The notes below the pieces were generated by a model, which searched no databases, was not told where the DNA came from, and saw only the letters and a program-made list of their open reading frames with translations. This document shows positions 1 to 64,000 of a stretch of 64,000 bases of DNA, piece after piece (position 1 is the first letter of the stretch; each line of letters opens with the position of its first letter). Position numbers and translations under genes: made by a program. The DNA comes from a virus. Where the stretch lies: IMG/VR virus record IMGVR_UViG_3300025815_000010, positions 1 through 64,000 of that record; one strand, given 5' to 3'.

Positions 1-258
1 AAAATCAACAAGAAATAGGGTACCTCCCTCAACAGAATTTACTTGTCGAAGCTTTTCCTCTCTTAGCATCATGAATCTATGAAAACGGTCTATCTTTCCG
101 TAATACATGTTCTCTATAAACCAAAAGTTTCTAAACAACCCTGGGTATTGTTGCCTTATAGAATCTGGAATCCCTTCATTATTATATTTGCCCCTCTCGT
201 TAAAGAGTCTGCGTGTATTTGACTCTGTATTGGAGCCACGAAACTTTCTATAACTCAT
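1..258 (-). CDS. Partial gene at window edge, unknown tail-region protein
   Basis: The frame opens with an ATG that overlaps the TGA of the preceding hub-like gene (ATGA junction) and stays open for all 86 codons to the edge of the window, so the C-terminus is missing. The visible part begins MSYRKFRGSNTESNTRRLF and is rich in Arg, Asn and aromatic residues. No signal peptide, membrane segment or known motif is visible. The coupling to the hub gene and the surrounding tail genes suggest a baseplate or tail component, but that is inference from position only. I do not recognise the family. Confidence 0.75.
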   Translation of the reverse strand, partial: MSYRKFRGSNTESNTRRLFNERGKYNNEGIPDSIRQQYPGLFRNFWFIENMYYGKIDRFHRFMMLREEKLRQVNSVEGGTLFLVDF

Positions 259-3206
259 GATCCACCCCCCTGCCCATTCATAGAGTTAGCAAGGTTTTCT
301 ATTTCTTTCTCCAAGTCTGCACAGGTTACTATCAACGTATCTCCAACACGACTCTGAGGACTCATAATAGAGGCAAGTCCGTCGCCGCTGGTCGTAAACA
401 AACATTCTAGAGTTGTTGTGTATCCAGACTGGGAGATTGAGTGATTAACGCTTATCACAACGTGATAACCACCAAGACCCATGATGTTGGCATTTGAATC
501 TTTTACTCCTGGGTCTCCTAAAAGGTCAGACCCAAGACCTCTTGGATTAATGAAGAGTTGACAGCCTGGGTAAAACAAATTGTTTCCGTACATGGTAACA
601 GTTGAGCGGTAAACGTTAGACAGTTGAAGTTCTGGCTTAAAATCACTTTGCTCGTACCTTGCTTCACGGAGAAACGGTTGGTTTGTAGCAGAAAACTCCA
701 TAGACTTAACCAGCCCTCTGTCTAGTGCTGTAGTTGCATGGAATATGCCATTCGACAAATCTCTCTCGTACCTGCTAGAAAACTCACTTGACTTCTCAAA
801 CGCCAATCTTCTTGGCTCTTTACCATAAGCATAAATAACAAAAAATTCATAACTTCTATCTAAACTTTTCCTATTGAAAGAATCAAAAACAAACTTTGTT
901 GTACCATTGTTTCTCTTGTTTTTTCTTCCAAAGATTCCGTTACTATCATGTTTTGGTATTGGTAAGTTTTTACCATACTCATCTAAGTCTAGGAATACAC
1001 CATCTCCTATCTTTTCGGCAATTGGATCTCCACCACCAGATGCAGAGTCTGCGCTGATCTGGGCGCTGTCTAGTAGCAAGTTAATTCTATTATCCCCGCT
1101 GTTACACTCTGGTCCAAGTGCTTCGAATACCAAATCCTTCATAACATCTCTCATAAAGAGAAGCAAGGGATAAGTATTCTTACGACCCTTTATGATCTTC
1201 TCTCTCATAAAATCAGTAAAAAGTTCAACGGACACTGGTATATCTGCTATATTTAGCATGATCTGTCCATCTTCACGAAGCGAAGGATTATCAAATGGGG
1301 CAGGCCCTAAAACAAACTTTATGTTTCCAAAATTTATTCTTCTAACATCAGAACTTGAATTAGTAGTTTTTTCTAAAACATTATTAACAGCAACTGCATA
1401 CAAATCACCAAGAAAGAAATAATTTATTTTTCTTACACCAGGCTCTAGAATATTGATATATTCTAGTGGAGCTGTGTCCTCACAACCATAATTCACAATA
1501 TTGAATTTTATTTCAGGGTCGGAAACACGATCTGTATCGGAAGTCTCTGTTACTGCTTCTGAAGAATTAATGTTAGCTGTATAGATACAATTATTGCTTG
1601 TTAATTCCTTTAATAAAGATAGATAAGCTTGCTCTCTTTCAACCTCAACTGTCTGTTCGTAAATCTTTCTCAGTTCTTTAATACTATCATCTGTACAATC
1701 AGAATTCTCTTTACTTTGATTAAGGGCGATTCTTGCGGTTGATATTTCATTTATTTTCTTTGCTCTTTCTTCTCTCCTAGCTATTACCTCTTCACTGAAT
1801 AGAACATCAGATCTCTTGTCCAACAGAACAGATTCAATACGTGCTCTAAAATCTAAAACTAATCTAACTGAACCGTCATCTTGAAACTGGAACTCATGCT
1901 TTGTTACAACCAAAAACATCTCTACTTGGTTATCTTTTATGGCTGCACTTAGATCATCAGATAACAGCCCGCCGCCACCCGTTGCTCCCCATCCTGCTCT
2001 TACTTTTATCTCATAGAAGTTTGGATTAAACTCTCTTATTTTCTTATTTGTGTTTTCTTCTAATACATTTCTGTATTTTGGTTCTAATAGCACAAGGTCA
2101 ATAATTCTATACCCACCCTCAAGAGACCTTCCGTTTTGATCTATACCTGGCCTAGTCTTAAACAACTCGTTAAAGTTCTGTGCATAGACAACCAATTTTG
2201 CTTCAATATCTTTTTTTGCAGTAGCAGGCTGCACACCTTTAAAGTTAAATGTAAAGCTCTCTATACCTATACCTACACCTCTCTGGAGTTGGCTATTTAA
2301 CATACTCTGCAAATCCAAAACTGGGTCCACATAAGTCGAAAACTGCATCTCAACTTCTCTAGGGGTCTTACTAGAACCTTCATAATATTGTTTATAAATA
2401 CGAACAGAAGGAGTCAACTGTGATAACTGATAATGTCTTATATCCAAGAACTCAGTACAACCTTTTGTTAGTCGTAACCTGTTCATGATAGTACCAGGGT
2501 CCGTTGTCGCAAGCTTGTGTATATTTTTATATTTTATATCTGTTCTTTTTCTCCCTGTTCTCTCTTCATGAAAGGAGGGTACAGGCTCAGGAGCTATGCT
2601 TTCTTCTATTACTTTTTTAATATTTTGTATTAAAAAGCACTGATCATCGTAAAGTGGCCTATCTTTTACTTCTTTTTCGGCGTCTTCAGAAACTTCTTCT
2701 TGCTCTTCTTCTTGTTCATCTGTAGCGGCCTGCTTCAGATTTTCTAACATTTCTTCGTCTAAGAAACATGCAGGTATTTGATTACCGTCACACCCAGCAA
2801 CCGTCTCTTCTCCTGCATTGCATGGAACACCCCTTTTCTCCAGCAACCTGTTAAATGCTTCTTGGGTTTCACATCTCCATATACCGTCAACACCATACTG
2901 GGGCAGAACTGTGCTTGGTTGGTCTTGTCTACCTTCCGGGTCTAACTCTTTTATCATTAGGATCTGGAGGTCTTTTACCCTCTGGTCTCCTAGACCTGGG
3001 CCAACAGGGTTGGTGCTCGATGCTAATCCTTCTTCATTGAAGGTTCTGTCAACACGGCTCCTGTCATCGTTACCAGTACCATACCCAAAAGGTTCAGAGA
3101 CGTCAATATTATAAGCTTCCAGATCAACACTAGGTGGAAGGTTTGTAGTATTTGGTCTCTCTGGTGGAGTCTCTTGTTGTCTCTTGTCTGTATCGGCTCC
3201 TGACAT
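255..3206 (-). CDS. Baseplate hub-like tail protein with N-terminal peptidoglycan-binding domain
   Basis: This 983-aa protein probably sits at the tail tip. Residues about 77-126 resemble a PG_binding_1 module: a VKDLQ helix, then YGVDGIW, then an ETQEAFNRLL helix. An acidic linker full of Glu follows (about 160-185). The C-terminal third (around YRSTVTMYGNNLFYPGCQLF and GLGGYHVVISVNHSISQSG) has the look of the hub/late-control-D fold that closes the tail tube in contractile phages, where such a segment precedes a repeated Thr-rich strand. The gene follows the gp53-like wedge gene by 2 nt and overlaps the next gene by 4 nt. The hub assignment is inferred from fold resemblance and position. 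It could instead be another large tail-tip protein. The peptidoglycan-binding call is firmer. Confidence 0.6.
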   Translation of the reverse strand: MSGADTDKRQQETPPERPNTTNLPPSVDLEAYNIDVSEPFGYGTGNDDRSRVDRTFNEEGLASSTNPVGPGLGDQRVKDLQILMIKELDPEGRQDQPSTVLPQYGVDGIWRCETQEAFNRLLEKRGVPCNAGEETVAGCDGNQIPACFLDEEMLENLKQAATDEQEEEQEEVSEDAEKEVKDRPLYDDQCFLIQNIKKVIEESIAPEPVPSFHEERTGRKRTDIKYKNIHKLATTDPGTIMNRLRLTKGCTEFLDIRHYQLSQLTPSVRIYKQYYEGSSKTPREVEMQFSTYVDPVLDLQSMLNSQLQRGVGIGIESFTFNFKGVQPATAKKDIEAKLVVYAQNFNELFKTRPGIDQNGRSLEGGYRIIDLVLLEPKYRNVLEENTNKKIREFNPNFYEIKVRAGWGATGGGGLLSDDLSAAIKDNQVEMFLVVTKHEFQFQDDGSVRLVLDFRARIESVLLDKRSDVLFSEEVIARREERAKKINEISTARIALNQSKENSDCTDDSIKELRKIYEQTVEVEREQAYLSLLKELTSNNCIYTANINSSEAVTETSDTDRVSDPEIKFNIVNYGCEDTAPLEYINILEPGVRKINYFFLGDLYAVAVNNVLEKTTNSSSDVRRINFGNIKFVLGPAPFDNPSLREDGQIMLNIADIPVSVELFTDFMREKIIKGRKNTYPLLLFMRDVMKDLVFEALGPECNSGDNRINLLLDSAQISADSASGGGDPIAEKIGDGVFLDLDEYGKNLPIPKHDSNGIFGRKNKRNNGTTKFVFDSFNRKSLDRSYEFFVIYAYGKEPRRLAFEKSSEFSSRYERDLSNGIFHATTALDRGLVKSMEFSATNQPFLREARYEQSDFKPELQLSNVYRSTVTMYGNNLFYPGCQLFINPRGLGSDLLGDPGVKDSNANIMGLGGYHVVISVNHSISQSGYTTTLECLFTTSGDGLASIMSPQSRVGDTLIVTCADLEKEIENLANSMNGQGGGS

Positions 3207-3208
3207 CC

Positions 3209-3544
3209 TTAAACTCCGAGGTAGCTTAGAACCCTATCAATCGGGTGTGGTATGTAAATAACATCTCCATAACTTACGTTGGCCTCTGTTGGTCTCTTAT
3301 TGAACCAAGCTATGACCCACCAGAGCCTAGAGTCCCCGTAGTGGTCGAATGCTAGTTTGTAGTATCTATCGCCTGTTTTCCAAACATGGTTTATAATATT
3401 TAATGATGCTATCTGCTCTCTCGTGGGATGCTGTAATTCTGGCGTAACGTATTGTCTAACCCCTGAAACCTCTCTTTCCTCAAAAGTTGCCTCATAGAAT
3501 TCATCTTTATTAAATATTATTTCTCTTCCAGAATATCTAGACAT
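3209..3544 (-). CDS. Baseplate wedge protein, gp53-like, LysM-type fold
   Basis: A 111-aa protein whose second half (about residues 57-103) has the pattern of the LysM-like domain in T4 gp53 and P2 gpX: a GDRYYKLAFDHYGDSRLWWV stretch, then WFNKRPTEA, then a GDVIYIP strand. Proteins of this type sit in the inner baseplate wedge and tie wedge to hub. The start ATG overlaps the stop of the upstream gene (TAATG), and the gene lies directly before the hub-like gene, as expected for a baseplate operon. Full-length T4 gp53 is longer (about 200 aa), so this is a compact version. Confidence 0.7.
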   Translation of the reverse strand: MSRYSGREIIFNKDEFYEATFEEREVSGVRQYVTPELQHPTREQIASLNIINHVWKTGDRYYKLAFDHYGDSRLWWVIAWFNKRPTEANVSYGDVIYIPHPIDRVLSYLGV

Positions 3545-4338
3545 TAATCATTCCCACCTAATATTTCGTTGATCGCAACTTCTTGAATAGCTTCGCCGGT
3601 ATCAAAATCGCCAATGAATGCAGTCGAGCCCCTTTGAGATCCCGCAGACCATGGGAAGAGAGAAGCGTCTGCCCCCCATGACGGTGCTGCTGCCTCTGCG
3701 AAATCTTGCCTACGATCATTAACTTTTTGTACATCTCGTGTTCTCGGATTGCCATTTGCTCTATTTGCGGAAAGCTGTACAGCTTCTGACTTCTCCCACC
3801 CAAGGGTGTGCTGGTGCAGGACAGAAAAGCCAATACTTAATGTGATAAGCTTTGGATAAAGCTTGTTCACAGGGTCGAAAAACCCTTCTTTAATGTTTGG
3901 GTTCCACCGTAAATTGTTTATAACACCAAGCAAGCCACAAGTCCTGACATCTCCGTCAAAGCCCCTAGATGCATCGAATATAAGATTAGCAAATTTAATC
4001 TTTACAAGCGGCCCCTTAGAGATAGTAGAAGCACTGTCAACTCTAGAATACTCTGGATACAACATTCTTGTTAGAGTCGAGGTTTTTTGTAAGTTTCCTA
4101 TTGAATCCTGTAGACTAAAGGCAGGAATTTTCCAGCTTAAATCGATATTTCTTTGTGTGCCTTGATAAGTTTGTATAGGATCCGGTCTCCCTAGCACTGG
4201 CTGAGGGTTCCACCGACACTGGAAGCTCTCTGTATACGTCTCTAAGAAAGCTTTGAAAGATACTTGAGCACCAGAAAAAGTCTGATAGAATTCCAAGACT
4301 TGTCCTTTTCTCTCTAATGTGTCTGTAGGATCATACAT
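3544..4338 (-). CDS. Probable tail-tube cap or baseplate protein
   Basis: A 264-aa soluble protein with no signal peptide or membrane segment. It has a beta-rich middle (QRNIDLSWKIPAFSL, GPLVKIKFANLIFDAS, LYPKLITLSIGFSVLHQ) followed by a low-complexity, Arg/Asn-rich stretch and a short acidic end. Its place between the tape measure gene and the gp53-like gene is where contractile phages encode tube-initiator or cap proteins (T4 gp48/gp54 class). The alternation of strands around a GLLGVINNLRWNPN turn fits a tube-like fold. The role is inferred from position and general appearance. I do not recognise a specific family. Confidence 0.5.
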   Translation of the reverse strand: MYDPTDTLERKGQVLEFYQTFSGAQVSFKAFLETYTESFQCRWNPQPVLGRPDPIQTYQGTQRNIDLSWKIPAFSLQDSIGNLQKTSTLTRMLYPEYSRVDSASTISKGPLVKIKFANLIFDASRGFDGDVRTCGLLGVINNLRWNPNIKEGFFDPVNKLYPKLITLSIGFSVLHQHTLGWEKSEAVQLSANRANGNPRTRDVQKVNDRRQDFAEAAAPSWGADASLFPWSAGSQRGSTAFIGDFDTGEAIQEVAINEILGGND

Positions 4339-4353
4339 TATGATTTCTCCTTA

Positions 4354-5892
4354 CTATGGTGCATCAAGTGCTGCCACTCTGGCATCTATCTCTTTCCCAT
4401 CTAGGAATATTTGGAATCTGTAGACGGGCTGCCCTTCGCTATCTTTTTGTACTTTCCCTGCTTCTCTGTCTCTAGCTGCTATGGATTCACCTTTTATTTT
4501 TTCTAAGTTTTCAGTCGTAACGCCCATCTTGGCCCCTATGTTAGTGAGCATATCGTTAACAATTTCAAGGGCAGCACTAATACCTTCGTTTCCAACAACC
4601 GCGTTTCTAAGATTCTCTGCTGATTCAATGGCTGGTGTGAATGTGTTTTGGTTAACTACATCAAGTTTTTGAGCAATTCCATCTACCCCAAGAGCGACAT
4701 CTTCAAGGATTTGCATATTATCTTGGGTCGTTCTCCTTTTTTGCGCTTCGTCCGAAAGTTCAGATTGAGATTTTGCCACGGCATCGGTCGTATCAATAAG
4801 ATCATTAAAACCCCCATCTAAAAGCTGTGTTAGCTCTAGGGCATTGTTAATGCCTGGAGTTGCCGCTACAAATGCCTGTATTTGTCGTCTAGACATATTT
4901 TCGACGCTTACCCCAGCATCTTGAAAAGCTTGTGACAACATCTGCATTCTTTCTACGGGCGTCTCTGCCATTGTTAGTTCAACAGAGTTTAGGAACGGCC
5001 CACCCAATAGGGCATTAAGTTGCCCAACAGCCTGTGTAGAACCTTCAAATGTGTCTGTAAGATTAAACACTTCTTGAAATTTACTAAATTCTAAACCTGT
5101 TGATTTTGCGGCTGCTGCTGTTTGGCGGAAAACTCGTTCTGCCTCTGAACCAAACATTAGCATACTTGGCATTTGTGTGTTAAAGGTTGTAAACATCTCT
5201 TGAGACGTAACGCCCAATTCTTCTGCAAAGTTTTCCAATCCAAGTGTAGAGCGGACAATAGAACCCTCTGACTGGTTAAGTCCTTTTCTAAGAATCTGGA
5301 ATGTTGCTGCTGTTGTTTCAGAACCAATCCCAACAGCCTCAAGAGCTACTGCTGCATCTGCCAGAGCGGTCTCGGCTGGACTTATGCCTCCTTTCGTAAA
5401 ATCAGTAAATGTTTTTGTAAGATTAGTATATACATCGCCCATCTCCGCACCGGACAGGCCGAATTCTCTATTCCTAAAAGTAGCATCTATAATTTTTTGA
5501 TTGTATTGCCCAGCAAAACCAGTGCCTTGGTTAAACGACCTAGCTGACTCTAATTGGTCTCTTATCACTCTCCGAGTAGCACCAGCGAGCCCTCCGAGTT
5601 CTCCCTCAAGCAACGCTATCTGTGTTTTGTAAGCCACCACGCCGCCAACTCCAGCAGTAAATGACTCCATCTGCTCCTCAGTGGCTCCGGTGGCATCCAT
5701 AATAGCTGCCTTGACCTGATCAAATGCGGTACCTACGTCAGTAAAATTTGTTACTGTATCAAATATACTTTGACCAAATTGTGTAATAGTATCTGTAGCA
5801 CTCTTAAATGACGTAGTCAAATCGTCAACCTGTTGCTTGGTCACGGTTATCCCTTGAGCACTGAGTAGTTGCATTATTTGATTTGGATCCAT
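4354..5892 (-). CDS. Tail tape measure protein
   Basis: This 512-aa protein starts with a Gln/Thr/Ser-rich helical region (MDPNQIMQLLSAQGITVTKQ) and is predicted to be almost entirely alpha-helical, with Ala/Gly/Thr-rich heptads through residues about 20-400. The segment VGQLNALLGGPFLNSVEL is the kind of conserved hydrophobic patch I associate with tape measure proteins of marine myoviruses. It occupies the canonical slot: tube gene, tail assembly chaperone with frameshift, then tape measure. Family rulers set tail length by stretched helix, so 512 residues (T4 gp29 has 590) suggests a tail somewhat shorter than that of T4. A weak copy of the recurring promoter-like motif lies 18 nt upstream. 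Confidence 0.75.
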   Translation of the reverse strand: MDPNQIMQLLSAQGITVTKQQVDDLTTSFKSATDTITQFGQSIFDTVTNFTDVGTAFDQVKAAIMDATGATEEQMESFTAGVGGVVAYKTQIALLEGELGGLAGATRRVIRDQLESARSFNQGTGFAGQYNQKIIDATFRNREFGLSGAEMGDVYTNLTKTFTDFTKGGISPAETALADAAVALEAVGIGSETTAATFQILRKGLNQSEGSIVRSTLGLENFAEELGVTSQEMFTTFNTQMPSMLMFGSEAERVFRQTAAAAKSTGLEFSKFQEVFNLTDTFEGSTQAVGQLNALLGGPFLNSVELTMAETPVERMQMLSQAFQDAGVSVENMSRRQIQAFVAATPGINNALELTQLLDGGFNDLIDTTDAVAKSQSELSDEAQKRRTTQDNMQILEDVALGVDGIAQKLDVVNQNTFTPAIESAENLRNAVVGNEGISAALEIVNDMLTNIGAKMGVTTENLEKIKGESIAARDREAGKVQKDSEGQPVYRFQIFLDGKEIDARVAALDAP

Positions 5893-5909
5893 AACAAGCC
5901 CTCTATCTT

Positions 5910-5921
5910 ATAAGTAGTGCT
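5910..5921 (-). promoter_or_regulatory. Weak copy of recurring promoter-like motif, tape measure gene
   Basis: Reads AGCACTACTTAT on the minus strand, 9 of 12 matches to the AATACTATTTAT consensus, ending 18 nt before the tape measure ATG. It lies just after the stop of the chaperone extension. Supported only by similarity to the stronger copies. Confidence 0.25.
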
Positions 5922-5926
5922 TTATA

Positions 5927-6104
5927 TTAGATTTTATTTCTGCCTACTTCGTCTTCTTTTTGTTTTATAAGGCGTTTAACGAACCATCTACGTATGGCAA
6001 TCGGGAGCGAATAAGACTCTGCGAATGACCAATTGCCATAGTAGCTCAAGAAGAAAAACTCTTCATACATGGACTCTACGTAGTTTTCAGGAAGGCCAAA
6101 AAAA
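5927..6104 (-). CDS. Frameshift-encoded C-terminal extension of tail assembly chaperone
   Basis: A conserved-looking frame follows the chaperone gene in the +1 frame. It reads GLPENYVESMYEEFFFLSYY, then GNWSFAESYSLPIAIRRWF, then VKRLIKQKEDEVGRNKI and a TAA stop. Entering it from the seven-T run in the chaperone's last codons gives a 328-aa fusion (272 + 56 residues). Translation from its internal ATG (position 6070) would give only 47 aa, and that ATG has just a weak GAG upstream. The sequence meaning continues upstream of that ATG (GLPENYVES is protein-like), which favours a frameshift over an independent gene. It sits exactly between tube and tape measure genes, where gpG-GT type frameshifts occur in many tailed phages. 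Confidence 0.65.
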
Positions 6105-6914
6105 GTCGATACCTAGTGGCACCGCCCTGACCACTACGTGTTGACAGTTGGGGCACTCTATTCTCTGATCCATATCGAGTGATGGTGTTGCCCTGTCATA
6201 TGCTTTCTTTACTTCTCTAGAATCCATAGCTGGCATGTTATCAATAAAATTCTCTACTTCTTGTCTAGCGCTAATAGAGTTTACAGACACAATAACCATC
6301 TTTAAGAAATCAGTTCTGTTCCTTTCTGGAAGGTTATTCTTTCTATTTGTATCCCTCATGTTCTCTAGATAGGATTGTTGTTTTGCACTGAGAATTCTTA
6401 TCTCTGCTGTAAAGCCAGAACGTGGCAAGACAATACTAAATGTACCAGCTGGTGAAACAGTGAGGTCCTCTGGGACTTCCTTGATAGGAATATTAACCAG
6501 ATCTACAACATGATCATGGTTTGTGCCACACGATGGACATTTAACATTAGAAACATACTCTGGGCCATAACCTGTTGCTCTAGCAGCAATCATGATAGCA
6601 CTCTTGTCGCCAGGATAAAGTGTATTGACATCGATAGAACTATCTACCAACACACTTTGGATAAGCCTATCAATCACAATCCCTCGACTGATGAGAGCTT
6701 GTGAAGTAAGAATATCTTCTTCTTTTGCTGACATATAACGAATCTCCACTTCAGACTTAAGATGAAGTGGGTGCCCCTCAGGATAGAACTTTCCTTGAGT
6801 TGGTAGTTCTACAAACTCTGTTGGGTTAGTGAAGCTCAAAGCTCCACTGAACTGTGGTGTAGGAGGGGCTGCTTGAAGAGCAGCGGTCCTTGCACCATTA
6901 TTTCTCTTAGCCAA
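6087..6914 (-). CDS. Tail assembly chaperone / T4 gp26-type baseplate protein (zero-frame product)
   Basis: A 275-aa protein with the hallmarks of the T4_baseplate (gp26-like) family: N-terminal PTEFVELPTQGKFYPEGHPL, then IRYMSAKEEDILTSQALI, and the motif ARATGYGPEY near residue 111-120. Two CxxC pairs (C126/C129 in CPSC, C254/C257 in CPNC) could bind one zinc ion. It starts at TTG, supported by a GAGG ribosome site 6 nt upstream; no ATG exists near the family-typical N-terminus. The frame ends with ...GIDFFWPS, immediately after the codons GAC TTT TTT TGG, a run of seven T. A +1 slip there would join it to the extension described separately. Its position between tube and tape measure genes matches tail assembly chaperones of other phages. 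Confidence 0.75.
   Translation of the reverse strand: MAKRNNGARTAALQAAPPTPQFSGALSFTNPTEFVELPTQGKFYPEGHPLHLKSEVEIRYMSAKEEDILTSQALISRGIVIDRLIQSVLVDSSIDVNTLYPGDKSAIMIAARATGYGPEYVSNVKCPSCGTNHDHVVDLVNIPIKEVPEDLTVSPAGTFSIVLPRSGFTAEIRILSAKQQSYLENMRDTNRKNNLPERNRTDFLKMVIVSVNSISARQEVENFIDNMPAMDSREVKKAYDRATPSLDMDQRIECPNCQHVVVRAVPLGIDFFWPS
6098..6104 (-). other. Putative programmed +1 frameshift site (T7 run)
   Basis: On the minus strand the codons are GAC TTT TTT TGG. A P-site tRNA-Phe on the second TTT can re-pair perfectly one base forward, because the next base is also T. The following zero-frame codon is TGG (one tryptophan codon), and a stop comes two codons later. The shifted frame reads 56 further codons. 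A -2 slip would give the same frame with one extra Phe. Confidence 0.5.
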
Positions 6915-6930
6915 ATAACACCTCTATTTA

Positions 6931-7530
6931 TTAGTAACTCTGCCCAGGACCCCAATACTTGTTTAGGCCAGGAGCCGGATCTTCTGAGCCTGGACCTGGA
7001 TCTGCCTTGTTCTGCGTCTCAATTGCAGCCCAGTCATATCGGAACTTAGCAGTAAGGGAAGTAAGGCCCTCTTCACCATACTTGAGTGTTCCACCGAAAT
7101 CAACAGATGTGATGAAAGCGTTTGTAAGAGTCCAACGCTCTAGAACGGTACCATCCGAATCAATTTGCTCGATAACAACAGACTGGACAGCATCAACTGC
7201 TTCTCTCTTAGAAATAGTTGTAACATCGTTAACGTTTGTGGGTGGCACATAACCAGAATCAAAAAGAATTCTTGTTAAGTTGATTGAAGCATCTGGGCTT
7301 ACTGGATCAACCAACTCGATTGTTACTTCGTTCCAAGTAACCTTACCGGGATAGTAGAAAGTATGGTTTAAAAACTCATGGCTACTAGGGTTCACTGTTA
7401 CTGATGGTTTGGTAACGGACTTAGCATACCATGTAGCTCCATCAGGCATGGAACCAATACGCACTAGAAATCTAAAATTTCTTTTTGGTGAAACTTGTGA
7501 AGAGGTCCAAAAACCTGCTGAATTTGCCAT
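6931..7530 (-). CDS. gp19: Tail tube protein, gp19-like
   Basis: A 199-aa protein with the pattern of T4-like tube proteins: N-terminal FRFLVRIGSMPDGATWYAKS, then KPSVTVNPSSHEFLNHTFYYP, then KVTWNEVTIELVDPV, ending in a short Pro/Gly-rich tail. Such subunits stack as hexamers to form the tail tube that carries DNA through the sheath. T4 gp19 has 163 residues, so this one has a modest C-terminal extension. The gene follows the sheath gene by 47 nt, with a GGAG ribosome site before the ATG, and precedes the chaperone gene by 16 nt. Tube directly after sheath is the usual order. Confidence 0.88.
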   Translation of the reverse strand: MANSAGFWTSSQVSPKRNFRFLVRIGSMPDGATWYAKSVTKPSVTVNPSSHEFLNHTFYYPGKVTWNEVTIELVDPVSPDASINLTRILFDSGYVPPTNVNDVTTISKREAVDAVQSVVIEQIDSDGTVLERWTLTNAFITSVDFGGTLKYGEEGLTSLTAKFRYDWAAIETQNKADPGPGSEDPAPGLNKYWGPGQSY

Positions 7531-7577
7531 TTATAGTTTTCTCCTTATATCCTGTTTTAATTAGTCACTTAATTTAA

Positions 7578-10451
7578 TTAATCATCAAATGAAGCGCCAC
7601 TTCTTGTGATCACGAAGTCAACCGCAATAAACTCGATTGCCCTTGCTGGCTTGAGGAAAATCTTGGCATACAAGATGTTTCTGTCAACAAGGTCTGGTGT
7701 TGTGGTTGTCTCGTCAAGAACAACGCGGAACTCGGTGAGACCCAATCTGGCCTGAACGGAACCCAAGAACTTATCTGCCTCTGTCTTGAAGCGAGTCCAA
7801 GTAGTCTTGACGTTCTGGTCGAAGAGGATACCGGCAGCAATTCTAGAAATTCTCTTCTTGAGGAAGATAAGCAGCCTACGAACATTGATTCTGTCTAGGG
7901 CACTTGGAGTTACCTGTAGTGTCTTCTGGCCGAAGATTACAATACCCTCTGACGGGAATGTAGCGATTGGGTTGATGTTGGCCTCATAGAGATCATCACG
8001 ATCCTCTCTTCGCAGTCTCTCGACCGTTGAGAGGACGGGGAATCCACCAGCACCAGTGCTTAGGCCACCTCTTGTGAATCCTGCTGGAGCAAACCAAAGC
8101 TCAGAGCGAGCCTCAGAAGAAGCGAACGTTCCAATTGCAATAACAGAAGGCGGTACCCAGAGTGAGCCGTTAGAGATATCATCTCTGATTCGTACCCATG
8201 GATAGAATGTACAGCCATAGCTTGTATTAATTCTTCTCTGCTCAAGGCTAGATACAGTGGAAGAGACACTACCAACTCTACTCTGGAAATCAAGAGTGGA
8301 CTCTGTAGTTGGGGTGTAGCCCTCCTCTATGTCGATGACTGCAAGGCAGTCAGAACGAGCCTCAGCCACCGAAAGAAGCTGATCCGTAATGATTGGCTGC
8401 GTGATACCCGGTGCTGCAATGATGTTTGCTTCCACAAACTCTGGGTCTGCAACAGTGTCGATGGCTCTTTTAACAGTATTGTAAGCATAGCTAGTCGCTT
8501 CTGTAGGGCTTGAGCCAATTGCTGTGTTGTTAAAAGGCTCTTGCTCGCCGATATCAACACCATCATGACCACCCCATAGAGGCATTGTAAACCTGCTGTA
8601 ACCAGCGTCTAGAGAGGCTGTATGTGCCCCAGCAGCGCCATTTAAAGAAGTTTCAGCAGCAGCCGAACCTGACTCGTAAACTCCACCAGTCTTCACATCA
8701 TCTAGTGTAAAGATGAAAGAATACTCAAACGATCCACCAGCAGTAAACGTAGAAGACGCACCGGGAGCAGGTCTAACATAGTCAGCATAGCCTGGATCGT
8801 GTCTAGTGCTAGTAGCAGTAGTTGTTGGCTGAATTCCAAAATAAGCCTTAGTAGGATCGGAAAGGCCCCCGTCAGAGGCGTTTGATCTAAGTGGGATAGA
8901 TGGGAATATGAAAGAAGCAGTGAATTGAGCACCCATTCCAGCATGATGGAAGAAAGCAGTGTCATCCAAATCAGTTGGTCTTGCGTCTGCTGGCACTCTC
9001 GCATCCGAGCCTGTAGCAAATGTATCAACCTGTGAGCTGTTCGAACCTGAGTCGAATGTATCGACACTTCCAGAAAACACACTAAAGTCATGTGGCTTAG
9101 GAGGACCATAGAAGCCAAATGGCAGCAAGGAAGGGGCAGCCAAGCCATCTGCCACAATAGCGTTCATGACAACGTAAATGTATTTAGACTGGTTATCGAA
9201 CTCGCCATACTGGCGAAGTCTTCTTTCTGTAGTATTCCACTGTACATACTTATCACCAATCTTCTTAGCAATGTAATCCTCGGAAGCAGGATTCAAGTTG
9301 CAGCCTGTGAACTGCTCAACAATTTCAGGTGCATTATCAGAATCACTTGCACGACGAATCTGAACAGTGAAGGTTCCGTAAGCGTCAATATCGTTTCTTG
9401 GAGCCTTAATATCAGCGATTGAAATCTTAAGGTTCTTTGAAGCCCACTCAGCGTGATTTAGGGCCACGAATTTGAATAGGTTCTGTGTATCTACCTGAGC
9501 ATCAAAGCTTGTGTAGGTTGTAGAAGTATTCTGCGAGAACACAAATCCAGTCTCACCATCGTCAAATTCTCTTCTCTTGTAGGAAAAATTGTTAGCTGCT
9601 GTCTCATCCAGGCCAAGTGGGACAACAATTCCGTAAATGTCTCCAGATAGGCCAGGATCGTCAATGGCAAATCTCTCAAATGTCTCACCAAGCCAGTATT
9701 TGTTGGCTACGTTTCTAACATCGGCCTGTGTTGTGTGATCACCATCTCTACCATTTCCAAGTTGTGGGTTCGTGTTAAATACCTTTCTAATATACTTGGA
9801 AGAGTTTCTGTCAAAGTTGAAAGAAGAAGTGTAATGACTTATTCCATCGCTAATAACTGCTTTGAATAAAGAATCGTTTGTCTTCAATAGACCAAGGGTT
9901 CCCTTATCGTCTGCAGCTGCGATATTTGTTCCAGAAAGTTCTACCGTGGCTCCGTTAGTGTAGAAAACAGCTGCAAGACGACCATCACCAATATCAACAT
10001 TCTTCATGTCAGTGGATGCAGAAGCGAACACAAACAGACCATAAGCTCCATCATTAGTCGCAGTGACAGTCGTAGGACCTGCATCGCCAGCCTGCCAGCC
10101 AGCTAGTCCCTTTCCTGTTGCGCTGCCGTCCTGTGCCCCAAGTAACCTAACATAATTAACAGGACCTACTCCAGCACGAAGGTAAGCCATGGCTGCGTAA
10201 GCGCCGTATGTTGGCCCTACGTAGTTGCCATCACGCCATACATCGTCACCACGTCCACCTGGGATCGGGTTACCGTAGAACTCAATAAACTCAGAAGGAG
10301 AGTTAATTCTGATTGGACGCATTGCAGGGCCGTAATCAGAACGACCAATGATGATTGGTCCAACATCCGGCAAGTCGTTCGGAAGCTGTGAGTTATCAAC
10401 TTCGTTAATAAAAATGCCAGGGGATACGAATCTAAACTTTCTTTCAGCCAT
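7578..10451 (-). CDS. gp18: Tail sheath protein, gp18-like, enlarged
   Basis: At 957 aa this is well above T4 gp18 (659 aa). The ends are typical of contractile sheaths. The N-terminus is FVSPGIFINEVDNSQLPNDL with VGPIIIGRSDYGPAM. The C-terminal 250 residues carry WVPPSVIAIGTFA, RSELWFAPAGFTRGGL, LQVTPSALDRINVRRLLIFL, and a final strand KIFLKPARAIEFIAVDFVIT that interlocks neighbouring subunits. The extra length lies in the middle (roughly residues 110-620) and is Ser/Thr/Gly-rich, so it is probably one or more insertion domains on the outer tail surface. The gene has a perfect copy of the promoter-like motif 35 nt upstream and starts a sheath-tube-chaperone series. Confidence 0.92.
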   Translation of the reverse strand: MAERKFRFVSPGIFINEVDNSQLPNDLPDVGPIIIGRSDYGPAMRPIRINSPSEFIEFYGNPIPGGRGDDVWRDGNYVGPTYGAYAAMAYLRAGVGPVNYVRLLGAQDGSATGKGLAGWQAGDAGPTTVTATNDGAYGLFVFASASTDMKNVDIGDGRLAAVFYTNGATVELSGTNIAAADDKGTLGLLKTNDSLFKAVISDGISHYTSSFNFDRNSSKYIRKVFNTNPQLGNGRDGDHTTQADVRNVANKYWLGETFERFAIDDPGLSGDIYGIVVPLGLDETAANNFSYKRREFDDGETGFVFSQNTSTTYTSFDAQVDTQNLFKFVALNHAEWASKNLKISIADIKAPRNDIDAYGTFTVQIRRASDSDNAPEIVEQFTGCNLNPASEDYIAKKIGDKYVQWNTTERRLRQYGEFDNQSKYIYVVMNAIVADGLAAPSLLPFGFYGPPKPHDFSVFSGSVDTFDSGSNSSQVDTFATGSDARVPADARPTDLDDTAFFHHAGMGAQFTASFIFPSIPLRSNASDGGLSDPTKAYFGIQPTTTATSTRHDPGYADYVRPAPGASSTFTAGGSFEYSFIFTLDDVKTGGVYESGSAAAETSLNGAAGAHTASLDAGYSRFTMPLWGGHDGVDIGEQEPFNNTAIGSSPTEATSYAYNTVKRAIDTVADPEFVEANIIAAPGITQPIITDQLLSVAEARSDCLAVIDIEEGYTPTTESTLDFQSRVGSVSSTVSSLEQRRINTSYGCTFYPWVRIRDDISNGSLWVPPSVIAIGTFASSEARSELWFAPAGFTRGGLSTGAGGFPVLSTVERLRREDRDDLYEANINPIATFPSEGIVIFGQKTLQVTPSALDRINVRRLLIFLKKRISRIAAGILFDQNVKTTWTRFKTEADKFLGSVQARLGLTEFRVVLDETTTTPDLVDRNILYAKIFLKPARAIEFIAVDFVITRSGASFDD

Positions 10452-10485
10452 TTGGTAGAGTCTCCTAAATAGATATCTTTACGTA

Positions 10486-10497
10486 ATAAATAGTATT
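10486..10497 (-). promoter_or_regulatory. Promoter-like motif upstream of sheath gene (perfect copy)
   Basis: Reads AATACTATTTAT on the minus strand, 35 nt before the sheath ATG. A small hairpin with a T run (10496-10514) lies immediately upstream, at the end of the preceding gene, so the order is hairpin, motif, gene, as at the other strong copies. Confidence 0.5.
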
Positions 10498-10514
10498 TTA
10501 AAAGACGAAAGTCT
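10496..10514 (-). terminator. Weak hairpin terminator after the gp15-like gene
   Basis: On the minus strand AGAC-TTTC-GTCT followed by TTTT, placed 4 nt after the stop of the upstream gene. The stem is only 4 bp, so termination efficiency is doubtful. Its support is its position before a promoter-like motif. Confidence 0.35.
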
Positions 10515-10518
10515 GATT

Positions 10519-11430
10519 TTACTCTCTATAAAACAGGTGGATGCTCCTAGTGGAGTCAAACTCTGGGATATCGCCTACTATAACTCTTTCTCTGGGTATC
10601 TTAACTTCTACAGCGTTTTCTCGTACTGTGAGCTTTGGTCGTTCCCTATTCGGGCCTTCTCCGATAAGATAACCCAATATTTTAATTGTTATTGGCACCT
10701 CATACATACGTTCTTCTTCACCTAACGAAGCAACGTTGCTTGTCTGCCCAAAGTCTCCCTGTATGAAACCTTCAAAGCGATGACCCTCATGGTCAATAAA
10801 AAAGTTATTTATTTGTCCAGTGCTTGTGATAAATGGAGTTATGATTTCGTTTATTTGCTGTTGGTATTCTGTTCTTACCGTTACAGCGTAATCCACAACA
10901 ACGTAAGTTGGAATAGGCATAGAAATTGTTTCATACACAACCTTGCCTGGGTTCTTTGATGGAAAGTTTTGCTGTCCTACCCCAACGTCTGCAGCACTCA
11001 TAGAGCCCTCTAGTCTAGCCGTGTCTGCGTTTAAGAAGTTGGATGTTTTCTCCTGCTGTATCTTTCTAGCAACTACAAGCGCACCACCTTTAAAATCATT
11101 TGTCTCTGGTATATGAGACCAAGCAACCCCTTTCATGCTAGGGTCTTTCTTCATTGATTTTCTTTCTATAGTGAGCATAGGAAGTTTAAGGATACCCTTA
11201 TCATCCCTCAGCCCCTTATCTCTCTTGATTTGCAGTGCTCTTTCTGCAGATACCCAGATGACAGGTACCTTCTTAAAGCCTTTATTTGTAGTTACTGATA
11301 TGTTCAGTGTATCATTAATATAATTTAGGAAAGCCGTATCAATTGTTTCAATCGTGGAAGGCATAAAAGAAACTTCTTTTAGCTTTCCGTCGATTCCTTT
11401 TATGCCTGTATAACTATTATCATGTGGCAT
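10519..11430 (-). CDS. Probable tail terminator / sheath-stabilising neck protein (gp15-like)
   Basis: A 303-aa protein whose C-terminal half holds the best clue: YVVVDYAVTVRTEYQQQINE, then IITPFITSTGQINNFFID, then EERMYEVPITIKILGYLIGE. This arrangement (a strand, a helix that surveys the end of the tube, and a final strand with MYE) resembles tail terminator and T4 gp15-type sheath completion proteins. It overlaps the connector gene upstream by 11 nt and is followed by the sheath gene, matching the T4 order 13-14-15-18. The assignment rests on position and pattern. I am not certain of the family. Confidence 0.5.
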   Translation of the reverse strand: MPHDNSYTGIKGIDGKLKEVSFMPSTIETIDTAFLNYINDTLNISVTTNKGFKKVPVIWVSAERALQIKRDKGLRDDKGILKLPMLTIERKSMKKDPSMKGVAWSHIPETNDFKGGALVVARKIQQEKTSNFLNADTARLEGSMSAADVGVGQQNFPSKNPGKVVYETISMPIPTYVVVDYAVTVRTEYQQQINEIITPFITSTGQINNFFIDHEGHRFEGFIQGDFGQTSNVASLGEEERMYEVPITIKILGYLIGEGPNRERPKLTVRENAVEVKIPRERVIVGDIPEFDSTRSIHLFYRE

Positions 11431-11908
11431 CGAATAGGCCCTCGCGTGCTCTTATACATTTAGCAGATATCTCTAGCTTGTGGTCAATCTGTCCATAGAT
11501 TAGCTTTGGTTCAGAAAGCGTTACAATCTCATATAATGAGTTTCCATAAAGAACAAAGTCTCCCTCTCTTACAAAAAGATTTTGATCTTCTGTTAGTCTA
11601 CGCTTATGAAAATGAATTGTAATTCCCTGTGTCTTGTCCAGGCCAATGTTTTTGGTATATTCTGTTTTAAGGCCGTCGTACTCAATGAGAGCTTTGACTG
11701 CAATCGGAGGTAAAAAAGTCTTTTGTATTGCCTCCCCGTATACAGGATGGTACTTGGTTCTCTCCACATCTAGAGGGTAGTAAGCAATTGTTTGGCCCAC
11801 AACTCTTTCAATAATCTCGTCGTTAACTTGTTTAACGAGATCTCGCTCCTTCGCACCAGTAAAGAGCGGAGGAGGCGGAGCATCAGGTTGTGTCCATTTA
11901 TTTGCCAT
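11420..11908 (-). CDS. Head-tail connector / neck protein
   Basis: A 162-aa protein with a helical N-terminus (LVKQVNDEIIERVVGQTIAY) and a beta-barrel-like C-terminal half containing YYPLDVERTKYHPVYGEAIQ and ITIHFHKRRLTEDQNLFVRE. The latter, with GDFVLYGNSLYEI, resembles small head-closure proteins. It lies 4 nt after the larger neck gene and overlaps the next gene by 11 nt, so the three neck genes are probably translated together. In T4 terms the slot corresponds to gp14 or gp15. The exact role in closing the head or joining head and tail is inferred from position. Confidence 0.55.
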   Translation of the reverse strand: MANKWTQPDAPPPPLFTGAKERDLVKQVNDEIIERVVGQTIAYYPLDVERTKYHPVYGEAIQKTFLPPIAVKALIEYDGLKTEYTKNIGLDKTQGITIHFHKRRLTEDQNLFVREGDFVLYGNSLYEIVTLSEPKLIYGQIDHKLEISAKCIRAREGLFDAT

Positions 11909-11912
11909 TTAG

Positions 11913-13235
11913 TTATCCTACGAAGATTGGTGAAGGAACTTTCTGAGATATCTTTTCTGCTGCATCCATAAGCTCTGCATCAGTCTTCGCAATCTGTAGA
12001 TAAGTTGTTTCATCTAGAATCTTCTTTAGCTCATCTACTAATGCTGTCTTCTCTGCTGCTGCTTGAGACAGAAGATCGCTAGAGTTTAGAGTTACATTGT
12101 CTCCAGGGATTGGAATGTTGCCACCGAACTTGCCACGAATTTGACCAAGCATTTCTTTACTAAGTGCTAGAGCAAAACGCCTAATCCAATGCTTTCCAAT
12201 CGCGTTAATGTTAGAATATCCGATGTTATCAAACGGAAGAGAGTTTATATTGTTAATGCCATTGATTCCGGTGTCCGTGGTTCCGTCTTCTTCCCACGCA
12301 TTTCTCTCAATTGTAAACTTAACAAAGAATCTGTCTGTGATTCTATTGTCCGGTGGTGGGTAAAGAGTAAGTTTATTGTTTATAATCTCATAGGAGTAGT
12401 GAGAAACTCTTGTGTAGATATGGTCCTCATACGCCATCGCCTGCATCTTATTCTGCCATGCAGGGATAATCTCAAATGTTGAATCATCTGCAAACTGACC
12501 ATAAGTAGCCATATTACCGATAACGTTAATGCCACCGTAGTATCCGAAGAATCTCCACATAGCTGCTGGTGTCTTGTAGTAAACCCTTGTGATGCGTACT
12601 TTATTATTGCCTACCAGGCCACTAAAGTCCACAGCATTACCAGTGCCAGAGTCCAAGCCAGTGTCGGAAGCACCAGAAATAATGTTTTGTAAATCGTATG
12701 TTGGCTGCCCCTGAACCGTGTTGAAAGAAGCAGAATACTCTGTTAGGTTTCCTCCAAAGCCAGCGTACTCTGCTACTCCTTCTCCCACCTTTCTAGCATA
12801 ATCGAACCGGAATCTAGGATACTTAAGATTAATCTTAGAGCCATAGCTTGCACTAGCGTCTCCACCAGTCATCTGACCTTCATGGTCGAAAGAAGCAGTA
12901 GCTTGCCCCAGTACGCTTGGAAGAGCATTCTTTGATTGATGTAAGTTAATCTGGTATGAGTATTCTAAAACTGCTTCTTCATAAGCAGAATACACATTTG
13001 CCGTAGTTAGCTCAATATCTAGAACATCGCCACCAAGCTTCTTATAAACATAAGCTACTTGGTCTGCAGCACCTGATACAAAGTTTTCATCATATAGATC
13101 TCCTCCCGTTGTATACAAGCCAATTGGATAATTCGTAGAATTACCTGCACCATCTGCTGTTGTGATGGTACTGCCTGTAGACGGGAGGATCACCTTACTA
13201 GAGGTGCTAGCGGGTGTCAGATTGGGAAGTGCCAT
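11913..13235 (-). CDS. Neck protein, gp13/gp14-like
   Basis: This 440-aa protein shows neck-protein features near its C-terminus: GKHWIRRFALALSKEMLGQ, GKFGGNIPIPGDNVTLN and LLSQAAAEKTALVDELKK, a helix-turn-helix pattern I associate with T4-type neck proteins. The N-terminal 90 residues include a helical segment (VYSAYEEAVLEYSYQINLHQ). The middle is beta-rich, with a conserved-looking VYYKTPAAMWRFFGYYGG stretch. T4 gp13 and gp14 are 309 and 256 aa, so this is larger, with an insertion in the first half. It is transcribed before the connector and gp15-like genes, and carries an imperfect promoter-like motif 16 nt upstream. Confidence 0.65.
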   Translation of the reverse strand: MALPNLTPASTSSKVILPSTGSTITTADGAGNSTNYPIGLYTTGGDLYDENFVSGAADQVAYVYKKLGGDVLDIELTTANVYSAYEEAVLEYSYQINLHQSKNALPSVLGQATASFDHEGQMTGGDASASYGSKINLKYPRFRFDYARKVGEGVAEYAGFGGNLTEYSASFNTVQGQPTYDLQNIISGASDTGLDSGTGNAVDFSGLVGNNKVRITRVYYKTPAAMWRFFGYYGGINVIGNMATYGQFADDSTFEIIPAWQNKMQAMAYEDHIYTRVSHYSYEIINNKLTLYPPPDNRITDRFFVKFTIERNAWEEDGTTDTGINGINNINSLPFDNIGYSNINAIGKHWIRRFALALSKEMLGQIRGKFGGNIPIPGDNVTLNSSDLLSQAAAEKTALVDELKKILDETTYLQIAKTDAELMDAAEKISQKVPSPIFVG

Positions 13236-13250
13236 AGAGAGGTTCTCCTA

Positions 13251-13262
13251 ATACATAGTAAT
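13251..13262 (-). promoter_or_regulatory. Imperfect promoter-like motif upstream of neck gene
   Basis: Reads ATTACTATGTAT on the minus strand, 10 of 12 matches to the recurring motif, 16 nt before the neck gene ATG. The ribosome site GGAG lies between the two. Confidence 0.3.
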
Positions 13263-13297
13263 TAGTTTGATTATGCTAAAACCCCACATAGCTACAA

Positions 13298-13612
13298 TTA
13301 TTCTGGCTGTTCAACGCTCACAGTCTTTTTGGGGGCTGCCGTCTTGCGCGGCTTACGCTTGGCTCTTGGCTTACGCTTAGGCGCTGGCTTGGGTGGCTCT
13401 TCAGCAACTGGCTCTGGAACTACTGCTGGAACTGGAGCTTCAACAATCTCCTCCTCTTGTAGCAGTGGAGCAGTAACCTCCTCCAACACCTCTGCTGTCG
13501 TCTGGGCCTCTTGCTCTTGTGGCAACCCTCTCTTAGAAGCAATTCTCTGTCGTACCATAGCGTATTTTGTGGCATACTTTGCCATAGTCAAACGTTTCTT
13601 TCTCTTGCCCAT
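13298..13612 (-). CDS. Small basic/acidic protein with histone H1-like tail, unknown
   Basis: A 104-aa protein in three parts: a basic N-terminal helix region (MGKRKKRLTMAKYATKYAMV), an acidic Pro/Glu-rich middle (about residues 37-70), and a strongly basic end made of Lys/Arg/Pro/Ala repeats (PKPAPKRKPRAKRKPRKTA). The last part resembles the tails of histone H1 and other nucleic-acid-condensing proteins. It sits between the small virion proteins and the neck genes, so it may be a virion or DNA-associated protein. Low complexity prevents a family assignment. The ribosome site GGAG precedes the ATG. Confidence 0.6.
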   Translation of the reverse strand: MGKRKKRLTMAKYATKYAMVRQRIASKRGLPQEQEAQTTAEVLEEVTAPLLQEEEIVEAPVPAVVPEPVAEEPPKPAPKRKPRAKRKPRKTAAPKKTVSVEQPE

Positions 13613-13642
13613 AATAACTCCTTTTGGACTTAAAAACTATAA

Positions 13643-14071
13643 TCAGTTAGTAAAGTTATACGTACCAGAGATGTGGCCTTCACCAACCCAGCTGTAAGTT
13701 CCTCCGATATTATGGGCTGTGAGGCGCACAACGCCCATACTACCTTGGCTTGATGTCATGTGGATGCCATAGGACTGGAAAGGACATTCATCAGACTTTA
13801 CATTACTGTCTGCTCCACCGTCATTGTAGAGGAAAAGGCCGCCGACAATGTTGTTGGAGCCAGTGATAGAGACTGTCTGTGTCATGGATGGAGCGGAAAA
13901 GATTTCAAAATAAGCTCCATCGCCTGCCTCTGGCAAGGTTAGCGTAATTGCGCTTGAACCACTGCACACGTAAGACTCTCCAGACTCTGATTGGGTCAGT
14001 GTCTTGTCTGCTGTTACATTCTCGACTCTCTTCCTAGAAGCTACTCTAGCTACTCTTGCTGAACGTGCCAT
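13643..14071 (-). CDS. Small virion protein, paralog of the neighbouring gene (head decoration candidate)
   Basis: I start this 142-aa protein at the ATG reading MARSARVARVASRKRVENV, which has GGAG 8 nt upstream. A longer frame exists upstream (20 more codons), but it would place the coding start over the promoter-like motif. The N-terminus repeats Arg-Ser-Ala-Arg-Val and is shared with the neighbouring paralog, as is the core SGESYVCSGSSAITLTLPEA followed by GDGAYFEIF. The rest is beta-rich with many Gly/Ser/Asn, as in small virion surface domains. It has its own promoter-like motif and is preceded by a strong terminator, so it is an independent transcription unit just after the capsid gene. 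Decoration of the head is inferred from location. Confidence 0.65.
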   Translation of the reverse strand: MARSARVARVASRKRVENVTADKTLTQSESGESYVCSGSSAITLTLPEAGDGAYFEIFSAPSMTQTVSITGSNNIVGGLFLYNDGGADSNVKSDECPFQSYGIHMTSSQGSMGVVRLTAHNIGGTYSWVGEGHISGTYNFTN

Positions 14072-14101
14072 TTGTTTTTCTCCATGATAAAACGTTACAG
14101 T

Positions 14102-14113
14102 ATAAATAGTATT
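14102..14113 (-). promoter_or_regulatory. Promoter-like motif (perfect copy) upstream of second small virion gene
   Basis: Reads AATACTATTTAT on the minus strand, 31 nt before the ATG at 14071. It follows directly after a strong terminator (14130-14162), which argues that transcription restarts here. Confidence 0.55.
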
Positions 14114-14129
14114 TAACTTGCCTAAAAGC

Positions 14130-14162
14130 AAAAAACCCCCAACCGGATGGAAAGGGGCTTAG
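14130..14162 (-). terminator. Rho-independent terminator after first small virion gene
   Basis: On the minus strand AAGCCCC, a 14-nt loop, GGGGTTT and further T residues. The stem is extended by A-T and G-T pairs. It lies about 18 nt after the stop codon of the gene ending at 14181. Confidence 0.75.
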
Positions 14163-14180
14163 AAGATTAAAAGCTATTTC

Positions 14181-14627
14181 TTACTGGTCGCCAAACGCTA
14201 GTGTTCCGCCTGTTGCTCTACCAGTACATAGCCATTTAGTGCCGTCGCTGTAGCACTCAAGATAAGAACCAGCTGTACAGCCAGCGCCAAAGGTTACTTT
14301 ATCTTTATTGGCAGCTGATTGACTTAAGGCATCAATCTCGCCCGTGGCAGACTCTTGAACTAAATATCCATCCATTCTAAGGTTTGCCTCACTAGCATTA
14401 ATAATCACAGATTTACCGCCACCGACGACGACACTGATCATAAACTTGAAATAAGCTCCATCTTGCACTGCCGGTAATGTAATGACAACATCGTTTGTTG
14501 CATCAATAAAATAAAGCTCACCAGTCTCAGCAGCTTGGATTGTTTTCGTAGCATCAGCAGACGATGCATCGATTGTCTCAACTCTCTGGCGGCTTGCAAC
14601 TCTAGCCGATCTTGCAACTCTTGACAT
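14181..14627 (-). CDS. Small virion protein, paralog (head decoration candidate)
   Basis: A 148-aa protein starting MSRVARSARVASRQRVETI, clearly related to the next gene downstream (shared Arg-rich N-terminus, and LYFIDATNDVVITLPAVQDG aligned with YVCSGSSAITLTLPEAGDG). The core is beta-rich with a Gly/Ala/Ser-rich end. It lies between the terminator after the capsid gene and its own terminator, with a promoter-like motif 53 nt upstream. Such a monocistronic arrangement beside the capsid gene suits an abundant virion protein. Function beyond that is not visible. No signal peptide or membrane segment is present. Confidence 0.7.
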   Translation of the reverse strand: MSRVARSARVASRQRVETIDASSADATKTIQAAETGELYFIDATNDVVITLPAVQDGAYFKFMISVVVGGGKSVIINASEANLRMDGYLVQESATGEIDALSQSAANKDKVTFGAGCTAGSYLECYSDGTKWLCTGRATGGTLAFGDQ

Positions 14628-14679
14628 ATTAATATCTCCTTTTAATTACAATAATAGGCTTACCGCCTCTCTATCACTT

Positions 14680-14691
14680 ATAAATAGTATG
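14680..14691 (-). promoter_or_regulatory. Promoter-like motif upstream of first small virion gene
   Basis: Reads CATACTATTTAT on the minus strand, 11 of 12 matches, 53 nt before the ATG. It lies 15 nt after the capsid gene's terminator. Confidence 0.5.
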
Positions 14692-14705
14692 TTGCAAAAG
14701 TAAAA

Positions 14706-14742
14706 GAAAAAAAAGCCCTGCCTTTTTAGGGGCAGGGCTTAA
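14706..14742 (-). terminator. Strong rho-independent terminator after major capsid gene
   Basis: On the minus strand AAGCCCTGCC, an 8-nt loop, GGCAGGGCTT, then eight T: a 10-bp GC-rich stem with a T tract. A second small hairpin (AGTCC-TTGA-GGACT, 14742-14755) lies directly upstream, between stop codon and terminator. Confidence 0.9.
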
Positions 14743-14763
14743 GTCCTCAAGGACTAGTAGCTA

Positions 14764-16575
14764 TCAGCTACCAGACTCACCGAGGAGGCCACGACAGACG
14801 ACAAGACCGTACATGTCAGGACGTACCATCTTCTTGGCGTAGCGTGTCATCACGCCCTTGCGAGGTACGAAGTCCTCGACACCGAAGATAGTTGGCGTCA
14901 CCTGGAGCGGTACGTATGGAGCGTACACGTAGCCAGACTCAAGGAAGCTGGAGCCCTTGCGACCAACGAGGATGAGGTTACGTGGGAAGTAAGGATCGAC
15001 GTAAACGTCGAACTTCTTCGAAACGGAACCAACGTTGACAGCGCCAACAGTGCCACGGTCAGCATCAGCGGTAACGCTTGCGCGGAAGCCGGATGTGAAC
15101 TCAAGGATGTTAGCAACCTCTGGAGACGTAACGAGGAAGTTTGCACCGCCACGTAGCGTCTTACGATGGATCTGAGCGGACACATCGTTGATGGTCTCGA
15201 TGAGCGTCTCGTACCACTCGGAAACCGTACCAGTGAAGTCAGGAGCAGCCGCAGTAGCGCCAAGCTCAAGACCCGTGGAACGATCCACGAAGAGGCCAGG
15301 CGAACGGCTCCAGTAGTACGTACCAGCGGTAGCACCCTGGATAAGATCGTTTACGATCTCACGGTCGATCTCAAGAGCAATCTGCTCGGAGAGGATGCTT
15401 GTAAGCTCAACCTCTGCATCCAAGTTGTGGAATGCGTTGAGGTCCTGACCAAGCTCTGGGGACCACTTGGCCTTGAGCTTCTTAGTCACGGCTGTGACGC
15501 TCACAGAATCGACCTTGATATCGATCTCTGGGATCTGATCCTTACCAGCGCCACCCTCTCCTGATACGTTAGTTGCAAGCTCAAGTGGGAAGTTGCTTCC
15601 CTCGATAGCACCAGCTGCTGCACCAGCAGTTGTAAACGTATCGGCAACTGGGTACCCAACAACGCCGAATGCATCGCCAACCGCAAAAGCATTTGTACCG
15701 GCAACGTGTGTAATTGCCGTACCTGCTGTATTGGCAAAGACAAATCTCAGCGTATCAGAATCAACCTTCTGCGTCAAGCGTCTTACAAGCTGCGTACTTG
15801 CAGGCATTGTAGAGGCAGCAGCACCGTCATCAATTGTCAAGATAGCGGTCCCGTCTCCTGCTTCAATAGCGGTTAGAAGGTCTAGGTTGAGGTCCGACAT
15901 CTTAGCAAAGTCAGTGTCAAAAACTGCAACAGTCCAGGTTGTCTGCGCAAGAAGATCTGGGTCGAAACGAAGAATCTTCTTTTCCGCCTCAGTAAGAGCG
16001 CTCACCAACTTAGAAGCAATTTGAATTGTCTCAATAACAAGACCACCGTTTGTGGCATCGTCAGCGTCAGTGCCAGACGTGACAACAGAGCCTGTTGGCG
16101 AAGAATAGGCATTTGCCATGTTGTAGAAGCCGCCGCCCTCTTCAGTAATCTCTGTCACACCACCAGTAAGCTGGCTACCAACAACACCACCACCATAAAT
16201 TGAATCTGGCGTAGTGCCGTCAATACCAAGACGGTCGTTGGAGTACGTAAAGTCGAGGAAGAAGATGAGACCTGCCGGGAGGCTCATCGGCTGAACGCTA
16301 ACGAGGTCGTTGGCCAAAAGACCACCGAACACGCGACGAACAATTGGGAATGCAACAGCAGCGAAGCCCTCAACATCGCCAGCTGCCATGGTGGAGACCT
16401 CACGAAGAAGCTCCTTAGCCTGGTTCTCAAGTAGACGTGACATGCTAGCACGATCACGATCATCGGAGATACCCTCAAGGAGACCCGTGGCCTCCCACTT
16501 GGACTGAAGTGCCGCGCCTTCCTTTGCAAGATCGCGGTCAACAATGCCCTCTGTTAACTTCTGTAGTATAGACAT
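14764..16575 (-). CDS. gp23: Major capsid protein, gp23-like
   Basis: A 603-aa protein in the position of T4 gp23 (521 aa), just after the scaffold gene. The N-terminus is helical and Leu/Glu-rich (LLEGISDDRDRASMSRLLE, LLREVSTMAAGDVEGF), as in the part of gp23 removed by the prohead protease. The sites LLE and LRE near residues 45-60 fit the (I/L)xE cleavage rule of gp21. A HK97-like core follows, with IPEIDIKVDSVSVTAVTKKL, KWSPELGQDLNAFHNLD, and the C-terminal VDPYFPRNLILVGRKGSSFL and PTIFGVEDFVPRKGVMTRY. Base composition is less AT-rich than in most neighbours, consistent with strong translation selection. A strong terminator follows. Confidence 0.92.
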   Translation of the reverse strand: MSILQKLTEGIVDRDLAKEGAALQSKWEATGLLEGISDDRDRASMSRLLENQAKELLREVSTMAAGDVEGFAAVAFPIVRRVFGGLLANDLVSVQPMSLPAGLIFFLDFTYSNDRLGIDGTTPDSIYGGGVVGSQLTGGVTEITEEGGGFYNMANAYSSPTGSVVTSGTDADDATNGGLVIETIQIASKLVSALTEAEKKILRFDPDLLAQTTWTVAVFDTDFAKMSDLNLDLLTAIEAGDGTAILTIDDGAAASTMPASTQLVRRLTQKVDSDTLRFVFANTAGTAITHVAGTNAFAVGDAFGVVGYPVADTFTTAGAAAGAIEGSNFPLELATNVSGEGGAGKDQIPEIDIKVDSVSVTAVTKKLKAKWSPELGQDLNAFHNLDAEVELTSILSEQIALEIDREIVNDLIQGATAGTYYWSRSPGLFVDRSTGLELGATAAAPDFTGTVSEWYETLIETINDVSAQIHRKTLRGGANFLVTSPEVANILEFTSGFRASVTADADRGTVGAVNVGSVSKKFDVYVDPYFPRNLILVGRKGSSFLESGYVYAPYVPLQVTPTIFGVEDFVPRKGVMTRYAKKMVRPDMYGLVVCRGLLGESGS

Positions 16576-16595
16576 GATTAAAATCCTCCTAAAAT

Positions 16596-17930
16596 TTATC
16601 TATCTTTAATTCCTGCCAAGAGTTTCATTCTATCTGAGAACAGATTTGAATTGGACTCTTGAATCTTTCTTCTCGGCAACATAGATGAAGGTCTTGATAC
16701 AGCCTCACTCAGTGATTGCGGACCACTCTTACGAGAAGTTCCCACTGCGTTTTGAAGTGTTTCATACAACACCTTCGCCTCATTTACCGAACCTGCATTA
16801 GAGAGAGCTTCGACAATCGTTTCCTTTTGTCGCTCATTCAGGGAGGACTTTCTCAACACGCGGTTCGTATAAAGTAGTTTAGCGTTAGCAAGGTTAACCT
16901 CATCCAGCCTCTCCTTCAGAGCTTCTACAGCTTCCTTCAACTTAGCGTTGACGGACTGATGCTTCTGGAGGGCTTCCTGTAGGGTCTTGCCAACCTTTAA
17001 AAGTTCATCTCTTTCTTCTTTGTACTCGTCGGACTGTGCCATAGCGGCTGCAAGCTCTTCATTGTGCTGCATGACAGACTCTGGTGTGCCTGCCCAACCG
17101 CTCTTTGTTGGCATTAAGTCAACAACAAGACTTTCAACAATTTCTTCGATATTCTCTTCGGAAAGCTCAAGACTTTCTTCGTTCAAGTTTTTCAATGCAG
17201 CCAATTCAGTGCTACCACGATCTTCATATTGGCTCTTTTGTTCATCACTTAGGTTTTTTGGAGGGACCATAAAGATTTGATCTTTATGAACCACACTGAG
17301 GTCGATTTCTGGTCCACCCTTTGCGGTCTGATAACCAACAAAAAGCTCAGAGGAAATACCAAGTTTTTCTGCAATGTCCTCTAGCGTATCGCCTTCCACA
17401 GCAGTGTACGTTTGCCCCTCTTCTCCTTCAAACATATCAATAGTTTCTTCGTCTAGCTCTATTTGGCCTTCATCCATGGACGGAACTACCTCAAGATCCT
17501 CCACGCCCATCTCCTCTTCAAGAGCATCAATGTCACGAGTAATGGACTCAAGCATGGCCTGTAGCTCCCCACGAGTAACGTCAATCTCTACTTCGTCTTC
17601 TAGATCAGAATCATCGTCTAGATCAGTGAGCGATGCATAACCAACATCTCCAAGCTCCTCTTCCTCGCCTGGTGCGAATGTGGCACCAGTCTCTGCATCA
17701 ACAGGGTCAGGAGCCATACCTAGTCCACCCGGAGGAGCACCAATATCAGCAGGAGGCGCACCGATATCCATCGGAAGAGCAGCGGCTGCTAGGTCTTGCT
17801 CCAGAAGCTTCTCTACAGCTTCTTCAATCTTTGGAGCATATGCCTCAAGCAAAGATGCCTCTGCATTTTTAAGAACAGCCTCTCTAAGAGCCTTCGCATC
17901 AACAATTGCATCGTCAAGTAAAGATGACAT
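16596..17930 (-). CDS. Prohead scaffold/core protein with embedded LysM motif
   Basis: I start this 444-aa protein at ATG 17930 (MSSLLDDAIVDAKAL), because GAGG lies 8 nt upstream and the promoter-like motif 30 nt upstream would otherwise overlap the coding region. It sits between protease and capsid genes in the T4 gene 22 slot. The C-terminal half is a long coiled coil (LKVGKTLQEALQKHQSVNA, LKEAVEALKERLDEVNLANA), as expected for a scaffold. The first half is acidic, and residues about 173-222 look like a LysM domain: TYTAVEGDTLEDIAEKLGIS, ELFVGYQ, then DQIFMVPP. A LysM in a scaffold is unexpected. Overall the scaffold role is strong from position and coiled coil. Confidence 0.8.
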   Translation of the reverse strand: MSSLLDDAIVDAKALREAVLKNAEASLLEAYAPKIEEAVEKLLEQDLAAAALPMDIGAPPADIGAPPGGLGMAPDPVDAETGATFAPGEEEELGDVGYASLTDLDDDSDLEDEVEIDVTRGELQAMLESITRDIDALEEEMGVEDLEVVPSMDEGQIELDEETIDMFEGEEGQTYTAVEGDTLEDIAEKLGISSELFVGYQTAKGGPEIDLSVVHKDQIFMVPPKNLSDEQKSQYEDRGSTELAALKNLNEESLELSEENIEEIVESLVVDLMPTKSGWAGTPESVMQHNEELAAAMAQSDEYKEERDELLKVGKTLQEALQKHQSVNAKLKEAVEALKERLDEVNLANAKLLYTNRVLRKSSLNERQKETIVEALSNAGSVNEAKVLYETLQNAVGTSRKSGPQSLSEAVSRPSSMLPRRKIQESNSNLFSDRMKLLAGIKDR

Positions 17931-17959
17931 TAATAAATCCTCACAATAGTTATTCATGA

Positions 17960-17971
17960 ATAAATAGTATT
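17960..17971 (-). promoter_or_regulatory. Promoter-like motif (perfect copy) upstream of scaffold gene
   Basis: Reads AATACTATTTAT on the minus strand, 30 nt before the chosen scaffold ATG. A hairpin (17980-17996) separates it from the upstream bS21 gene. Confidence 0.5.
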
Positions 17972-17972
17972 A

Positions 17973-17996
17973 CAATAAAGTAAAATCCAATTTTAC
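17973..17996 (-). terminator. AT-rich hairpin, possible terminator after bS21 gene
   Basis: On the minus strand GTAAAAT-TGG-ATTTTAC followed by TTTATT, 2 nt after the bS21 stop. The 7-bp stem has almost no GC pairs, so it is weak as a terminator. It recurs in the hairpin-motif-gene order seen elsewhere. Confidence 0.4.
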
Positions 17997-17997
17997 C

Positions 17998-18309
17998 TTA
18001 TCTGTTTTGTTTTGCTTGCTTCATTTTAAGCTTTCTGAGGACTGCTTCTCTGCGCATCTTGTCTCTTCTCTTCTTTACGGATGGCTTTTCGTAATACCTA
18101 CCCTTCCTGAAGTCGTCTGCGATGCCGCTTTTCTTAACCTTTCTTAGAAATCTTTTAATAGTTTTCTCGATTGGTTCATTTCCTTTCGGTTGAATCGAAA
18201 CGTGAGATGGTCTCTTTCCTTCCTTTGGGGGTTGTCTATGTGTATTATTGTATCTTCTATCTCTTCTATCGTCGTAATTTCGATAATGATTATCTCTTTT
18301 ATATGACAT
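17998..18309 (-). CDS. rpsU: Ribosomal protein bS21 homolog with N-terminal extension
   Basis: Residues 37-95 of this 103-aa protein match the bS21 pattern throughout: HVSIQPKGNEPIEKTIKRF, then LRKVKKSGIADDFRKGRYYE, then KPSVKKRRDKMRREAVLRK. bS21 is a small-subunit protein near the mRNA exit channel and anti-Shine-Dalgarno end of 16S rRNA, and several cultivated and uncultivated viruses encode a copy that can enter host ribosomes. The first 36 residues, rich in Arg, Tyr, Asp and Asn, are extra compared with bacterial bS21 (about 70 aa). The gene has GAGG before its ATG, follows a virion gene by 8 nt and precedes the scaffold's own promoter-like motif, so it is probably expressed with late head genes. 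Confidence 0.9.
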   Translation of the reverse strand: MSYKRDNHYRNYDDRRDRRYNNTHRQPPKEGKRPSHVSIQPKGNEPIEKTIKRFLRKVKKSGIADDFRKGRYYEKPSVKKRRDKMRREAVLRKLKMKQAKQNR

Positions 18310-18317
18310 TATTTCCT

Positions 18318-18776
18318 CTAACTTGATTTATCGACACCAACAGTATCCTCCCATGAACCAGAAGGGACTCTTGCTGCCTTAATTGTCGTAATACCAGCAA
18401 TGACTGAAGCTGATGTTTCTTGAGAAGAATCGCTCATTAAGTAAAGCTGCGTAACTCTGAAATCTGCGGAGAACGAACTACTAGGCTTAATCACAATGTA
18501 ATTTGCATTTGGATTATTTAAACCACCAGAGGCAAAGGCGAGCCTGATGTCTGAACTAGTATGTGAATCACCCAACTCATCATTCCTGACAACAACAAAC
18601 TTGGTCACACCCGGAAAGGTGATCTTGGTGTAAGTATCGGAAGCTGACGCTGGGACATCCAGCGAAGCTGTTGCAAATGGGCGACAACTAACCTGATAAC
18701 TTCCCACATGGTTAAACCCTGGTTCATGATATCCGAAAATTGGTTGCCCCGTTTTGGGGTCTGTGTTACTAGCCAT
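18318..18776 (-). CDS. Small virion-type protein, unknown
   Basis: A 152-aa protein without signal peptide or membrane segment. It is beta-rich with many Ser/Thr/Gly (GVTKFVVVRNDELGDSHTS, NANYIVIKPSSSFSADFRV, VTQLYLMSDSSQ) and begins MASNTDPKTGQPIFGYHEP. The strand pattern and location in the head block suggest a capsid or tail surface protein. A promoter-like motif (10 of 12 matches) lies 23 nt upstream of the ATG, and the downstream neighbour is bS21. I do not recognise the family, so the role is inferred from neighbours alone. Confidence 0.6.
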   Translation of the reverse strand: MASNTDPKTGQPIFGYHEPGFNHVGSYQVSCRPFATASLDVPASASDTYTKITFPGVTKFVVVRNDELGDSHTSSDIRLAFASGGLNNPNANYIVIKPSSSFSADFRVTQLYLMSDSSQETSASVIAGITTIKAARVPSGSWEDTVGVDKSS

Positions 18777-18798
18777 TAAACATCTCCGTCTTACTTAA

Positions 18799-18810
18799 CT
18801 AAATAGTGTT
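18799..18810 (-). promoter_or_regulatory. Promoter-like motif upstream of small virion gene and bS21
   Basis: Reads AACACTATTTAG on the minus strand, 10 of 12 matches, 23 nt before the ATG at 18776. The intervening leader holds GGAG. Confidence 0.4.
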
Positions 18811-18816
18811 AAAATA

Positions 18817-19554
18817 TTAAATATCACTAAAACCGTTTCCTGTGCTTGATCCGCCGCCAGAGGAGGCTATTACATCTTTTACTGCAAATCCTCCTTTACC
18901 TCGCGCACCCTTAGAGCGTCTTCTGCGTCTTTTATTTCTTTTCTCTTTAGGAGTTTCCGACTCGCTGGCTGAACCTGCGACATAAGAAACTTTTGGCCTA
19001 TCAGCTACCGTACCGTAGGCAGCAGAACGAAATCTTGGACCACTCTTCGTTGCAGCAGCTGTATCGTCGTTACTATAATCTTGTTCTGCTATAATGACGA
19101 TTCTAAATTCATCCAAGTCTGCCATCGCTTGTCTGGCAGTTGCATTAAGAGTAATCTCATTTACAGACCCGTTGCTCCATGAAGAAGCCTGCTGAATTGC
19201 CGAGAAAGCAACAAAAGGGAATTCTCCCTTTCCGAAATCTCCATTAACATATTCGGCTGTGGTGCTGCCTGTCGTAGTAGAAGAGCCCTTAAGAACAATA
19301 TAATTATTTTGTTTTGCTCCTGTGCTTGGCGCTGTCAATTTTAATGTCGCCGAAGCAGGAGCTACGGTAATAGAGCTAGTATCAAACACCATAAAAATTC
19401 TATGAATATCATAGGGTCCAACTGATGTCGCTATCTTTAGGCCGAGAGTAGTTGGTTCTGACGCAGTACCGGAACTAGACTGCCTAGCAGTATTCCAAGT
19501 AGCTGCATTGTCAACTTTAATAACGGCACTATTTGATGCGGTAATATCAGGCAT
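18817..19554 (-). CDS. Virion protein with jelly-roll-like domain and basic tail, unknown
   Basis: I start this 245-aa protein at ATG 19554 (MPDITASNS), whose A overlaps the stop of the upstream gene (TAATG). An in-frame longer version lacks such coupling. The first 190 residues are beta-rich: GPYDIHRIFMVFDTSSI, ASATLKLTAPS, NNYIVLKGSS, EFRIVIIAEQDYSND. This is a pattern I see in carbohydrate-binding or jelly-roll virion domains. A basic patch follows (KEKRNKRRRRRSKGARGKGG), then a Gly/Ser-rich end. The patch could bind DNA or the capsid interior. The gene belongs to a chain of small head-region genes. No specific function is visible. Confidence 0.6.
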   Translation of the reverse strand: MPDITASNSAVIKVDNAATWNTARQSSSGTASEPTTLGLKIATSVGPYDIHRIFMVFDTSSITVAPASATLKLTAPSTGAKQNNYIVLKGSSTTTGSTTAEYVNGDFGKGEFPFVAFSAIQQASSWSNGSVNEITLNATARQAMADLDEFRIVIIAEQDYSNDDTAAATKSGPRFRSAAYGTVADRPKVSYVAGSASESETPKEKRNKRRRRRSKGARGKGGFAVKDVIASSGGGSSTGNGFSDI

Positions 19555-19820
19555 TAGATAGTAGTCTCCGTAACAGACGTCAGGATTCCCCAACCTCCAT
19601 TTTCTGTTTCCTCTTCAGTTGTAAAAAAATACTTTAATAAAAAAGATCTTAAAGTGGGTACCGTCTCTGTCGTCTTAGAATTTATGTCTGCCTGAAATTG
19701 ACTTAAAAACTCAGATGCCGTTAGGGATCTTGCAATCCAGTCGTCTCCCTCTTGGTGTGGGTAGTCCCAAGCCTGAACAAAGCCATTTTGCCATGTAATG
19801 ACAACAGAGAAAGTCCTCAT
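19554..19820 (-). CDS. Small hypothetical protein in head-gene chain
   Basis: An 88-aa protein starting MRTFSVVITWQNGFVQAWDY at ATG 19820, which overlaps the upstream stop as TAATG. It ends with an acidic segment and Gly/Trp residues. It has no signal peptide or membrane segment. The two one-base overlaps with its neighbours show it is translated with them. I do not recognise it. Confidence 0.6.
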   Translation of the reverse strand: MRTFSVVITWQNGFVQAWDYPHQEGDDWIARSLTASEFLSQFQADINSKTTETVPTLRSFLLKYFFTTEEETENGGWGILTSVTETTI

Positions 19821-20239
19821 TAGATAAGGTTCTTCCACTTGTTGCCACCTAAGGCCATAATGCCAGAGATATCAATTCCAGAATCTCCAGGGTCTGTACC
19901 ACCCAATGGGCTAGCCATCTGTGTTGCAGAGCCCTGTGCTGGTGCTGGAGTCGTTCCCTCAAAGAGATCAACACCACCATATGCGTCTGCTCCAATGGCT
20001 TCCATTAGGCGCTTACGGTGCTCCGCCACCCTGTCAGAAACAGACGGTGCTGGAGTTTGTGCAACCTGCTTTTTTTTTGGTCTCTGCTCTGTCTTAGCTT
20101 CCAAGACTGGAGCAGGAGTACCTAAACCTTGCCTGACCTCTGCGATTACGTTAGATAAGATGCCTTCCTCAAGAATACTCTCTCGTATGCATTCTTTGAT
20201 TAAGGGTTTTAGTAATGCTTTTAGTTCAGACTTTTTCAT
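19820..20239 (-). CDS. Hypothetical protein with amphipathic N-terminal helix, possible head core protein
   Basis: A 139-aa protein. Its first 30 residues (MKKSELKALLKPLIKECIRE) form a charged amphipathic helix like the N-termini of the 893-aa peptidoglycan-binding protein and of its internal Met. The middle is Pro/Lys/Gln-rich (RPKKKQVAQTPAPSVSDRV), and the end is Gly-rich. It lies next to the prohead protease gene, the slot where T4-type phages place small core proteins cleaved during maturation. A core or internal head protein role is inferred from that position and helix. Confidence 0.55.
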   Translation of the reverse strand: MKKSELKALLKPLIKECIRESILEEGILSNVIAEVRQGLGTPAPVLEAKTEQRPKKKQVAQTPAPSVSDRVAEHRKRLMEAIGADAYGGVDLFEGTTPAPAQGSATQMASPLGGTDPGDSGIDISGIMALGGNKWKNLI

Positions 20240-20240
20240 T

Positions 20241-20870
20241 TTATTTCCTTAAAATTTCGTTCATTAAGTTGTGTAAATTTTGGTTTTTGTTCTCACCCAA
20301 GCTAATACCAATTGACGGAGTTCTCTGTAGAGAGATGCCAGACATTGGCTTGATAAAAGCTCCCGGTGCTGATGGATCTGAAACAACATCAAAACAAATA
20401 AGATTAAAATCATCTTCTACAACAACGTGTTTACCACGCTGTTTTACAGACCCCAAGCCTCTAGAAGAAATACCGATGCCACAAGCAGATTCTGCGAGGG
20501 CTCTCAAGGTTCTTCCAGATGGTGTATTCAATACTTCAATTTTTCCCATAACGCTGTTGCCTTCCCACCAGACCTCTGTGACCAAGTGAGAACAATTCTT
20601 CAACTCAATCACAGAGGAGTCTGGATGGTCTAACTCGCCTAAGGCACGTCTAGTGTCTATAAGCTTCTGGTAGTTTTTCATTTCTCTTGCGAGAATCTGC
20701 TTCGGGTAAACTCGTCCATTTCCGTTAAGAGCATCAGCTTCCTGAATCTTACCGGTCATATAAAACGATACACCTTCTGACATTCTTTTTTTCTCGCTCT
20801 CCGTGAGGTAGTCAGGACAAACTCCACCATCACAAAGTGCAAAATATTCTGTTAACAATTGCTTAGACAT
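20241..20870 (-). CDS. gp21: Prohead core protease, gp21-like
   Basis: This 209-aa protein matches T4 gp21-type serine proteases that cleave scaffold and capsid proteins after (I/L)xE. Landmarks: VSFYMTGKIQEADALNGNGR with the RVYPKQIL segment, the catalytic-His motif ELDHPDS (His82), and the catalytic-Ser motif GIGISSRGLGS (Ser135 or 136). A conserved FDVVSDPSAPGAFI follows. Its length is close to T4 gp21 (212 aa). It starts at an ATG with AAGGGG about 10 nt upstream, separated by a T run. The leader carries hairpins described separately. Adjacent to scaffold and capsid genes, as usual. Confidence 0.9.
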   Translation of the reverse strand: MSKQLLTEYFALCDGGVCPDYLTESEKKRMSEGVSFYMTGKIQEADALNGNGRVYPKQILAREMKNYQKLIDTRRALGELDHPDSSVIELKNCSHLVTEVWWEGNSVMGKIEVLNTPSGRTLRALAESACGIGISSRGLGSVKQRGKHVVVEDDFNLICFDVVSDPSAPGAFIKPMSGISLQRTPSIGISLGENKNQNLHNLMNEILRK

Positions 20871-20874
20871 AATG

Positions 20875-20962
20875 AAAAAACCCCTTAAGAATGCGGGCGC
20901 TACCCGCGCGAGCTACGAACCGGAACAGCAGCGTGCGACAGGTCGTAGTAACCAACTACGAC
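20875..20962 (-). other. Structured leader/intergenic region before prohead protease gene
   Basis: Two hairpins lie in the 85 nt before the protease gene. One is GTCGTAGT-TGGTT-ACTACGAC (20942-20962, 8-bp stem), which includes the TAG stop of the upstream small gene. The other is GCGGG-TAGCG-CCCGC (20893-20907), then ATTCTTAAGGGG and six T. The T run could mark a terminator, or simply separate an AAGGGG ribosome site from the ATG. The stretch CGTAGCTCGCGCGGGTAGCG followed by CCCGCATTCTTAA resembles the D arm and anticodon loop of tRNA-Lys(CUU), but no T arm or matching acceptor stem exists. Confidence 0.4.
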
Positions 20963-21156
20963 TTGATATGTTGCACAGTAGTGGCATATCTCACCCCCTT
21001 ATCTTGGATTATCATGCTCAACATGTAAGAAGTCCCTGAACCTACACAACCACAAATTAAAAAATTAGCGAGTGTGTAGTCGAAAGTAAATAGTTCGGTC
21101 CATCGGTTAATCGCAAATAAAAACCACCCTGCATGAAAACTCATATATCTTTCCAT
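20956..21156 (-). CDS. Truncated duplicate of the neighbouring membrane protein
   Basis: A 66-aa protein (MERYMSFHAGWFLFAINRW...) that aligns with the C-terminal half of the 105-aa gene upstream: WTELFTFDYTLANFLICG against WTELFTFDYTVVNFFICG, and SGTSYMLSMIIQDKG against AGTSYMLSMVLDDEG. The N-terminal half, with the Cys-rich FHCTLCFGYWAG, is missing. The start could be the second Met (position 21144), which has GGAAAG upstream. One or two membrane segments remain. This is a partial tandem duplication that has diverged clearly at DNA level. Whether it is translated to a useful product is unknown. Confidence 0.5.
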   Translation of the reverse strand: MERYMSFHAGWFLFAINRWTELFTFDYTLANFLICGCVGSGTSYMLSMIIQDKGVRYATTVQHIKS

Positions 21157-21202
21157 ATGGTGTAGTGAACTATCTTATGAACATGTCTTTCAGAAATCAT
21201 CT

Positions 21203-21520
21203 TTATTGACTTTTATGTTGGCTGTTTATTTTTATTCCTTCATCGTCCAGTACCATAGATAACATATATGATGTGCCAGCACTGACCCAGCCGCAAATAA
21301 AAAAGTTTACGACGGTATAGTCAAAAGTAAATAGCTCTGTCCATGGGCTTATCAAAAACATAAACTTACCAGCCCAATAACCAAAACAAAGCGTGCAATG
21401 AAACAACTTTCCGAAACCCCAAAGCCATTCTTTAGATGGCCTTATCTTGTTAAAAATACTAGCGTACACTACAAGATAAGTTAGTCCATGACATGCAAGG
21501 ACAAACCAAAGTAGATTCAT
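21203..21520 (-). CDS. Small membrane protein (DUF1360-like)
   Basis: A 105-aa protein with two or three membrane segments (MNLLWFVLACHGLTYLVVY, AGKFMFLISPWTELFTF, NFFICGWVSAGTSYML). The motif FHCTLCFGYWAG, with a CxxC-type pair and FGYWAG, resembles DUF1360-like inner membrane proteins found in bacteria and many large phages, whose function is unknown. It has a clear GGAG ribosome site and is followed by a truncated copy of itself. It sits oddly among head genes. Candidate roles are host envelope modification or superinfection exclusion, neither shown by the sequence. Confidence 0.65.
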   Translation of the reverse strand: MNLLWFVLACHGLTYLVVYASIFNKIRPSKEWLWGFGKLFHCTLCFGYWAGKFMFLISPWTELFTFDYTVVNFFICGWVSAGTSYMLSMVLDDEGIKINSQHKSQ

Positions 21521-21522
21521 TA

Positions 21523-22098
21523 TTACTCCTGATTCTCTAAAATGTAACTCATCCAGTATGGGCTTCTGTAGTAGCCTGGAACTATAGAGCCCTTCTGCTT
21601 GTCTTGTGGAACTTCGCCTAGCTCCGTAGATTCTTCTGAATCTGGCTCAAGTATTCTGTTATTTATGAGGTCGTCAAAGTCTTCCCCATACTCAAAATAA
21701 GGTCTTTCACTCTCAATCCACTTCGAAATTGTAAGAAGAATTATTTTAATTGGAGCTTCCATATTTGATTCTGGTATGGCGGCCTCAAAAGAGTCTAGCG
21801 TTGAGCCTCCCTGTACTGATTCTGGTGAGATGACGCCACGAGAAGATAGGTATTTAAACAGTCTATCGGCAGCACCGTATGCAACGTCTCCGTTTACGCC
21901 ATCCTTTTTAAAAGTAACAATCTTCTTTTGCTCTGGGCGTAAGATAATATCTATATCTGCATGATCATAGACAATAATATTTCCATCTAATGTTTTCTTA
22001 GCCTTAAGAGTAAAGGAAGCAAGAACCTCATTCTCATCTACAACTTTAACAATCACTTTCTTTTCTGACGGTGTAAACCGAATTCTTACGTCGGGCAT
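21523..22098 (-). CDS. Hypothetical protein, head/packaging region
   Basis: I start this 191-aa protein at ATG 22098 (MPDVRIRFTPSEKKVIVKVV), one base after the stop of the previous gene. The first half is beta-rich (VIVKVVDENEVLASFTLKAK, NIIVYDHADIDIILRPEQ). The second half is helical and acidic, with a Tyr-rich end (PGYYRSPYWMSYILENQE). No signal peptide, membrane segment or known motif. Its location near portal and protease genes suggests a head-assembly factor, but nothing in the sequence proves this. I do not recognise it. Confidence 0.6.
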   Translation of the reverse strand: MPDVRIRFTPSEKKVIVKVVDENEVLASFTLKAKKTLDGNIIVYDHADIDIILRPEQKKIVTFKKDGVNGDVAYGAADRLFKYLSSRGVISPESVQGGSTLDSFEAAIPESNMEAPIKIILLTISKWIESERPYFEYGEDFDDLINNRILEPDSEESTELGEVPQDKQKGSIVPGYYRSPYWMSYILENQE

Positions 22099-22099
22099 C

Positions 22100-22906
22100 T
22101 TAAACCTCCACAACCAAAGCCTGTATCTTCAAGATTGTCTTGATCATTACATCACTGATAGGCTGTGATCTAAAGTTTTCCAATATAGTCAAAATCTCTC
22201 TATTTTTATTACCAAGAGATTCGTCTAGGATAACTTCTCTCTTGGCTTGCAAGTTTTTGACCTCGGTCTTTAAGCGACTAATCTCATCATTTATAAAGAG
22301 CTTAAATTCTGTGGAGGTCTCTGGAGAAAGTGTTACATATCTTGAAAGTAAATCTTTCTGACTTTCGTTTAGAGAAGAGCCGTATTTCTCGTTAAACTTC
22401 TGCACAAAGATGTTGTATGTGATATTGTCAATTGGTTTCATCTTGGGGGAACTTTGGCGTGGTGAAGTCATAAGATCAATCACCTTTTCTTCCAGTATGA
22501 CCCTCTGTGCAATTGACACCTTTGGGGAAAACATCTGTGAGATTGTAGCTAGGGTCTTGTAGTTAGAAATAAAGTTATTGAAAATAGACTTAGACAGATC
22601 AGTGTTGACCTTTTTGATGACTTGTGACTGCTCATCAAAAATCTCTTGCTCTCCAAGCGTATGATAAACTCTTTTAACTTCAGATAAGATTCTTTCTGCT
22701 GTCTCTCTCTTCGCATCGGATACTTCACATAAAGTTTTGTATAAGTTTAGTTCACGATGGAGAACAGTCGTAGTATTGAAGTGCTCTTTAAGGATAGAGG
22801 CAATTGCGTTCTTAGTAGTCGTATCGGACTGTATGGCAGCCTTTGTCATTTCCTTTACAAGACACTCATACAAAAACGCAGTGTTTCTCTTCTTATTATG
22901 CTTCAT
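22100..22906 (-). CDS. Hypothetical protein near portal gene, helical
   Basis: A 268-aa, almost wholly helical protein starting MKHNKKRNTAFLYECLVKEM. Coiled-coil-prone stretches occur near residues 50-100 and 200-240 (ISRLKTEVKNLQAKREVILD). It overlaps the portal gene's 3' end by 11 nt, so it is translated with the portal. In T4 a small core protein gene follows the portal gene. This protein is larger than those but may play a comparable role in the prohead core or portal initiation complex. That is inference from position and helical content. Confidence 0.55.
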   Translation of the reverse strand: MKHNKKRNTAFLYECLVKEMTKAAIQSDTTTKNAIASILKEHFNTTTVLHRELNLYKTLCEVSDAKRETAERILSEVKRVYHTLGEQEIFDEQSQVIKKVNTDLSKSIFNNFISNYKTLATISQMFSPKVSIAQRVILEEKVIDLMTSPRQSSPKMKPIDNITYNIFVQKFNEKYGSSLNESQKDLLSRYVTLSPETSTEFKLFINDEISRLKTEVKNLQAKREVILDESLGNKNREILTILENFRSQPISDVMIKTILKIQALVVEV

Positions 22907-24887
22907 CGGTCTTTGTCTCCATTGTTTTAAGATTTTCTAACAATCTCTCTGTTTCGTAACTTATAGAGAAAATTCTTTCTTCTTGAATGTTTTGTTCTCT
23001 CTCGTAATTAGTAGCTTCCGACGTTATACCTTTCTGGAGCGTGCTAATACTATCATGTCCGTAATATCCTGGGCCTATTGAACGCATGGTACCACCAGAA
23101 GCTGCCTCAGGCACTGCGGTCCTCGCTAGAGACTTAAGCCTTGGGCCTCTAGATTTCCTTCCATCCTGCTTTTTCTTACTTGGGTTAGTCCACCTAAAAT
23201 CTTCGTCTCTTTTGCCTGGGGTTGCCAAAAGTGGGGTAGCTTCTGCCGCTTCTCCACCTCCGGTATCTGCAGCTGGCTCTGCGGCTGGCTCTGGCAAGCC
23301 ACCAGCATCTTCTCCGCCTGGTTCTGCCAACGGCATATCACTTGCTCCAGGCAAGCCCTCGCCTCCCTCAAAGCCTCCTGCCATACCGGCATCCATGCCA
23401 CCCGCAAGCGCACCAGCGGCTTGCTGACCAGCAGCTTCACCAACTGCGTTAAGCTCAGCCTCATACTTACGGTCGTGGTAAATCTCTCTCTTGTTACGAA
23501 TAAATTCTTCCTCAGACATTCCAAAGAGATTTTCTGCGACCCAACGCTTAGAGAAGAAGCCATCAGTAGCGTTTGTTGCGACAGAGAACTTCTGATTCCA
23601 ATGCTCAAGCTCTTGGATTTCTGCAATCTTAGATGGATTGTTAAGGGCAAGAGTAAAGCTGATTAGGTCTTCACCACGGAACCCTAGTGTATGTAGGTGA
23701 ACAATACCAATCTTTTCTAGCTCGGATAGGAGTGGACGCTGAAGTCTTTGCACTGTTCTCGCAAAACGGATATCTTTCTGTGCGAGAGTAGTTTTGTCTT
23801 CAGAGCCCCCCTCACCTTGGGTGAGGTAAGCAGCAGGGATCTTTAGAGCAGAGAACAACTTGTCTCTCAGATATTTGACATCATCAATATCATGGTTTCT
23901 CTCTTGGCCCCCAACGCTTTCAATAGAAGCAAACTTTGTTCCACCACGAACAGGAATGTAATAGTCCTCTTCGATGCTCATTGGATTGTAGCGAAGATCA
24001 ACACGGCCAGTGTTCTGGTTGACTACTTGATTTCTCTTCATTGCAGTGATGACTCTCTGCATGTACTGCTCGACATCTTGAGGTGGAATGTTGCCGACAT
24101 CAACATAGAAAGCCTTTCTGGCTGGTGCCCTAACAATACGGTATGCCATCATGGCATCTTCCATTAGTGTAAGCTGACGCCAAATACGGCGGGCTGGCTC
24201 TAGGACTGATGTTCCGTATGGGTGGTATTTATCATTCCCTAGGATACGGAAGTGAGCCATCTGCCAGTTTTCAAATGTCATGCCTGCAGCGTTCCACTGG
24301 AACTGGATATAGTTTGGATTTGTCTTGTCTTCGCCCTCTAGCCTCTCAATCTCGTTTGGGGGGAGGCCGATTGCATGACGAACACCATATGTTTCGTCAA
24401 CATCCAAGTAAAGGAAAAAGTCTCCATACTTGCACATTGTACGAGCCCAACCAAAAAGATTAAACTTAACATTTAGAACGTCATTATAGAGACTGTCGAG
24501 AATGGCCCTAATCTCTTCGTTGGGACACTTGATCTGTAGCATTTCTGCTAGGGGAGAAGAGGTTGTCATTTCATCTGCATAAATATCAAGAGCCGATGCA
24601 ATCTCTGGCATGTATTCCATTTGGTCAGAGTCTACATATCTTTCCGTTCTATTCTGGTTCGCCATATAGTTTGAGTTCATAGACTCAAATGGATTATAAT
24701 GTGACCTTTTGAATTCCTGCCCAGAGGCAGACTTAAACATATGTCCGTACTTATCAAGCTGTTGCTTGCGTATTCTGCGGCCTGTTTGTGTTCTACGGCT
24801 GACAATAGGGCCAGAGAATAACTTTGTTAGCCTCTTGTATATATCAGATGCAGGATTTCTAGGATTTCCACTATTTTCGTCAGCCAT
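22896..24887 (-). CDS. gp20: Portal protein, gp20-like
   Basis: A 663-aa protein with portal landmarks: YVDSDQMEYMPEIASALDIY near the N-terminus, MCKYGDFFLYLDVDETYGVR, then LEPARRIWRQLTLMEDAMMA, YRIVRAPARKAFYVDVGNIP, and the central PAAYLTQGEGGSEDKTTLAQ. These match the T4-type portal (gp20, 524 aa) that forms the dodecameric DNA gateway at one head vertex. The extra length is a Gly/Ala/Glu/Pro-rich low-complexity linker near residues 490-570, followed by a basic segment and a helical end. It is 3 nt from the terminase gene upstream in transcription, the expected neighbour. Confidence 0.92.
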   Translation of the reverse strand: MADENSGNPRNPASDIYKRLTKLFSGPIVSRRTQTGRRIRKQQLDKYGHMFKSASGQEFKRSHYNPFESMNSNYMANQNRTERYVDSDQMEYMPEIASALDIYADEMTTSSPLAEMLQIKCPNEEIRAILDSLYNDVLNVKFNLFGWARTMCKYGDFFLYLDVDETYGVRHAIGLPPNEIERLEGEDKTNPNYIQFQWNAAGMTFENWQMAHFRILGNDKYHPYGTSVLEPARRIWRQLTLMEDAMMAYRIVRAPARKAFYVDVGNIPPQDVEQYMQRVITAMKRNQVVNQNTGRVDLRYNPMSIEEDYYIPVRGGTKFASIESVGGQERNHDIDDVKYLRDKLFSALKIPAAYLTQGEGGSEDKTTLAQKDIRFARTVQRLQRPLLSELEKIGIVHLHTLGFRGEDLISFTLALNNPSKIAEIQELEHWNQKFSVATNATDGFFSKRWVAENLFGMSEEEFIRNKREIYHDRKYEAELNAVGEAAGQQAAGALAGGMDAGMAGGFEGGEGLPGASDMPLAEPGGEDAGGLPEPAAEPAADTGGGEAAEATPLLATPGKRDEDFRWTNPSKKKQDGRKSRGPRLKSLARTAVPEAASGGTMRSIGPGYYGHDSISTLQKGITSEATNYEREQNIQEERIFSISYETERLLENLKTMETKTDEA

Positions 24888-24890
24888 TTA

Positions 24891-26471
24891 TTACCCCTTC
24901 ATTAGCCAGATGAATTGTTCTTGTTGCTCTAGTGCTGTTTTCTTTTTATTATCAAAGCTATTATGCCCTAACATGCCAGGTATGGTTGTGTCAAGTTTTT
25001 TATTTGTAGCAATCAAAGAACTAAAGAAAGCTTCTCTATATTCCATTTCCCTCTTATTTGCAGTCAATGCAGTATCTCTTACCCAACAAGAAATTGCCAA
25101 AGACATGATAAGGTCATCGTTGTAGCCTCTCATGGCCTGTGGCTTTCCATTATTCCAAATAAAAGTCTCCATTTCGTTACATAAGCGATTCGAATGTATA
25201 ATAACTAGTTTATTTCTGATAAACTCTTCCATTTTAGCAACAACTAAGGGCCTCGTCTTAGTTGTTGTGGAGAAACCCGGAACTGAACTAGCATTAGTGT
25301 ACGCCACTTCTTGCTCTATGTATTCGTGGGTTCCTTTCAACGAATAATATATATTAGAGTATCCAAGCAATTCAAGCTTCTCTAGAACAGAAATACCAAT
25401 ACCAATATTCTCAACAACTAAGAGGGCATTACCATACTCTTTCCCAACTTGGTCTAGGATACTAGCGTACATGTCAAGGCTTGGTTTGCCCTGATATTCT
25501 GCTACCTGCTCCATCGTAGAGACTTTGAATACGTGAAAAGCAGAACTATCTTTACCGTCACCTCTAGCAACATCTGCCACAAGTAAATAATTCTCTCCAG
25601 TTACATATCTTTCCCAGATCCAATAATTTCTATCAAAGCCTGTTCTGTAACTTGGCTCCTTGACAGTTTGTTTTATGAAAGCAATATCGTCAGGGTGTAC
25701 CACAGTTTCGCCGGATGTATTGAAGTTACACTCAAGCTCCTGTGCAATCTGGCGTCTTGACATATTTCTTGTTTCTTTCTCAAACCATTTAAGATCTCGC
25801 TCGGGATGAACATCCCATGGGAGGTTGGAGGGAAAGAAATCGTTCTCTCCTGCTTCTGCATCGACATACGTTTTGTGAAACCAGTTACCAATACCGTTTG
25901 GCGTGCTTAGGGCGATACAACGCCCACCAGTTGACAGTGTAGGGTACAGGCCCGTCCAAAGTTCCTCTAAGCCTTCGATGTGGGCAGCCTCGTCTAGAAC
26001 CAAAAGTGAAAGGGCCTCCGAACGACCAGCGTCTCCAGAAGTGGATGCTGCTTTAATCTGCGACCCGTTGCTCAATTCAAAAGAAGACCGGTTGTCAATA
26101 TTAATATCAGCAATACGAATCCACTCTGGTAGATTCTTCATAATGCTTTTTACTTTCTTTACCAAGTTTGTTGCAGTCGCAAACTTAGTTGCCATAACTA
26201 ATACATTTTTGTCTCGATGAAAGAGCAGAAGCCAGACAACATAGGCTGCAACAATTGTTGACAAACCAAGCTGTCTAGCTTTCAAGATAATGTTGAAACG
26301 ATGATCGTTGAAGTTAACCAACATATCATCTTGATATGGGAAAGTAGTAAAGGGTATTAGACCCTCAAGGGGGTGAGAAATCCTACAGTAGTTATTGATA
26401 AAGTAAGCTGGGTCTTTGCCAGACTTTACAACCTCTTTTAAGATTTCTTTTTTTGTTAGCTGGTAAGCCAT
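24891..26471 (-). CDS. terL: Terminase large subunit, gp17-like ATPase-nuclease
   Basis: A 526-aa packaging motor. The ATPase part has an adenine-binding/Walker A region IILKARQLGLSTIVAAYVVW (residues about 61-80) and Walker B LLVLDEAAHIE (D159, E160). The RuvC-like nuclease domain shows LLVADVARGDGKDSSAFHV near residue 300, LLVVENIGIGISVLEKLEL near 350, and GYNDDLIMSLAISCW near 457, the three acidic clusters of viral TerL nucleases. It is shorter than T4 gp17 (610 aa) mainly at the termini. It is the first gene before the portal gene. I did not find a clear small-subunit gene; the 182-aa upstream neighbour is the position where one would be expected. Confidence 0.95.
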   Translation of the reverse strand: MAYQLTKKEILKEVVKSGKDPAYFINNYCRISHPLEGLIPFTTFPYQDDMLVNFNDHRFNIILKARQLGLSTIVAAYVVWLLLFHRDKNVLVMATKFATATNLVKKVKSIMKNLPEWIRIADINIDNRSSFELSNGSQIKAASTSGDAGRSEALSLLVLDEAAHIEGLEELWTGLYPTLSTGGRCIALSTPNGIGNWFHKTYVDAEAGENDFFPSNLPWDVHPERDLKWFEKETRNMSRRQIAQELECNFNTSGETVVHPDDIAFIKQTVKEPSYRTGFDRNYWIWERYVTGENYLLVADVARGDGKDSSAFHVFKVSTMEQVAEYQGKPSLDMYASILDQVGKEYGNALLVVENIGIGISVLEKLELLGYSNIYYSLKGTHEYIEQEVAYTNASSVPGFSTTTKTRPLVVAKMEEFIRNKLVIIHSNRLCNEMETFIWNNGKPQAMRGYNDDLIMSLAISCWVRDTALTANKREMEYREAFFSSLIATNKKLDTTIPGMLGHNSFDNKKKTALEQQEQFIWLMKG

Positions 26472-26477
26472 GCTGGC

Positions 26478-27026
26478 CTACTCTTTCTTTCTAGAATCGT
26501 TCTCTGGTCTCTTGCCCGCGAAGCCACCTTGGTCCAAGAAAGTCCTAAATTTAACATCCATACGATCCTCGGATGGGGCCTTGACTTCCTCTACTTCATT
26601 TAGTGTACCAATATTGTACATTCTGTGCGCTTGACACCATGTGCGAACTCTTGAAGTGTTCTGAACAATGACGTTTACATCACCGTCTGCGGTAAGCGTG
26701 AGAGAATCGCCTGTGATTGCTTTGTACTCTTTCTTTAGGAACGTAGCAATATCATTGATCATAGACTCGACATTAGACTCAAAAGGAGTAGAATAAATCT
26801 CTTTAAGCATCACTTCAGAATGGTATGAGATTTTTAACTTCGGACCATGGAAAGAAACGCCAAAGCCATCCATAACACGTTTGTCTATCAGAGGATTCCC
26901 CTCTTCACGCTTGAGTCCAACTTTTCTTGCCTTGCCGTCAGACGCATACTCTTCCATGTGAGCCCCGTCGTAAGCGTTGGCTGCTGCTTGCGAGATCCCT
27001 CTGATGATTTCTAAAGTGGTTGCCAT
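26478..27026 (-). CDS. Hypothetical protein next to terminase gene
   Basis: I start this 182-aa protein at ATG 27026 (MATTLEIIRGISQAAANAYD), whose A overlaps the upstream stop (TAATG). A basic 13-residue extension upstream is in-frame but has no support. It contains a helical N-terminus, GPKLKISYHSEVMLKEIYST and VIVQNTSRVRTWCQAHRMYN, with a charged C-terminal tail. Position before the large terminase gene raises the question of a small terminase, but I see no helix-turn-helix signature. I do not recognise it. Confidence 0.55.
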   Translation of the reverse strand: MATTLEIIRGISQAAANAYDGAHMEEYASDGKARKVGLKREEGNPLIDKRVMDGFGVSFHGPKLKISYHSEVMLKEIYSTPFESNVESMINDIATFLKKEYKAITGDSLTLTADGDVNVIVQNTSRVRTWCQAHRMYNIGTLNEVEEVKAPSEDRMDVKFRTFLDQGGFAGKRPENDSRKKE

Positions 27027-27412
27027 TATTTGTCTCCCTTTTCTGGACGCCAGCCTGTTAGCCATCTTTCTTCTCTGCCTTCAACCCACTGAACGTAACA
27101 ATTATAACAACAATCATACTTGCTCATGTAGGCATCATCTTTTATACTGAAAGAAAAAGTTTCACAAACGGGGCAGTCTCTCCTTACGAATTCTTTATTA
27201 ATTAGTTTTTTAGAAACTAAAATGCCATTGACTTCGTATTTCTCTTCGCTTTCTTGGAAAGATCGTTCTTTTTCTGCCAGGATTTTCAATTGTTCTTTAT
27301 AACATTCTTCCTTTTCATCGTTCCAATACTTTCTTGGGTTTTCAATTGCCTCTGTACCGTATTTCTGGGCAATAGCTTTTTCTATCCTTGCAATTCTATT
27401 TGGGTCCTTCAC
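27026..27412 (-). CDS. Small zinc-ribbon-type protein, unknown
   Basis: A 128-aa protein starting at GTG (TAGTG overlap with the preceding stop, GGAGG just upstream). The N-terminal half is helical and charged. The second half holds two Cys clusters, RRDCPVCETFSF and KYDCCYNCYVQWVEG, that would form a zinc ribbon. Proteins of this type may bind nucleic acid or another protein. It is in a run of small accessory genes between the spanin-like pair and the terminase. Family not recognised. Confidence 0.55.
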   Translation of the reverse strand: MKDPNRIARIEKAIAQKYGTEAIENPRKYWNDEKEECYKEQLKILAEKERSFQESEEKYEVNGILVSKKLINKEFVRRDCPVCETFSFSIKDDAYMSKYDCCYNCYVQWVEGREERWLTGWRPEKGDK

Positions 27413-27612
27413 TATGCCTCCATTTTTTCTTTGATAAGGGATACTAAATTTGATGCATCATGTTCAAAAAGGAAAGGGAAAAACGCATGTACTAAACAAA
27501 TACAAGATGCGTATAGTAGCAACAGACAAAAGCCTATAGCTCTTAGCATGTGCCCCAAATAAGACATCCCAATAGAGTTTGGATGTTCACGGAATAGCTC
27601 TATCAATCGCAT
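27412..27612 (-). CDS. Small membrane protein (DUF6356-like)
   Basis: A 66-aa protein starting at ATG 27612 (MRLIELFREHPNSIGMSYLG). A TTG-started form with four more residues is less likely. A hydrophobic helix, LRAIGFCLLLLYASCICLVH, is followed by AFFPFLFEH. The combination of EHPNSIGMSYLGH with a helix and VHAFFPFLF resembles DUF6356 membrane proteins of bacteria and phages, function unknown. The gene overlaps the upstream exported protein gene by 26 nt. Confidence 0.6.
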   Translation of the reverse strand: MRLIELFREHPNSIGMSYLGHMLRAIGFCLLLLYASCICLVHAFFPFLFEHDASNLVSLIKEKMEA

Positions 27613-28030
27613 ATGCAGTCCCAATCCCTAATGCTATACCAGCCACCACACTTCCAGCTATAACTAGCGGAAGGTTGACCTTCCTGTCCTTTTTAATTAG
27701 TTCTCGTAATGACTCTATTTCTTCGTCTCTAAGAGAAATCTTTTCTTCATATCTAAAAGTTCTCTCTTCTAGCTTAATGTTTAGAGTTTCTATGTCTAGA
27801 ATGTACTTTTCTCTTTGTAGGCTTAATTCAAAATTCAATCTATTTTCAAACTCTCTTTCTTGGAATTCTCTCCAAGTTAGAAGTTTAGCAGTAGCAATAT
27901 CGTCAAAGCATGTAGCTTGAAATGGTACACGACCACCGCTTGGCACCAATGTGAAGCTGCCGTCTTGTGCCATCGCCGGGTTACACAAGACTAAACTTAT
28001 ACTTAATATTTGTGCAATCTTACTTAACAT
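27587..28030 (-). CDS. Exported coiled-coil protein with C-terminal membrane segment, possible spanin partner
   Basis: I start this 147-aa protein at ATG 28030, inside the 3' end of the previous gene (11-nt overlap). The N-terminus is a signal peptide, LSKIAQILSISLVLCNPAMA, with an AMA-type cleavage site. The Cys before it lacks a canonical lipobox (Leu at -1). A long coiled coil follows (FENRLNFELSLQREKYIL, LEERTFRYEEKISLRDEEI), and a C-terminal hydrophobic helix (LPLVIAGSVVAGIALGIGT). The overlapping arrangement with a Rz-like gene suggests an envelope-spanning lysis partner, but the lack of a lipobox and presence of a terminal helix differ from standard o-spanins. Confidence 0.6.
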   Translation of the reverse strand: MLSKIAQILSISLVLCNPAMAQDGSFTLVPSGGRVPFQATCFDDIATAKLLTWREFQEREFENRLNFELSLQREKYILDIETLNIKLEERTFRYEEKISLRDEEIESLRELIKKDRKVNLPLVIAGSVVAGIALGIGTAYAIDRAIP

Positions 28031-28397
28031 AATCAAAACCAAATGCTTGTTCTATCTGTTCTGCTAGTAGTTCTGGGTTGTCTCTCCGCAATGTGACAAC
28101 CTCTTCTGTCCTAGAGTCTCTAGCAGCCTCTATGTCACGCTGCACCGTCTCAAAGATGGTCTCTAGCTCTTTTATTCTATCTTGGTACTGCTGTATGACT
28201 TGTTTCTGAAGCTCTGCCTCGCGGGCATGACTTTTCCTAATCACAGCAAGTTCTTTTTCGTACCTCTCAGTGGCACTGTCGAAGCTCTGTATTAGAGAAG
28301 AACGGTCATAATACCATGAAGCAGAAACGGTTAAAAGCAATAATCCAATTAATATTTCTTTCCAGTATTTGATCAAAAGTGTTCCTAATGGATTCAC
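28020..28397 (-). CDS. Rz-like i-spanin candidate
   Basis: A 125-aa protein starting at GTG (GGAG 5 nt upstream). It has one N-terminal membrane anchor (WKEILIGLLLLTVSASWYYD) and then an extended coiled coil (ATERYEKELAVIRKSHAREA, YQDRIKELETIFETVQRDIE). This is the architecture of inner-membrane spanins (Rz), which span the periplasm to disrupt the outer membrane at lysis. The overlapping downstream gene encodes an exported coiled-coil protein, as in Rz/Rz1 pairs. No endolysin or holin is recognisable nearby. Such topology also occurs in unrelated coiled-coil membrane proteins, so this remains a candidate. Confidence 0.55.
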   Translation of the reverse strand: MNPLGTLLIKYWKEILIGLLLLTVSASWYYDRSSLIQSFDSATERYEKELAVIRKSHAREAELQKQVIQQYQDRIKELETIFETVQRDIEAARDSRTEEVVTLRRDNPELLAEQIEQAFGFDYVK

Positions 28398-28426
28398 TGT
28401 AACTCCACATGTATAATATAATTAGT

Positions 28427-31400
28427 TTAACATTCAACAAAAGCATGACCCTCTTTTTGTTCGATAGATATCTGCATATCGACACAATCCTTTAGAGCCT
28501 CAAGGTGAGAGATCAAAAGAACGGTCTTGAAATGACTCTTAATCATGTCTAACATTCTTGTAAAGCCTTCCATGTTTTCTTCATCGAGTGCTGTGCCTGG
28601 CTCATCAAGGATAAACACATCACCTTTGGGTAGGTTTGAAACTGAAAGCATAGCAAGTCTAATTGCCATGGCAGCAATTGTTTTCTCAGCACCTGACCCC
28701 ATCTCAAGAGGTCGTGACTCCTGGCCTGGGTGTTGGATATGGATATTCAATCTCTTGCCATCATCCTCAAAGTAAACGTCAAAGTCAACGATATTCATCA
28801 AGAACTTAGAGATTTCTTCATTGATTACGGGAAGCTTACTTTTAATAATATCATAGGCTATGCCATTGCTGTGCATGCACTTGAGGTAAAGGTCGTATGC
28901 AGAATACTCCTCTTGTAGTCTGACAAGTTCTGCCTGCTGATCTCTTAGGTTCTCTATCTTCTGCTCTAAGGAGCCAAGCTTTTTGTACAAGAATTTTGCT
29001 TGATTGTCGAAGTTCTTCTTCTTTGTTTGAGCATTGGCCAGAGCAACCTCAAGGGCTCTCTTATTAGCCATGAGAGTATTTAACCCATCGATAGCTTCCT
29101 TATTAATATTATATTGTTGCTGCTTCTCCTCTAAACCTTCTATCTCAGTAATCAAATTAGAAATGATCGCTTTATTCTTGTCGATTGTGAGCACAGCCCT
29201 ATCCAAAGCTGTTTCGTATTGCGAACGCTTTGACAGCATCTTCTGATGCTTATCAAGTTGCTCCTGTGCCTCTGTGGGGTCAAGGGCATCTCGCTTCTCT
29301 TGTAATTGAGCCTTATGAGAGTCTAGCTCAGAAAGCTGGTGCTCGTTTGTAGGAATATTAGCTTTTGCGACATAAGCATCTTTAATAAACTTACAAGTGG
29401 GGAAAGAAGAACCACAAGGGATACCCTCTAGCGTTGTTGCTTGTCTTTCATTTTGCCTCTTCTCTTTTGCTATCTCGCTGATCTTTTGATTTAGTTCTTG
29501 CATAAAATCATCAATCTTAGAGCACTTATCTACTCTATTCTCATATGTCTTCGCATCAAAGTCATCGATATAGTCGGTGAATGTTTTGATAATCTCTGTA
29601 TATCTAATCACCTTTTGCTCTAATTCAGTTTGCTGGTCTTGAACGGACACTAATTGGTTTCTTTTATCTTGCAGCCGCCTTGTCAAGTCAGCGATGTCGA
29701 TAAGCTCAGTGGGCGTTGAATCAATCTTCACCTGAAGCAGAGCTATATCTTTGCGATACCCTTCGATCTTTTCTGCTATTGCTTTAAGCTCACCTTGCTT
29801 AGTCTTATGATCTTCGATGCATTCTTCTAGGTCGTACAGAGCTTGGTCGATATCTGCGGCATACTCTTTTCCCTCAAGTCTCTTGAGTGCTCCACGCAGA
29901 TCAGATGCTTCGACTTTTGCAAACTTGTACTTTCGATCAAACAGTTCTAGGTCTAGGAACTTAGCAAAGATTTCTTTACGCTTCGTTGAGCCTTCACGAA
30001 TAAAAGAAAGAGAATCCAGCTGAGAGGACATTGAGGTTAGAAGAAAATCGTCAACTGTTCCAAAAACCTTTCTAATCTCCTTATCCGTATCGTTTCTGGT
30101 AAGGCCATTGCGCTCTGACTTAAAGCCATCAATCGACACAGACGTAAAGTTAACATCTGTCTTAGCCTCTGTTATTTGCTGGCCCTTTGACTTCTTTGTG
30201 TATTTGTCAGACTGTCGAGTAATATTCCACACTGTTCCGTCTTCTGTGAGGATTTCTAGCACACCACGAGCATACTCTTTATCAAAGTTAATTACATTTA
30301 GGTTTTTTCTTTCGTTCTTTGATGTGGTGTTGAACATCGTAAACAGTAAGCTATCGATAATGCTAGACTTACCAGAGAAGTTCTTTCCAAAGATGCCTAC
30401 GATCCCATTCAACTTTGCAAAGTCAATGTGATTATCTTCGCCATAGTTGAACAAGTTGTCGAAAGTTAGGCTACGAATAGCCCAATTGACATTTCTTAAG
30501 ACTTCCTCTTTCTCTTCGGCCATAAGGTTATACTTGTCATTCAGTTGGAGAATCTTGTTCATGACAGAATCACTAAGATTGTAATCCGACAAAAACTCCT
30601 TAATAAGTCTTCTTTGTACCACAATATCTCGTAAATCGTCGTGACGAATATGATCTACGGTGCCAACGTCAAGGCTATTCTGGCTAATGTTTCTATTGAG
30701 AAACGTGATGCTCTCTGGCTGGTATTGGTGCTTTGCCACGTCAACAGCTTTCTTCATCTCTTCTAGAGAAATGCTCTCATTTGAGACCAACCTAATGCGA
30801 GCCCCTTTATCAACTTGATACGTCGGAACCTTGCCGCTCTGTAGTTCTAGAGTAACGAAGGGCTTTGGATTCTTAAACGTAACGCGCTTGACAGTGAAGC
30901 TATCCCTATCTTGGATGTCCCAAATGAGCATACCCTTATCTTCAGACTCTCCAAAGCCTTGCTGAACGGTTGAACCTGCATAGCGGATCTTACCCTTCTT
31001 ATCCATTGCCTGAGCTTTGTGGATGTCTCCCAAGAAGCCATAATCAAACTCTTCAAAGATTGTCACATCATGCTCACCCTTTTCCATAGTCCAGCCACTG
31101 TCCGTTTGGCAGTTAGAGATAGAGCCATGATACAAAGCAATATTAACATTATCGTAGTTTGATGGATCTTGCCAGTTGTCCTCATCGAATACAGACAGGA
31201 CAGACAGCGAAAAACCATCCCTTAGATAGACCTCTTGTGAATCCTTAAGCAAGTGTAGCTTGGGGTGCTCAAGTGCTTCCACAATGGGCGTTAAGGCGTC
31301 GAGACGGCCTGTATTCTTGAGGTTGCCATCGTGATTACCAAGGATCACATATGTCGGAGCAATGTCAGCTAGTCTGCTTAGAAAAGCGGAACACATATCG

Positions 31401-31570
31401 ACAAACTCTGGTGATATTTGTGTCTTTGTGTGAGCTATATCACCACAATGAATAATGTAATCTACATCTTCTTCAAGGATCGCAGCGTAAAGCTGTTCAA
31501 ATACATCATTATATTCTTTGTGATACTTAAGATTCCTAATATGAGTATCAGCTATGTGCGCAAACTTCAA
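28427..31570 (-). CDS. Fused SbcD-SbcC (gp47-gp46) nuclease-ATPase
   Basis: A 1047-aa protein that joins two T4 proteins in one chain. Residues 1-340 are the SbcD/Mre11/gp47 phosphoesterase: IADTHIRN (D8, H10), IIHCGDIAH (D44), VILGNHDGN (N79-H80-D81), then YHGSISN and FLGDIHKAQ. The remainder is SbcC/Rad50/gp46: Walker A IFGKNFSGKSSI near residue 393, a zinc-hook region GIPCGSSFPTCKFI near 719 with coiled coils on both sides, signature EMGSGAEKTIAAM near 957, and Walker B DVFILDEPGTALDEEN near 992. Such complexes resect DNA ends during recombination-dependent replication. The start is TTG, preceded by a GGGGGAG ribosome site and matching the family N-terminus. No internal stop separates the halves. 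Confidence 0.92.
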   Translation of the reverse strand: MKFAHIADTHIRNLKYHKEYNDVFEQLYAAILEEDVDYIIHCGDIAHTKTQISPEFVDMCSAFLSRLADIAPTYVILGNHDGNLKNTGRLDALTPIVEALEHPKLHLLKDSQEVYLRDGFSLSVLSVFDEDNWQDPSNYDNVNIALYHGSISNCQTDSGWTMEKGEHDVTIFEEFDYGFLGDIHKAQAMDKKGKIRYAGSTVQQGFGESEDKGMLIWDIQDRDSFTVKRVTFKNPKPFVTLELQSGKVPTYQVDKGARIRLVSNESISLEEMKKAVDVAKHQYQPESITFLNRNISQNSLDVGTVDHIRHDDLRDIVVQRRLIKEFLSDYNLSDSVMNKILQLNDKYNLMAEEKEEVLRNVNWAIRSLTFDNLFNYGEDNHIDFAKLNGIVGIFGKNFSGKSSIIDSLLFTMFNTTSKNERKNLNVINFDKEYARGVLEILTEDGTVWNITRQSDKYTKKSKGQQITEAKTDVNFTSVSIDGFKSERNGLTRNDTDKEIRKVFGTVDDFLLTSMSSQLDSLSFIREGSTKRKEIFAKFLDLELFDRKYKFAKVEASDLRGALKRLEGKEYAADIDQALYDLEECIEDHKTKQGELKAIAEKIEGYRKDIALLQVKIDSTPTELIDIADLTRRLQDKRNQLVSVQDQQTELEQKVIRYTEIIKTFTDYIDDFDAKTYENRVDKCSKIDDFMQELNQKISEIAKEKRQNERQATTLEGIPCGSSFPTCKFIKDAYVAKANIPTNEHQLSELDSHKAQLQEKRDALDPTEAQEQLDKHQKMLSKRSQYETALDRAVLTIDKNKAIISNLITEIEGLEEKQQQYNINKEAIDGLNTLMANKRALEVALANAQTKKKNFDNQAKFLYKKLGSLEQKIENLRDQQAELVRLQEEYSAYDLYLKCMHSNGIAYDIIKSKLPVINEEISKFLMNIVDFDVYFEDDGKRLNIHIQHPGQESRPLEMGSGAEKTIAAMAIRLAMLSVSNLPKGDVFILDEPGTALDEENMEGFTRMLDMIKSHFKTVLLISHLEALKDCVDMQISIEQKEGHAFVEC

Positions 31571-31605
31571 GTCTCCCCCTTTGCTTATGGTTTAAAATAA
31601 ACATA

Positions 31606-32547
31606 CTACAAGCTCTTTATTTTTTGCAATAAGTAGTTCTCCGCACTCATTACGGTGGCTTGTTCTTTTCTCTCTCTAAGAACGTTTTCTGGCATTTCTG
31701 CCACGTCTTCCCAGCCCTCTACGCTGATTAAGTGAGTTTCTACGCCGTATCTCATCAAACAATCTGCTATGGATGATGTCTTTTTCTTATCCATCTCTGT
31801 GTTTTCATCCAAAGCAAGGTACACTTTTGGATCATGGCGCACAAGGTTCTGGAACAGTTTTGAATTAATTCGGAGAGTTGAGCCAACTAGAGGTATGGCA
31901 GTACCTACAGTTGAGGCTCGGATCGCATCAAAAACTCCCTCTACTAGAATGACATCTCTATCCCAATCAACATAAAGTTCGTTAAATACAATATCCCTGT
32001 TTACTCTTGGATTCTTATATCTCATCCAATCTCCGTCATACGAGCGAGCTATAAAGAAATTGGCTTTGCCTGTCATACTAAAAGATGGAATAATAATTCT
32101 ACCTCTGTACTCTCCTTCATCGCAGAAACCGATCTTCCAGCGTAAAATATCTTTTCTCGTCACGCCACGACCAATCAAATAGTTCATAGCATTCTGAGCA
32201 GAGATCGTATTTGTATTAGCAAGGGAGCGAAACTCTTTTGGAAGCTCAACTACTTCTTCTGGCTTTTCTTCCTCTTCTTCAAAGATATTGTCAAAGCCAC
32301 CTAATTCTACCCTGTTGGTTAGGGCTCTCCATTCTTGGACGTGCGAGAAAGAACCGTACCTACGGATAACTTGGTAAACATCGCTGCTTCTCTTGTCACA
32401 AACCCAGCACTTGTACACGTTCTTGTCCACATTGACAGAGAACTTTCTCTTGTGATGGTTGCAATAAGGGCATATAAAAAGATGCTCTTGACCAGAAATA
32501 CGAGACCGACCAAGAACATCTTTCAGGATTTGAAGCTTTTCTCTCAT
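31606..32547 (-). CDS. DNA primase, DnaG/gp61-type
   Basis: A 313-aa protein starting MREKLQILKDVLGRSRISG. It has a zinc-binding domain with C26/C29 (CPYC) and C47/C50 (CWVC), then a TOPRIM domain with the acidic motif VILVEGVFDAIRAS near residue 200 and VYLALDENTEMDKKKTSSIA near 245. The size matches T4 gp61 primase (342 aa), which makes RNA primers for lagging-strand synthesis with the gp41 helicase. The helicase gene is not in this window. The start codon lies in a 13-bp hairpin (see separate entry), so translation may be regulated. It lies after the fusion nuclease and before the 893-aa protein on the map. Confidence 0.9.
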   Translation of the reverse strand: MREKLQILKDVLGRSRISGQEHLFICPYCNHHKRKFSVNVDKNVYKCWVCDKRSSDVYQVIRRYGSFSHVQEWRALTNRVELGGFDNIFEEEEEKPEEVVELPKEFRSLANTNTISAQNAMNYLIGRGVTRKDILRWKIGFCDEGEYRGRIIIPSFSMTGKANFFIARSYDGDWMRYKNPRVNRDIVFNELYVDWDRDVILVEGVFDAIRASTVGTAIPLVGSTLRINSKLFQNLVRHDPKVYLALDENTEMDKKKTSSIADCLMRYGVETHLISVEGWEDVAEMPENVLRERKEQATVMSAENYLLQKIKSL

Positions 32548-32571
32548 GCTCTAGGTGTAGCATGAGAGAAA
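32538..32571 (-). promoter_or_regulatory. Perfect hairpin sequestering the primase start codon
   Basis: TTTCTCTCATGCT, an 8-nt loop, then AGCATGAGAGAAA: 13 perfect base pairs, GC-poor but long. The primase ATG (32545-32547) lies in the 3' arm on the minus-strand transcript. The loop reads ACACCTAG on that strand and carries no strong ribosome site. No T tract follows, so a terminator is unlikely. A role in controlling primase translation, as with start-codon hairpins known in T4, is inferred. Confidence 0.6.
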
Positions 32572-32586
32572 CCAGCAGTCAAGGAA

Positions 32587-35268
32587 TTAACCCTTGATTA
32601 ATTTTTGCCAGCGATTGTAGATAGATTCATCCAACTCTCCACGAGCTTGTGCTGCCGCGAACTCTCTTTCAAATTCATCAGGCTCTGTGTTTCTGTCGTA
32701 AAATCCACTTTCAATCTTTTCCATTTCTATTTTAATCTCTTCAGCAGTCATTTTTATTTCTTCGTTCTGCTGGATACTAACGTCTTCACCTTGTGCGATT
32801 ACATCTTTTAACAATGCTAACATTGTAATCGTTTTCCCAATCAAACTAATCGCTCTTTTTCTATTGCCTAGAGGGCCTTTGGCAAACGTCATCTTACCGA
32901 AATCAGCGATATCTCCCGGCAAGAACTCATCCACTTTACTAAAATCGTAAGTAACAGTCTTAGTCGGCCCTTTCTTGGCCTTGAGACGCTTCTCGATGTT
33001 TCTTAAATCCTGAACTGCTTGTTCAATCGCAGGTGCTGCAGACGTCATAGCAACTACACTGCCACCTGTAGCGGCAGCAGGTGATGCCGCCTGGCCTATT
33101 GAGAGGCTACTTGACTGCGTGGCGCTCGGGAGAGTACCAGTAAATTCTTTCTTTGAGCGCTTAATTAATTCAATTGCTTCTGATGGCCCGAATTGACGTT
33201 TAAGCTCGGCGGCAGTTGCTTGATACCACTTTTGGAAAGCACTATAGGAACTGTCTTTTGGCAATACAGCTTCTTTCAAATTATCTCCAGTGGTCGCCGC
33301 AATCCACACTCTAGCCATTTCAGCATGTTTTGGACTCACTGAAGCAAACTTACGCCAGTCAGCAGGAATACCGGAAAGATCAACTGCTGAACTTGACTGT
33401 TGTGATGGCTTGGATACTTGAGTTGGCATCTTCTGCCTTAGTTGGGTATACATCGGACTGACAGCATTCTTGAAGCCACCTTCAGCCGGTGGTTCAACCA
33501 CTAAAGGCTCTGCTAGTAAGCCGAGAATCTTATCATTTCGTTGTAATTCTTCATAAGATTTTGGTGGAGCAGCAAATACATCGCTCATAGTTTTAAAGAT
33601 CCTACTTGCTACTTGTATCCTATCCTGATCCGTGCTTCCCCAGCTGTTCCATGAACCATTGCTTTGCAAATATTGTAAAATACTGTCTGCACTAGATAGG
33701 TTTGCTGATGCCTGCTCAGCCAGAACAGTTTTAACTTCTTGGATAACCATTTCCTCTAATTGCTTGCTTGTGAGTTTCATCTTCTTTGATCTCCTTTGTT
33801 GTCTTTCAATTCTTTTAGCTAACCTGACCTGTAAATTATTTTTTGCTCTCTCGATCCTGGCTTTAAGCTTTTCACTGTTTTTTGCTTTTGGCAATAAACT
33901 TTCTAATCTTTCAATCTTCTTTACTAAAGCTGGAAATGGCAACGAATTGTCCGAGCCACGCTCAGTTTGCTGTCCAAATTGTTTTGGGTTTATTGGCAAT
34001 AACTCACCAGATTCTGCATTATTTAATTCCTGTTCGACTGAACGTTCAATTAACTCTTCCATAGTTTCTTTGTCAACTCGACCAGTCGCTTCTAGGCGAT
34101 TTCTTTTTTGAAAATCAATTACTGCTTTTTCTGTTCTAGGGCCAAAATACCCATCTATTCCAATTCTGATACCTGCTGTTTGTAGCAGCCCTTGTAGAAC
34201 CCTAACTATTCCTTCTCCTTGCGCACCAGAAGGCAAGGATCTATCAAATTTTTTCAAGACTCCTTTATTATTTAGGATATCTTCTTGTGTGAGGTTAGTC
34301 ACTTGATATGTTGGTCTAACATTTGTACTGACCGCTGTCTGAGCCTGTTTTCGTGCTTCCTCTGGAGTGTCCCCACCTTTCTCAACCTCGGCAGCTACTT
34401 GTTTCTCTGTTTCGGCAACTCCACTTAATACAATTTTATTAGCGTTAACAGCAGAAGATACCACTCTATCAACAAGCTTTAAAAGTGCTGTTTCTGCCGC
34501 ATCCTCACTCTTAATACGAAAACGATCTTCTGTGCCACGATCTCTAGCATACTGCCATTCAGAAGCGATCATCTTCTTAACCAAACTGGTCAATGAATCC
34601 TTCATAAATGCTTGTTTTATTGGAGTCGGGCTAATTGGACTGTTTGCTACTGTTATCTCATTAGCTTGCTCAATAAACGCCTGCCTTCGACCAATCGCTT
34701 CCGTGCTTGGGTTATTGGGAGTATAATCTATGGTTGCTGTCGGAGCGTAATCAGCGCCGGACATGACCCTATCTAGACCCAAAGAGGGAACCCAATATTC
34801 CTTAAACCTGCTATAAAAATCTGTTGCGTTAAAGATGTAGCTACAGCATTCTGCTAAGAAGTTTGCATACTCTTGTGAGTATGCAACCATTGAGTCACTA
34901 AGTGGCTCAGAAGCATCATCTGGTATTAACTTAAGTATTTTTTCTGTGTCGGGGTTTGAGCTACTTTGCTGCACCCAGGCTTGGAAAATATTAGCTAAAT
35001 ATGCAGAGGTTGGGGCACCGACGAGAGCAGTTTGTCTTAGGCTAAACTGCCCTCCTGACGTAAACATTGCTTTGCCAAGACTTTTAAGTACCGGCCCTAA
35101 AACTTTAGTGCCAAGGAAACTAAGTGCTGAGCCTGCCATCGGTGCTGCTGCTCTAAGACCTAAAGCTCCGAAACCCACTTCATCCAACTGCCGCTGCTCT
35201 TTCATAGCAGACTTAGCTTCTTCAATAATAATTTGATTTATTTCAAATTCGGTCAACTTATGTGCCAT
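32587..35268 (-). CDS. Large virion-associated or internal protein with peptidoglycan-binding domain
   Basis: I start this 893-aa protein at ATG 35268 (MAHKLTEFEINQIIIEEAKS), with GGAG 9 nt upstream; a TTG form five codons longer is less likely. Residues about 350-408 form a PG_binding_1 module: VRVLQGLLQTAGIRIGIDGY, FGPRTEKAVIDFQKRNRLEA, VDKETMEELI. An N-terminal hydrophobic Ala/Gly-rich region (residues 35-75) may be membrane-active. At residue 497 an internal Met starts MKLTSKQLEEMVIQEVKTVL, which mimics the N-terminus and has AGGAG 10 nt upstream. The C-terminal part is helical and Glu/Lys-rich. The cell-wall-binding module suggests action on host peptidoglycan during entry, but no catalytic lysozyme or amidase motif is visible. 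Confidence 0.7.
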   Translation of the reverse strand: MAHKLTEFEINQIIIEEAKSAMKEQRQLDEVGFGALGLRAAAPMAGSALSFLGTKVLGPVLKSLGKAMFTSGGQFSLRQTALVGAPTSAYLANIFQAWVQQSSSNPDTEKILKLIPDDASEPLSDSMVAYSQEYANFLAECCSYIFNATDFYSRFKEYWVPSLGLDRVMSGADYAPTATIDYTPNNPSTEAIGRRQAFIEQANEITVANSPISPTPIKQAFMKDSLTSLVKKMIASEWQYARDRGTEDRFRIKSEDAAETALLKLVDRVVSSAVNANKIVLSGVAETEKQVAAEVEKGGDTPEEARKQAQTAVSTNVRPTYQVTNLTQEDILNNKGVLKKFDRSLPSGAQGEGIVRVLQGLLQTAGIRIGIDGYFGPRTEKAVIDFQKRNRLEATGRVDKETMEELIERSVEQELNNAESGELLPINPKQFGQQTERGSDNSLPFPALVKKIERLESLLPKAKNSEKLKARIERAKNNLQVRLAKRIERQQRRSKKMKLTSKQLEEMVIQEVKTVLAEQASANLSSADSILQYLQSNGSWNSWGSTDQDRIQVASRIFKTMSDVFAAPPKSYEELQRNDKILGLLAEPLVVEPPAEGGFKNAVSPMYTQLRQKMPTQVSKPSQQSSSAVDLSGIPADWRKFASVSPKHAEMARVWIAATTGDNLKEAVLPKDSSYSAFQKWYQATAAELKRQFGPSEAIELIKRSKKEFTGTLPSATQSSSLSIGQAASPAAATGGSVVAMTSAAPAIEQAVQDLRNIEKRLKAKKGPTKTVTYDFSKVDEFLPGDIADFGKMTFAKGPLGNRKRAISLIGKTITMLALLKDVIAQGEDVSIQQNEEIKMTAEEIKIEMEKIESGFYDRNTEPDEFEREFAAAQARGELDESIYNRWQKLIKG

Positions 35269-35797
35269 TCTTTGCGTCTCCAATTAGCTTGATAGCTGCT
35301 CTTGCTATGATTAAACTGTCTGCTCTATCATAAGATACTGGCTTGGGGTTCCCTCTGCTAGTATATTCTATAGTGAAAGACTCTTCATTCTTCAATAAAT
35401 AGTCCAAAACAACATCTTTTGCCTTTTGGCCTCTGGAAACTTTAATGCCACTTAACTTTCTCGCTTGGGCTGGAGATATATGAACTGGTCTATATCCAAA
35501 CGTGTCATGACACAGCCAAGAAACAATACCATTAAAGGCTTGAAGTTTCGCCATTGTCTTGGCTGTTGAGCCACCTGATTTAAAGAAAACAAAAGGTTCC
35601 TCAATATAGACATGTTTTATATTGTAGTAAAGATTTATTTCCTTAAGTTTTTCTTTAATAAACGATCCTTTATTATAGAGATCTGAAAATAAACGTTTGT
35701 TTCTTAAGTCCCATGCTTCACAAATTATTATTTTTGCTTCCTCGTCTAGAATCGTATATCCTGTAACTGAGGTGCTTATATCTAATCCCAATATCAT
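35258..35797 (-). CDS. RuvC-like Holliday junction resolvase
   Basis: A 179-aa protein with the RuvC/RNase H fold signatures: MILGLDISTSVTGYTILDEE (catalytic Asp6), HVYIEEPFVFFKSGGSTA (Glu, near residue 68), a conserved segment around HISPAQARKLSGIKVSRGQK, and SYDRADSLIIARAAIKL (Asp pair near residue 160). This type of enzyme cuts four-way junctions before packaging. T4 uses an unrelated resolvase, endonuclease VII (gp49), so this phage has a different solution. It overlaps the 893-aa gene by 11 nt and the structural gene upstream by 4 nt. Confidence 0.88.
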   Translation of the reverse strand: MILGLDISTSVTGYTILDEEAKIIICEAWDLRNKRLFSDLYNKGSFIKEKLKEINLYYNIKHVYIEEPFVFFKSGGSTAKTMAKLQAFNGIVSWLCHDTFGYRPVHISPAQARKLSGIKVSRGQKAKDVVLDYLLKNEESFTIEYTSRGNPKPVSYDRADSLIIARAAIKLIGDAKNGT

Positions 35798-37209
35798 ATA
35801 TCTAACTTAACTTTAAATGTAAATTCCCTGTCTTCTGTTTTCTTAACAGGTTTTGCAACAGTTGTCACGCCAATTAAGTTTTTATCTTTGTCATATATTC
35901 CAATTTTTGATACATAGGTTTCCTTAGCGAAGCTACCAGTTGGTGTATCGTAGGAAGAACTTACAATATTTACTGTGTCTAGTTCTGGCTCTGAATACAA
36001 AACAGAGCTTGTTATACTTGAATAATAATCTGTGGCTGTACTACGACTTAAGAAAGTTGGGTTATTTGAGTAGTTTAACTCGCCCTTTGGAGCATGAGCA
36101 AGCATAGTCATAACAGGGACTTGATTTGATCCAGAGAACTGCATAGAATAGCTTGCAGAAGCTCTAGTATCTGCACTGTGCCCGTCGTTTGGTATACCAT
36201 CATTCGCCCCTACACCAAAGTAAAGCCATGAAGAAGTTACTGCTGTCCCAGTGTTTTTATAGTTTAATTCTGCATCAGCTGATGGGCCAGTAGTTTGCAA
36301 ATTCCAACTTCCTGTTAAAATGACAAAGCCCTGCTTGTATAGAGCTATACCAGCTACACTACCAGACCCTGTGCTGCCTTCAGGCCCTACTTGTATAAGT
36401 TCGCCATTTCTATTTTCATCTTTAAGTTGTCCGATAAGAGTACCAGTTAGATAATACTTTATATCTAATGTTCCTCTCTCAATTCCACCTCCGTAAAATA
36501 TACTTGGAATACTTATAAGGTTAACGGGCACTTCATCTAAATCTCTAGAGTATCCATCCGAGAACGAAGCAGAATACCTAAAATGTGGACTCATGAAAGA
36601 ACTGGCATTTATTGTATTTTTCAAGCTGTTTATATGAGAAGAGGAAAGTAAAGTTTTAAGTCTCTCATATCTCTGTAGGCTGTTCCTTGCGACTGTTGAT
36701 AAGCTTGTTACAACATTATTCGTGTCGTATGCAGGAAGCCCACTGTCCGTTGTGTCGCCATCTTCAAGTTTAAGTGGTATACCTAAGTGCTCCACCCTCT
36801 CGTCATTGATGACTGTTTCGTTATTCGTCCTCATTGTTGAAAAATGATTATCGTCAAAAAACTCTCTGACTATTGAAGACGATAGAGGGTAAGCTGAACC
36901 ACTGATAGTAGACCCGTACTCAAGTGAATAAAAATCAGTTGTGGAAACCGTCTTAAATGTTGTAAGAGAACTATCTTTTGTGATAAAAGCGTAGATAAGA
37001 CCCGTATCACTCTCGGTCCTATCTACGTTCATTTCATATAAGCTGATGTGTCCCGATGGAACACCAGGGACACTAGAAGCAAATTCTCCTGCTAACTCAC
37101 CCCTATTGTTGTAGAATACTTGTGAATTGTAGATATCAAACTTGCAAGAAGGATTTGTTTCAAGAAAGTTTACAAATAAATCGTTATTTGTAAATTTGTA
37201 ATAAGACAT
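35794..37209 (-). CDS. Virion structural protein, paralog family A
   Basis: A 471-aa, Ser/Thr/Tyr-rich protein. The C-terminal domain LNYSNNPTFLSRS...YVSKIGIYDKDKNLIGVTTV and the final VKKTEDREFTFKVKLDI closely parallel the end of the next gene upstream, so the two are paralogs. I associate this domain with structural proteins widespread in T4-type and other large myoviruses, though its place in the particle is unknown to me. Gly/Ser-rich loops (QTTGPSADAELNYKNTG) suggest a surface-exposed beta fold. It precedes the RuvC gene by a 4-nt overlap. Confidence 0.65.
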   Translation of the reverse strand: MSYYKFTNNDLFVNFLETNPSCKFDIYNSQVFYNNRGELAGEFASSVPGVPSGHISLYEMNVDRTESDTGLIYAFITKDSSLTTFKTVSTTDFYSLEYGSTISGSAYPLSSSIVREFFDDNHFSTMRTNNETVINDERVEHLGIPLKLEDGDTTDSGLPAYDTNNVVTSLSTVARNSLQRYERLKTLLSSSHINSLKNTINASSFMSPHFRYSASFSDGYSRDLDEVPVNLISIPSIFYGGGIERGTLDIKYYLTGTLIGQLKDENRNGELIQVGPEGSTGSGSVAGIALYKQGFVILTGSWNLQTTGPSADAELNYKNTGTAVTSSWLYFGVGANDGIPNDGHSADTRASASYSMQFSGSNQVPVMTMLAHAPKGELNYSNNPTFLSRSTATDYYSSITSSVLYSEPELDTVNIVSSSYDTPTGSFAKETYVSKIGIYDKDKNLIGVTTVAKPVKKTEDREFTFKVKLDI

Positions 37210-37217
37210 AAGTCCCC

Positions 37218-38378
37218 CTAGTAATCTAAGCGGACTCTTAGTGTTAACTCATTCGATGGGTCTTTCTTGATTGGCTCTGACAACTTAGCAACAGCCATTA
37301 GCTCATTGTCCGCAGAATAGAGTCCGACTGTCGTAATGTATGAATGTGGGTCTGACGCAACAGAACCATCTTTAATAACAATCTCACTTGGGCCACCAGC
37401 CGAAGTGGATAGATATGTTGGGTTAGCGCTGTAATTGAATTCAGAGTTGTTGACACGACAGAAGTAAATTGTTGAATTTAGCTCTGTGGTGTTATTGAAT
37501 TGGAGGTTGTACACTCTATTCCTAAGCTCGTCTGCCATAACTTGGATGGTAGAAGCAGTAACAGCGTTGAAACCTGTTGTGCCTCCAGTAGACACAATTT
37601 GCAAAGTGCCCGGTGCCGTGTTGGACAGGATGCCTCCATCGGCAGCGTCGTTAAATACAGAGCCAGAGACAACAGCGACACCTGCTTGATAAAATATAAG
37701 TCCACAAGCTGGATTTGTTGTAGCATCGCCAAGAGTTTCCCCTTGGATATTAGCTGCCGAATCAATTGCTGAAGAAGAAGCAAAGAGGACGCCGTACTCT
37801 CCAGCCGGTGAGTTTACAAAATATCCGTCCGACCCCGATGTATCAGTTAGCTTAATTCTCTTATCAAAAGCTGTTCCGTCCTGGGATCTGGAGCCCGATA
37901 CACCCAACTCAAGCTCAAAAGTCCCTTTCTTAATTTCGTCCTTTGTAAGAAGTCTTGAGAAGTTAACAAAGTAACACTCCTTGAGCTTTGTGCCGCCAGC
38001 GATGATATCACCGTCTTCATCGAAAAGACGAACAGAACCAGTCTCGTCGTAGCCCATAAGAACCTGCGCCATCTGATTGTAGATATTGATCTTCTTTGAA
38101 GTCTGTGATGTTGTTGAGGAACTAAGAGCACTTGAGTCAGCTATGCCCGCAGTGATATCAAAGATATGGTTTGCAGAAGAACTTAGATAAGGATAATCGT
38201 AGACACTCTCAAACATTCCATGTGAGTACGTCTTGATATGGGTCTCAGACCCTAATGCGACCGAATCGCCACCGTAAGTACCAGACACAATGCTTCCAGT
38301 AATTGGAATGGACTCATGCAGTAGAGTTCTCGTAGATGTTGAATCGCCAGAGGCTAGAGACTTATAAGTTGATGCCAT
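37218..38378 (-). CDS. Virion structural protein, paralog family A
   Basis: A 386-aa protein related to its neighbour (386 versus 471 aa). Shared features are FNYSANPTYLSTS, then YITTVGLYSADNELMAVAKL, then the final strand ELTLRVRLDY. The N-terminal 150 residues have a different, beta-rich pattern (NIYNQMAQVLMGYDETGSVR, LKECYFVNFSRLLTKDEIKK). The last motif resembles the shared C-terminal domain that I associate with T4-like particle components. It is 15 nt from the next gene and belongs to the run of large structural genes. Exact location in the virion is unknown. Confidence 0.7.
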   Translation of the reverse strand: MASTYKSLASGDSTSTRTLLHESIPITGSIVSGTYGGDSVALGSETHIKTYSHGMFESVYDYPYLSSSANHIFDITAGIADSSALSSSTTSQTSKKINIYNQMAQVLMGYDETGSVRLFDEDGDIIAGGTKLKECYFVNFSRLLTKDEIKKGTFELELGVSGSRSQDGTAFDKRIKLTDTSGSDGYFVNSPAGEYGVLFASSSAIDSAANIQGETLGDATTNPACGLIFYQAGVAVVSGSVFNDAADGGILSNTAPGTLQIVSTGGTTGFNAVTASTIQVMADELRNRVYNLQFNNTTELNSTIYFCRVNNSEFNYSANPTYLSTSAGGPSEIVIKDGSVASDPHSYITTVGLYSADNELMAVAKLSEPIKKDPSNELTLRVRLDY

Positions 38379-38393
38379 AATTACCTTCCTTTA

Positions 38394-39284
38394 TCAAACC
38401 TTGATGTATCTTACTGGAATATCGATGCTGTAGCCCGTTGAAACTCCAGTGACCTTCACTGTTGAATCAATGTGCTTAACGCTTGTTGACCCAACAGTAG
38501 AGGTGCCACCAAGCCTAGTAAATAGGGTGTCGCTACCATTAATGTCGAGAGTAGCACTAATTCTAAACTCGACTCTAGTACCCCTACGGCCATTGATCGA
38601 TGAGCCGTCTGCTGTCAAATCATTGATTAGGGACACTGTTGAGCCAGCGCCGCCTTGAGAAATAAAATATGTTGCGACATTATCCTCGTCAACGAAGCTA
38701 GCTGGGATAGATGCGCCAGAACGGCTGACTAGCGTACCGAATCTGTTATCCATCTTAATCTCGTATTGGGTCTCTAGTAGATCGCCTGTGAGTGCTGCAA
38801 CTGCTAGATTTCCATTTGCATCTACACCTTGATCAATACGAATTGTTGTGGAGTTTGTTGAATTACTGTTCTCGCCGTAGATTACTCCGTCTCTCGTGGA
38901 GATATCGGAGCTTGTTTCGGTTGATTGATTAACAGCAACTAAGAAGGCATTCGTTGTCGAATCTCTTGTTGTGCCCTTCGTCTCAAAAAGCTCCAGAATA
39001 GGTAGATAGAGGAAATCATTCCGGCTCAGAGTAACAAGCTTATGATGCAGCTGGGAGCCTGGGCTGGTGAAGGCTTCAAGAACTGGCGTCTGTAGGATCT
39101 CTAGATCATAATAAGCAGAACCGCTTGTATGAGCCGGATCATATAGTCTATAATTAATCTCATCATCGCCGAGGGCAAACTTTGAAATATTGAAAGTTCC
39201 GTCTCCTCTAGCTAATCTACGTCTTCCTGCATCGGTAAGGACAGCATCTAGAATGATGTCGCCACTGTTATCCAAAAAAGCCAT
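38394..39284 (-). CDS. Virion structural protein, conserved N-terminus
   Basis: A 296-aa protein starting MAFLDNSGDIILDAVLTDAG followed by RRRLARGDGTFNISKFALGD and DEINYRLYDP. This N-terminal pattern is familiar from structural proteins of many T4-type and marine myoviruses. The rest is beta-rich with Ser/Thr/Asn-rich loops and ends with GYSIDIPVRYIKV. No enzyme motif is visible. It is followed by the paralog pair and preceded by a weak promoter-like motif. Likely a tail or baseplate-associated component, but I cannot say which. Confidence 0.65.
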   Translation of the reverse strand: MAFLDNSGDIILDAVLTDAGRRRLARGDGTFNISKFALGDDEINYRLYDPAHTSGSAYYDLEILQTPVLEAFTSPGSQLHHKLVTLSRNDFLYLPILELFETKGTTRDSTTNAFLVAVNQSTETSSDISTRDGVIYGENSNSTNSTTIRIDQGVDANGNLAVAALTGDLLETQYEIKMDNRFGTLVSRSGASIPASFVDEDNVATYFISQGGAGSTVSLINDLTADGSSINGRRGTRVEFRISATLDINGSDTLFTRLGGTSTVGSTSVKHIDSTVKVTGVSTGYSIDIPVRYIKV

Positions 39285-39303
39285 TTTCGTTCCTCTCTAA
39301 AAT

Positions 39304-39315
39304 TTAAATAGTTCG
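39304..39315 (-). promoter_or_regulatory. Weak promoter-like motif upstream of 296-aa structural gene
   Basis: Reads CGAACTATTTAA on the minus strand, 8 of 12 matches, ending 20 nt before the ATG. Close by is AATAG-AAA-CTATT, a small inverted repeat. Only weakly supported. Confidence 0.2.
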
Positions 39316-39334
39316 CTATATGAATAGTTTCTAT

Positions 39335-42300
39335 TTATGAAGTTGGTTTTCTCAAATCTTCTTTGTTAAATGTTAGATTAAAGTCTATCTTTTTTCCTGT
39401 CTTTTTTGAGGTAAGACGTATCTTAAATGTCTTATCCCATATTCTATCTTCTTCCTCTATATAGTCTGCCCCCAACTGAACGTCGGGGATATCACTTGGG
39501 TCGGTAAAGTCAGTATTGGATGAAACATCTGCCGTAACCTGATCTAGTGTTGGTATGATTTCCATAAACTTCATTAGATCAACGGAAGATACTTCATTAT
39601 TAATGTAAGGAAACTCATGAGGTTTAACGAGAAGATAAACAGCGCCGCCATCGTCTACTAGCTCAACTTCATAAACAATTGTTGGATTAGAGAAGTTTCC
39701 GTGGTAGTCAACAGACCTAAATGTATACCAGTATTTAACATTTGGCTGTAGCTTCTCTTGGTGTGCTATAGACGTTGCTCTAACAATCTTATTGTTTGCT
39801 GGTATCCTTGTTGACACCGTGTTACGTAGTTTTCCTGCGAAGTCGGAGTAACTTGTAGGCGGGCTGTCTGTTCTGAATATCTGGAAGAAAGAAGTCGCAT
39901 CATCTTGTGAAAATTCGATTGCTTCTCCAGCGGATTTGCCTTGAGCCTCCACATGCCTATTAAACAGTTGCGCTTCTCCCTCTTCAATTGGTATCGGAAC
40001 CTGCTCGACCGTTATGTTTGTAGATGCAAAACTAAACAACAATGTATCGTTAATTGCCCTATAGGGCGTAATTGTGACCTCTGGTGGAGGTGGAGGCTTT
40101 GAAAGAACAGAGGTTGTTGTAGTCATATACGGAACCTCTACAATCTCAACTACTGGTGTCATAACAATTTCATACTCTGCCTCGTAACCGTTCAGTTCTA
40201 CAGTGCTTGCACCGGCTCCAGGCTCGACCTTTTCAATAGAGCTTCCATAATATATAATATTATCATTTCCAGCTGCTTCTTGATCCATGAGGTTATCCGG
40301 CGAATAGGATGATAGTTGCTCGAAACCAGTAATAGGAGTCCCGTAAATGCTGTATGAATTTACGCCAGCCCAATCAGGTGTCAAAAGGGGGCCATAGTTA
40401 TTAACAAGGAAGACATGATGAGATGGAGGAAAACCTTGAACAGCGCCAAAAATGACAAGAGGATTATCACTACTCGTAGGCGCTCTAAATCTAAATATTT
40501 TATTATCAAATGCACCAAACCATAACTTTAGCCAATCTCTAACAGTAAAGTCTGATGGGTCTAGCGTTGGTAGCGAGATGGGGTTTCCTGTAAGACGCGC
40601 AGCCAATAAAAACGCGGAGGCGACTGAGGAATCCACAGGCGTGTCGGAAGTAACTCTATAATCATCCGACCAAGGAATATTACCAAACAGTTCTCTCCAT
40701 GAAGGTACACCACCATTAGCTGGCGAATGGTCTCCAAGAAAGGTATTCACCACGAGCGGCTGACCGGTGGCAGGCTTCAAGTTCCATGAAGTTTCCAATA
40801 TTTCATTTAGTCTTCCAATTGATAGAAAATATGCGTTCTCAGAACTAAACCCTGGAGCATCTTCAACCGAGTCTCCTAGGGTGTAGTTGTACGTTGGATC
40901 GTACAGATTTGCGTATACCGCCCAAGCAGGGTCACTAGTTAATGGTATCTCTGCTATGGCTTTTTCCCAATCTTCAAATAGATTAGCAAATCCTGCCCAT
41001 TTAACGATGTATCCAATAATGATTCCGTCCGCATCTAAAACAGTTTCAACAATTGATGCTTTTGGCTCGCCACCATCGGATTGCTCATACTTGTACTTTA
41101 AACCAAATACATACTTAAAAGCGCTAACCTTATAAGTGTATTCCTGCCCGTACTTCACTTGGGAATCAACATAATTGATTTTTGATGCTGGGGATCCAAT
41201 CCCTTGTGCCGGAATCCATATGTCTTGAATTGGATCTACGTTTGTATTTCTACCAACATATTTTGCAACCCTGTACATAACAGTTTCATTGTGTGCTGTT
41301 TTGCCATCTTCAAAAGATTCCTTATACAATCTACCAAAATAGTTTCCACCCTCTGTCGTGTTGAAAGAAAGATTAGCTTGGCTTGAAAGGCCCTCTGGTC
41401 CTCCCGCTCCATACTCACTAGGTGAAAGTATGCCAGGCTCGTAGGAAAGCTGTGTGGTTTGTAATATTGAATTATCTATCAAGACCGCTTCAAGAAAGTT
41501 TGGCCCGTCTACAGTTGGGTCTTCTTTAAGGGCTAGAGCCAATCTCGTTTGCCCAGAAGAGAGCACAGAAGAATTAAAATCGACAAAAAGCTTTTTCGTA
41601 TCATCAAAAGTATCTTGAGGGCTATCCTTTGGAACACCATTTGCTGAATCTCTGTGATAGGTTATGGCAGCATTAAATGAATTAAAACTACCATTCTCAA
41701 AACCAGTTGAAGAAAGTAAGTAATTGTGCAAAGGCGGAGAAACAGATAACCTCTCTTGTTGTGCGTTTGCAGAGTCAAAGAATGTTTTCTCTTCAAAAGC
41801 ATACCGAGGATCACCATTTGTCGCAATCGCTGGGTCTACATAATCTTTGTCGTATACTCCAGCTATGTGTGAACCAAAAGAAGCATATAAAAGATTGGTT
41901 GCCAATTCGCCCGCAATTGGCCTTACTAGCCGTCCGTCTAATGTAACAAATTCTGGATAAGTCTCCGTTTGAAAATATACAGAGTTGTAAAATGGAATCT
42001 TATTTTCTGTTGGGAATATATCTATAATTTCTGGGCTGCTTAATAAAACAGATGTCTGAAAAGAGAAAATAATATTCTTTGCTTTTGTTTCAAGAGAACT
42101 TTGTTCTTCGGACTCCAAATCAATATAGATTTCTGGCCACTGCTTATAATAATTTGTATATTTAATGTCTAATGTTTTGTCCAGATCTGAAAGTAAAAAC
42201 TCTTCCAAGCTCAGGCCAGATGTATCAAATTCATCTTGCAGATATGAATCAGAAAACAATCCTTGTTTTATGATAACATCTTCTTCAATTCCGCCATAAA

Positions 42301-43012
42301 GTAAGGTATGATCTTTCATATCTTGGTACACTTCGTATGTTCCAAGCCCCGCCGACCCGATTGAAATACTAGGTAAATAAGTTGGTGTAGTAAACTGAGG
42401 GCTTCCAGACGCATCTTCGAAGGTAGCCTCATCGCCAAGCCTTTCGATTAAAGAAATATTATAATAGTTTGGAAGTATTTCTTCCCTAACATTAGTTATC
42501 GAACCCTCATATTCTTCAATTAAATAATTATATGATGAAGAAGATTCATTATCCGAGCCAAGCTCAGGCATCTCGTATTGAAAAGTTCTATCATAAAAGC
42601 GTCCATCACCATCTGTGGGGTTTTGAAAAATGTATTCAATATCTGATTTAAAGACATTAATTGATGAATAATTAATGCTATCACCAGTCACCTTTAGTTT
42701 TAACTTTGCAATTCCAGTGGAAGCATCCCTAGATAAACCCATAAACAATTCTGGATTTTGAGGAACAGTCTCCGTGCTTTCTTTTCTCTTAACGACTACA
42801 GATCTAGCTGATTCTCCGGGGCTTCTCGGTGGTAAATTTAATTCTGTAGGATCTGCATAACGGACTCCAGGCGAAGTAGGGTCAAAAGTTAATCTCTTTG
42901 CTTCGGGATTCCAATTCCCGTCGATAAGATAGTGTTGGCCCATCAATAATCTAAAGTTATCCCTAATCGTAGTTGGGTAAACATCTGGGCTGATGTATTT
43001 TTTAGTAGCCAC
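39335..43012 (-). CDS. Large virion structural protein (1225 aa)
   Basis: A 1225-aa protein starting at GTG with GAGGAGG upstream. The N-terminus MATKKYISPDVYPTTIRDNF and LLMGQHYLIDGNWNPE shows a short conserved head. The C-terminal quarter looks like a fibronectin-like fold (KYWYTFRSVDYHGNFSNPTI), with EVPYMTTTTSVLSKPPPPP before it, and ends with a basic charged tail (IRLTSKKTGKKIDFNLTFNK). The middle is large and beta-rich without recognisable enzyme motifs. It overlaps the neighbouring 1048-aa gene by 11 nt. A baseplate or fibre-network role is likely from context but not shown. Confidence 0.6.
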   Translation of the reverse strand: MATKKYISPDVYPTTIRDNFRLLMGQHYLIDGNWNPEAKRLTFDPTSPGVRYADPTELNLPPRSPGESARSVVVKRKESTETVPQNPELFMGLSRDASTGIAKLKLKVTGDSINYSSINVFKSDIEYIFQNPTDGDGRFYDRTFQYEMPELGSDNESSSSYNYLIEEYEGSITNVREEILPNYYNISLIERLGDEATFEDASGSPQFTTPTYLPSISIGSAGLGTYEVYQDMKDHTLLYGGIEEDVIIKQGLFSDSYLQDEFDTSGLSLEEFLLSDLDKTLDIKYTNYYKQWPEIYIDLESEEQSSLETKAKNIIFSFQTSVLLSSPEIIDIFPTENKIPFYNSVYFQTETYPEFVTLDGRLVRPIAGELATNLLYASFGSHIAGVYDKDYVDPAIATNGDPRYAFEEKTFFDSANAQQERLSVSPPLHNYLLSSTGFENGSFNSFNAAITYHRDSANGVPKDSPQDTFDDTKKLFVDFNSSVLSSGQTRLALALKEDPTVDGPNFLEAVLIDNSILQTTQLSYEPGILSPSEYGAGGPEGLSSQANLSFNTTEGGNYFGRLYKESFEDGKTAHNETVMYRVAKYVGRNTNVDPIQDIWIPAQGIGSPASKINYVDSQVKYGQEYTYKVSAFKYVFGLKYKYEQSDGGEPKASIVETVLDADGIIIGYIVKWAGFANLFEDWEKAIAEIPLTSDPAWAVYANLYDPTYNYTLGDSVEDAPGFSSENAYFLSIGRLNEILETSWNLKPATGQPLVVNTFLGDHSPANGGVPSWRELFGNIPWSDDYRVTSDTPVDSSVASAFLLAARLTGNPISLPTLDPSDFTVRDWLKLWFGAFDNKIFRFRAPTSSDNPLVIFGAVQGFPPSHHVFLVNNYGPLLTPDWAGVNSYSIYGTPITGFEQLSSYSPDNLMDQEAAGNDNIIYYGSSIEKVEPGAGASTVELNGYEAEYEIVMTPVVEIVEVPYMTTTTSVLSKPPPPPEVTITPYRAINDTLLFSFASTNITVEQVPIPIEEGEAQLFNRHVEAQGKSAGEAIEFSQDDATSFFQIFRTDSPPTSYSDFAGKLRNTVSTRIPANNKIVRATSIAHQEKLQPNVKYWYTFRSVDYHGNFSNPTIVYEVELVDDGGAVYLLVKPHEFPYINNEVSSVDLMKFMEIIPTLDQVTADVSSNTDFTDPSDIPDVQLGADYIEEEDRIWDKTFKIRLTSKKTGKKIDFNLTFNKEDLRKPTS

Positions 43013-46000
43013 TTGAGCCTCCTCTAGTTAAAGTAGTCGCTTGTGAATTACTTTGTACCGTTTCCGTGGAATTAGATTCTGGCAAATCCCTTCTGCGTAT
43101 AAAATAACCCTGCTGTTGTTCGGAAGTTGGGACAGGAGTAGCCTCAACAGTAACAGTTGGCAATGCTTCTGGTGTCGGCACAACAGGCTTTGGAGGAATA
43201 ATTTCATCCGTTATGACAGTCTGCGGCTCTGGCTCTACATCCAACACCGGAGGGTCTTTCGTGTCTTGTGGATCTGGGGCTGGAATTTCAATATCTTCAC
43301 ATTCACCAGTTTCTGAGTTATATCTTTGACCTTCGCCACATGGGTCTTCTGTGACTACTGGCTTGTCTGGGATAGTTTCTTGCGGAATCTCCCTATCATC
43401 ACAAGGGTCATCTTCCTTAAGTTTTTCTTCTGGGACTGTCTCGCCACTCGTTTCGATAATTCCCAAAGAATCACTAATCTGTTGATTATCTGGTGTAGTG
43501 CCGCCTGCTGTTTCTTCCTTTTCTATAACAAAAACAACCTGTTCTGCTGAAACGGGGATCGTCATACTGTAGATTGGCTTCATCCCCTCATCGAATCCAG
43601 TAATATATTTTACAGAAGCAATTGTTTTTTCTAACACTTCTTCTTCTTTTATTTCTATTTCTTCAAGCTTCGGGTCTAACTGCTGTTCCTCTTTAGCTCT
43701 AGCCATCCTCATACGACGTCGAATCCTTAAATGTCTCCTTGGTAACGAGTCTTTTCTGTCGATAGGAGGCTCTTCTGTCTGCCGTATTTCTTTGGACAGC
43801 AGCTTATCTTTAAGCTCTTGCTCTTTAGGGTCTTCTACACTATATGCTTCTTCGGTCTTTTCTCCACCAGTCTTAGTTTGGAAATTTCTTCCTTCTCCAA
43901 AATACTTTGCAGAGTCACCAGACTGTTCTTTCTTCTTTCTTCTCAGCCTTCTGTTCTGGATCCTAACACCCATACCCGCCAAAACATCATCAACCGTGCC
44001 ATCGCTATACTCCGTTGATACCTCATCTGTCCTTAGTGCGCTAAGAGCTTTCTCGTAAGAGCCTGCTAGCGCTCTAGATAACACTATATCTTCTTCTTTA
44101 GTCTCAACAACAGTTGGCGTTAGTGAAGAATTATAGACTTTTCTAAAACCTTTTAAATCTTCATTAGTTATTTGCCTTTCATTCTTGCCTACGATTTCTG
44201 GGAAGAACTTATTAGCTTCTATGTTGAACCGGTTAACTAAACTATTTCTATTGATTCTAGGAAGCCTGCCGGGACTCTTAGTTAGTGCGCCCCTCATATA
44301 GCTCAAGTATACCTTGCTCCTAGAGTGCTTTGAAGCCCTCCACGGCTTCTCGGCGAAGTCCCTACTACTTCTTAGTCTATCGCTCTTCTGAGGCTTGTTC
44401 CTGCCCCCAGAAGACCTAGAGGTGTTCTCTGCTACAGATACTTCATGCTTGCTCAAGGATGTGATGAGGGCGTCTAGAAGTTCAATATATTTTTCAACTC
44501 CTGCCAAGTTACCAGTTGAAGGATAAAGCGTTTTTTGTAGTTGCTTCTTTTGTCTTCTAGGTATCTTGCGACCAAGCAATTCCTCTAAAGCACTAAAATA
44601 TAACATAGGAGAAGTTCTCCATGGTAAATTTGCAGCTTTGTTTGCGTTGCCTTTTGTTTTTATATCCAGATTGTAAATCTTTTTTAGGTATGAAAGATAT
44701 TCATGACTGAACTGGCCTGTCTGGGAATTAAAGTTAGATGGACTCTTTGCTTCTTCATAGTACGACATAATAATTTTTCTCGCTCTACGCAAGGAGTTAA
44801 GTCGCATATTGACAAACTTTTTAGTAGGATCTGTCACATCAATTTCGACACCGTATTTATAAGTGCCGTTTGTTAACTCCGACGCTTCAGCATCTACAAA
44901 AGAGAAAGCCTTTTTAGTACCAAGGCCAGAAATCCTTAATTGCTCAAAATATCCAATTGTCTTTTCACTTATTTCATCACCGTCTTCATCAATAATATTC
45001 TTTGCTGTTGCGACATTTCCAGCTTGCAAACTAGAATCAGAACTTGATACAACAACTGTTCTCTCCGGTGCCCTTGATTTTACTATTCTGGACTCCTTTG
45101 AGTAGCCGCCCTCAAAGTCATAAATCTTGTCTCTATAAATTGTTATGTTATTGATCCTTGCGAGGGACATAATTTTTTTTCTGTTTCTCAAGTTCATAAG
45201 CTGGTTATATTCCGAGTTCTGACGTAAGAAGCTCTCTAGATCAAAGGCAAACATGCCCCTAACGATACCAGTAGAGTCTCCACTAAGGAATATGTCTGAA
45301 TATATTTTTGTTGGTGTCTGCTGCGAAGTTAATGCAACCTGCTCTTGCAGTCCCTTCATCCGGCCAAATATTCTAAAATCTCTTACTATGTTTTCATGTT
45401 CTACGACTGTAAGTTTTCCATGTGGCTGGTCTGTATGTCTGGCCCCTTCCATGAAGCCCAAGGTTGGATGCCTATGCACAGGACCTTTCCATATACTTCC
45501 ATCTCTAGAGTAGAATGTATAAGACGTGAAATTTGTTCTGCCATTTGACATAGCCTTTTGTGATGTTCTCCTACCATATAACCCTAGCGGCTCAAACGCA
45601 GGGAACACTGTAAAGCCAACAAACTCAGACTCTAGCAGGAAAACTCTTTTTAGTTTTATCGTACAAAGGGTATCATTGTGTTCGGATAGCTGCCTAACAG
45701 CATAATCTTTAAGTAACTTATTTGTTGGGAATGAGAGCGTTTTCTCTTTTATATGCTTTTTAAATCTTTTTGGGATAGATTTGATCGACGTAACATTTGA
45801 ACTTTTTATGTAATCAAATGCTGCACTAGAAGTTGCGCACAGCACCTTGACAGTTAGGGAAGCTAGAATAGGTGGGTTGTACCAATGTGGATTTGCGAGC
45901 AAGTCATTCAAGGAAACTGTAATTGTTGCGGCTACAGCTTCCTTTTCGTTAGCATCTAATCTTCTGGTGCCGCTAGACAATCTGTTGTTTCCATATACAT

Positions 46001-46148
46001 TTTTTACAAATTCTGGTCTGTCAACATCATTTGTGAGTAAATCCTCGCTTCGTAAAGAAGTGGGATCACCCAATACAATAGAGTCAATGAAAACATAAGG
46101 AAGTCTTTCACCAACTAATTTTCTTAAAACTTCGTTTCTTGAAAGCAT
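43002..46148 (-). CDS. Large virion structural protein (1048 aa) with acidic Cys-containing tail
   Basis: A 1048-aa protein. The N-terminal 300 residues are globular (MLSRNEVLRKLVGERLPYVF, AFEPLGLYGRRTSQKAMSNG). The middle is basic with Arg/Lys-rich segments and coiled-coil-prone helices (KLEEIEIKEEEVLEKTIAS). The last 200 residues are Pro/Glu/Asp-rich and include two Cys motifs, EDDPCDDREIPQE and TEDPCGEGQRYNSETGECED. The latter looks like a small disulfide-stabilised repeat. A related DPC motif occurs at the end of the next protein (DLDDPCSDKPGTVY). No signal peptide. Particle role inferred from neighbours. I do not recognise the family. Confidence 0.6.
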   Translation of the reverse strand: MLSRNEVLRKLVGERLPYVFIDSIVLGDPTSLRSEDLLTNDVDRPEFVKNVYGNNRLSSGTRRLDANEKEAVAATITVSLNDLLANPHWYNPPILASLTVKVLCATSSAAFDYIKSSNVTSIKSIPKRFKKHIKEKTLSFPTNKLLKDYAVRQLSEHNDTLCTIKLKRVFLLESEFVGFTVFPAFEPLGLYGRRTSQKAMSNGRTNFTSYTFYSRDGSIWKGPVHRHPTLGFMEGARHTDQPHGKLTVVEHENIVRDFRIFGRMKGLQEQVALTSQQTPTKIYSDIFLSGDSTGIVRGMFAFDLESFLRQNSEYNQLMNLRNRKKIMSLARINNITIYRDKIYDFEGGYSKESRIVKSRAPERTVVVSSSDSSLQAGNVATAKNIIDEDGDEISEKTIGYFEQLRISGLGTKKAFSFVDAEASELTNGTYKYGVEIDVTDPTKKFVNMRLNSLRRARKIIMSYYEEAKSPSNFNSQTGQFSHEYLSYLKKIYNLDIKTKGNANKAANLPWRTSPMLYFSALEELLGRKIPRRQKKQLQKTLYPSTGNLAGVEKYIELLDALITSLSKHEVSVAENTSRSSGGRNKPQKSDRLRSSRDFAEKPWRASKHSRSKVYLSYMRGALTKSPGRLPRINRNSLVNRFNIEANKFFPEIVGKNERQITNEDLKGFRKVYNSSLTPTVVETKEEDIVLSRALAGSYEKALSALRTDEVSTEYSDGTVDDVLAGMGVRIQNRRLRRKKKEQSGDSAKYFGEGRNFQTKTGGEKTEEAYSVEDPKEQELKDKLLSKEIRQTEEPPIDRKDSLPRRHLRIRRRMRMARAKEEQQLDPKLEEIEIKEEEVLEKTIASVKYITGFDEGMKPIYSMTIPVSAEQVVFVIEKEETAGGTTPDNQQISDSLGIIETSGETVPEEKLKEDDPCDDREIPQETIPDKPVVTEDPCGEGQRYNSETGECEDIEIPAPDPQDTKDPPVLDVEPEPQTVITDEIIPPKPVVPTPEALPTVTVEATPVPTSEQQQGYFIRRRDLPESNSTETVQSNSQATTLTRGGSSGY

Positions 46149-47284
46149 TAATATACGGTTCCAGGCTTATCGCTGCAAGGATCATCCAAGTCTGGGCAAG
46201 GCTCGGATACTGCATCTGTACTGTAAATATCTACCAGTGCAATATTTTTCACATCTTCGCATTCAAAATCAACATTGATGTATCTGCCATCTTTCTTATT
46301 CTCTTCGATTGATGAGCAGATAAGCTGGCTATTAATCTGCTTATCAACATATATGTTGAAATAATATTCAACATTATCAGGTGTTATTGGTTCATTTGAC
46401 GTTATGATTTCATCATCATCTAATAGAATTCCATCTTGAATATTAGATGGTCTTCTCCTAAACTTTAAAGGCTTTAGTCTTTCTACGAGAGAAGCCTCTA
46501 GTCCAGCAACACTTTCCGTAGTTACCTCAAACACTTCAATTTCAAAATTATCTTTGGTAAATTCTGAATTTAATTCTTTAACTTGACAAAGTAATATTTC
46601 AGGATCAATATCCAGTATCTCTCCATTCTCAAACTGGATCGCCAGTTCAGTATCCGATATGAAATCTCTGTTTGTTATAGTATCTATTTTGTAGGTCAGG
46701 TCTACATTGATTTGTGGAATATCAAGCGTTGGCCTTGTAGAGCTAGAAAACGTATCTGTAGAGGAAGCTATCTCTCCACGCAGAAGTGTGATTGACCAAG
46801 CTGGAGCTTTCGTTGTCAGCTTATCAGTTGTGCCAAGCGCATATTGAGGACCATAATAATCTCTGTCAAATGCACTAGTATCTGATAAAGACTTTAGGTT
46901 TTCTTTTGCTTGTTCTATCTCTGCTGGTAGCTCTAAGCTAAGCTTGGGTGACAGCACTGGTCCAGTGTTAGCCCCCCCTGGGGACGGAGAAGTTCCTGCA
47001 ACTCTCAACCTAGTCGTCAATAAGCCTGTTTTATGAAAAACATTTCTATCAGAAAAAACTGTTTGTGTTGCAAGTTGCGGAGTATCTTCTTGAATTCTGG
47101 GTTCTATAGAATTCTGCTCTCTTTCGGGAGACTCGTTTGGTCTACCATACTGACTCTCATAAAGAATATTGTCGTCAAAAAACGCATAGTATTCTGGCTT
47201 TAGTCGCCCTACCGACAATAAGTATTCACCATAAGGAGTTAGGACCGTATCTAAAACTTCTTCTTTTTTATCTAGAAATTTCAT
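46148..47284 (-). CDS. Virion structural protein (378 aa), unknown
   Basis: A 378-aa protein starting MKFLDKKEEVLDTVLTPYGE, then YLLSVGRLKPEYYAFFDDN, an N-terminal pattern I associate with structural proteins of large myoviruses. The rest is mixed, with an acidic C-terminus (EPCPDLDDPCSDKPGTVY) carrying two Cys. Its start overlaps the stop of the 2806-aa gene (ATGA) and its end overlaps the next start (TAATG), so it is part of a single translational chain of giant structural proteins. Exact function not visible. Confidence 0.6.
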   Translation of the reverse strand: MKFLDKKEEVLDTVLTPYGEYLLSVGRLKPEYYAFFDDNILYESQYGRPNESPEREQNSIEPRIQEDTPQLATQTVFSDRNVFHKTGLLTTRLRVAGTSPSPGGANTGPVLSPKLSLELPAEIEQAKENLKSLSDTSAFDRDYYGPQYALGTTDKLTTKAPAWSITLLRGEIASSTDTFSSSTRPTLDIPQINVDLTYKIDTITNRDFISDTELAIQFENGEILDIDPEILLCQVKELNSEFTKDNFEIEVFEVTTESVAGLEASLVERLKPLKFRRRPSNIQDGILLDDDEIITSNEPITPDNVEYYFNIYVDKQINSQLICSSIEENKKDGRYINVDFECEDVKNIALVDIYSTDAVSEPCPDLDDPCSDKPGTVY

Positions 47285-50200
47285 TCTTGTTCGCTCCCAA
47301 TAAGGTCAATTTTGGCGTCTATTTTAACTAGCTCTACCATAGAAAAGAAGTCATAAGGCCAGTTGTAACTATATTCCGTTTCTCTCTTCTTACCAGCAAT
47401 CTCAAATTCAAACTTAAATCTCTTATCATCTAGGTTATCTCCAGACTTTGAAGCAACCTTAGAGAAGTAGTTCTTAACTGCCTTTTGTTTGACTTTGAAT
47501 ACCATCCACTGAAGTTGGTCTGGGACCTCGCTAGAGTTTAACAGCTGATCTTCAAGAACCTTGTGGCTGATTGATGCTTGTTGTTCCTCTACTCTTTCGA
47601 TTGATTTTGGAGGTAGATTTTGCCAAATATGAGTTAGGTCGTCTGAATCAAAAGTGTGGCTAAACTCGAAAATGTACATTGCTATTGGCCTAACTGATGG
47701 ATTCGTCGCAAAATCAAACTTTGGTGGGAATACATAGTTCTGCATCTTTGAATACATATCTGCAATTGAATTATCTTCTGGTAGCTTCCCAGCCCTCATT
47801 GCTTGGGCTATGGTATCTGGTATTTCAAAGAAGGCTTTTGATGAGCCTCTCTGAACAAATGGAATCGCCACAACGGCTTCTTTTATTTCTTTAGCTTGTG
47901 CTACTTCTCCAAGTCTACGTGGGTCTTGACTAATTCCCAACAAATCAACCAATGACTCAGTATCTGCCCCATCATAGTAGGTTGTTGCATTCGGGTGCTG
48001 TGCTAGCCACTCACTTGGTATATCAGTAGCTTGTAGGAATATTCCCTTCTCTGGGGTATCAGGTGGTAATCCAAACTGGTGCCACATGCCACGCGGCACT
48101 GATTCAGAACCGTAAGTTGGCATCGTTAAATTACTCTCTAGGTCAACAGGAGAGTCAGCAAAGTTAAACATAGGAGTTTCCCACTTTGGCTGTATCACCA
48201 TCGCAACATGATTAGCTGTTGGGTCATCAGAAATCTTTGTTGGTTGACCAGTAACGGGATCATATTCTACTGATTTAATTCTAGCTCTGCCATCAGTAAT
48301 CAACACATCGTCTAGGTTAAGTATGTTCTGCCTAAGAGGTCTTTTTCCGGCTACTAGATTTGGATTATAGAATCCCGCGTTATTGCCAATAGTAAAATTA
48401 TCATCAAAACGAATGCTGAGTTCTGCGCTGATTGCTCCTAAAATTTCTTCTAGTCTGTACTTCTTTGTCTCTGTCGCGGTAAAAGCAAAATCTAGCCATG
48501 CTTGGCCATGGTAATATGGTGGAGTAGCAGCCCAATTGTATCCGCTATGACTGTCCAGCATTCTCTGTGACAGTGTTCCATCATGATCTGTTTGTGCAAG
48601 AGCGTTTCTACCTGTTATCGGATGGTAAAAAGCAGATGGCCTACTGTACATTGTAAACGTTTCACGTAAATCTGATTGAAGCGGATTGTCTTGTGGCACT
48701 TCATAGCCTAGGCTACCAAATGTTCTAGAAGTGTTCATGCTTCTATACATCTTGACTCTCATCGCATATGTCGTCCCAGATACTGCATTACCGAACCCTG
48801 GATCACTTTCTGGTAAAGATGTAATCGTAGTCATGTTTCCGTTTGGCAAGAAGAATTCTGGGCACTCTCCAAAGAAGTTGCTTGCCATCATTCTATACAA
48901 TGGATCGCCTTGGCCATTCCAAGACGCTGTAAGATTCATGGATGCACTTGGGTGAGGAGCAGCATCAAGTATCTGAAAACCAGCAAGATACTTCTCCGGC
49001 TCTACTGCCGCCTCAAAATCAATATATCTTAGTAATGCCTCGCCACTTCCACTAATCGCATAGTAACTATCACCTAGAGTTTGCACTTCAAAGCTGCTTG
49101 TCATAACCGGATAAGGAACTCCGATACCACTTTTGACTGAATTATAAACAATGCCGGGTGCGAATACAGGCTCCAAGAATGGCCTTATTTTAGCCTGCTC
49201 GTAAGTAGAATCAGCACCTTCAACTTTAACAAACTGTGCATAGGAAGAAGAAAACTGTGTTGCCATCTGTAGTGTTCTTTCCGCAGGATAGAAGCCGTTA
49301 TATGGTAGGAACTTCATGAGAGCTTTACAGGACAAAGTAATCTCTCTATCGGTGGTTACATCTCTATGGTCACTATCTATAATATCAAAGTGCCTAAGGA
49401 AGTCGGAATTTGAGTATACATTATAGAATTGCTCATATGAGCTATCAGTGGGGAAATCAGAAGAAGCTGTCGCCCCGAAGATATCAAATGAAGCAGTATT
49501 CTCTGCTAGGAAATCCCCAGCCATAGTCGATACATAGTATTCCATGTGATCACTAATTCTAAACTCTGGGACCACTGAATAGTCCTTACCATGATACCTT
49601 ATCTCATTTGCATAATCAGAGTATGTGTTGTAAGCAGGATTGGATCTATCGCTAGAGCCGGTCACAAAGGAACCATTCTTTATCGCTCCTGCAAGCTCTC
49701 CCGTCTGCCACAAAGCGTTACCATTACCAATATCGATGTAACCAAAGATATCTCCACCTGTCCCTGCCGCAGAGCCCGTCTGTGAAATTACAATACCAGA
49801 TGGAGCTACGACAGAAGATGTTGTAGCAGAATAATGCTTGTGAGAGTATAGTGCTGATGCCGTGATGGCTGTCTTTGTACCGTGGTGCGTGTAAGTTCCA
49901 AAGTTCTGTAGCTCTCCTGCTGGATCCGTGGCGTCGTTCTCTGCCTTAATACCAGCTACATCATAGGTAGTAAATGTTGGCTTCGCATCAAGAGCCCAAA
50001 TGCTGTAGAGGCTACGACCACCAAGGCTTACCTTATTCGCTTTATTATCATTTCTCGTATCTCTGTCAGAGTGCCAGAAGTTAATTTCATAACCTTCTCG
50101 CTGACGGATTCTGTTATCATAGACGTTTCTTTCAGATGGATACACGGTCTCTTCATACATTAAACCAGCAAATCCATATTCACCGTATAGCCTCTTGGTA

Positions 50201-53200
50201 TTATTGTAAGCTTCAGAAGAATTACGTGATAGGTGCTGCCTTTCGTTAAGCTCATAACTTGAGAAGAAACTTAAATTGTTTCCATATGTTGAAATAATGT
50301 CGTAATCTCCAACCATCTGGACTATTGGCTTGTACCTTGAAATAATCGGAGATTCTCTAAATTGCTTATATGACCCGTATCTCTGTGCTGGGAGCACTCT
50401 GCCGCCTGGTGAATAAGTTTGCTTGTCTGCACTTAAAGTAGAAATAATATGCGTATCTCTTAGATTTCTTGCAACTGGATGTTCGCCTACCCTGATTTGG
50501 TTCCATGTATTGAAACCAAAATTATCGCCTCTATGAGATAAAATAACATTTAAAGCGTTTCCTATATTTGAAACGGAACCAAAGTTATTTGTCAGGTAAG
50601 AAACCATTCCTGTGCCAAGTGGGTATCCTAGAGTCTGCTCTGAAGAGCTTATTGGTTCTGAAATAACTGTATTTAACCCTACTGTATCGACAACTATGCC
50701 TGTGGTGGACACGATATCGCTCTGGCTCAAGAAGGTTATCGCGTTAACATACCCAGCTGAAGTAGAGACCTCAAAGTTAGCTGGGGCATATCCAAGCATC
50801 TTTCTACCACTAGCTCTCGTTCCGCCTGGCTCTGTTGAGACATAAGATGCTGTAAGCCATGTGTATTGTAGGTCACTCTGCGGAATTGGTCTCGTAACAA
50901 ACGCATTGTCTCTCACTGATCCCGTGGCCACTGTCCCTAAATCACCAACAAATTCGTTACTGTACTCAATTCTATTCAGTGTGTTTCTATTAATTTTAAA
51001 GTAGTTTGCAACACCAGAGTAATCGTCTTCAGTTGCAGACACTCCGTCTTTAAAACCAAACTGTGCCGATGAAGCTGACAGGAGGACCCTAAATGGGTTT
51101 CTTACTAATAAATTCCTGTACGGCAGAGCGTTATAGACACTAAACTGCGTTGTTGCAGAGTCTAGGGCACCATGGGCGACATCTGGACCTCCAGGCGAAG
51201 AGAACCGTGTCGTCATCATATGAGCAGAGCTAGAAAGGAATTGAACCTCAGTATCTACAATTCCAGTTATAACACTAGATGTAATATTACTTACAGCTAC
51301 ACCTTCGTTCCTTACAAACTGTGAATCTCCGCTGGCCCTGCCAGCTACTTGCACCACTTCTCTAATATTCGTGTAGTTGCCTAAAGTCTCGCTACCAGTG
51401 GTTATTTGTAGATTCTCAATATTAACTGGTCTTTTGACTTTTACATTTCTCGTGAATACGGAGTACGGCCTTGTTGCGCGAGGCCATTGGCCTGCCTCAT
51501 CCAAGCCTCGGAACCTAAGGGCTGTCGCAGATTGATTGACATAAAAGCTTTCCGCTCTAGTCGAAGCATCGTCAGTGCCATCAGAAATATTCTGGTGTCT
51601 TGATGAAAATCCTCCTACAAACTTTTCAGTAAACGGAGTTTGCATTGGAATCTCTCCACCTAAGTGATAAGATTCAAATGAGTGTATATTGACAGCCTGA
51701 AAATCAGTAAAGGTGGTGTTGTAGCCAGTGTCTAAGTTGCCACTTAGATACCTGAATGGAAGATAGTTTTGTGCTTTTATACCATCAAATACATTACCGG
51801 CTGAATAGGTAAAGTATTTTTTATGCATAGGATGAATTACGTCGTCTATGTCCTTGATTGAATCACTTTCTCTCGTGGCGGTAGTTACGACGGTACCGTA
51901 ATTTTCTGTGTACTTGTCGATAAAAGCTCCAGGTCTTGTTGTTTGGGGAAGGTTGGTACCACCGTGAATAATCTTCCTACCAGTTCCAAATCTTGATATC
52001 TTATCCTCGGAGTCTGCCTCAAAAGATATCTTTACGGGTGTCCCTCTTCTCCTCGCCCTATCAGACACTTTACTTTGTATAATTGCTGCCCTTGTCTGGT
52101 TGACACCATCGTCACTTGAAGATAAAACAGGGTGTGTTGCTTCAGCGTATTTCCAATAAACAGTGTTTTCAGATTCCAGATTAGACACAGGAGCGTGAGC
52201 GTGTCTCCAGTTTTCTATGTCTTCAGGTACAAGCTCAAAAATACCTCTAGCTTTACCAGAAACCTCAAGGGCTGTCATCGGAGTTCTTGCCTTAAGGTCT
52301 ATAGTTGGGAATTTTGCATGATATTTGGGTCTTTCCAGCACATGGCTTTCAATCATGGTCCGAACATCTTCAGATGTATTGGCAGAAGCAGGAATGAACT
52401 GTCGCAAGATGATTGATAGCGATGAATCAATCCATCGATAAAAGTCAACGTATTTATCAAGATCAGGAGTATTTTCTACATTTTCGAAAAACAAGCTTCT
52501 TAACTTGCGTAAATCCTTGTACTCCTGGCGGTATCTGTTGACAGGCTCGCCAATTAGGTTATTGAAGCCTATAATTGTAGAGAACATATTAAGCATCTCT
52601 TCAGAGATTGTTTGATACATACTCTTCTCAATCGCAAAGAAGTGATTTATTGTCCTACTGTCTCTTGTAAACGTCTCGTCATCAAACTCAAGGACATTCG
52701 TCATGTCGTAGCTTGTAATGACCTCTGGCGGATTCTGTACGGCTGTTTGTACATACTCTACAGCAATTGAGCCTGTTGCGCTAGCTGGGAAGAAAAATCC
52801 GCGCCCAGTGTATTGGTTAGCAACCGATTGGCCAAAATCACCCGGATATCTATCCCTTTTCTCAATCGAGCCAGAAGAAAAATCGTTAACTAAAAACTCT
52901 CCGTTAGAGTCAGATTGACTCACATCTTCAAGGTTCCAGTGCAACGCCAGAGTTTCAATCCTGGGGATAATGCTACCCTCTAGATCGGTATCGTACACAA
53001 ACGCACTCTCGTATGGCCTCAGAACACCATGAGCGTTAGTGTTCTTCGCATGAGAAATAATTTCATTGTTATCTAAGAATGTATTCCAATGTCTAAGGGA
53101 AGTTATTTTGAGATCCGATTCATTTATTAAAGAACCGGTAAAGTTTGTCCTGTGTGCTCCGAAGTAGTATCTTCTTGGGTTACTTATGTAACCATTGTTT

Positions 53201-55701
53201 GTACTACTTTGCGCTGCTGATCCGGTAATGCTAAATTCATTCTTGACAACTCCAAGTTCAACATTTACACCATAAAGCTCAAGAATTATATCTGACTCCC
53301 CCGAAGTACCAGAAGATCCCGATACCTTCTCTGCGGATTCTTTTTTATCGAGGTAAGTCCTTATGGCAAGGTTCCACTTCGTATCATCATAAATATTTTC
53401 ATACACACTACTTGTGACGAATATTGATTGTGAAGGGTTCTCCATAACAAAATAAGCGTCGTTAGAGCCGGGATACGTTCTGACCGCATACACCTGCAAG
53501 CTTCTGTCTGCTGCTGCAGAATAGCCAGAGTAATCCTGCAGGTCTTTAGAAGTGTTAACGCGGTGATAACCAAAAATAGAAGAACTTAAGAAATTTGTTG
53601 AGAAATAGTTTGCATCACTAGGGCTAAACTTCTTTGGGAAGATAACTTCAATCTCGGCAGTTGAGGGATTTGAAGAGCACGAAATATACGTCACATCTAA
53701 AGTGTTTGCGTTTGCACTTGAAGTTTGATGAGTAACCGTAGCCTCAAAGCGATCTGGATGATTGAAGTCAGCAAATCTTCTTTTTGTGATAGAGCTTCTA
53801 AAGTTGTCCCGCAGCTTATGTGTGACATTGTTGCCATAAAGGTTAATCTTGATCAATTCATCGTCAACACCATAACAACGAATGATGTTTCTGAATGACT
53901 TTTCTGTCCCCTTCGACTTGTAAATGTAAACTAGGTTGTTGTATATGTTCTGATATATTAAGTTTTTTACTTCTGTGATGTCTTTCTCATAGAGTTCAGT
54001 TTCACTCTGATCCTTGAACTGCTCTAAGACAGTAGCATCAACAAAGATCTCTGGTGCAAAAAGGCCATTTGATTCCAGTAGACGCCCAGAGAATGGATAG
54101 GGCCTGTGACTAGAGCTTGCATAACTAATATTCTTTAACTTTGGCACCTCAGAAATTTGTGAGTGTAGGGTGTCAAAGTAGCTACCGATGATCTGCGTTA
54201 AGTTTAATAACTCGCCACCTTCCTCTTCTTCCTGCTCAATTATCCAAGATGGCATAGTGTAATATATCGATGAATTATTTTGGTAATCATACGCAGAGCC
54301 ACTAAGAGATAGAGCACTTCTCTTCGAAGTCACGTCTGGGTGGTTTGAATGAATGATGGGGTCTTCAACTTCCCTATCAGCAGCACTGGCTGATACTATA
54401 GCAGATCCTGTGTTTCTGGCATTGCTGCTCGGATACCCAACCCAAGTTCCATTCGTTATACGACCAGAGTAGTCAAGTACGGTCGAATCGGTGGTGGTAT
54501 TGGTGGTGATGCCTTCATTAAATTTGAAATAAACGCCCAGTTCTGTATTAGAGATGTCGGTATTTGTCCCACCATCAACATGTCTAAAATAATTCTTGCT
54601 AATCTCCTCATGAGTTCTCTCAACTTTCCAATATCGGAATTCATCTAGGGATGCAGAAAGCTTTCCAGCACCAGCCAGGTCCGTACCATGGAAAGCATTT
54701 CCAGACGGTGCTGTAGTTAATCCGCCAATCCTAGCTCGTAAAGCACCAGTAATTGGTTGTAAGTTGAGAGAGTTAATTGAAGTATTAACCCTTTGTCCAT
54801 CAATGTAGGCGTTAAGAGTTACAGAGTCGCTACCACTTACAAAAGTAATTCCATAATGATGCCAGTTTCCATCAGCGACACTACCAGTTGTATAGTCTCC
54901 ATTTAACACATTAATATTCTGGAAACCTGTGGTGCCAGACATTATATTAATTCTTAATGGTCCTTCTCCACCCGTCGCTCCAGATAGGTGTACCGTAATT
55001 CTACCATAGGAATCACTACTCGACAACTCACCATTCCAAAGATCAAAAATTGTTTCTCGCTCTGTGAGACTGGTGATGAACTCATCTTTTTTCATCCAAA
55101 ATTCAATCGAAAATCCCTTAGACGTATCAAGTTCTAAGTTGGATCCTCTGCTGCCTTGCTTTCCAAGCGGCAAGACACCTTGTGTGTCATAGATGTCAGT
55201 GTCATAAATGTTTGAAGCGGAAAACTCAGAATGGATTGTTTTATTTTCCATCCCATTAGAGGCTGTGTGTGGTCCACCATAAAATTCAATATATTCTAAA
55301 TCTGCAGAAATACCCCAGCCATCTGTCTTACTTACTGTAGTCCCCCAACCGTCAGCAGAAAAGATAGCGTATCCAGTGCTTTTTGGATACTCTTGGTCGT
55401 AAATGTATAAGTCTAGATATGATGAGCTATTAAAGAACTCCTGCTTCTCTGCGCTTGATCCGTCGTAAGGGAATTCATCTCTAATTCTATCAAATGCGCT
55501 CTCATAGTATTTCTTGGCTGACCCATATACGACAAAGTTAGAGGCAGATGAAAAATCAACATTTGGAATAAACCGATCTTTATCGACACTTTGCGCCTGT
55601 ATATTTCTGTAAGACTCCGCATCTAAACCAAGAGTAGCAGGATCTACGGATGAGAGTGTCTTATAAGATTTTCCTTTGTCGAAAAGATTCTTTGTGCTCA
55701 T
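47281..55701 (-). CDS. Giant virion protein (2806 aa) with LamG-like domains, probable adhesin or baseplate shell
   Basis: The largest gene of the window. Residues about 150-430 form a concanavalin-like LamG domain: FSIEFWMKKDEF, ETIFDLWNGELSSSDSYGRI, NWHHYGITFVSGSDSVTLNA, YIDGQRVN, LDEFRYWKVERTHEEI. A second similar module spans about 775-890 (KWNLAIRTYLDKKES, RRYYFGAHRTNFTGS, LRHWNTFLDNNEIISHAKN). The rest is Ser/Thr/Tyr-rich without known enzyme motifs and ends in an Arg/Glu/Lys-rich tail. LamG folds bind carbohydrates, so attachment to host surface polysaccharide is a reasonable guess. Position beside wedge genes also allows a baseplate role. No catalytic motif or signal peptide is seen. 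The function of most of the chain is unknown. Confidence 0.75.
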   Translation of the reverse strand: MSTKNLFDKGKSYKTLSSVDPATLGLDAESYRNIQAQSVDKDRFIPNVDFSSASNFVVYGSAKKYYESAFDRIRDEFPYDGSSAEKQEFFNSSSYLDLYIYDQEYPKSTGYAIFSADGWGTTVSKTDGWGISADLEYIEFYGGPHTASNGMENKTIHSEFSASNIYDTDIYDTQGVLPLGKQGSRGSNLELDTSKGFSIEFWMKKDEFITSLTERETIFDLWNGELSSSDSYGRITVHLSGATGGEGPLRINIMSGTTGFQNINVLNGDYTTGSVADGNWHHYGITFVSGSDSVTLNAYIDGQRVNTSINSLNLQPITGALRARIGGLTTAPSGNAFHGTDLAGAGKLSASLDEFRYWKVERTHEEISKNYFRHVDGGTNTDISNTELGVYFKFNEGITTNTTTDSTVLDYSGRITNGTWVGYPSSNARNTGSAIVSASAADREVEDPIIHSNHPDVTSKRSALSLSGSAYDYQNNSSIYYTMPSWIIEQEEEEGGELLNLTQIIGSYFDTLHSQISEVPKLKNISYASSSHRPYPFSGRLLESNGLFAPEIFVDATVLEQFKDQSETELYEKDITEVKNLIYQNIYNNLVYIYKSKGTEKSFRNIIRCYGVDDELIKINLYGNNVTHKLRDNFRSSITKRRFADFNHPDRFEATVTHQTSSANANTLDVTYISCSSNPSTAEIEVIFPKKFSPSDANYFSTNFLSSSIFGYHRVNTSKDLQDYSGYSAAADRSLQVYAVRTYPGSNDAYFVMENPSQSIFVTSSVYENIYDDTKWNLAIRTYLDKKESAEKVSGSSGTSGESDIILELYGVNVELGVVKNEFSITGSAAQSSTNNGYISNPRRYYFGAHRTNFTGSLINESDLKITSLRHWNTFLDNNEIISHAKNTNAHGVLRPYESAFVYDTDLEGSIIPRIETLALHWNLEDVSQSDSNGEFLVNDFSSGSIEKRDRYPGDFGQSVANQYTGRGFFFPASATGSIAVEYVQTAVQNPPEVITSYDMTNVLEFDDETFTRDSRTINHFFAIEKSMYQTISEEMLNMFSTIIGFNNLIGEPVNRYRQEYKDLRKLRSLFFENVENTPDLDKYVDFYRWIDSSLSIILRQFIPASANTSEDVRTMIESHVLERPKYHAKFPTIDLKARTPMTALEVSGKARGIFELVPEDIENWRHAHAPVSNLESENTVYWKYAEATHPVLSSSDDGVNQTRAAIIQSKVSDRARRRGTPVKISFEADSEDKISRFGTGRKIIHGGTNLPQTTRPGAFIDKYTENYGTVVTTATRESDSIKDIDDVIHPMHKKYFTYSAGNVFDGIKAQNYLPFRYLSGNLDTGYNTTFTDFQAVNIHSFESYHLGGEIPMQTPFTEKFVGGFSSRHQNISDGTDDASTRAESFYVNQSATALRFRGLDEAGQWPRATRPYSVFTRNVKVKRPVNIENLQITTGSETLGNYTNIREVVQVAGRASGDSQFVRNEGVAVSNITSSVITGIVDTEVQFLSSSAHMMTTRFSSPGGPDVAHGALDSATTQFSVYNALPYRNLLVRNPFRVLLSASSAQFGFKDGVSATEDDYSGVANYFKINRNTLNRIEYSNEFVGDLGTVATGSVRDNAFVTRPIPQSDLQYTWLTASYVSTEPGGTRASGRKMLGYAPANFEVSTSAGYVNAITFLSQSDIVSTTGIVVDTVGLNTVISEPISSSEQTLGYPLGTGMVSYLTNNFGSVSNIGNALNVILSHRGDNFGFNTWNQIRVGEHPVARNLRDTHIISTLSADKQTYSPGGRVLPAQRYGSYKQFRESPIISRYKPIVQMVGDYDIISTYGNNLSFFSSYELNERQHLSRNSSEAYNNTKRLYGEYGFAGLMYEETVYPSERNVYDNRIRQREGYEINFWHSDRDTRNDNKANKVSLGGRSLYSIWALDAKPTFTTYDVAGIKAENDATDPAGELQNFGTYTHHGTKTAITASALYSHKHYSATTSSVVAPSGIVISQTGSAAGTGGDIFGYIDIGNGNALWQTGELAGAIKNGSFVTGSSDRSNPAYNTYSDYANEIRYHGKDYSVVPEFRISDHMEYYVSTMAGDFLAENTASFDIFGATASSDFPTDSSYEQFYNVYSNSDFLRHFDIIDSDHRDVTTDREITLSCKALMKFLPYNGFYPAERTLQMATQFSSSYAQFVKVEGADSTYEQAKIRPFLEPVFAPGIVYNSVKSGIGVPYPVMTSSFEVQTLGDSYYAISGSGEALLRYIDFEAAVEPEKYLAGFQILDAAPHPSASMNLTASWNGQGDPLYRMMASNFFGECPEFFLPNGNMTTITSLPESDPGFGNAVSGTTYAMRVKMYRSMNTSRTFGSLGYEVPQDNPLQSDLRETFTMYSRPSAFYHPITGRNALAQTDHDGTLSQRMLDSHSGYNWAATPPYYHGQAWLDFAFTATETKKYRLEEILGAISAELSIRFDDNFTIGNNAGFYNPNLVAGKRPLRQNILNLDDVLITDGRARIKSVEYDPVTGQPTKISDDPTANHVAMVIQPKWETPMFNFADSPVDLESNLTMPTYGSESVPRGMWHQFGLPPDTPEKGIFLQATDIPSEWLAQHPNATTYYDGADTESLVDLLGISQDPRRLGEVAQAKEIKEAVVAIPFVQRGSSKAFFEIPDTIAQAMRAGKLPEDNSIADMYSKMQNYVFPPKFDFATNPSVRPIAMYIFEFSHTFDSDDLTHIWQNLPPKSIERVEEQQASISHKVLEDQLLNSSEVPDQLQWMVFKVKQKAVKNYFSKVASKSGDNLDDKRFKFEFEIAGKKRETEYSYNWPYDFFSMVELVKIDAKIDLIGSEQE

Positions 55702-57263
55702 TCTTCAACCCTAAACTTAAATACTTCCGGCTGCTCAACCCAATCATTATTTGAGTTGTTGAAATAGGTGAATCTAATCCCATACATATATCCAGCTTCT
55801 AGCATAGACATATCTAAATCAAAATAGTTACCAGAAAGGTCATAGCTCATTGCAGTGTGCAAATCGCTTCCTGTTCCATAAGGAATTACATCTAATTCAT
55901 CGACTACGCGATACACCTTATAAGACCCACTTTCAATTGGGTAGCTTTCTATCTCTGCAGAAGCCACGTTATAAATAGTAGGAGACCAATTCTTTTGTCT
56001 CGTATATACTCTAAACCTGGCTGTTTCTTTTCTGGAGTATTCTTGTTTAAGGTTTGTAATATTTGTCACATATTCATCAGAGGGAGCAATAGCATATGAA
56101 TCAAGAGTTTCTGGCTTTATGGTCCCTGTGTGGAATTGCACGGTAGCCGTCGTGGCATCTGCAATAGAATCACCGCCTTGGAACCACACATCGTACACGG
56201 TCTCTAAGGGGGTTGCAGCAGCAGTTAGGGCCACGCTGGCGGTGTAGATACCTGTAGAGTAGTAAGAGCCCGTCACGACCTTGTTACGGGCTGCGTCAGT
56301 AACGTGAACTCCATCGACCACAAGCTCAAGAGCACCACCAGATGGCGCAGAATCGTCTGACGAACCAGAGAAGAAGCTGACATAGATGTTGCCCGTACCA
56401 ACGCCAGGGATGTTTCTCAGTTGACCTCTAAAGTAGTTGTAGAGGTAAATCTTATTTAGATTTTCTTCGGCTGTTGCAAGTGAGCTTGAGTAAATAAAAT
56501 TACCTCGATTATCTAAATCTCTAGAATCCCAGCGTGCTTCAAGGACAGGACGCTTGAAAAAGAATTCTGAGCTTCTTGCAAAGAACTTTTTTGTATAAAA
56601 CGATCTTGGTTCAGATTCATGGCTAGAAGAAAGCATAACCCCAAGACCATAATTATTTTTTCTTCCAAGCGCACCGTTTCCAGTGTCATCCAGCCACTGC
56701 TCAATCAAAGTTGTCACATCAACTTCTAAGTCTTCAGTTCCATTGTCAAAAACCTGGGTAAAAGATGAAGAAAGGTCTGTGTCTGGGTTAACATAATCAC
56801 CACCCTGGGTTGTCCAAGCTGTTGCTGCTTTTCGATTAACCCAGTTAGAACCTGTTCCACCGACTGTTGAATCGGTGTACCCTTCCATGTCTAGGCCAAA
56901 CCCCTCTTCCCATTCACGAGTGCCCGTAGAGCCTGTGACTGCCTTTACTTCCATGGTATAATTTTTGGGTAAAGTCTGGCCATGTTTTGCATTATACATC
57001 TTGAGGTAAAAGCTAACACTTCCACTTGCAGGCACGTCACCAGCCGCTCTATCTGCAGCTATATCCGTCGTATCAAACTCAATCAAAACTCTAGAAAGCT
57101 CGGAGCTAAGGCCAGAAGAAGAAGACGCTTGGCCATAAATTGAAAATATTTCTAGTATGTCTGCCTGACCCATGTTAGAGCCAGTGCCCCTAGTTGTTAA
57201 GTTGGACTTAAAGGCATTTGTAATTGTATTGTCTTTTGATGCAAAGTATCTCTTGATTGCCAT
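55698..57263 (-). CDS. Virion structural protein with N-terminal jelly-roll-like domain
   Basis: A 521-aa protein starting MAIKRYFASKDNTITNAFKS. The N-terminal 250 residues have a beta-sandwich pattern (LSRVLIEFDTTDIAADRAAG, SVSFYLKMYNAKHGQTLPKN, YTMEVKAVTGSTGTREWEEG), similar to carbohydrate-binding jelly-roll modules found in virion proteins. The C-terminal part (GSYKVYRVVDELDVIPYGTG, LEAGYMYGIRFTYFNNSNND) is also beta-rich. It is linked by 4-nt overlap to the giant LamG gene and by a 1-nt overlap to the gp6-like gene, so it is likely assembled in the same baseplate/fibre region. No enzyme motif. Confidence 0.6.
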   Translation of the reverse strand: MAIKRYFASKDNTITNAFKSNLTTRGTGSNMGQADILEIFSIYGQASSSSGLSSELSRVLIEFDTTDIAADRAAGDVPASGSVSFYLKMYNAKHGQTLPKNYTMEVKAVTGSTGTREWEEGFGLDMEGYTDSTVGGTGSNWVNRKAATAWTTQGGDYVNPDTDLSSSFTQVFDNGTEDLEVDVTTLIEQWLDDTGNGALGRKNNYGLGVMLSSSHESEPRSFYTKKFFARSSEFFFKRPVLEARWDSRDLDNRGNFIYSSSLATAEENLNKIYLYNYFRGQLRNIPGVGTGNIYVSFFSGSSDDSAPSGGALELVVDGVHVTDAARNKVVTGSYYSTGIYTASVALTAAATPLETVYDVWFQGGDSIADATTATVQFHTGTIKPETLDSYAIAPSDEYVTNITNLKQEYSRKETARFRVYTRQKNWSPTIYNVASAEIESYPIESGSYKVYRVVDELDVIPYGTGSDLHTAMSYDLSGNYFDLDMSMLEAGYMYGIRFTYFNNSNNDWVEQPEVFKFRVEE

Positions 57264-59056
57264 TATGAAATTGCTCCCTTAATGTCTGTATCTGGGAATT
57301 TTATCTCTATAATTACATTCTGTGGAACTGAAACGTATCTACCATCTGCAGAAATAGCTTCATCGATATTAAATCTAACTGAAGAATAATTTGTTCCAAG
57401 CTTCCTAACTATGTTTACTCGTTTTGCATCAACAACACCCTTTACTTTGTTGAGTGCGCTGTATATGTTAGTTAGATACAATGGCTCCCCAATATAAGGA
57501 GTAACAGCAAACAAACTCTTAAGAGCCGTATTACAATCTGCAAGAACCTGGAATTTGTTTGATTCTTCATCTACGATTACTTCAAAATCAATGCCAATAT
57601 TTACAATCTTAGCATCCAGAATATCAATTGTATCGCTGATCATTTTATTTCTGTTTAGCCATACCTTTACGTTCTCTTTAATGGTCGTGTTGGTCTGCGT
57701 GAGTTTCCCTCTGGAGTCCTCAGAAATTAAATATAAATTTAGGTTTCTACGTAATGAATCAGGATCCCTAATCACTCTGCATCTCTTTACCGATCCAAAC
57801 CTTTCTGGCATAGAGTAAACTAGAGCTTCGTAGTCTAGCTGCGTGACCGCACGGTTCTGTGTCGCAAAGTGGTCAATTGTTCTTCTTCGTATCTCTTCAG
57901 AGGTCGGCAAGCGTGTGTCACCAGTAATAGCCTCGTCATTGTAAGCTTCAAAAGAAGAAATAATATCAGCAACCTTAGAATCAGATAACGACGCTCGATC
58001 AGAAAATTGAACAATTGGATTAACAACCTTGGTGACAGAACCAGCAGCTGCATTAACATTTGCAGCTGTGTTTGTTCTATAAGTAATTGTTAAAGTTGTA
58101 TTTGCTGGTGCAATGCCGAACTTATCAGTATTAAGTAATTTATAAGGGTCAAAAGACTTATCTGTTACGTAATCTCTTCCGTTAAGCTGCAGAACCACAT
58201 TCTTAGGCTCAGCCACAGAAGGCGCTCTGATCTCTGCTGGGCCTCCGTACCCAAACTGCAAAAATACAGAGTTTTGCTCTCGCTCAATAACAAATCTTCG
58301 TGGGACGATATAAGGTCTCAAAAGAGAAGGCACAGTGCTCTTGTTGTCTCCCTTGTTCACAACTTCTTTATAAACTGTATTTTGTGATAAGTGCTCGACT
58401 TCCAGATATTCATTCCCCTCAGAATCGACAACTGATACAATTTCAGATACATTATTGGAGTCAAGTTTTATTCTTCTAAACCTCTCAAATGATCCCACGT
58501 TTACAGATTCTACATTAAAAACACCTGACACGATCCTACCGTAAGATCTGACCGCATAGTAGGTTGGAAGCCCAGTCGCACTATCTGTCCTGGCTGCCAC
58601 AATCTCATTTGAAGGGTCATCGAAACGAACTTCTTCATCCAGCATGAATGTGTTTCCAGAAGTGGAGGAAAGCTGCGTTCCCTTGCTGAGCAGTGGTAGG
58701 TAAGCCGAATCTGGCCCCAAACCACTAGTGGAGGCTGGTACAATGACGTAAATTGCAACCGAACCATAAGAAGATGGATTAGCTTGGTATTTGTAACCCA
58801 TCTGCCTAGACAGCCTAATCACGTTGTTATATTCGATTGCAGAATCTAGGTAAGACTCATTAACTTGATAGTCCAAGTAGAAAGACAGTATATCGCCTAT
58901 ATAGGCTACTGTGTCTAACATTAAGGCACCGAAAGAAGCCTCGTTAAAATCTTTAAACGTATCTGGATAATACCTCTTGGCATGCTCTATCAGATCGTTC
59001 TTTATGCTATCAAATTCTCTACTTGTATACTTAATTGGAGTCTTACGTGCTGGCAT
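57263..59056 (-). CDS. gp6: Baseplate wedge protein, gp6-like (baseplate J family)
   Basis: This 597-aa protein matches T4 gp6/baseplate-J proteins: PIKYTSREFDSIKNDLIEHA, FKDFNEASFGALMLDTVAYI, DILSFYLDYQVNESYLDSAI in the first 90 residues, and near the C-terminus RFGSVKRCRVIRD and LYLTNIYSALNKVKGVVDAK. It forms the iris-like ring linking wedges of the baseplate. Its length is close to T4 gp6 (660 aa). A promoter-like motif (11 of 12 matches) lies 21 nt upstream, in the short gap after the gp25 gene. gp25 followed by gp6 is the usual order in contractile phages. Confidence 0.88.
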   Translation of the reverse strand: MPARKTPIKYTSREFDSIKNDLIEHAKRYYPDTFKDFNEASFGALMLDTVAYIGDILSFYLDYQVNESYLDSAIEYNNVIRLSRQMGYKYQANPSSYGSVAIYVIVPASTSGLGPDSAYLPLLSKGTQLSSTSGNTFMLDEEVRFDDPSNEIVAARTDSATGLPTYYAVRSYGRIVSGVFNVESVNVGSFERFRRIKLDSNNVSEIVSVVDSEGNEYLEVEHLSQNTVYKEVVNKGDNKSTVPSLLRPYIVPRRFVIEREQNSVFLQFGYGGPAEIRAPSVAEPKNVVLQLNGRDYVTDKSFDPYKLLNTDKFGIAPANTTLTITYRTNTAANVNAAAGSVTKVVNPIVQFSDRASLSDSKVADIISSFEAYNDEAITGDTRLPTSEEIRRRTIDHFATQNRAVTQLDYEALVYSMPERFGSVKRCRVIRDPDSLRRNLNLYLISEDSRGKLTQTNTTIKENVKVWLNRNKMISDTIDILDAKIVNIGIDFEVIVDEESNKFQVLADCNTALKSLFAVTPYIGEPLYLTNIYSALNKVKGVVDAKRVNIVRKLGTNYSSVRFNIDEAISADGRYVSVPQNVIIEIKFPDTDIKGAIS

Positions 59057-59076
59057 TAAACTACTCCTGATCTCTA

Positions 59077-59088
59077 TTAAATAGTATT
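59077..59088 (-). promoter_or_regulatory. Promoter-like motif upstream of gp6-like gene
   Basis: Reads AATACTATTTAA on the minus strand, 11 of 12 matches, 21 nt before the ATG and 5 nt after the gp25 stop. AGGAG lies between motif and ATG. Confidence 0.45.
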
Positions 59089-59093
59089 GTTAT

Positions 59094-59477
59094 TTAATTT
59101 AATGGGATTTCTAGAGAATCGGCAACTGCTAATTTCTTTATGAGGTAAGAGATCCTTACACTAAGAAAGTTTTCAGATATATTTGTATTAGTTTCGGTAT
59201 TTCCAAAGCTAATTGCATCTATCTGGACATACGGCAAATACTTTTGTGTCTGCTCTCGGATTCTAGCTTCTATCTGTCCGTATGTGGCTGGCCCATTATT
59301 CTCAAACAAATAGGAACGAATACCAACTCCAAACTCTGGATCCATCATTCTTTCGCCTGGACTCGTTAAAATTAGATGCTTAAAGTTTTGTTTTGCTACT
59401 TCCTTCAAGCTTTTCGTCAAAGCGTAGCCATCATCTGGATCTAGGCTTAATGGTAGTTTCGGGGAAAACCCTGACAT
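59094..59477 (-). CDS. gp25: Baseplate wedge protein, gp25-like
   Basis: A 127-aa protein with the gp25/GPW family pattern: DGYALTKSLKEVAKQNFKHL, ILTSPGERMMDPEFGVGIRS, YLFENNGPATYGQIEARIRE. The central motif (PGER, DPEFG, GIRSYLFE) is diagnostic of gp25, a small wedge protein that contacts the sheath initiator and the gp6 ring. T4 gp25 is 132 aa. The gene precedes gp6 in transcription. Family members were named for lysozyme similarity but act structurally. Confidence 0.93.
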   Translation of the reverse strand: MSGFSPKLPLSLDPDDGYALTKSLKEVAKQNFKHLILTSPGERMMDPEFGVGIRSYLFENNGPATYGQIEARIREQTQKYLPYVQIDAISFGNTETNTNISENFLSVRISYLIKKLAVADSLEIPLN

Positions 59478-59479
59478 TG

Positions 59480-62400
59480 CTAGTCATCTCCATTTTTACA
59501 AGGGGCAGGTCTTAATGAACTCCACTGCCACCATTTGATTCCTGGGTTTAGGTCAGAATTAGAACCTAAATTGTCAACGTAAACCTCAGATGGACTCATG
59601 TAGTCTTTATCCCTGTAGTCATAACTAGTATAGCAAGCAGCTTCTAATGTCTGTCTAGCTACTAATTTTGTATTTTTGAAGGAGTTCTTCATTCCTTCGT
59701 TACCACGCCAAGTGTGCATCCCTCCATTTTTTCCTGCACCAATCCAGCGACCGCCACCTCTTTTCTTGTTGTTCGCCGTCGCAGCCCAACCATCTTCAAC
59801 TCTTGCAAGGGAAGGTACAAATGTGTTGACACAGTAAAGAGCTAGCAGATCCATGTACTTAGGTATCGGATAACAGTGCTCAAATAGAGTCTTATAAGCT
59901 GGCGTCTCTATCAGTAGGCATACTAGTCGCTGAAGATAGTCGTTGTAAAGCCCAGCCTCATATGCATCAGTTGTTAGCTGTATCTCAGCAGACGCTATTG
60001 GGATTGCGTTTTTGTATAGCGAATTGAAAGCTTTATGTGTGTATCCCGTTTCCTCTGAGACTCCAGCCAATGCGCTACCCATACTATCAGTAAGATTAGA
60101 AATTCTAGCTGCGCTTGGAATAAAGCTGATCCTTAATCCAAAATAAACTTCATCCTCCGCTAGTACCTCTCCAGTGTGGGCGATTTGAGCATCAAAAATA
60201 TTTGATACGAAACCAAACAGCTTAAAAGTATTTGCTGTGTCCGTAGAACCCTTGGAAATAAGATACCTTTCAAGTACAAAGGGAGTATTGGAATTTGATA
60301 TTAATATATCTGGACTGTCATATGGGTGTGTTGCACTAACTCCAGCAATAGAAGACTCAAAATAGGCAGCATTTGGTACATCATATGGTCCTGCTTCTGT
60401 CGTGCCTATAGCGCCTCGGATAATTGTGGGACTCTTCAAGATAATATCATTAACATCCTTGAAATTTGGACTCACACCCTCTGAGAAAATTTCTGTTGTC
60501 CTTGCGTATTCGTTACGGATATAGCGCCTAAGTATCGTCTTACAACGTGATATAATCGGAGATTCGACTGTTTCTGGTAAACCAGTAACTGCGTTTACTC
60601 CCACGGTACTTTGGAATATAGTGTCCCAATTCTGCTTCCTACGCTTAGCGAGTCTCCTCGCAGAGTTCAAGCCTGTAATCAACCCAGGGGGAACATATAC
60701 CCAGTTATCCTCAACGAATTGGTTGATAAAGTCTAGAGCTTCTTGCTCCTCTGGTGTAATATCTGTTATAAGTCCTAGATTGACTTTAATTCCAAAGTTC
60801 TGGACAACTTGCTCCAAGAATAACCACCAATAATCTTCATATTTTTCAACAAAGCGTTTGCCACGACCTGCGTCTTTCATGCCCTGTTCCATCTTGTCTA
60901 TTACGAATTCAGATAGCATCTCGCCATAGTTAAATTCTGACAGGGCTAGGTATTGCAAAACAGGGAGACCCTTCATTAGAACTTCAACAACATAGGTCCT
61001 TATTGTAGCATATATCGTGCCTTCGATTATGCCAAGAGAAGCTTTTGATAAGTGTCTATCGAAAGGTAACTCTCTCTCTGCACTTACACCCTTGACTTTG
61101 AGACCGGCTCTTTCGTCCATTGGGACTTTGGCGCTAAACTCAGAGCACACAGATTTCAATGATGAAAAGTCTGGGAATGTAACGACATCGCTACTATCTT
61201 CACATGGATTAAACTCAGGAATGATTTTTTGTGCTATTCTCAAATAACCTTTATTGTCGGGCTGCTTGAGGTAAAATGGCGGATTACCTTCAGAACCACC
61301 GTATCTCTCTACAGCTGCACCGATATCTCCATCAAATTCTTCTTCATGGAAATATTTTATAATTGGTGGTTTAGTCGCATCAAATCCATAAACAAACGGT
61401 GAGTTGTCACTTCCTTCCGCAGCAACTAGCTCTGCTAGGGCTTCTAGAATCCTCTGGCTTATTTTCTCAAACCCAATGACCATAGAGTCTTCAGCAGAAT
61501 CATACTCTACATCAAACTGAAGTGATCCAGCAGCATCGCCTCTGGGAGTATCTGGCTGCCCTAGATATTCATATACACTGTGTTCTACAAGTGCTTGGAA
61601 AGTTGAGTCTGGGCTAGATGAGCCACCAATGTAGTAATCACTTAATATATTACTCTTAAAGCCTGCGATAACATCGTCAACGGAAGACTTAATGTCAAAG
61701 TAACTTATCACTTCTTCATATGGGTCTCCGCCTTCATCTTTCCAGTTTTCATTCTTCATGTTTATTCTTAGCCTATGTCCATCCCATGAGTGCTGTTGTC
61801 CGTCAGGTGGGGTGGTCCAATAATCGAAACTAAAAGTAAATTGCATGGTATCTGGATTATCATAATCAAACCAGAATAAGTTAGTGGTGTATCCACTCCC
61901 TACATTGAAGGGGGTGCTTAAGTTAATTAAACTATCTTGCAAATGTCCTGCGACCTTGTCTGGTAAGCCGCCTAGTGCTGGGGCCTTACCAGAAATTTCG
62001 TCTCCATTAGAATTGTTACCTGTATTTTCTTCTGTTTCGCCGTCGCCTGTTGAAGATAAAGGGTTAAATAAGAATGGCAGCTTAAATATCTTTGTACCTT
62101 CTGTGAATTCTCTTGGCCCTGTTACCCAATTATTGTGGTCCTTAGGAGTATTTGCCCCATCTCCCCACTCGTCTCTCGGGGGATAAGCTCTGGTGCCACG
62201 AGAGCCATATATGTTTAGAACGGATGGCCCCAGGACAGAACTCTGGAACCCAAGGTGTTGTCTATAACCTCTGCCCCTAGAATCAGCCAGAACCATGTTT
62301 AAGAATCCTCTTTTACCAATAATATCCTCAGTAAAAGATAGAGACATTGCATCAAAAATACTGTTATAGATGTTATCTAAAGCAATTGTCTCCATTGGCA

Positions 62401-63979
62401 TTTCGGAAGGCAAAAGACCTGGCTTGTCGCTAGTTGGGTCTTTCATAATGTCTGGTATAACACTATTGAAAATACCAGCCTGTAACAGACTCATAAGGTC
62501 TTCTAAGTCAGCAGCTGTCTGATCTCTTAGGACACATAGCTGTCCCTCGATACAAGCCTCATCAACGCCCTTGGCGCGCAATGCTTCTGCTCTTGTAGCG
62601 CGGAACACATTAAGAAGTCCCATGTTATCGCAGACTTCTCTAGAGACAGGTAGATTTGTTGGATTTTGAATGCAAAGCTGATCAAGATCGACAAATATGC
62701 CTATTGCCTTAAAGAACTCATGAACCGAGTCTCTGTCGAATAAACACTCTGTTAGAGACGCTGTAACAGGATCAGTTCGGACGATTTCTACGACAAGGTC
62801 ATATAGATTATCAGACCCTTCGCCATTGATTAGATCAACTAGTTCACATTGTGTCACCACAGACGCTACGTTGTCCACTAGACGCCCCATCGCAACTGCG
62901 TCGGTGTAGCACCCCCTGTTGGCTAGAAGATCTGTCAGAGCGCCATCTACAAGCTCAGGATCGATATCCGCATTGCCACATAGATTAGCCTTTAGGGCAT
63001 CTCGTAGGTTGAGTGGATCTTGCCCTCTCCTCGTCTTACAAAGCTCTTCTGCTATTATTTCTAATATCTTCTTGAGAACAAGAATAAGAAGGCGGATAAG
63101 AAGTTCTTCCAGAACCCTCAGGGCATTATCAATAAGAATCTTAGAAATTGTGTTGAATTTTATTTTTGGTATAACAGGAATCGTGATAGAAGCCTGAAGC
63201 TCGCAGAAGTCTAGGTTAACGCCAGGTAGCTTAATAAACTCTTTTAGAGGTGGGTAGAAAAGCGGAGGCGCAATACAGAACTTGTCTATCTTCTGCAAAA
63301 TATTAACTGCGATTCCAGCGCCAGGAAGGTTGTTCAAAACATTTAATATTTCGTCTAGATTCAATAAGTCGTTGACAACCAAATCATAAATCACATCTTT
63401 TAGCTGTCCATAATCTTGTGGCGTTGCTGCTCTCTGCTCCCTACCCAGAGAACCTACCTGGGCTGGTGGATCGCTTAATGTTAATTCAGCTGTTACCGTC
63501 CCCGGTGTTCTGGTGACTCCGACAAATCCCTGATCCCCAAGAGAGCCCAATGGAATGTCTTTGCTTGTATAGCTATTCTGTCTATCGTAGACTGGCTCTA
63601 TGACAGCCCCACCATCATCTAGAATTGTTACTGTTGCAAACCCAGCAAGGAACGGAAGTAATTGTGGAGCGACTTCATTTACGGAAGCTACGATTACTTC
63701 TTGTGCTTCAGGAGGCAAGCTACTAATAAACTTTCCTACAAATTCATCATCCATGCCCTTCACAGCAGCGCCAACGATTATAGAGATTGCGTCATCATAA
63801 CCAAGAGCGTTTAAGATGCAATCAACTGCAGCCTTGATGAGATCGATTAAGCCACACATTCCTAGATTGTTTAGCATCCCGCCGTACAGATCACCTAACT
63901 CTTTATAGCGCCCCCTTACCAAAAGCTCTGGTAAATCATTGATGAACCTATCACTTGTTAGATATTCCTTTAGCGTCAT
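59480..63979 (-). CDS. Large baseplate/virion protein (1499 aa or longer)
   Basis: A 1499-aa protein from the ATG reading MTLKEYLTSDRFINDLPELL; the frame stays open upstream to the window edge (codons FALQITD), with no clear ribosome site before the ATG, so the true start may lie outside. It has a helical N-terminal third with hydrophobic stretches (LDEILNVLNNLPGAGIAVNI, LEELLIRLLILVLKKILEII), several conserved Cys residues, then a beta-rich middle and a C-terminal third with structural features (AARISNLTDSMGSALAGV). The hydrophobic helix near residue 290-315 is notable. It lies next to gp25 and gp6, so a baseplate role is probable. No enzyme motif. I do not recognise it. Confidence 0.6.
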   Translation of the reverse strand: MTLKEYLTSDRFINDLPELLVRGRYKELGDLYGGMLNNLGMCGLIDLIKAAVDCILNALGYDDAISIIVGAAVKGMDDEFVGKFISSLPPEAQEVIVASVNEVAPQLLPFLAGFATVTILDDGGAVIEPVYDRQNSYTSKDIPLGSLGDQGFVGVTRTPGTVTAELTLSDPPAQVGSLGREQRAATPQDYGQLKDVIYDLVVNDLLNLDEILNVLNNLPGAGIAVNILQKIDKFCIAPPLFYPPLKEFIKLPGVNLDFCELQASITIPVIPKIKFNTISKILIDNALRVLEELLIRLLILVLKKILEIIAEELCKTRRGQDPLNLRDALKANLCGNADIDPELVDGALTDLLANRGCYTDAVAMGRLVDNVASVVTQCELVDLINGEGSDNLYDLVVEIVRTDPVTASLTECLFDRDSVHEFFKAIGIFVDLDQLCIQNPTNLPVSREVCDNMGLLNVFRATRAEALRAKGVDEACIEGQLCVLRDQTAADLEDLMSLLQAGIFNSVIPDIMKDPTSDKPGLLPSEMPMETIALDNIYNSIFDAMSLSFTEDIIGKRGFLNMVLADSRGRGYRQHLGFQSSVLGPSVLNIYGSRGTRAYPPRDEWGDGANTPKDHNNWVTGPREFTEGTKIFKLPFLFNPLSSTGDGETEENTGNNSNGDEISGKAPALGGLPDKVAGHLQDSLINLSTPFNVGSGYTTNLFWFDYDNPDTMQFTFSFDYWTTPPDGQQHSWDGHRLRINMKNENWKDEGGDPYEEVISYFDIKSSVDDVIAGFKSNILSDYYIGGSSSPDSTFQALVEHSVYEYLGQPDTPRGDAAGSLQFDVEYDSAEDSMVIGFEKISQRILEALAELVAAEGSDNSPFVYGFDATKPPIIKYFHEEEFDGDIGAAVERYGGSEGNPPFYLKQPDNKGYLRIAQKIIPEFNPCEDSSDVVTFPDFSSLKSVCSEFSAKVPMDERAGLKVKGVSAERELPFDRHLSKASLGIIEGTIYATIRTYVVEVLMKGLPVLQYLALSEFNYGEMLSEFVIDKMEQGMKDAGRGKRFVEKYEDYWWLFLEQVVQNFGIKVNLGLITDITPEEQEALDFINQFVEDNWVYVPPGLITGLNSARRLAKRRKQNWDTIFQSTVGVNAVTGLPETVESPIISRCKTILRRYIRNEYARTTEIFSEGVSPNFKDVNDIILKSPTIIRGAIGTTEAGPYDVPNAAYFESSIAGVSATHPYDSPDILISNSNTPFVLERYLISKGSTDTANTFKLFGFVSNIFDAQIAHTGEVLAEDEVYFGLRISFIPSAARISNLTDSMGSALAGVSEETGYTHKAFNSLYKNAIPIASAEIQLTTDAYEAGLYNDYLQRLVCLLIETPAYKTLFEHCYPIPKYMDLLALYCVNTFVPSLARVEDGWAATANNKKRGGGRWIGAGKNGGMHTWRGNEGMKNSFKNTKLVARQTLEAACYTSYDYRDKDYMSPSEVYVDNLGSNSDLNPGIKWWQWSSLRPAPCKNGDD

Positions 63980-64000
63980 ATCCGTGATTTGGAGAGCAAA

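Follow-up and report, generated by a model that had tools for sequence, protein, structure and literature searches.

Genes 26 and 51 of bacteriophage T4 are a long-standing puzzle of hub assembly. Their products are listed as hub assembly chaperones, of which gp51 is required and yet absent from the particle (PMC3004832). In phage lambda, the tail chaperone pair gpG/gpGT is made from a gene beside that of the tape measure protein by a -1 frameshift a few codons before the stop codon, giving a short form and a low-abundance, C-terminally extended form. According to the review by Atkins et al. (2016), this G-T frameshifting is conserved 'except T4', and the tail frameshift of Mu is -2 (PMC5009743). 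For cyanophages, Sullivan et al. (2010) described a gp51 of only ~20% length, with the similarity in the C-terminal part (PMC3037559); the text of that paper contains no mention of frameshifting. In the open-access literature (most subscription papers being outside this scope), our search brought up no frameshift described for the gp26/gp51 family.

The locus described here belongs to that family and lies on the minus strand of a 64,000-nucleotide stretch (hereafter the window), which is part of a 79,774-base virus record in IMG/VR. It shows the feature of a G/GT locus, that is, an extension in another frame that overlaps the gene end, is conserved and is under selection. From the sequence comparisons given below, we read the gene as coding for a G/GT-type tail chaperone pair, which would be new for the gp26/gp51 family. 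As in lambda, the gene lies beside that in the tape measure position, the shift would fall a few codons before the stop, and the proposed products are a short form and a scarce, C-terminally extended one; the lambda shift differs in being -1, and membership of the same protein family is not established by sequence. The tail frameshifts of Mu (-2) and of the halovirus HSTV-2 (+1, 'very likely') reach the +1 frame like the one proposed here, in other phages.

The chaperone gene and its +1-frame extension

The features of the locus are as follows.
6931-7530, minus strand: tail tube protein, 199 aa, the upstream neighbour (PHROG 4542, tail tube, E 7e-18)
6087-6914, minus strand: short-form chaperone, 275-aa ORF; PF12322 (T4 gp26/gp51 family) tail/hub assembly chaperone
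6093-6107, minus strand: putative recoding site, GAC TTT TTT TGG CCT (zero-frame codons), from nucleotide conservation in 105 non-redundant relatives
5927-6097, minus strand: +1-frame extension, 56 codons (GLPENY...VGRNKI) plus TAA, from same-frame conservation, pN/pS and AlphaFold2
4354-5892, minus strand: gene in the tape measure position, 512 aa, the downstream neighbour; assigned by position only

The chaperone ORF starts with TTG at 6914, preceded by GAGGTG, and stops at TGA (6087-6089); its product matches PF12322 (55.4 bits against a cut-off of 24.5, E 9e-15) and PHROG 150 ('baseplate hub', E 4e-16). It is placed between the tube gene and the tape measure gene, the latter by position only, since the 512-aa product gave no significant family match in Pfam or PHROG; the gene in the same position is annotated as tape measure in immuto, SP-15 and LIS04. 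The 3' end reads ATC GAC TTT TTT TGG CCT TCC TGA, with a seven-T run (6098-6104) inside the putative recoding site, and the +1 frame is open over 56 codons from GGC (6097-6095) to TAA (5927-5929): GLPENYVESMYEEFFFLSYYGNWSFAESYSLPIAIRRWFVKRLIKQKEDEVGRNKI. The sequence-only reading that preceded this analysis had described just such a gene end (GAC TTT TTT TGG, then a stop two codons on) and a 56-codon stretch running from the T run to just before the tape measure gene. Both were found as described, with a gap of ~34 bases between the end of the extension and the ATG of the next gene (5892).

Some further observations were made on the window. The TTG start (6912-6914) is common to the window's own clade (L001, L007, L009), and most other relatives have ATG. 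No tRNA genes were found in the window. Elsewhere on its minus strand, two adjacent genes (13643-14131 and 14181-14627) have similar N-terminal halves with the motifs ARSARVASR, then RVE, then TLPE/TLPA and DGAYF in common, apparently as a result of tandem duplication.

Two IMG/VR scans gave 160 relatives at 32-100% identity, the gene end being reached in 158, and those with complete extensions fell into 105 groups at 90% identity (the non-redundant set). Of the 158 relatives with a readable gene end, 154 have the extension in the same +1 frame, as have 10 further loci from genome assemblies and Streptomyces phages; the same +1 rule fits Bacillus SP-15, Listeria LIS04, Streptococcus GXN1, Microcystis Mel-JY01, the Flavobacterium immutoviruses and LR756508. 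Four relatives depart from this: L036, whose gene is broken; L104, at a contig end; and L070/L071, of one lineage, where (about 3748-3850) the +1 frame meets a stop and the extension follows as an ORF of its own, with an ATG and no clear ribosome site. This lineage offers a natural example of the chaperone pair split in two. An extension encoded as a separate gene, the case that the sequence-only reading had set against itself, thus occurs in the L070/L071 lineage and not elsewhere. Four sequences from other metagenome assemblies (L001-L004) are identical to the window over the chaperone gene, so that the feature is not a one-off sequencing error.

Comparison of 31 disjoint pairs gave a pN/pS of 0.176 for the extension in the +1 frame, versus 1.45 and 1.75 in the other two frames, with 194/126/537 differences at the three codon positions. 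These substitution patterns indicate that, of the three frames, only the +1 frame is under purifying selection, and a +1-frame shift in a T4-type chaperone, as proposed from the window alone, is well supported by such conservation. Moreover, no ATG, GTG or TTG precedes the core domain in 77 of 101 scorable extensions, and no Shine-Dalgarno-like motif was found in the rest. The window's internal ATG, at extension codon 10, had been judged a poor start, and it is one: only AGAG stands upstream, and an Ile codon takes its place in a 96%-identical relative (L005). From selection in the +1 frame together with the absence of start codons, the extension is a protein domain, accessible in most relatives only from the chaperone frame.

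Searches beyond the phage relatives gave little. With the extension alone, tblastn returned nothing relevant and Pfam only sub-threshold matches to DUF6760, of which no mention was found in the open-access literature. The window protein found no relatives in bacterial genomes, and a profile found 11, nearly all on short contigs of metagenome-assembled genomes. In the 595-kb phage LR756511 (L093), a possible extension-like stretch (MDEQFFFLYHLH...) opens directly past a zero-frame stop, and may be a version of the extension with a start of its own.

The short form and the extension were modelled apart with AlphaFold2. The extension was predicted as a helix, a short helix and a long helix (mean pLDDT 93), a model without a useful match in the PDB. 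For the short-form model (pLDDT 91), the HK97 tail assembly chaperone 2ob9 came second in a Foldseek search of the PDB, weakly (E 0.83, prob 0.54), and first by VIA (Z 5.0, rmsd 3.9, 95 of 104 residues), a Z value in the range where a common arrangement is possible. As far as the models go, the weak match to 2ob9 fits a G-type chaperone.

The putative slip site and the proposed shift

In the non-redundant set (n = 105), the site reads TTT TTT TGG in 78 relatives, TTT CTT TGG in 15, TTT CTT TAC in 5, TTC TTT TGG in 4, and TTT CTA TGG, TTT TTT TAC and TTC TTT TAC in one each; all 105 have UUU in frame with U or C as the next base. The sequence-only reading had taken the seven-T run for the signal and proposed an alignment of homologs as a check. 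The downstream frame proved to be conserved (154/158), but the T run as such did not, the constant element being the in-frame UUU plus a pyrimidine, as the relatives with TTT CTT T, TTT CTA T or TTT CGN make plain. This constancy suggests that tRNA-Phe slips by +1.

The codons used here are biased as well. The first site codon is UUU in 100/105, where 75 would be expected from the codon preference of these genes, and the second Phe codon is UUU in 84/84 (60 expected). After the site, Pro is encoded by CCT in 100/102 versus 26% elsewhere, a preference partly due to the +1 frame, where the third base of this codon becomes the second of a Leu codon. For the Asp/Asn codon preceding the run, the third base is C in 69 cases and T in 2, C accounting for 33% elsewhere; a T at this position would create U_UUU_UUU, a -1 heptamer. 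In the Streptomyces-type branch (BRock and its metagenomic kin), where the extension is likewise +1, the site is CTN TTT CGN or CTN TTT CAG in 15/15, the UUU being present in all 15, whereas UUU makes up 49% of the Phe codons of the gene and 36% in long ORFs. UUU_C is thus seen in this branch (15/15) and in the TTT CTT relatives; the window has UUU_U instead. The +1 frameshift of influenza A PA-X takes place at UCC_UUU_CGU, a site class shown by mass spectrometry (PMC3498833), and resembles the Streptomyces phages in a +1 step at UUU followed by C, with UUU_CGN common to both, although it concerns a eukaryotic ribosome and an unrelated gene.

No accessory element was evident around the site. 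Predicted downstream RNA structure was like that of control windows (mean z of -0.34 to -0.56 versus -0.43), an Rfam scan gave no match, and there was no obvious Shine-Dalgarno-like stimulator, upstream third codon positions being unconserved except for the C just before UUU.

We assign a probability of about 0.9 to the reading that two products, a short and an extended chaperone, would arise by a ribosomal +1 slip, as the sequence evidence suggests. Sequence comparison supports the frame of the extension, the selection on it, the nucleotide constraint at the site and the homology between the +1, -1 and two-gene arrangements. The ribosomal shift, its +1 step, its efficiency and the roles of both products, as we infer them, would be as follows. 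The majority of ribosomes would stop at TGA and release the short chaperone of 275 aa. In a minority, the P-site tRNA-Phe, paired to a UUU of GAC UUU UUU UGG (either of the two being a possible place for the slip), would move one base forward and re-pair with the overlapping UUU (UUY in general), so that one U is skipped and the +1 frame is read on. The long product (...GIDFFGLPENY...) would have 328 aa and carry an additional helical domain. On the model of lambda gpG/gpGT, the tape measure would be coated or held by the short form, and the tube (or hub) protein recruited by the long form through its additional domain; both forms are expected to be absent from the virion.

RNA polymerase tends to slip on long T runs, and with seven T in the window a mixed mRNA pool could in principle arise by transcript slippage. 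The relatives with TTT CTT TGG, TTT CTT TAC and TTT CGN, however, keep the frame with T runs of three or fewer, making this explanation extremely improbable. A -2 ribosomal frameshift at the U run would likewise be permitted by the seven-T run, would reach the same frame with one Phe more than the +1 slip, and has a precedent in Mu (PMC5009743). As argued from sequence, it finds no acceptable re-pairing in TTT CTA T (L015, L092) or in CTN TTT CGN of the Streptomyces phages, where the +1 slip pairs perfectly. Of the +1 and -2 steps, which had been offered side by side from the window alone, the relatives with TTT CTT T, TTT CTA T and TTT CGN thus favour +1. A +1 slip from UUU to UUY explains all site variants by a single mechanism; a -2 shift, which we regard as improbable, and transcript slippage explain the T runs only, and the TTT CTT T and TTT CGN relatives fit poorly with slippage and with a general -2 step alike.

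The extension might otherwise be translated separately, by re-initiation or from an internal start, as its ATG-started ORF in L070/L071 and the ATG at codon 10 in the window might suggest. Against this stand the 77 of 101 extensions that have no start before the core domain, the remainder that have no Shine-Dalgarno-like motif, and the loss of the ATG in the near-identical L005. Nor would separate translation, which appears very improbable, account for why UUU, C and CCT are selected at the site.

Relatives with a -1 extension and T4 genes 26 and 51

A +1 shift in a T4-type chaperone had been thought unusual in the sequence-only reading; it turned out to be widespread, and T4 relatives of the cyanophage type have an equivalent in the -1 direction, at U_UUU_UUC. 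T_TTT_TTC stands at the end of the gp26 gene in cyanophages, Vibrio Va3 and Stenotrophomonas Moby, with the extension in the -1 frame. All of 48 distinct cyanophage-type contig ends are -1, with T_TTT_TTC in 45 and T_TTT_TTT in 3, and the base before the run is T in 43/43 -1 relatives (distinct gene ends, under a slightly different counting key). Agrobacterium Atu_ph07 and Pseudomonas PA5oct look -1 as well. The cyanophage gp26 and short gp51 are homologous to the short form and extension described here; they differ in the -1 shift at U_UUU_UUC and in being annotated as two genes, the second called a reduced gp51 (PMC3037559). In the Klebsiella phage 0507-KN2-1 (L098, 1915-2100), an Ackermannviridae gp26-like gene ends GAG ATT TTC ATT TAA, and a gp51-like stretch is found in the -1 frame without a canonical heptamer.

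The relationship between these arrangements was examined by profile comparison with hhalign, whose E-values are pairwise and not those of a database search. The +1 and -1 products match across the junction (E 1.6e-26), and the extensions alone also match (E 2.8e-9). The -1 products (cyanophage/Vibrio/Moby) are collinear with T4 gp51 end to end (E 2.7e-22), whereas the +1 extension matches the C-terminus of gp51 alone only weakly (E 0.011, prob 4%); the link from the +1 extension to gp51 therefore runs through the -1 relatives. Like the chaperone described here, T4 gp26 (208 aa, E 9e-64) and gp51 (249 aa, E 4e-52) are members of PF12322, and the PHROG 150 alignment reaches position 280 of 282 on gp51 and 235 on gp26. 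A maximum-likelihood tree places gp26 and gp51 together (98/97) within a branch that contains most -1 users (100/99); opposite it, the +1 users form a weakly supported group (71/45) next to Atu_ph07 and PA5oct.

T4 thus has in gp51 a protein collinear with the frameshifted products of its relatives, and differs from the locus described here in that its short and long forms come from two genes with no shift needed. The homology across arrangements and the tree together suggest that, in T4, two paralogues, gene 26 for the short form and gene 51 for the long one, most likely took the place of a frameshifted pair. The view of T4 as an exception to the G/GT scheme is probably mistaken. Collectively, we lean towards a picture in which T4 26/51 represent the two forms, short and long, of a G/GT pair whose frameshift gave way to gene duplication, the direction of the shift in each lineage is set largely by the base before the U run (U for -1, C for +1), and UUU_Y is a bacterial +1 class matching the UUU_CGN of eukaryotic viruses.

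Implications for T4-type tail assembly

For genome annotation, these arrangements would mean that pipelines either miss the long product or call two genes, and the truncated look of the cyanophage 'gp51' would be explained. The relatives would also provide many natural variants of a bacterial +1 signal, that is, a slip site without a stop codon, an obvious Shine-Dalgarno element or evident RNA structure. Within one gene family, lineages would shift in opposite directions on nearly the same U-rich site. The G/GT scheme would be widened to the T4-type phages, hitherto regarded as exempt, and a concrete hypothesis may be put forward for the role of gp51, an essential T4 protein that is absent from the particle.
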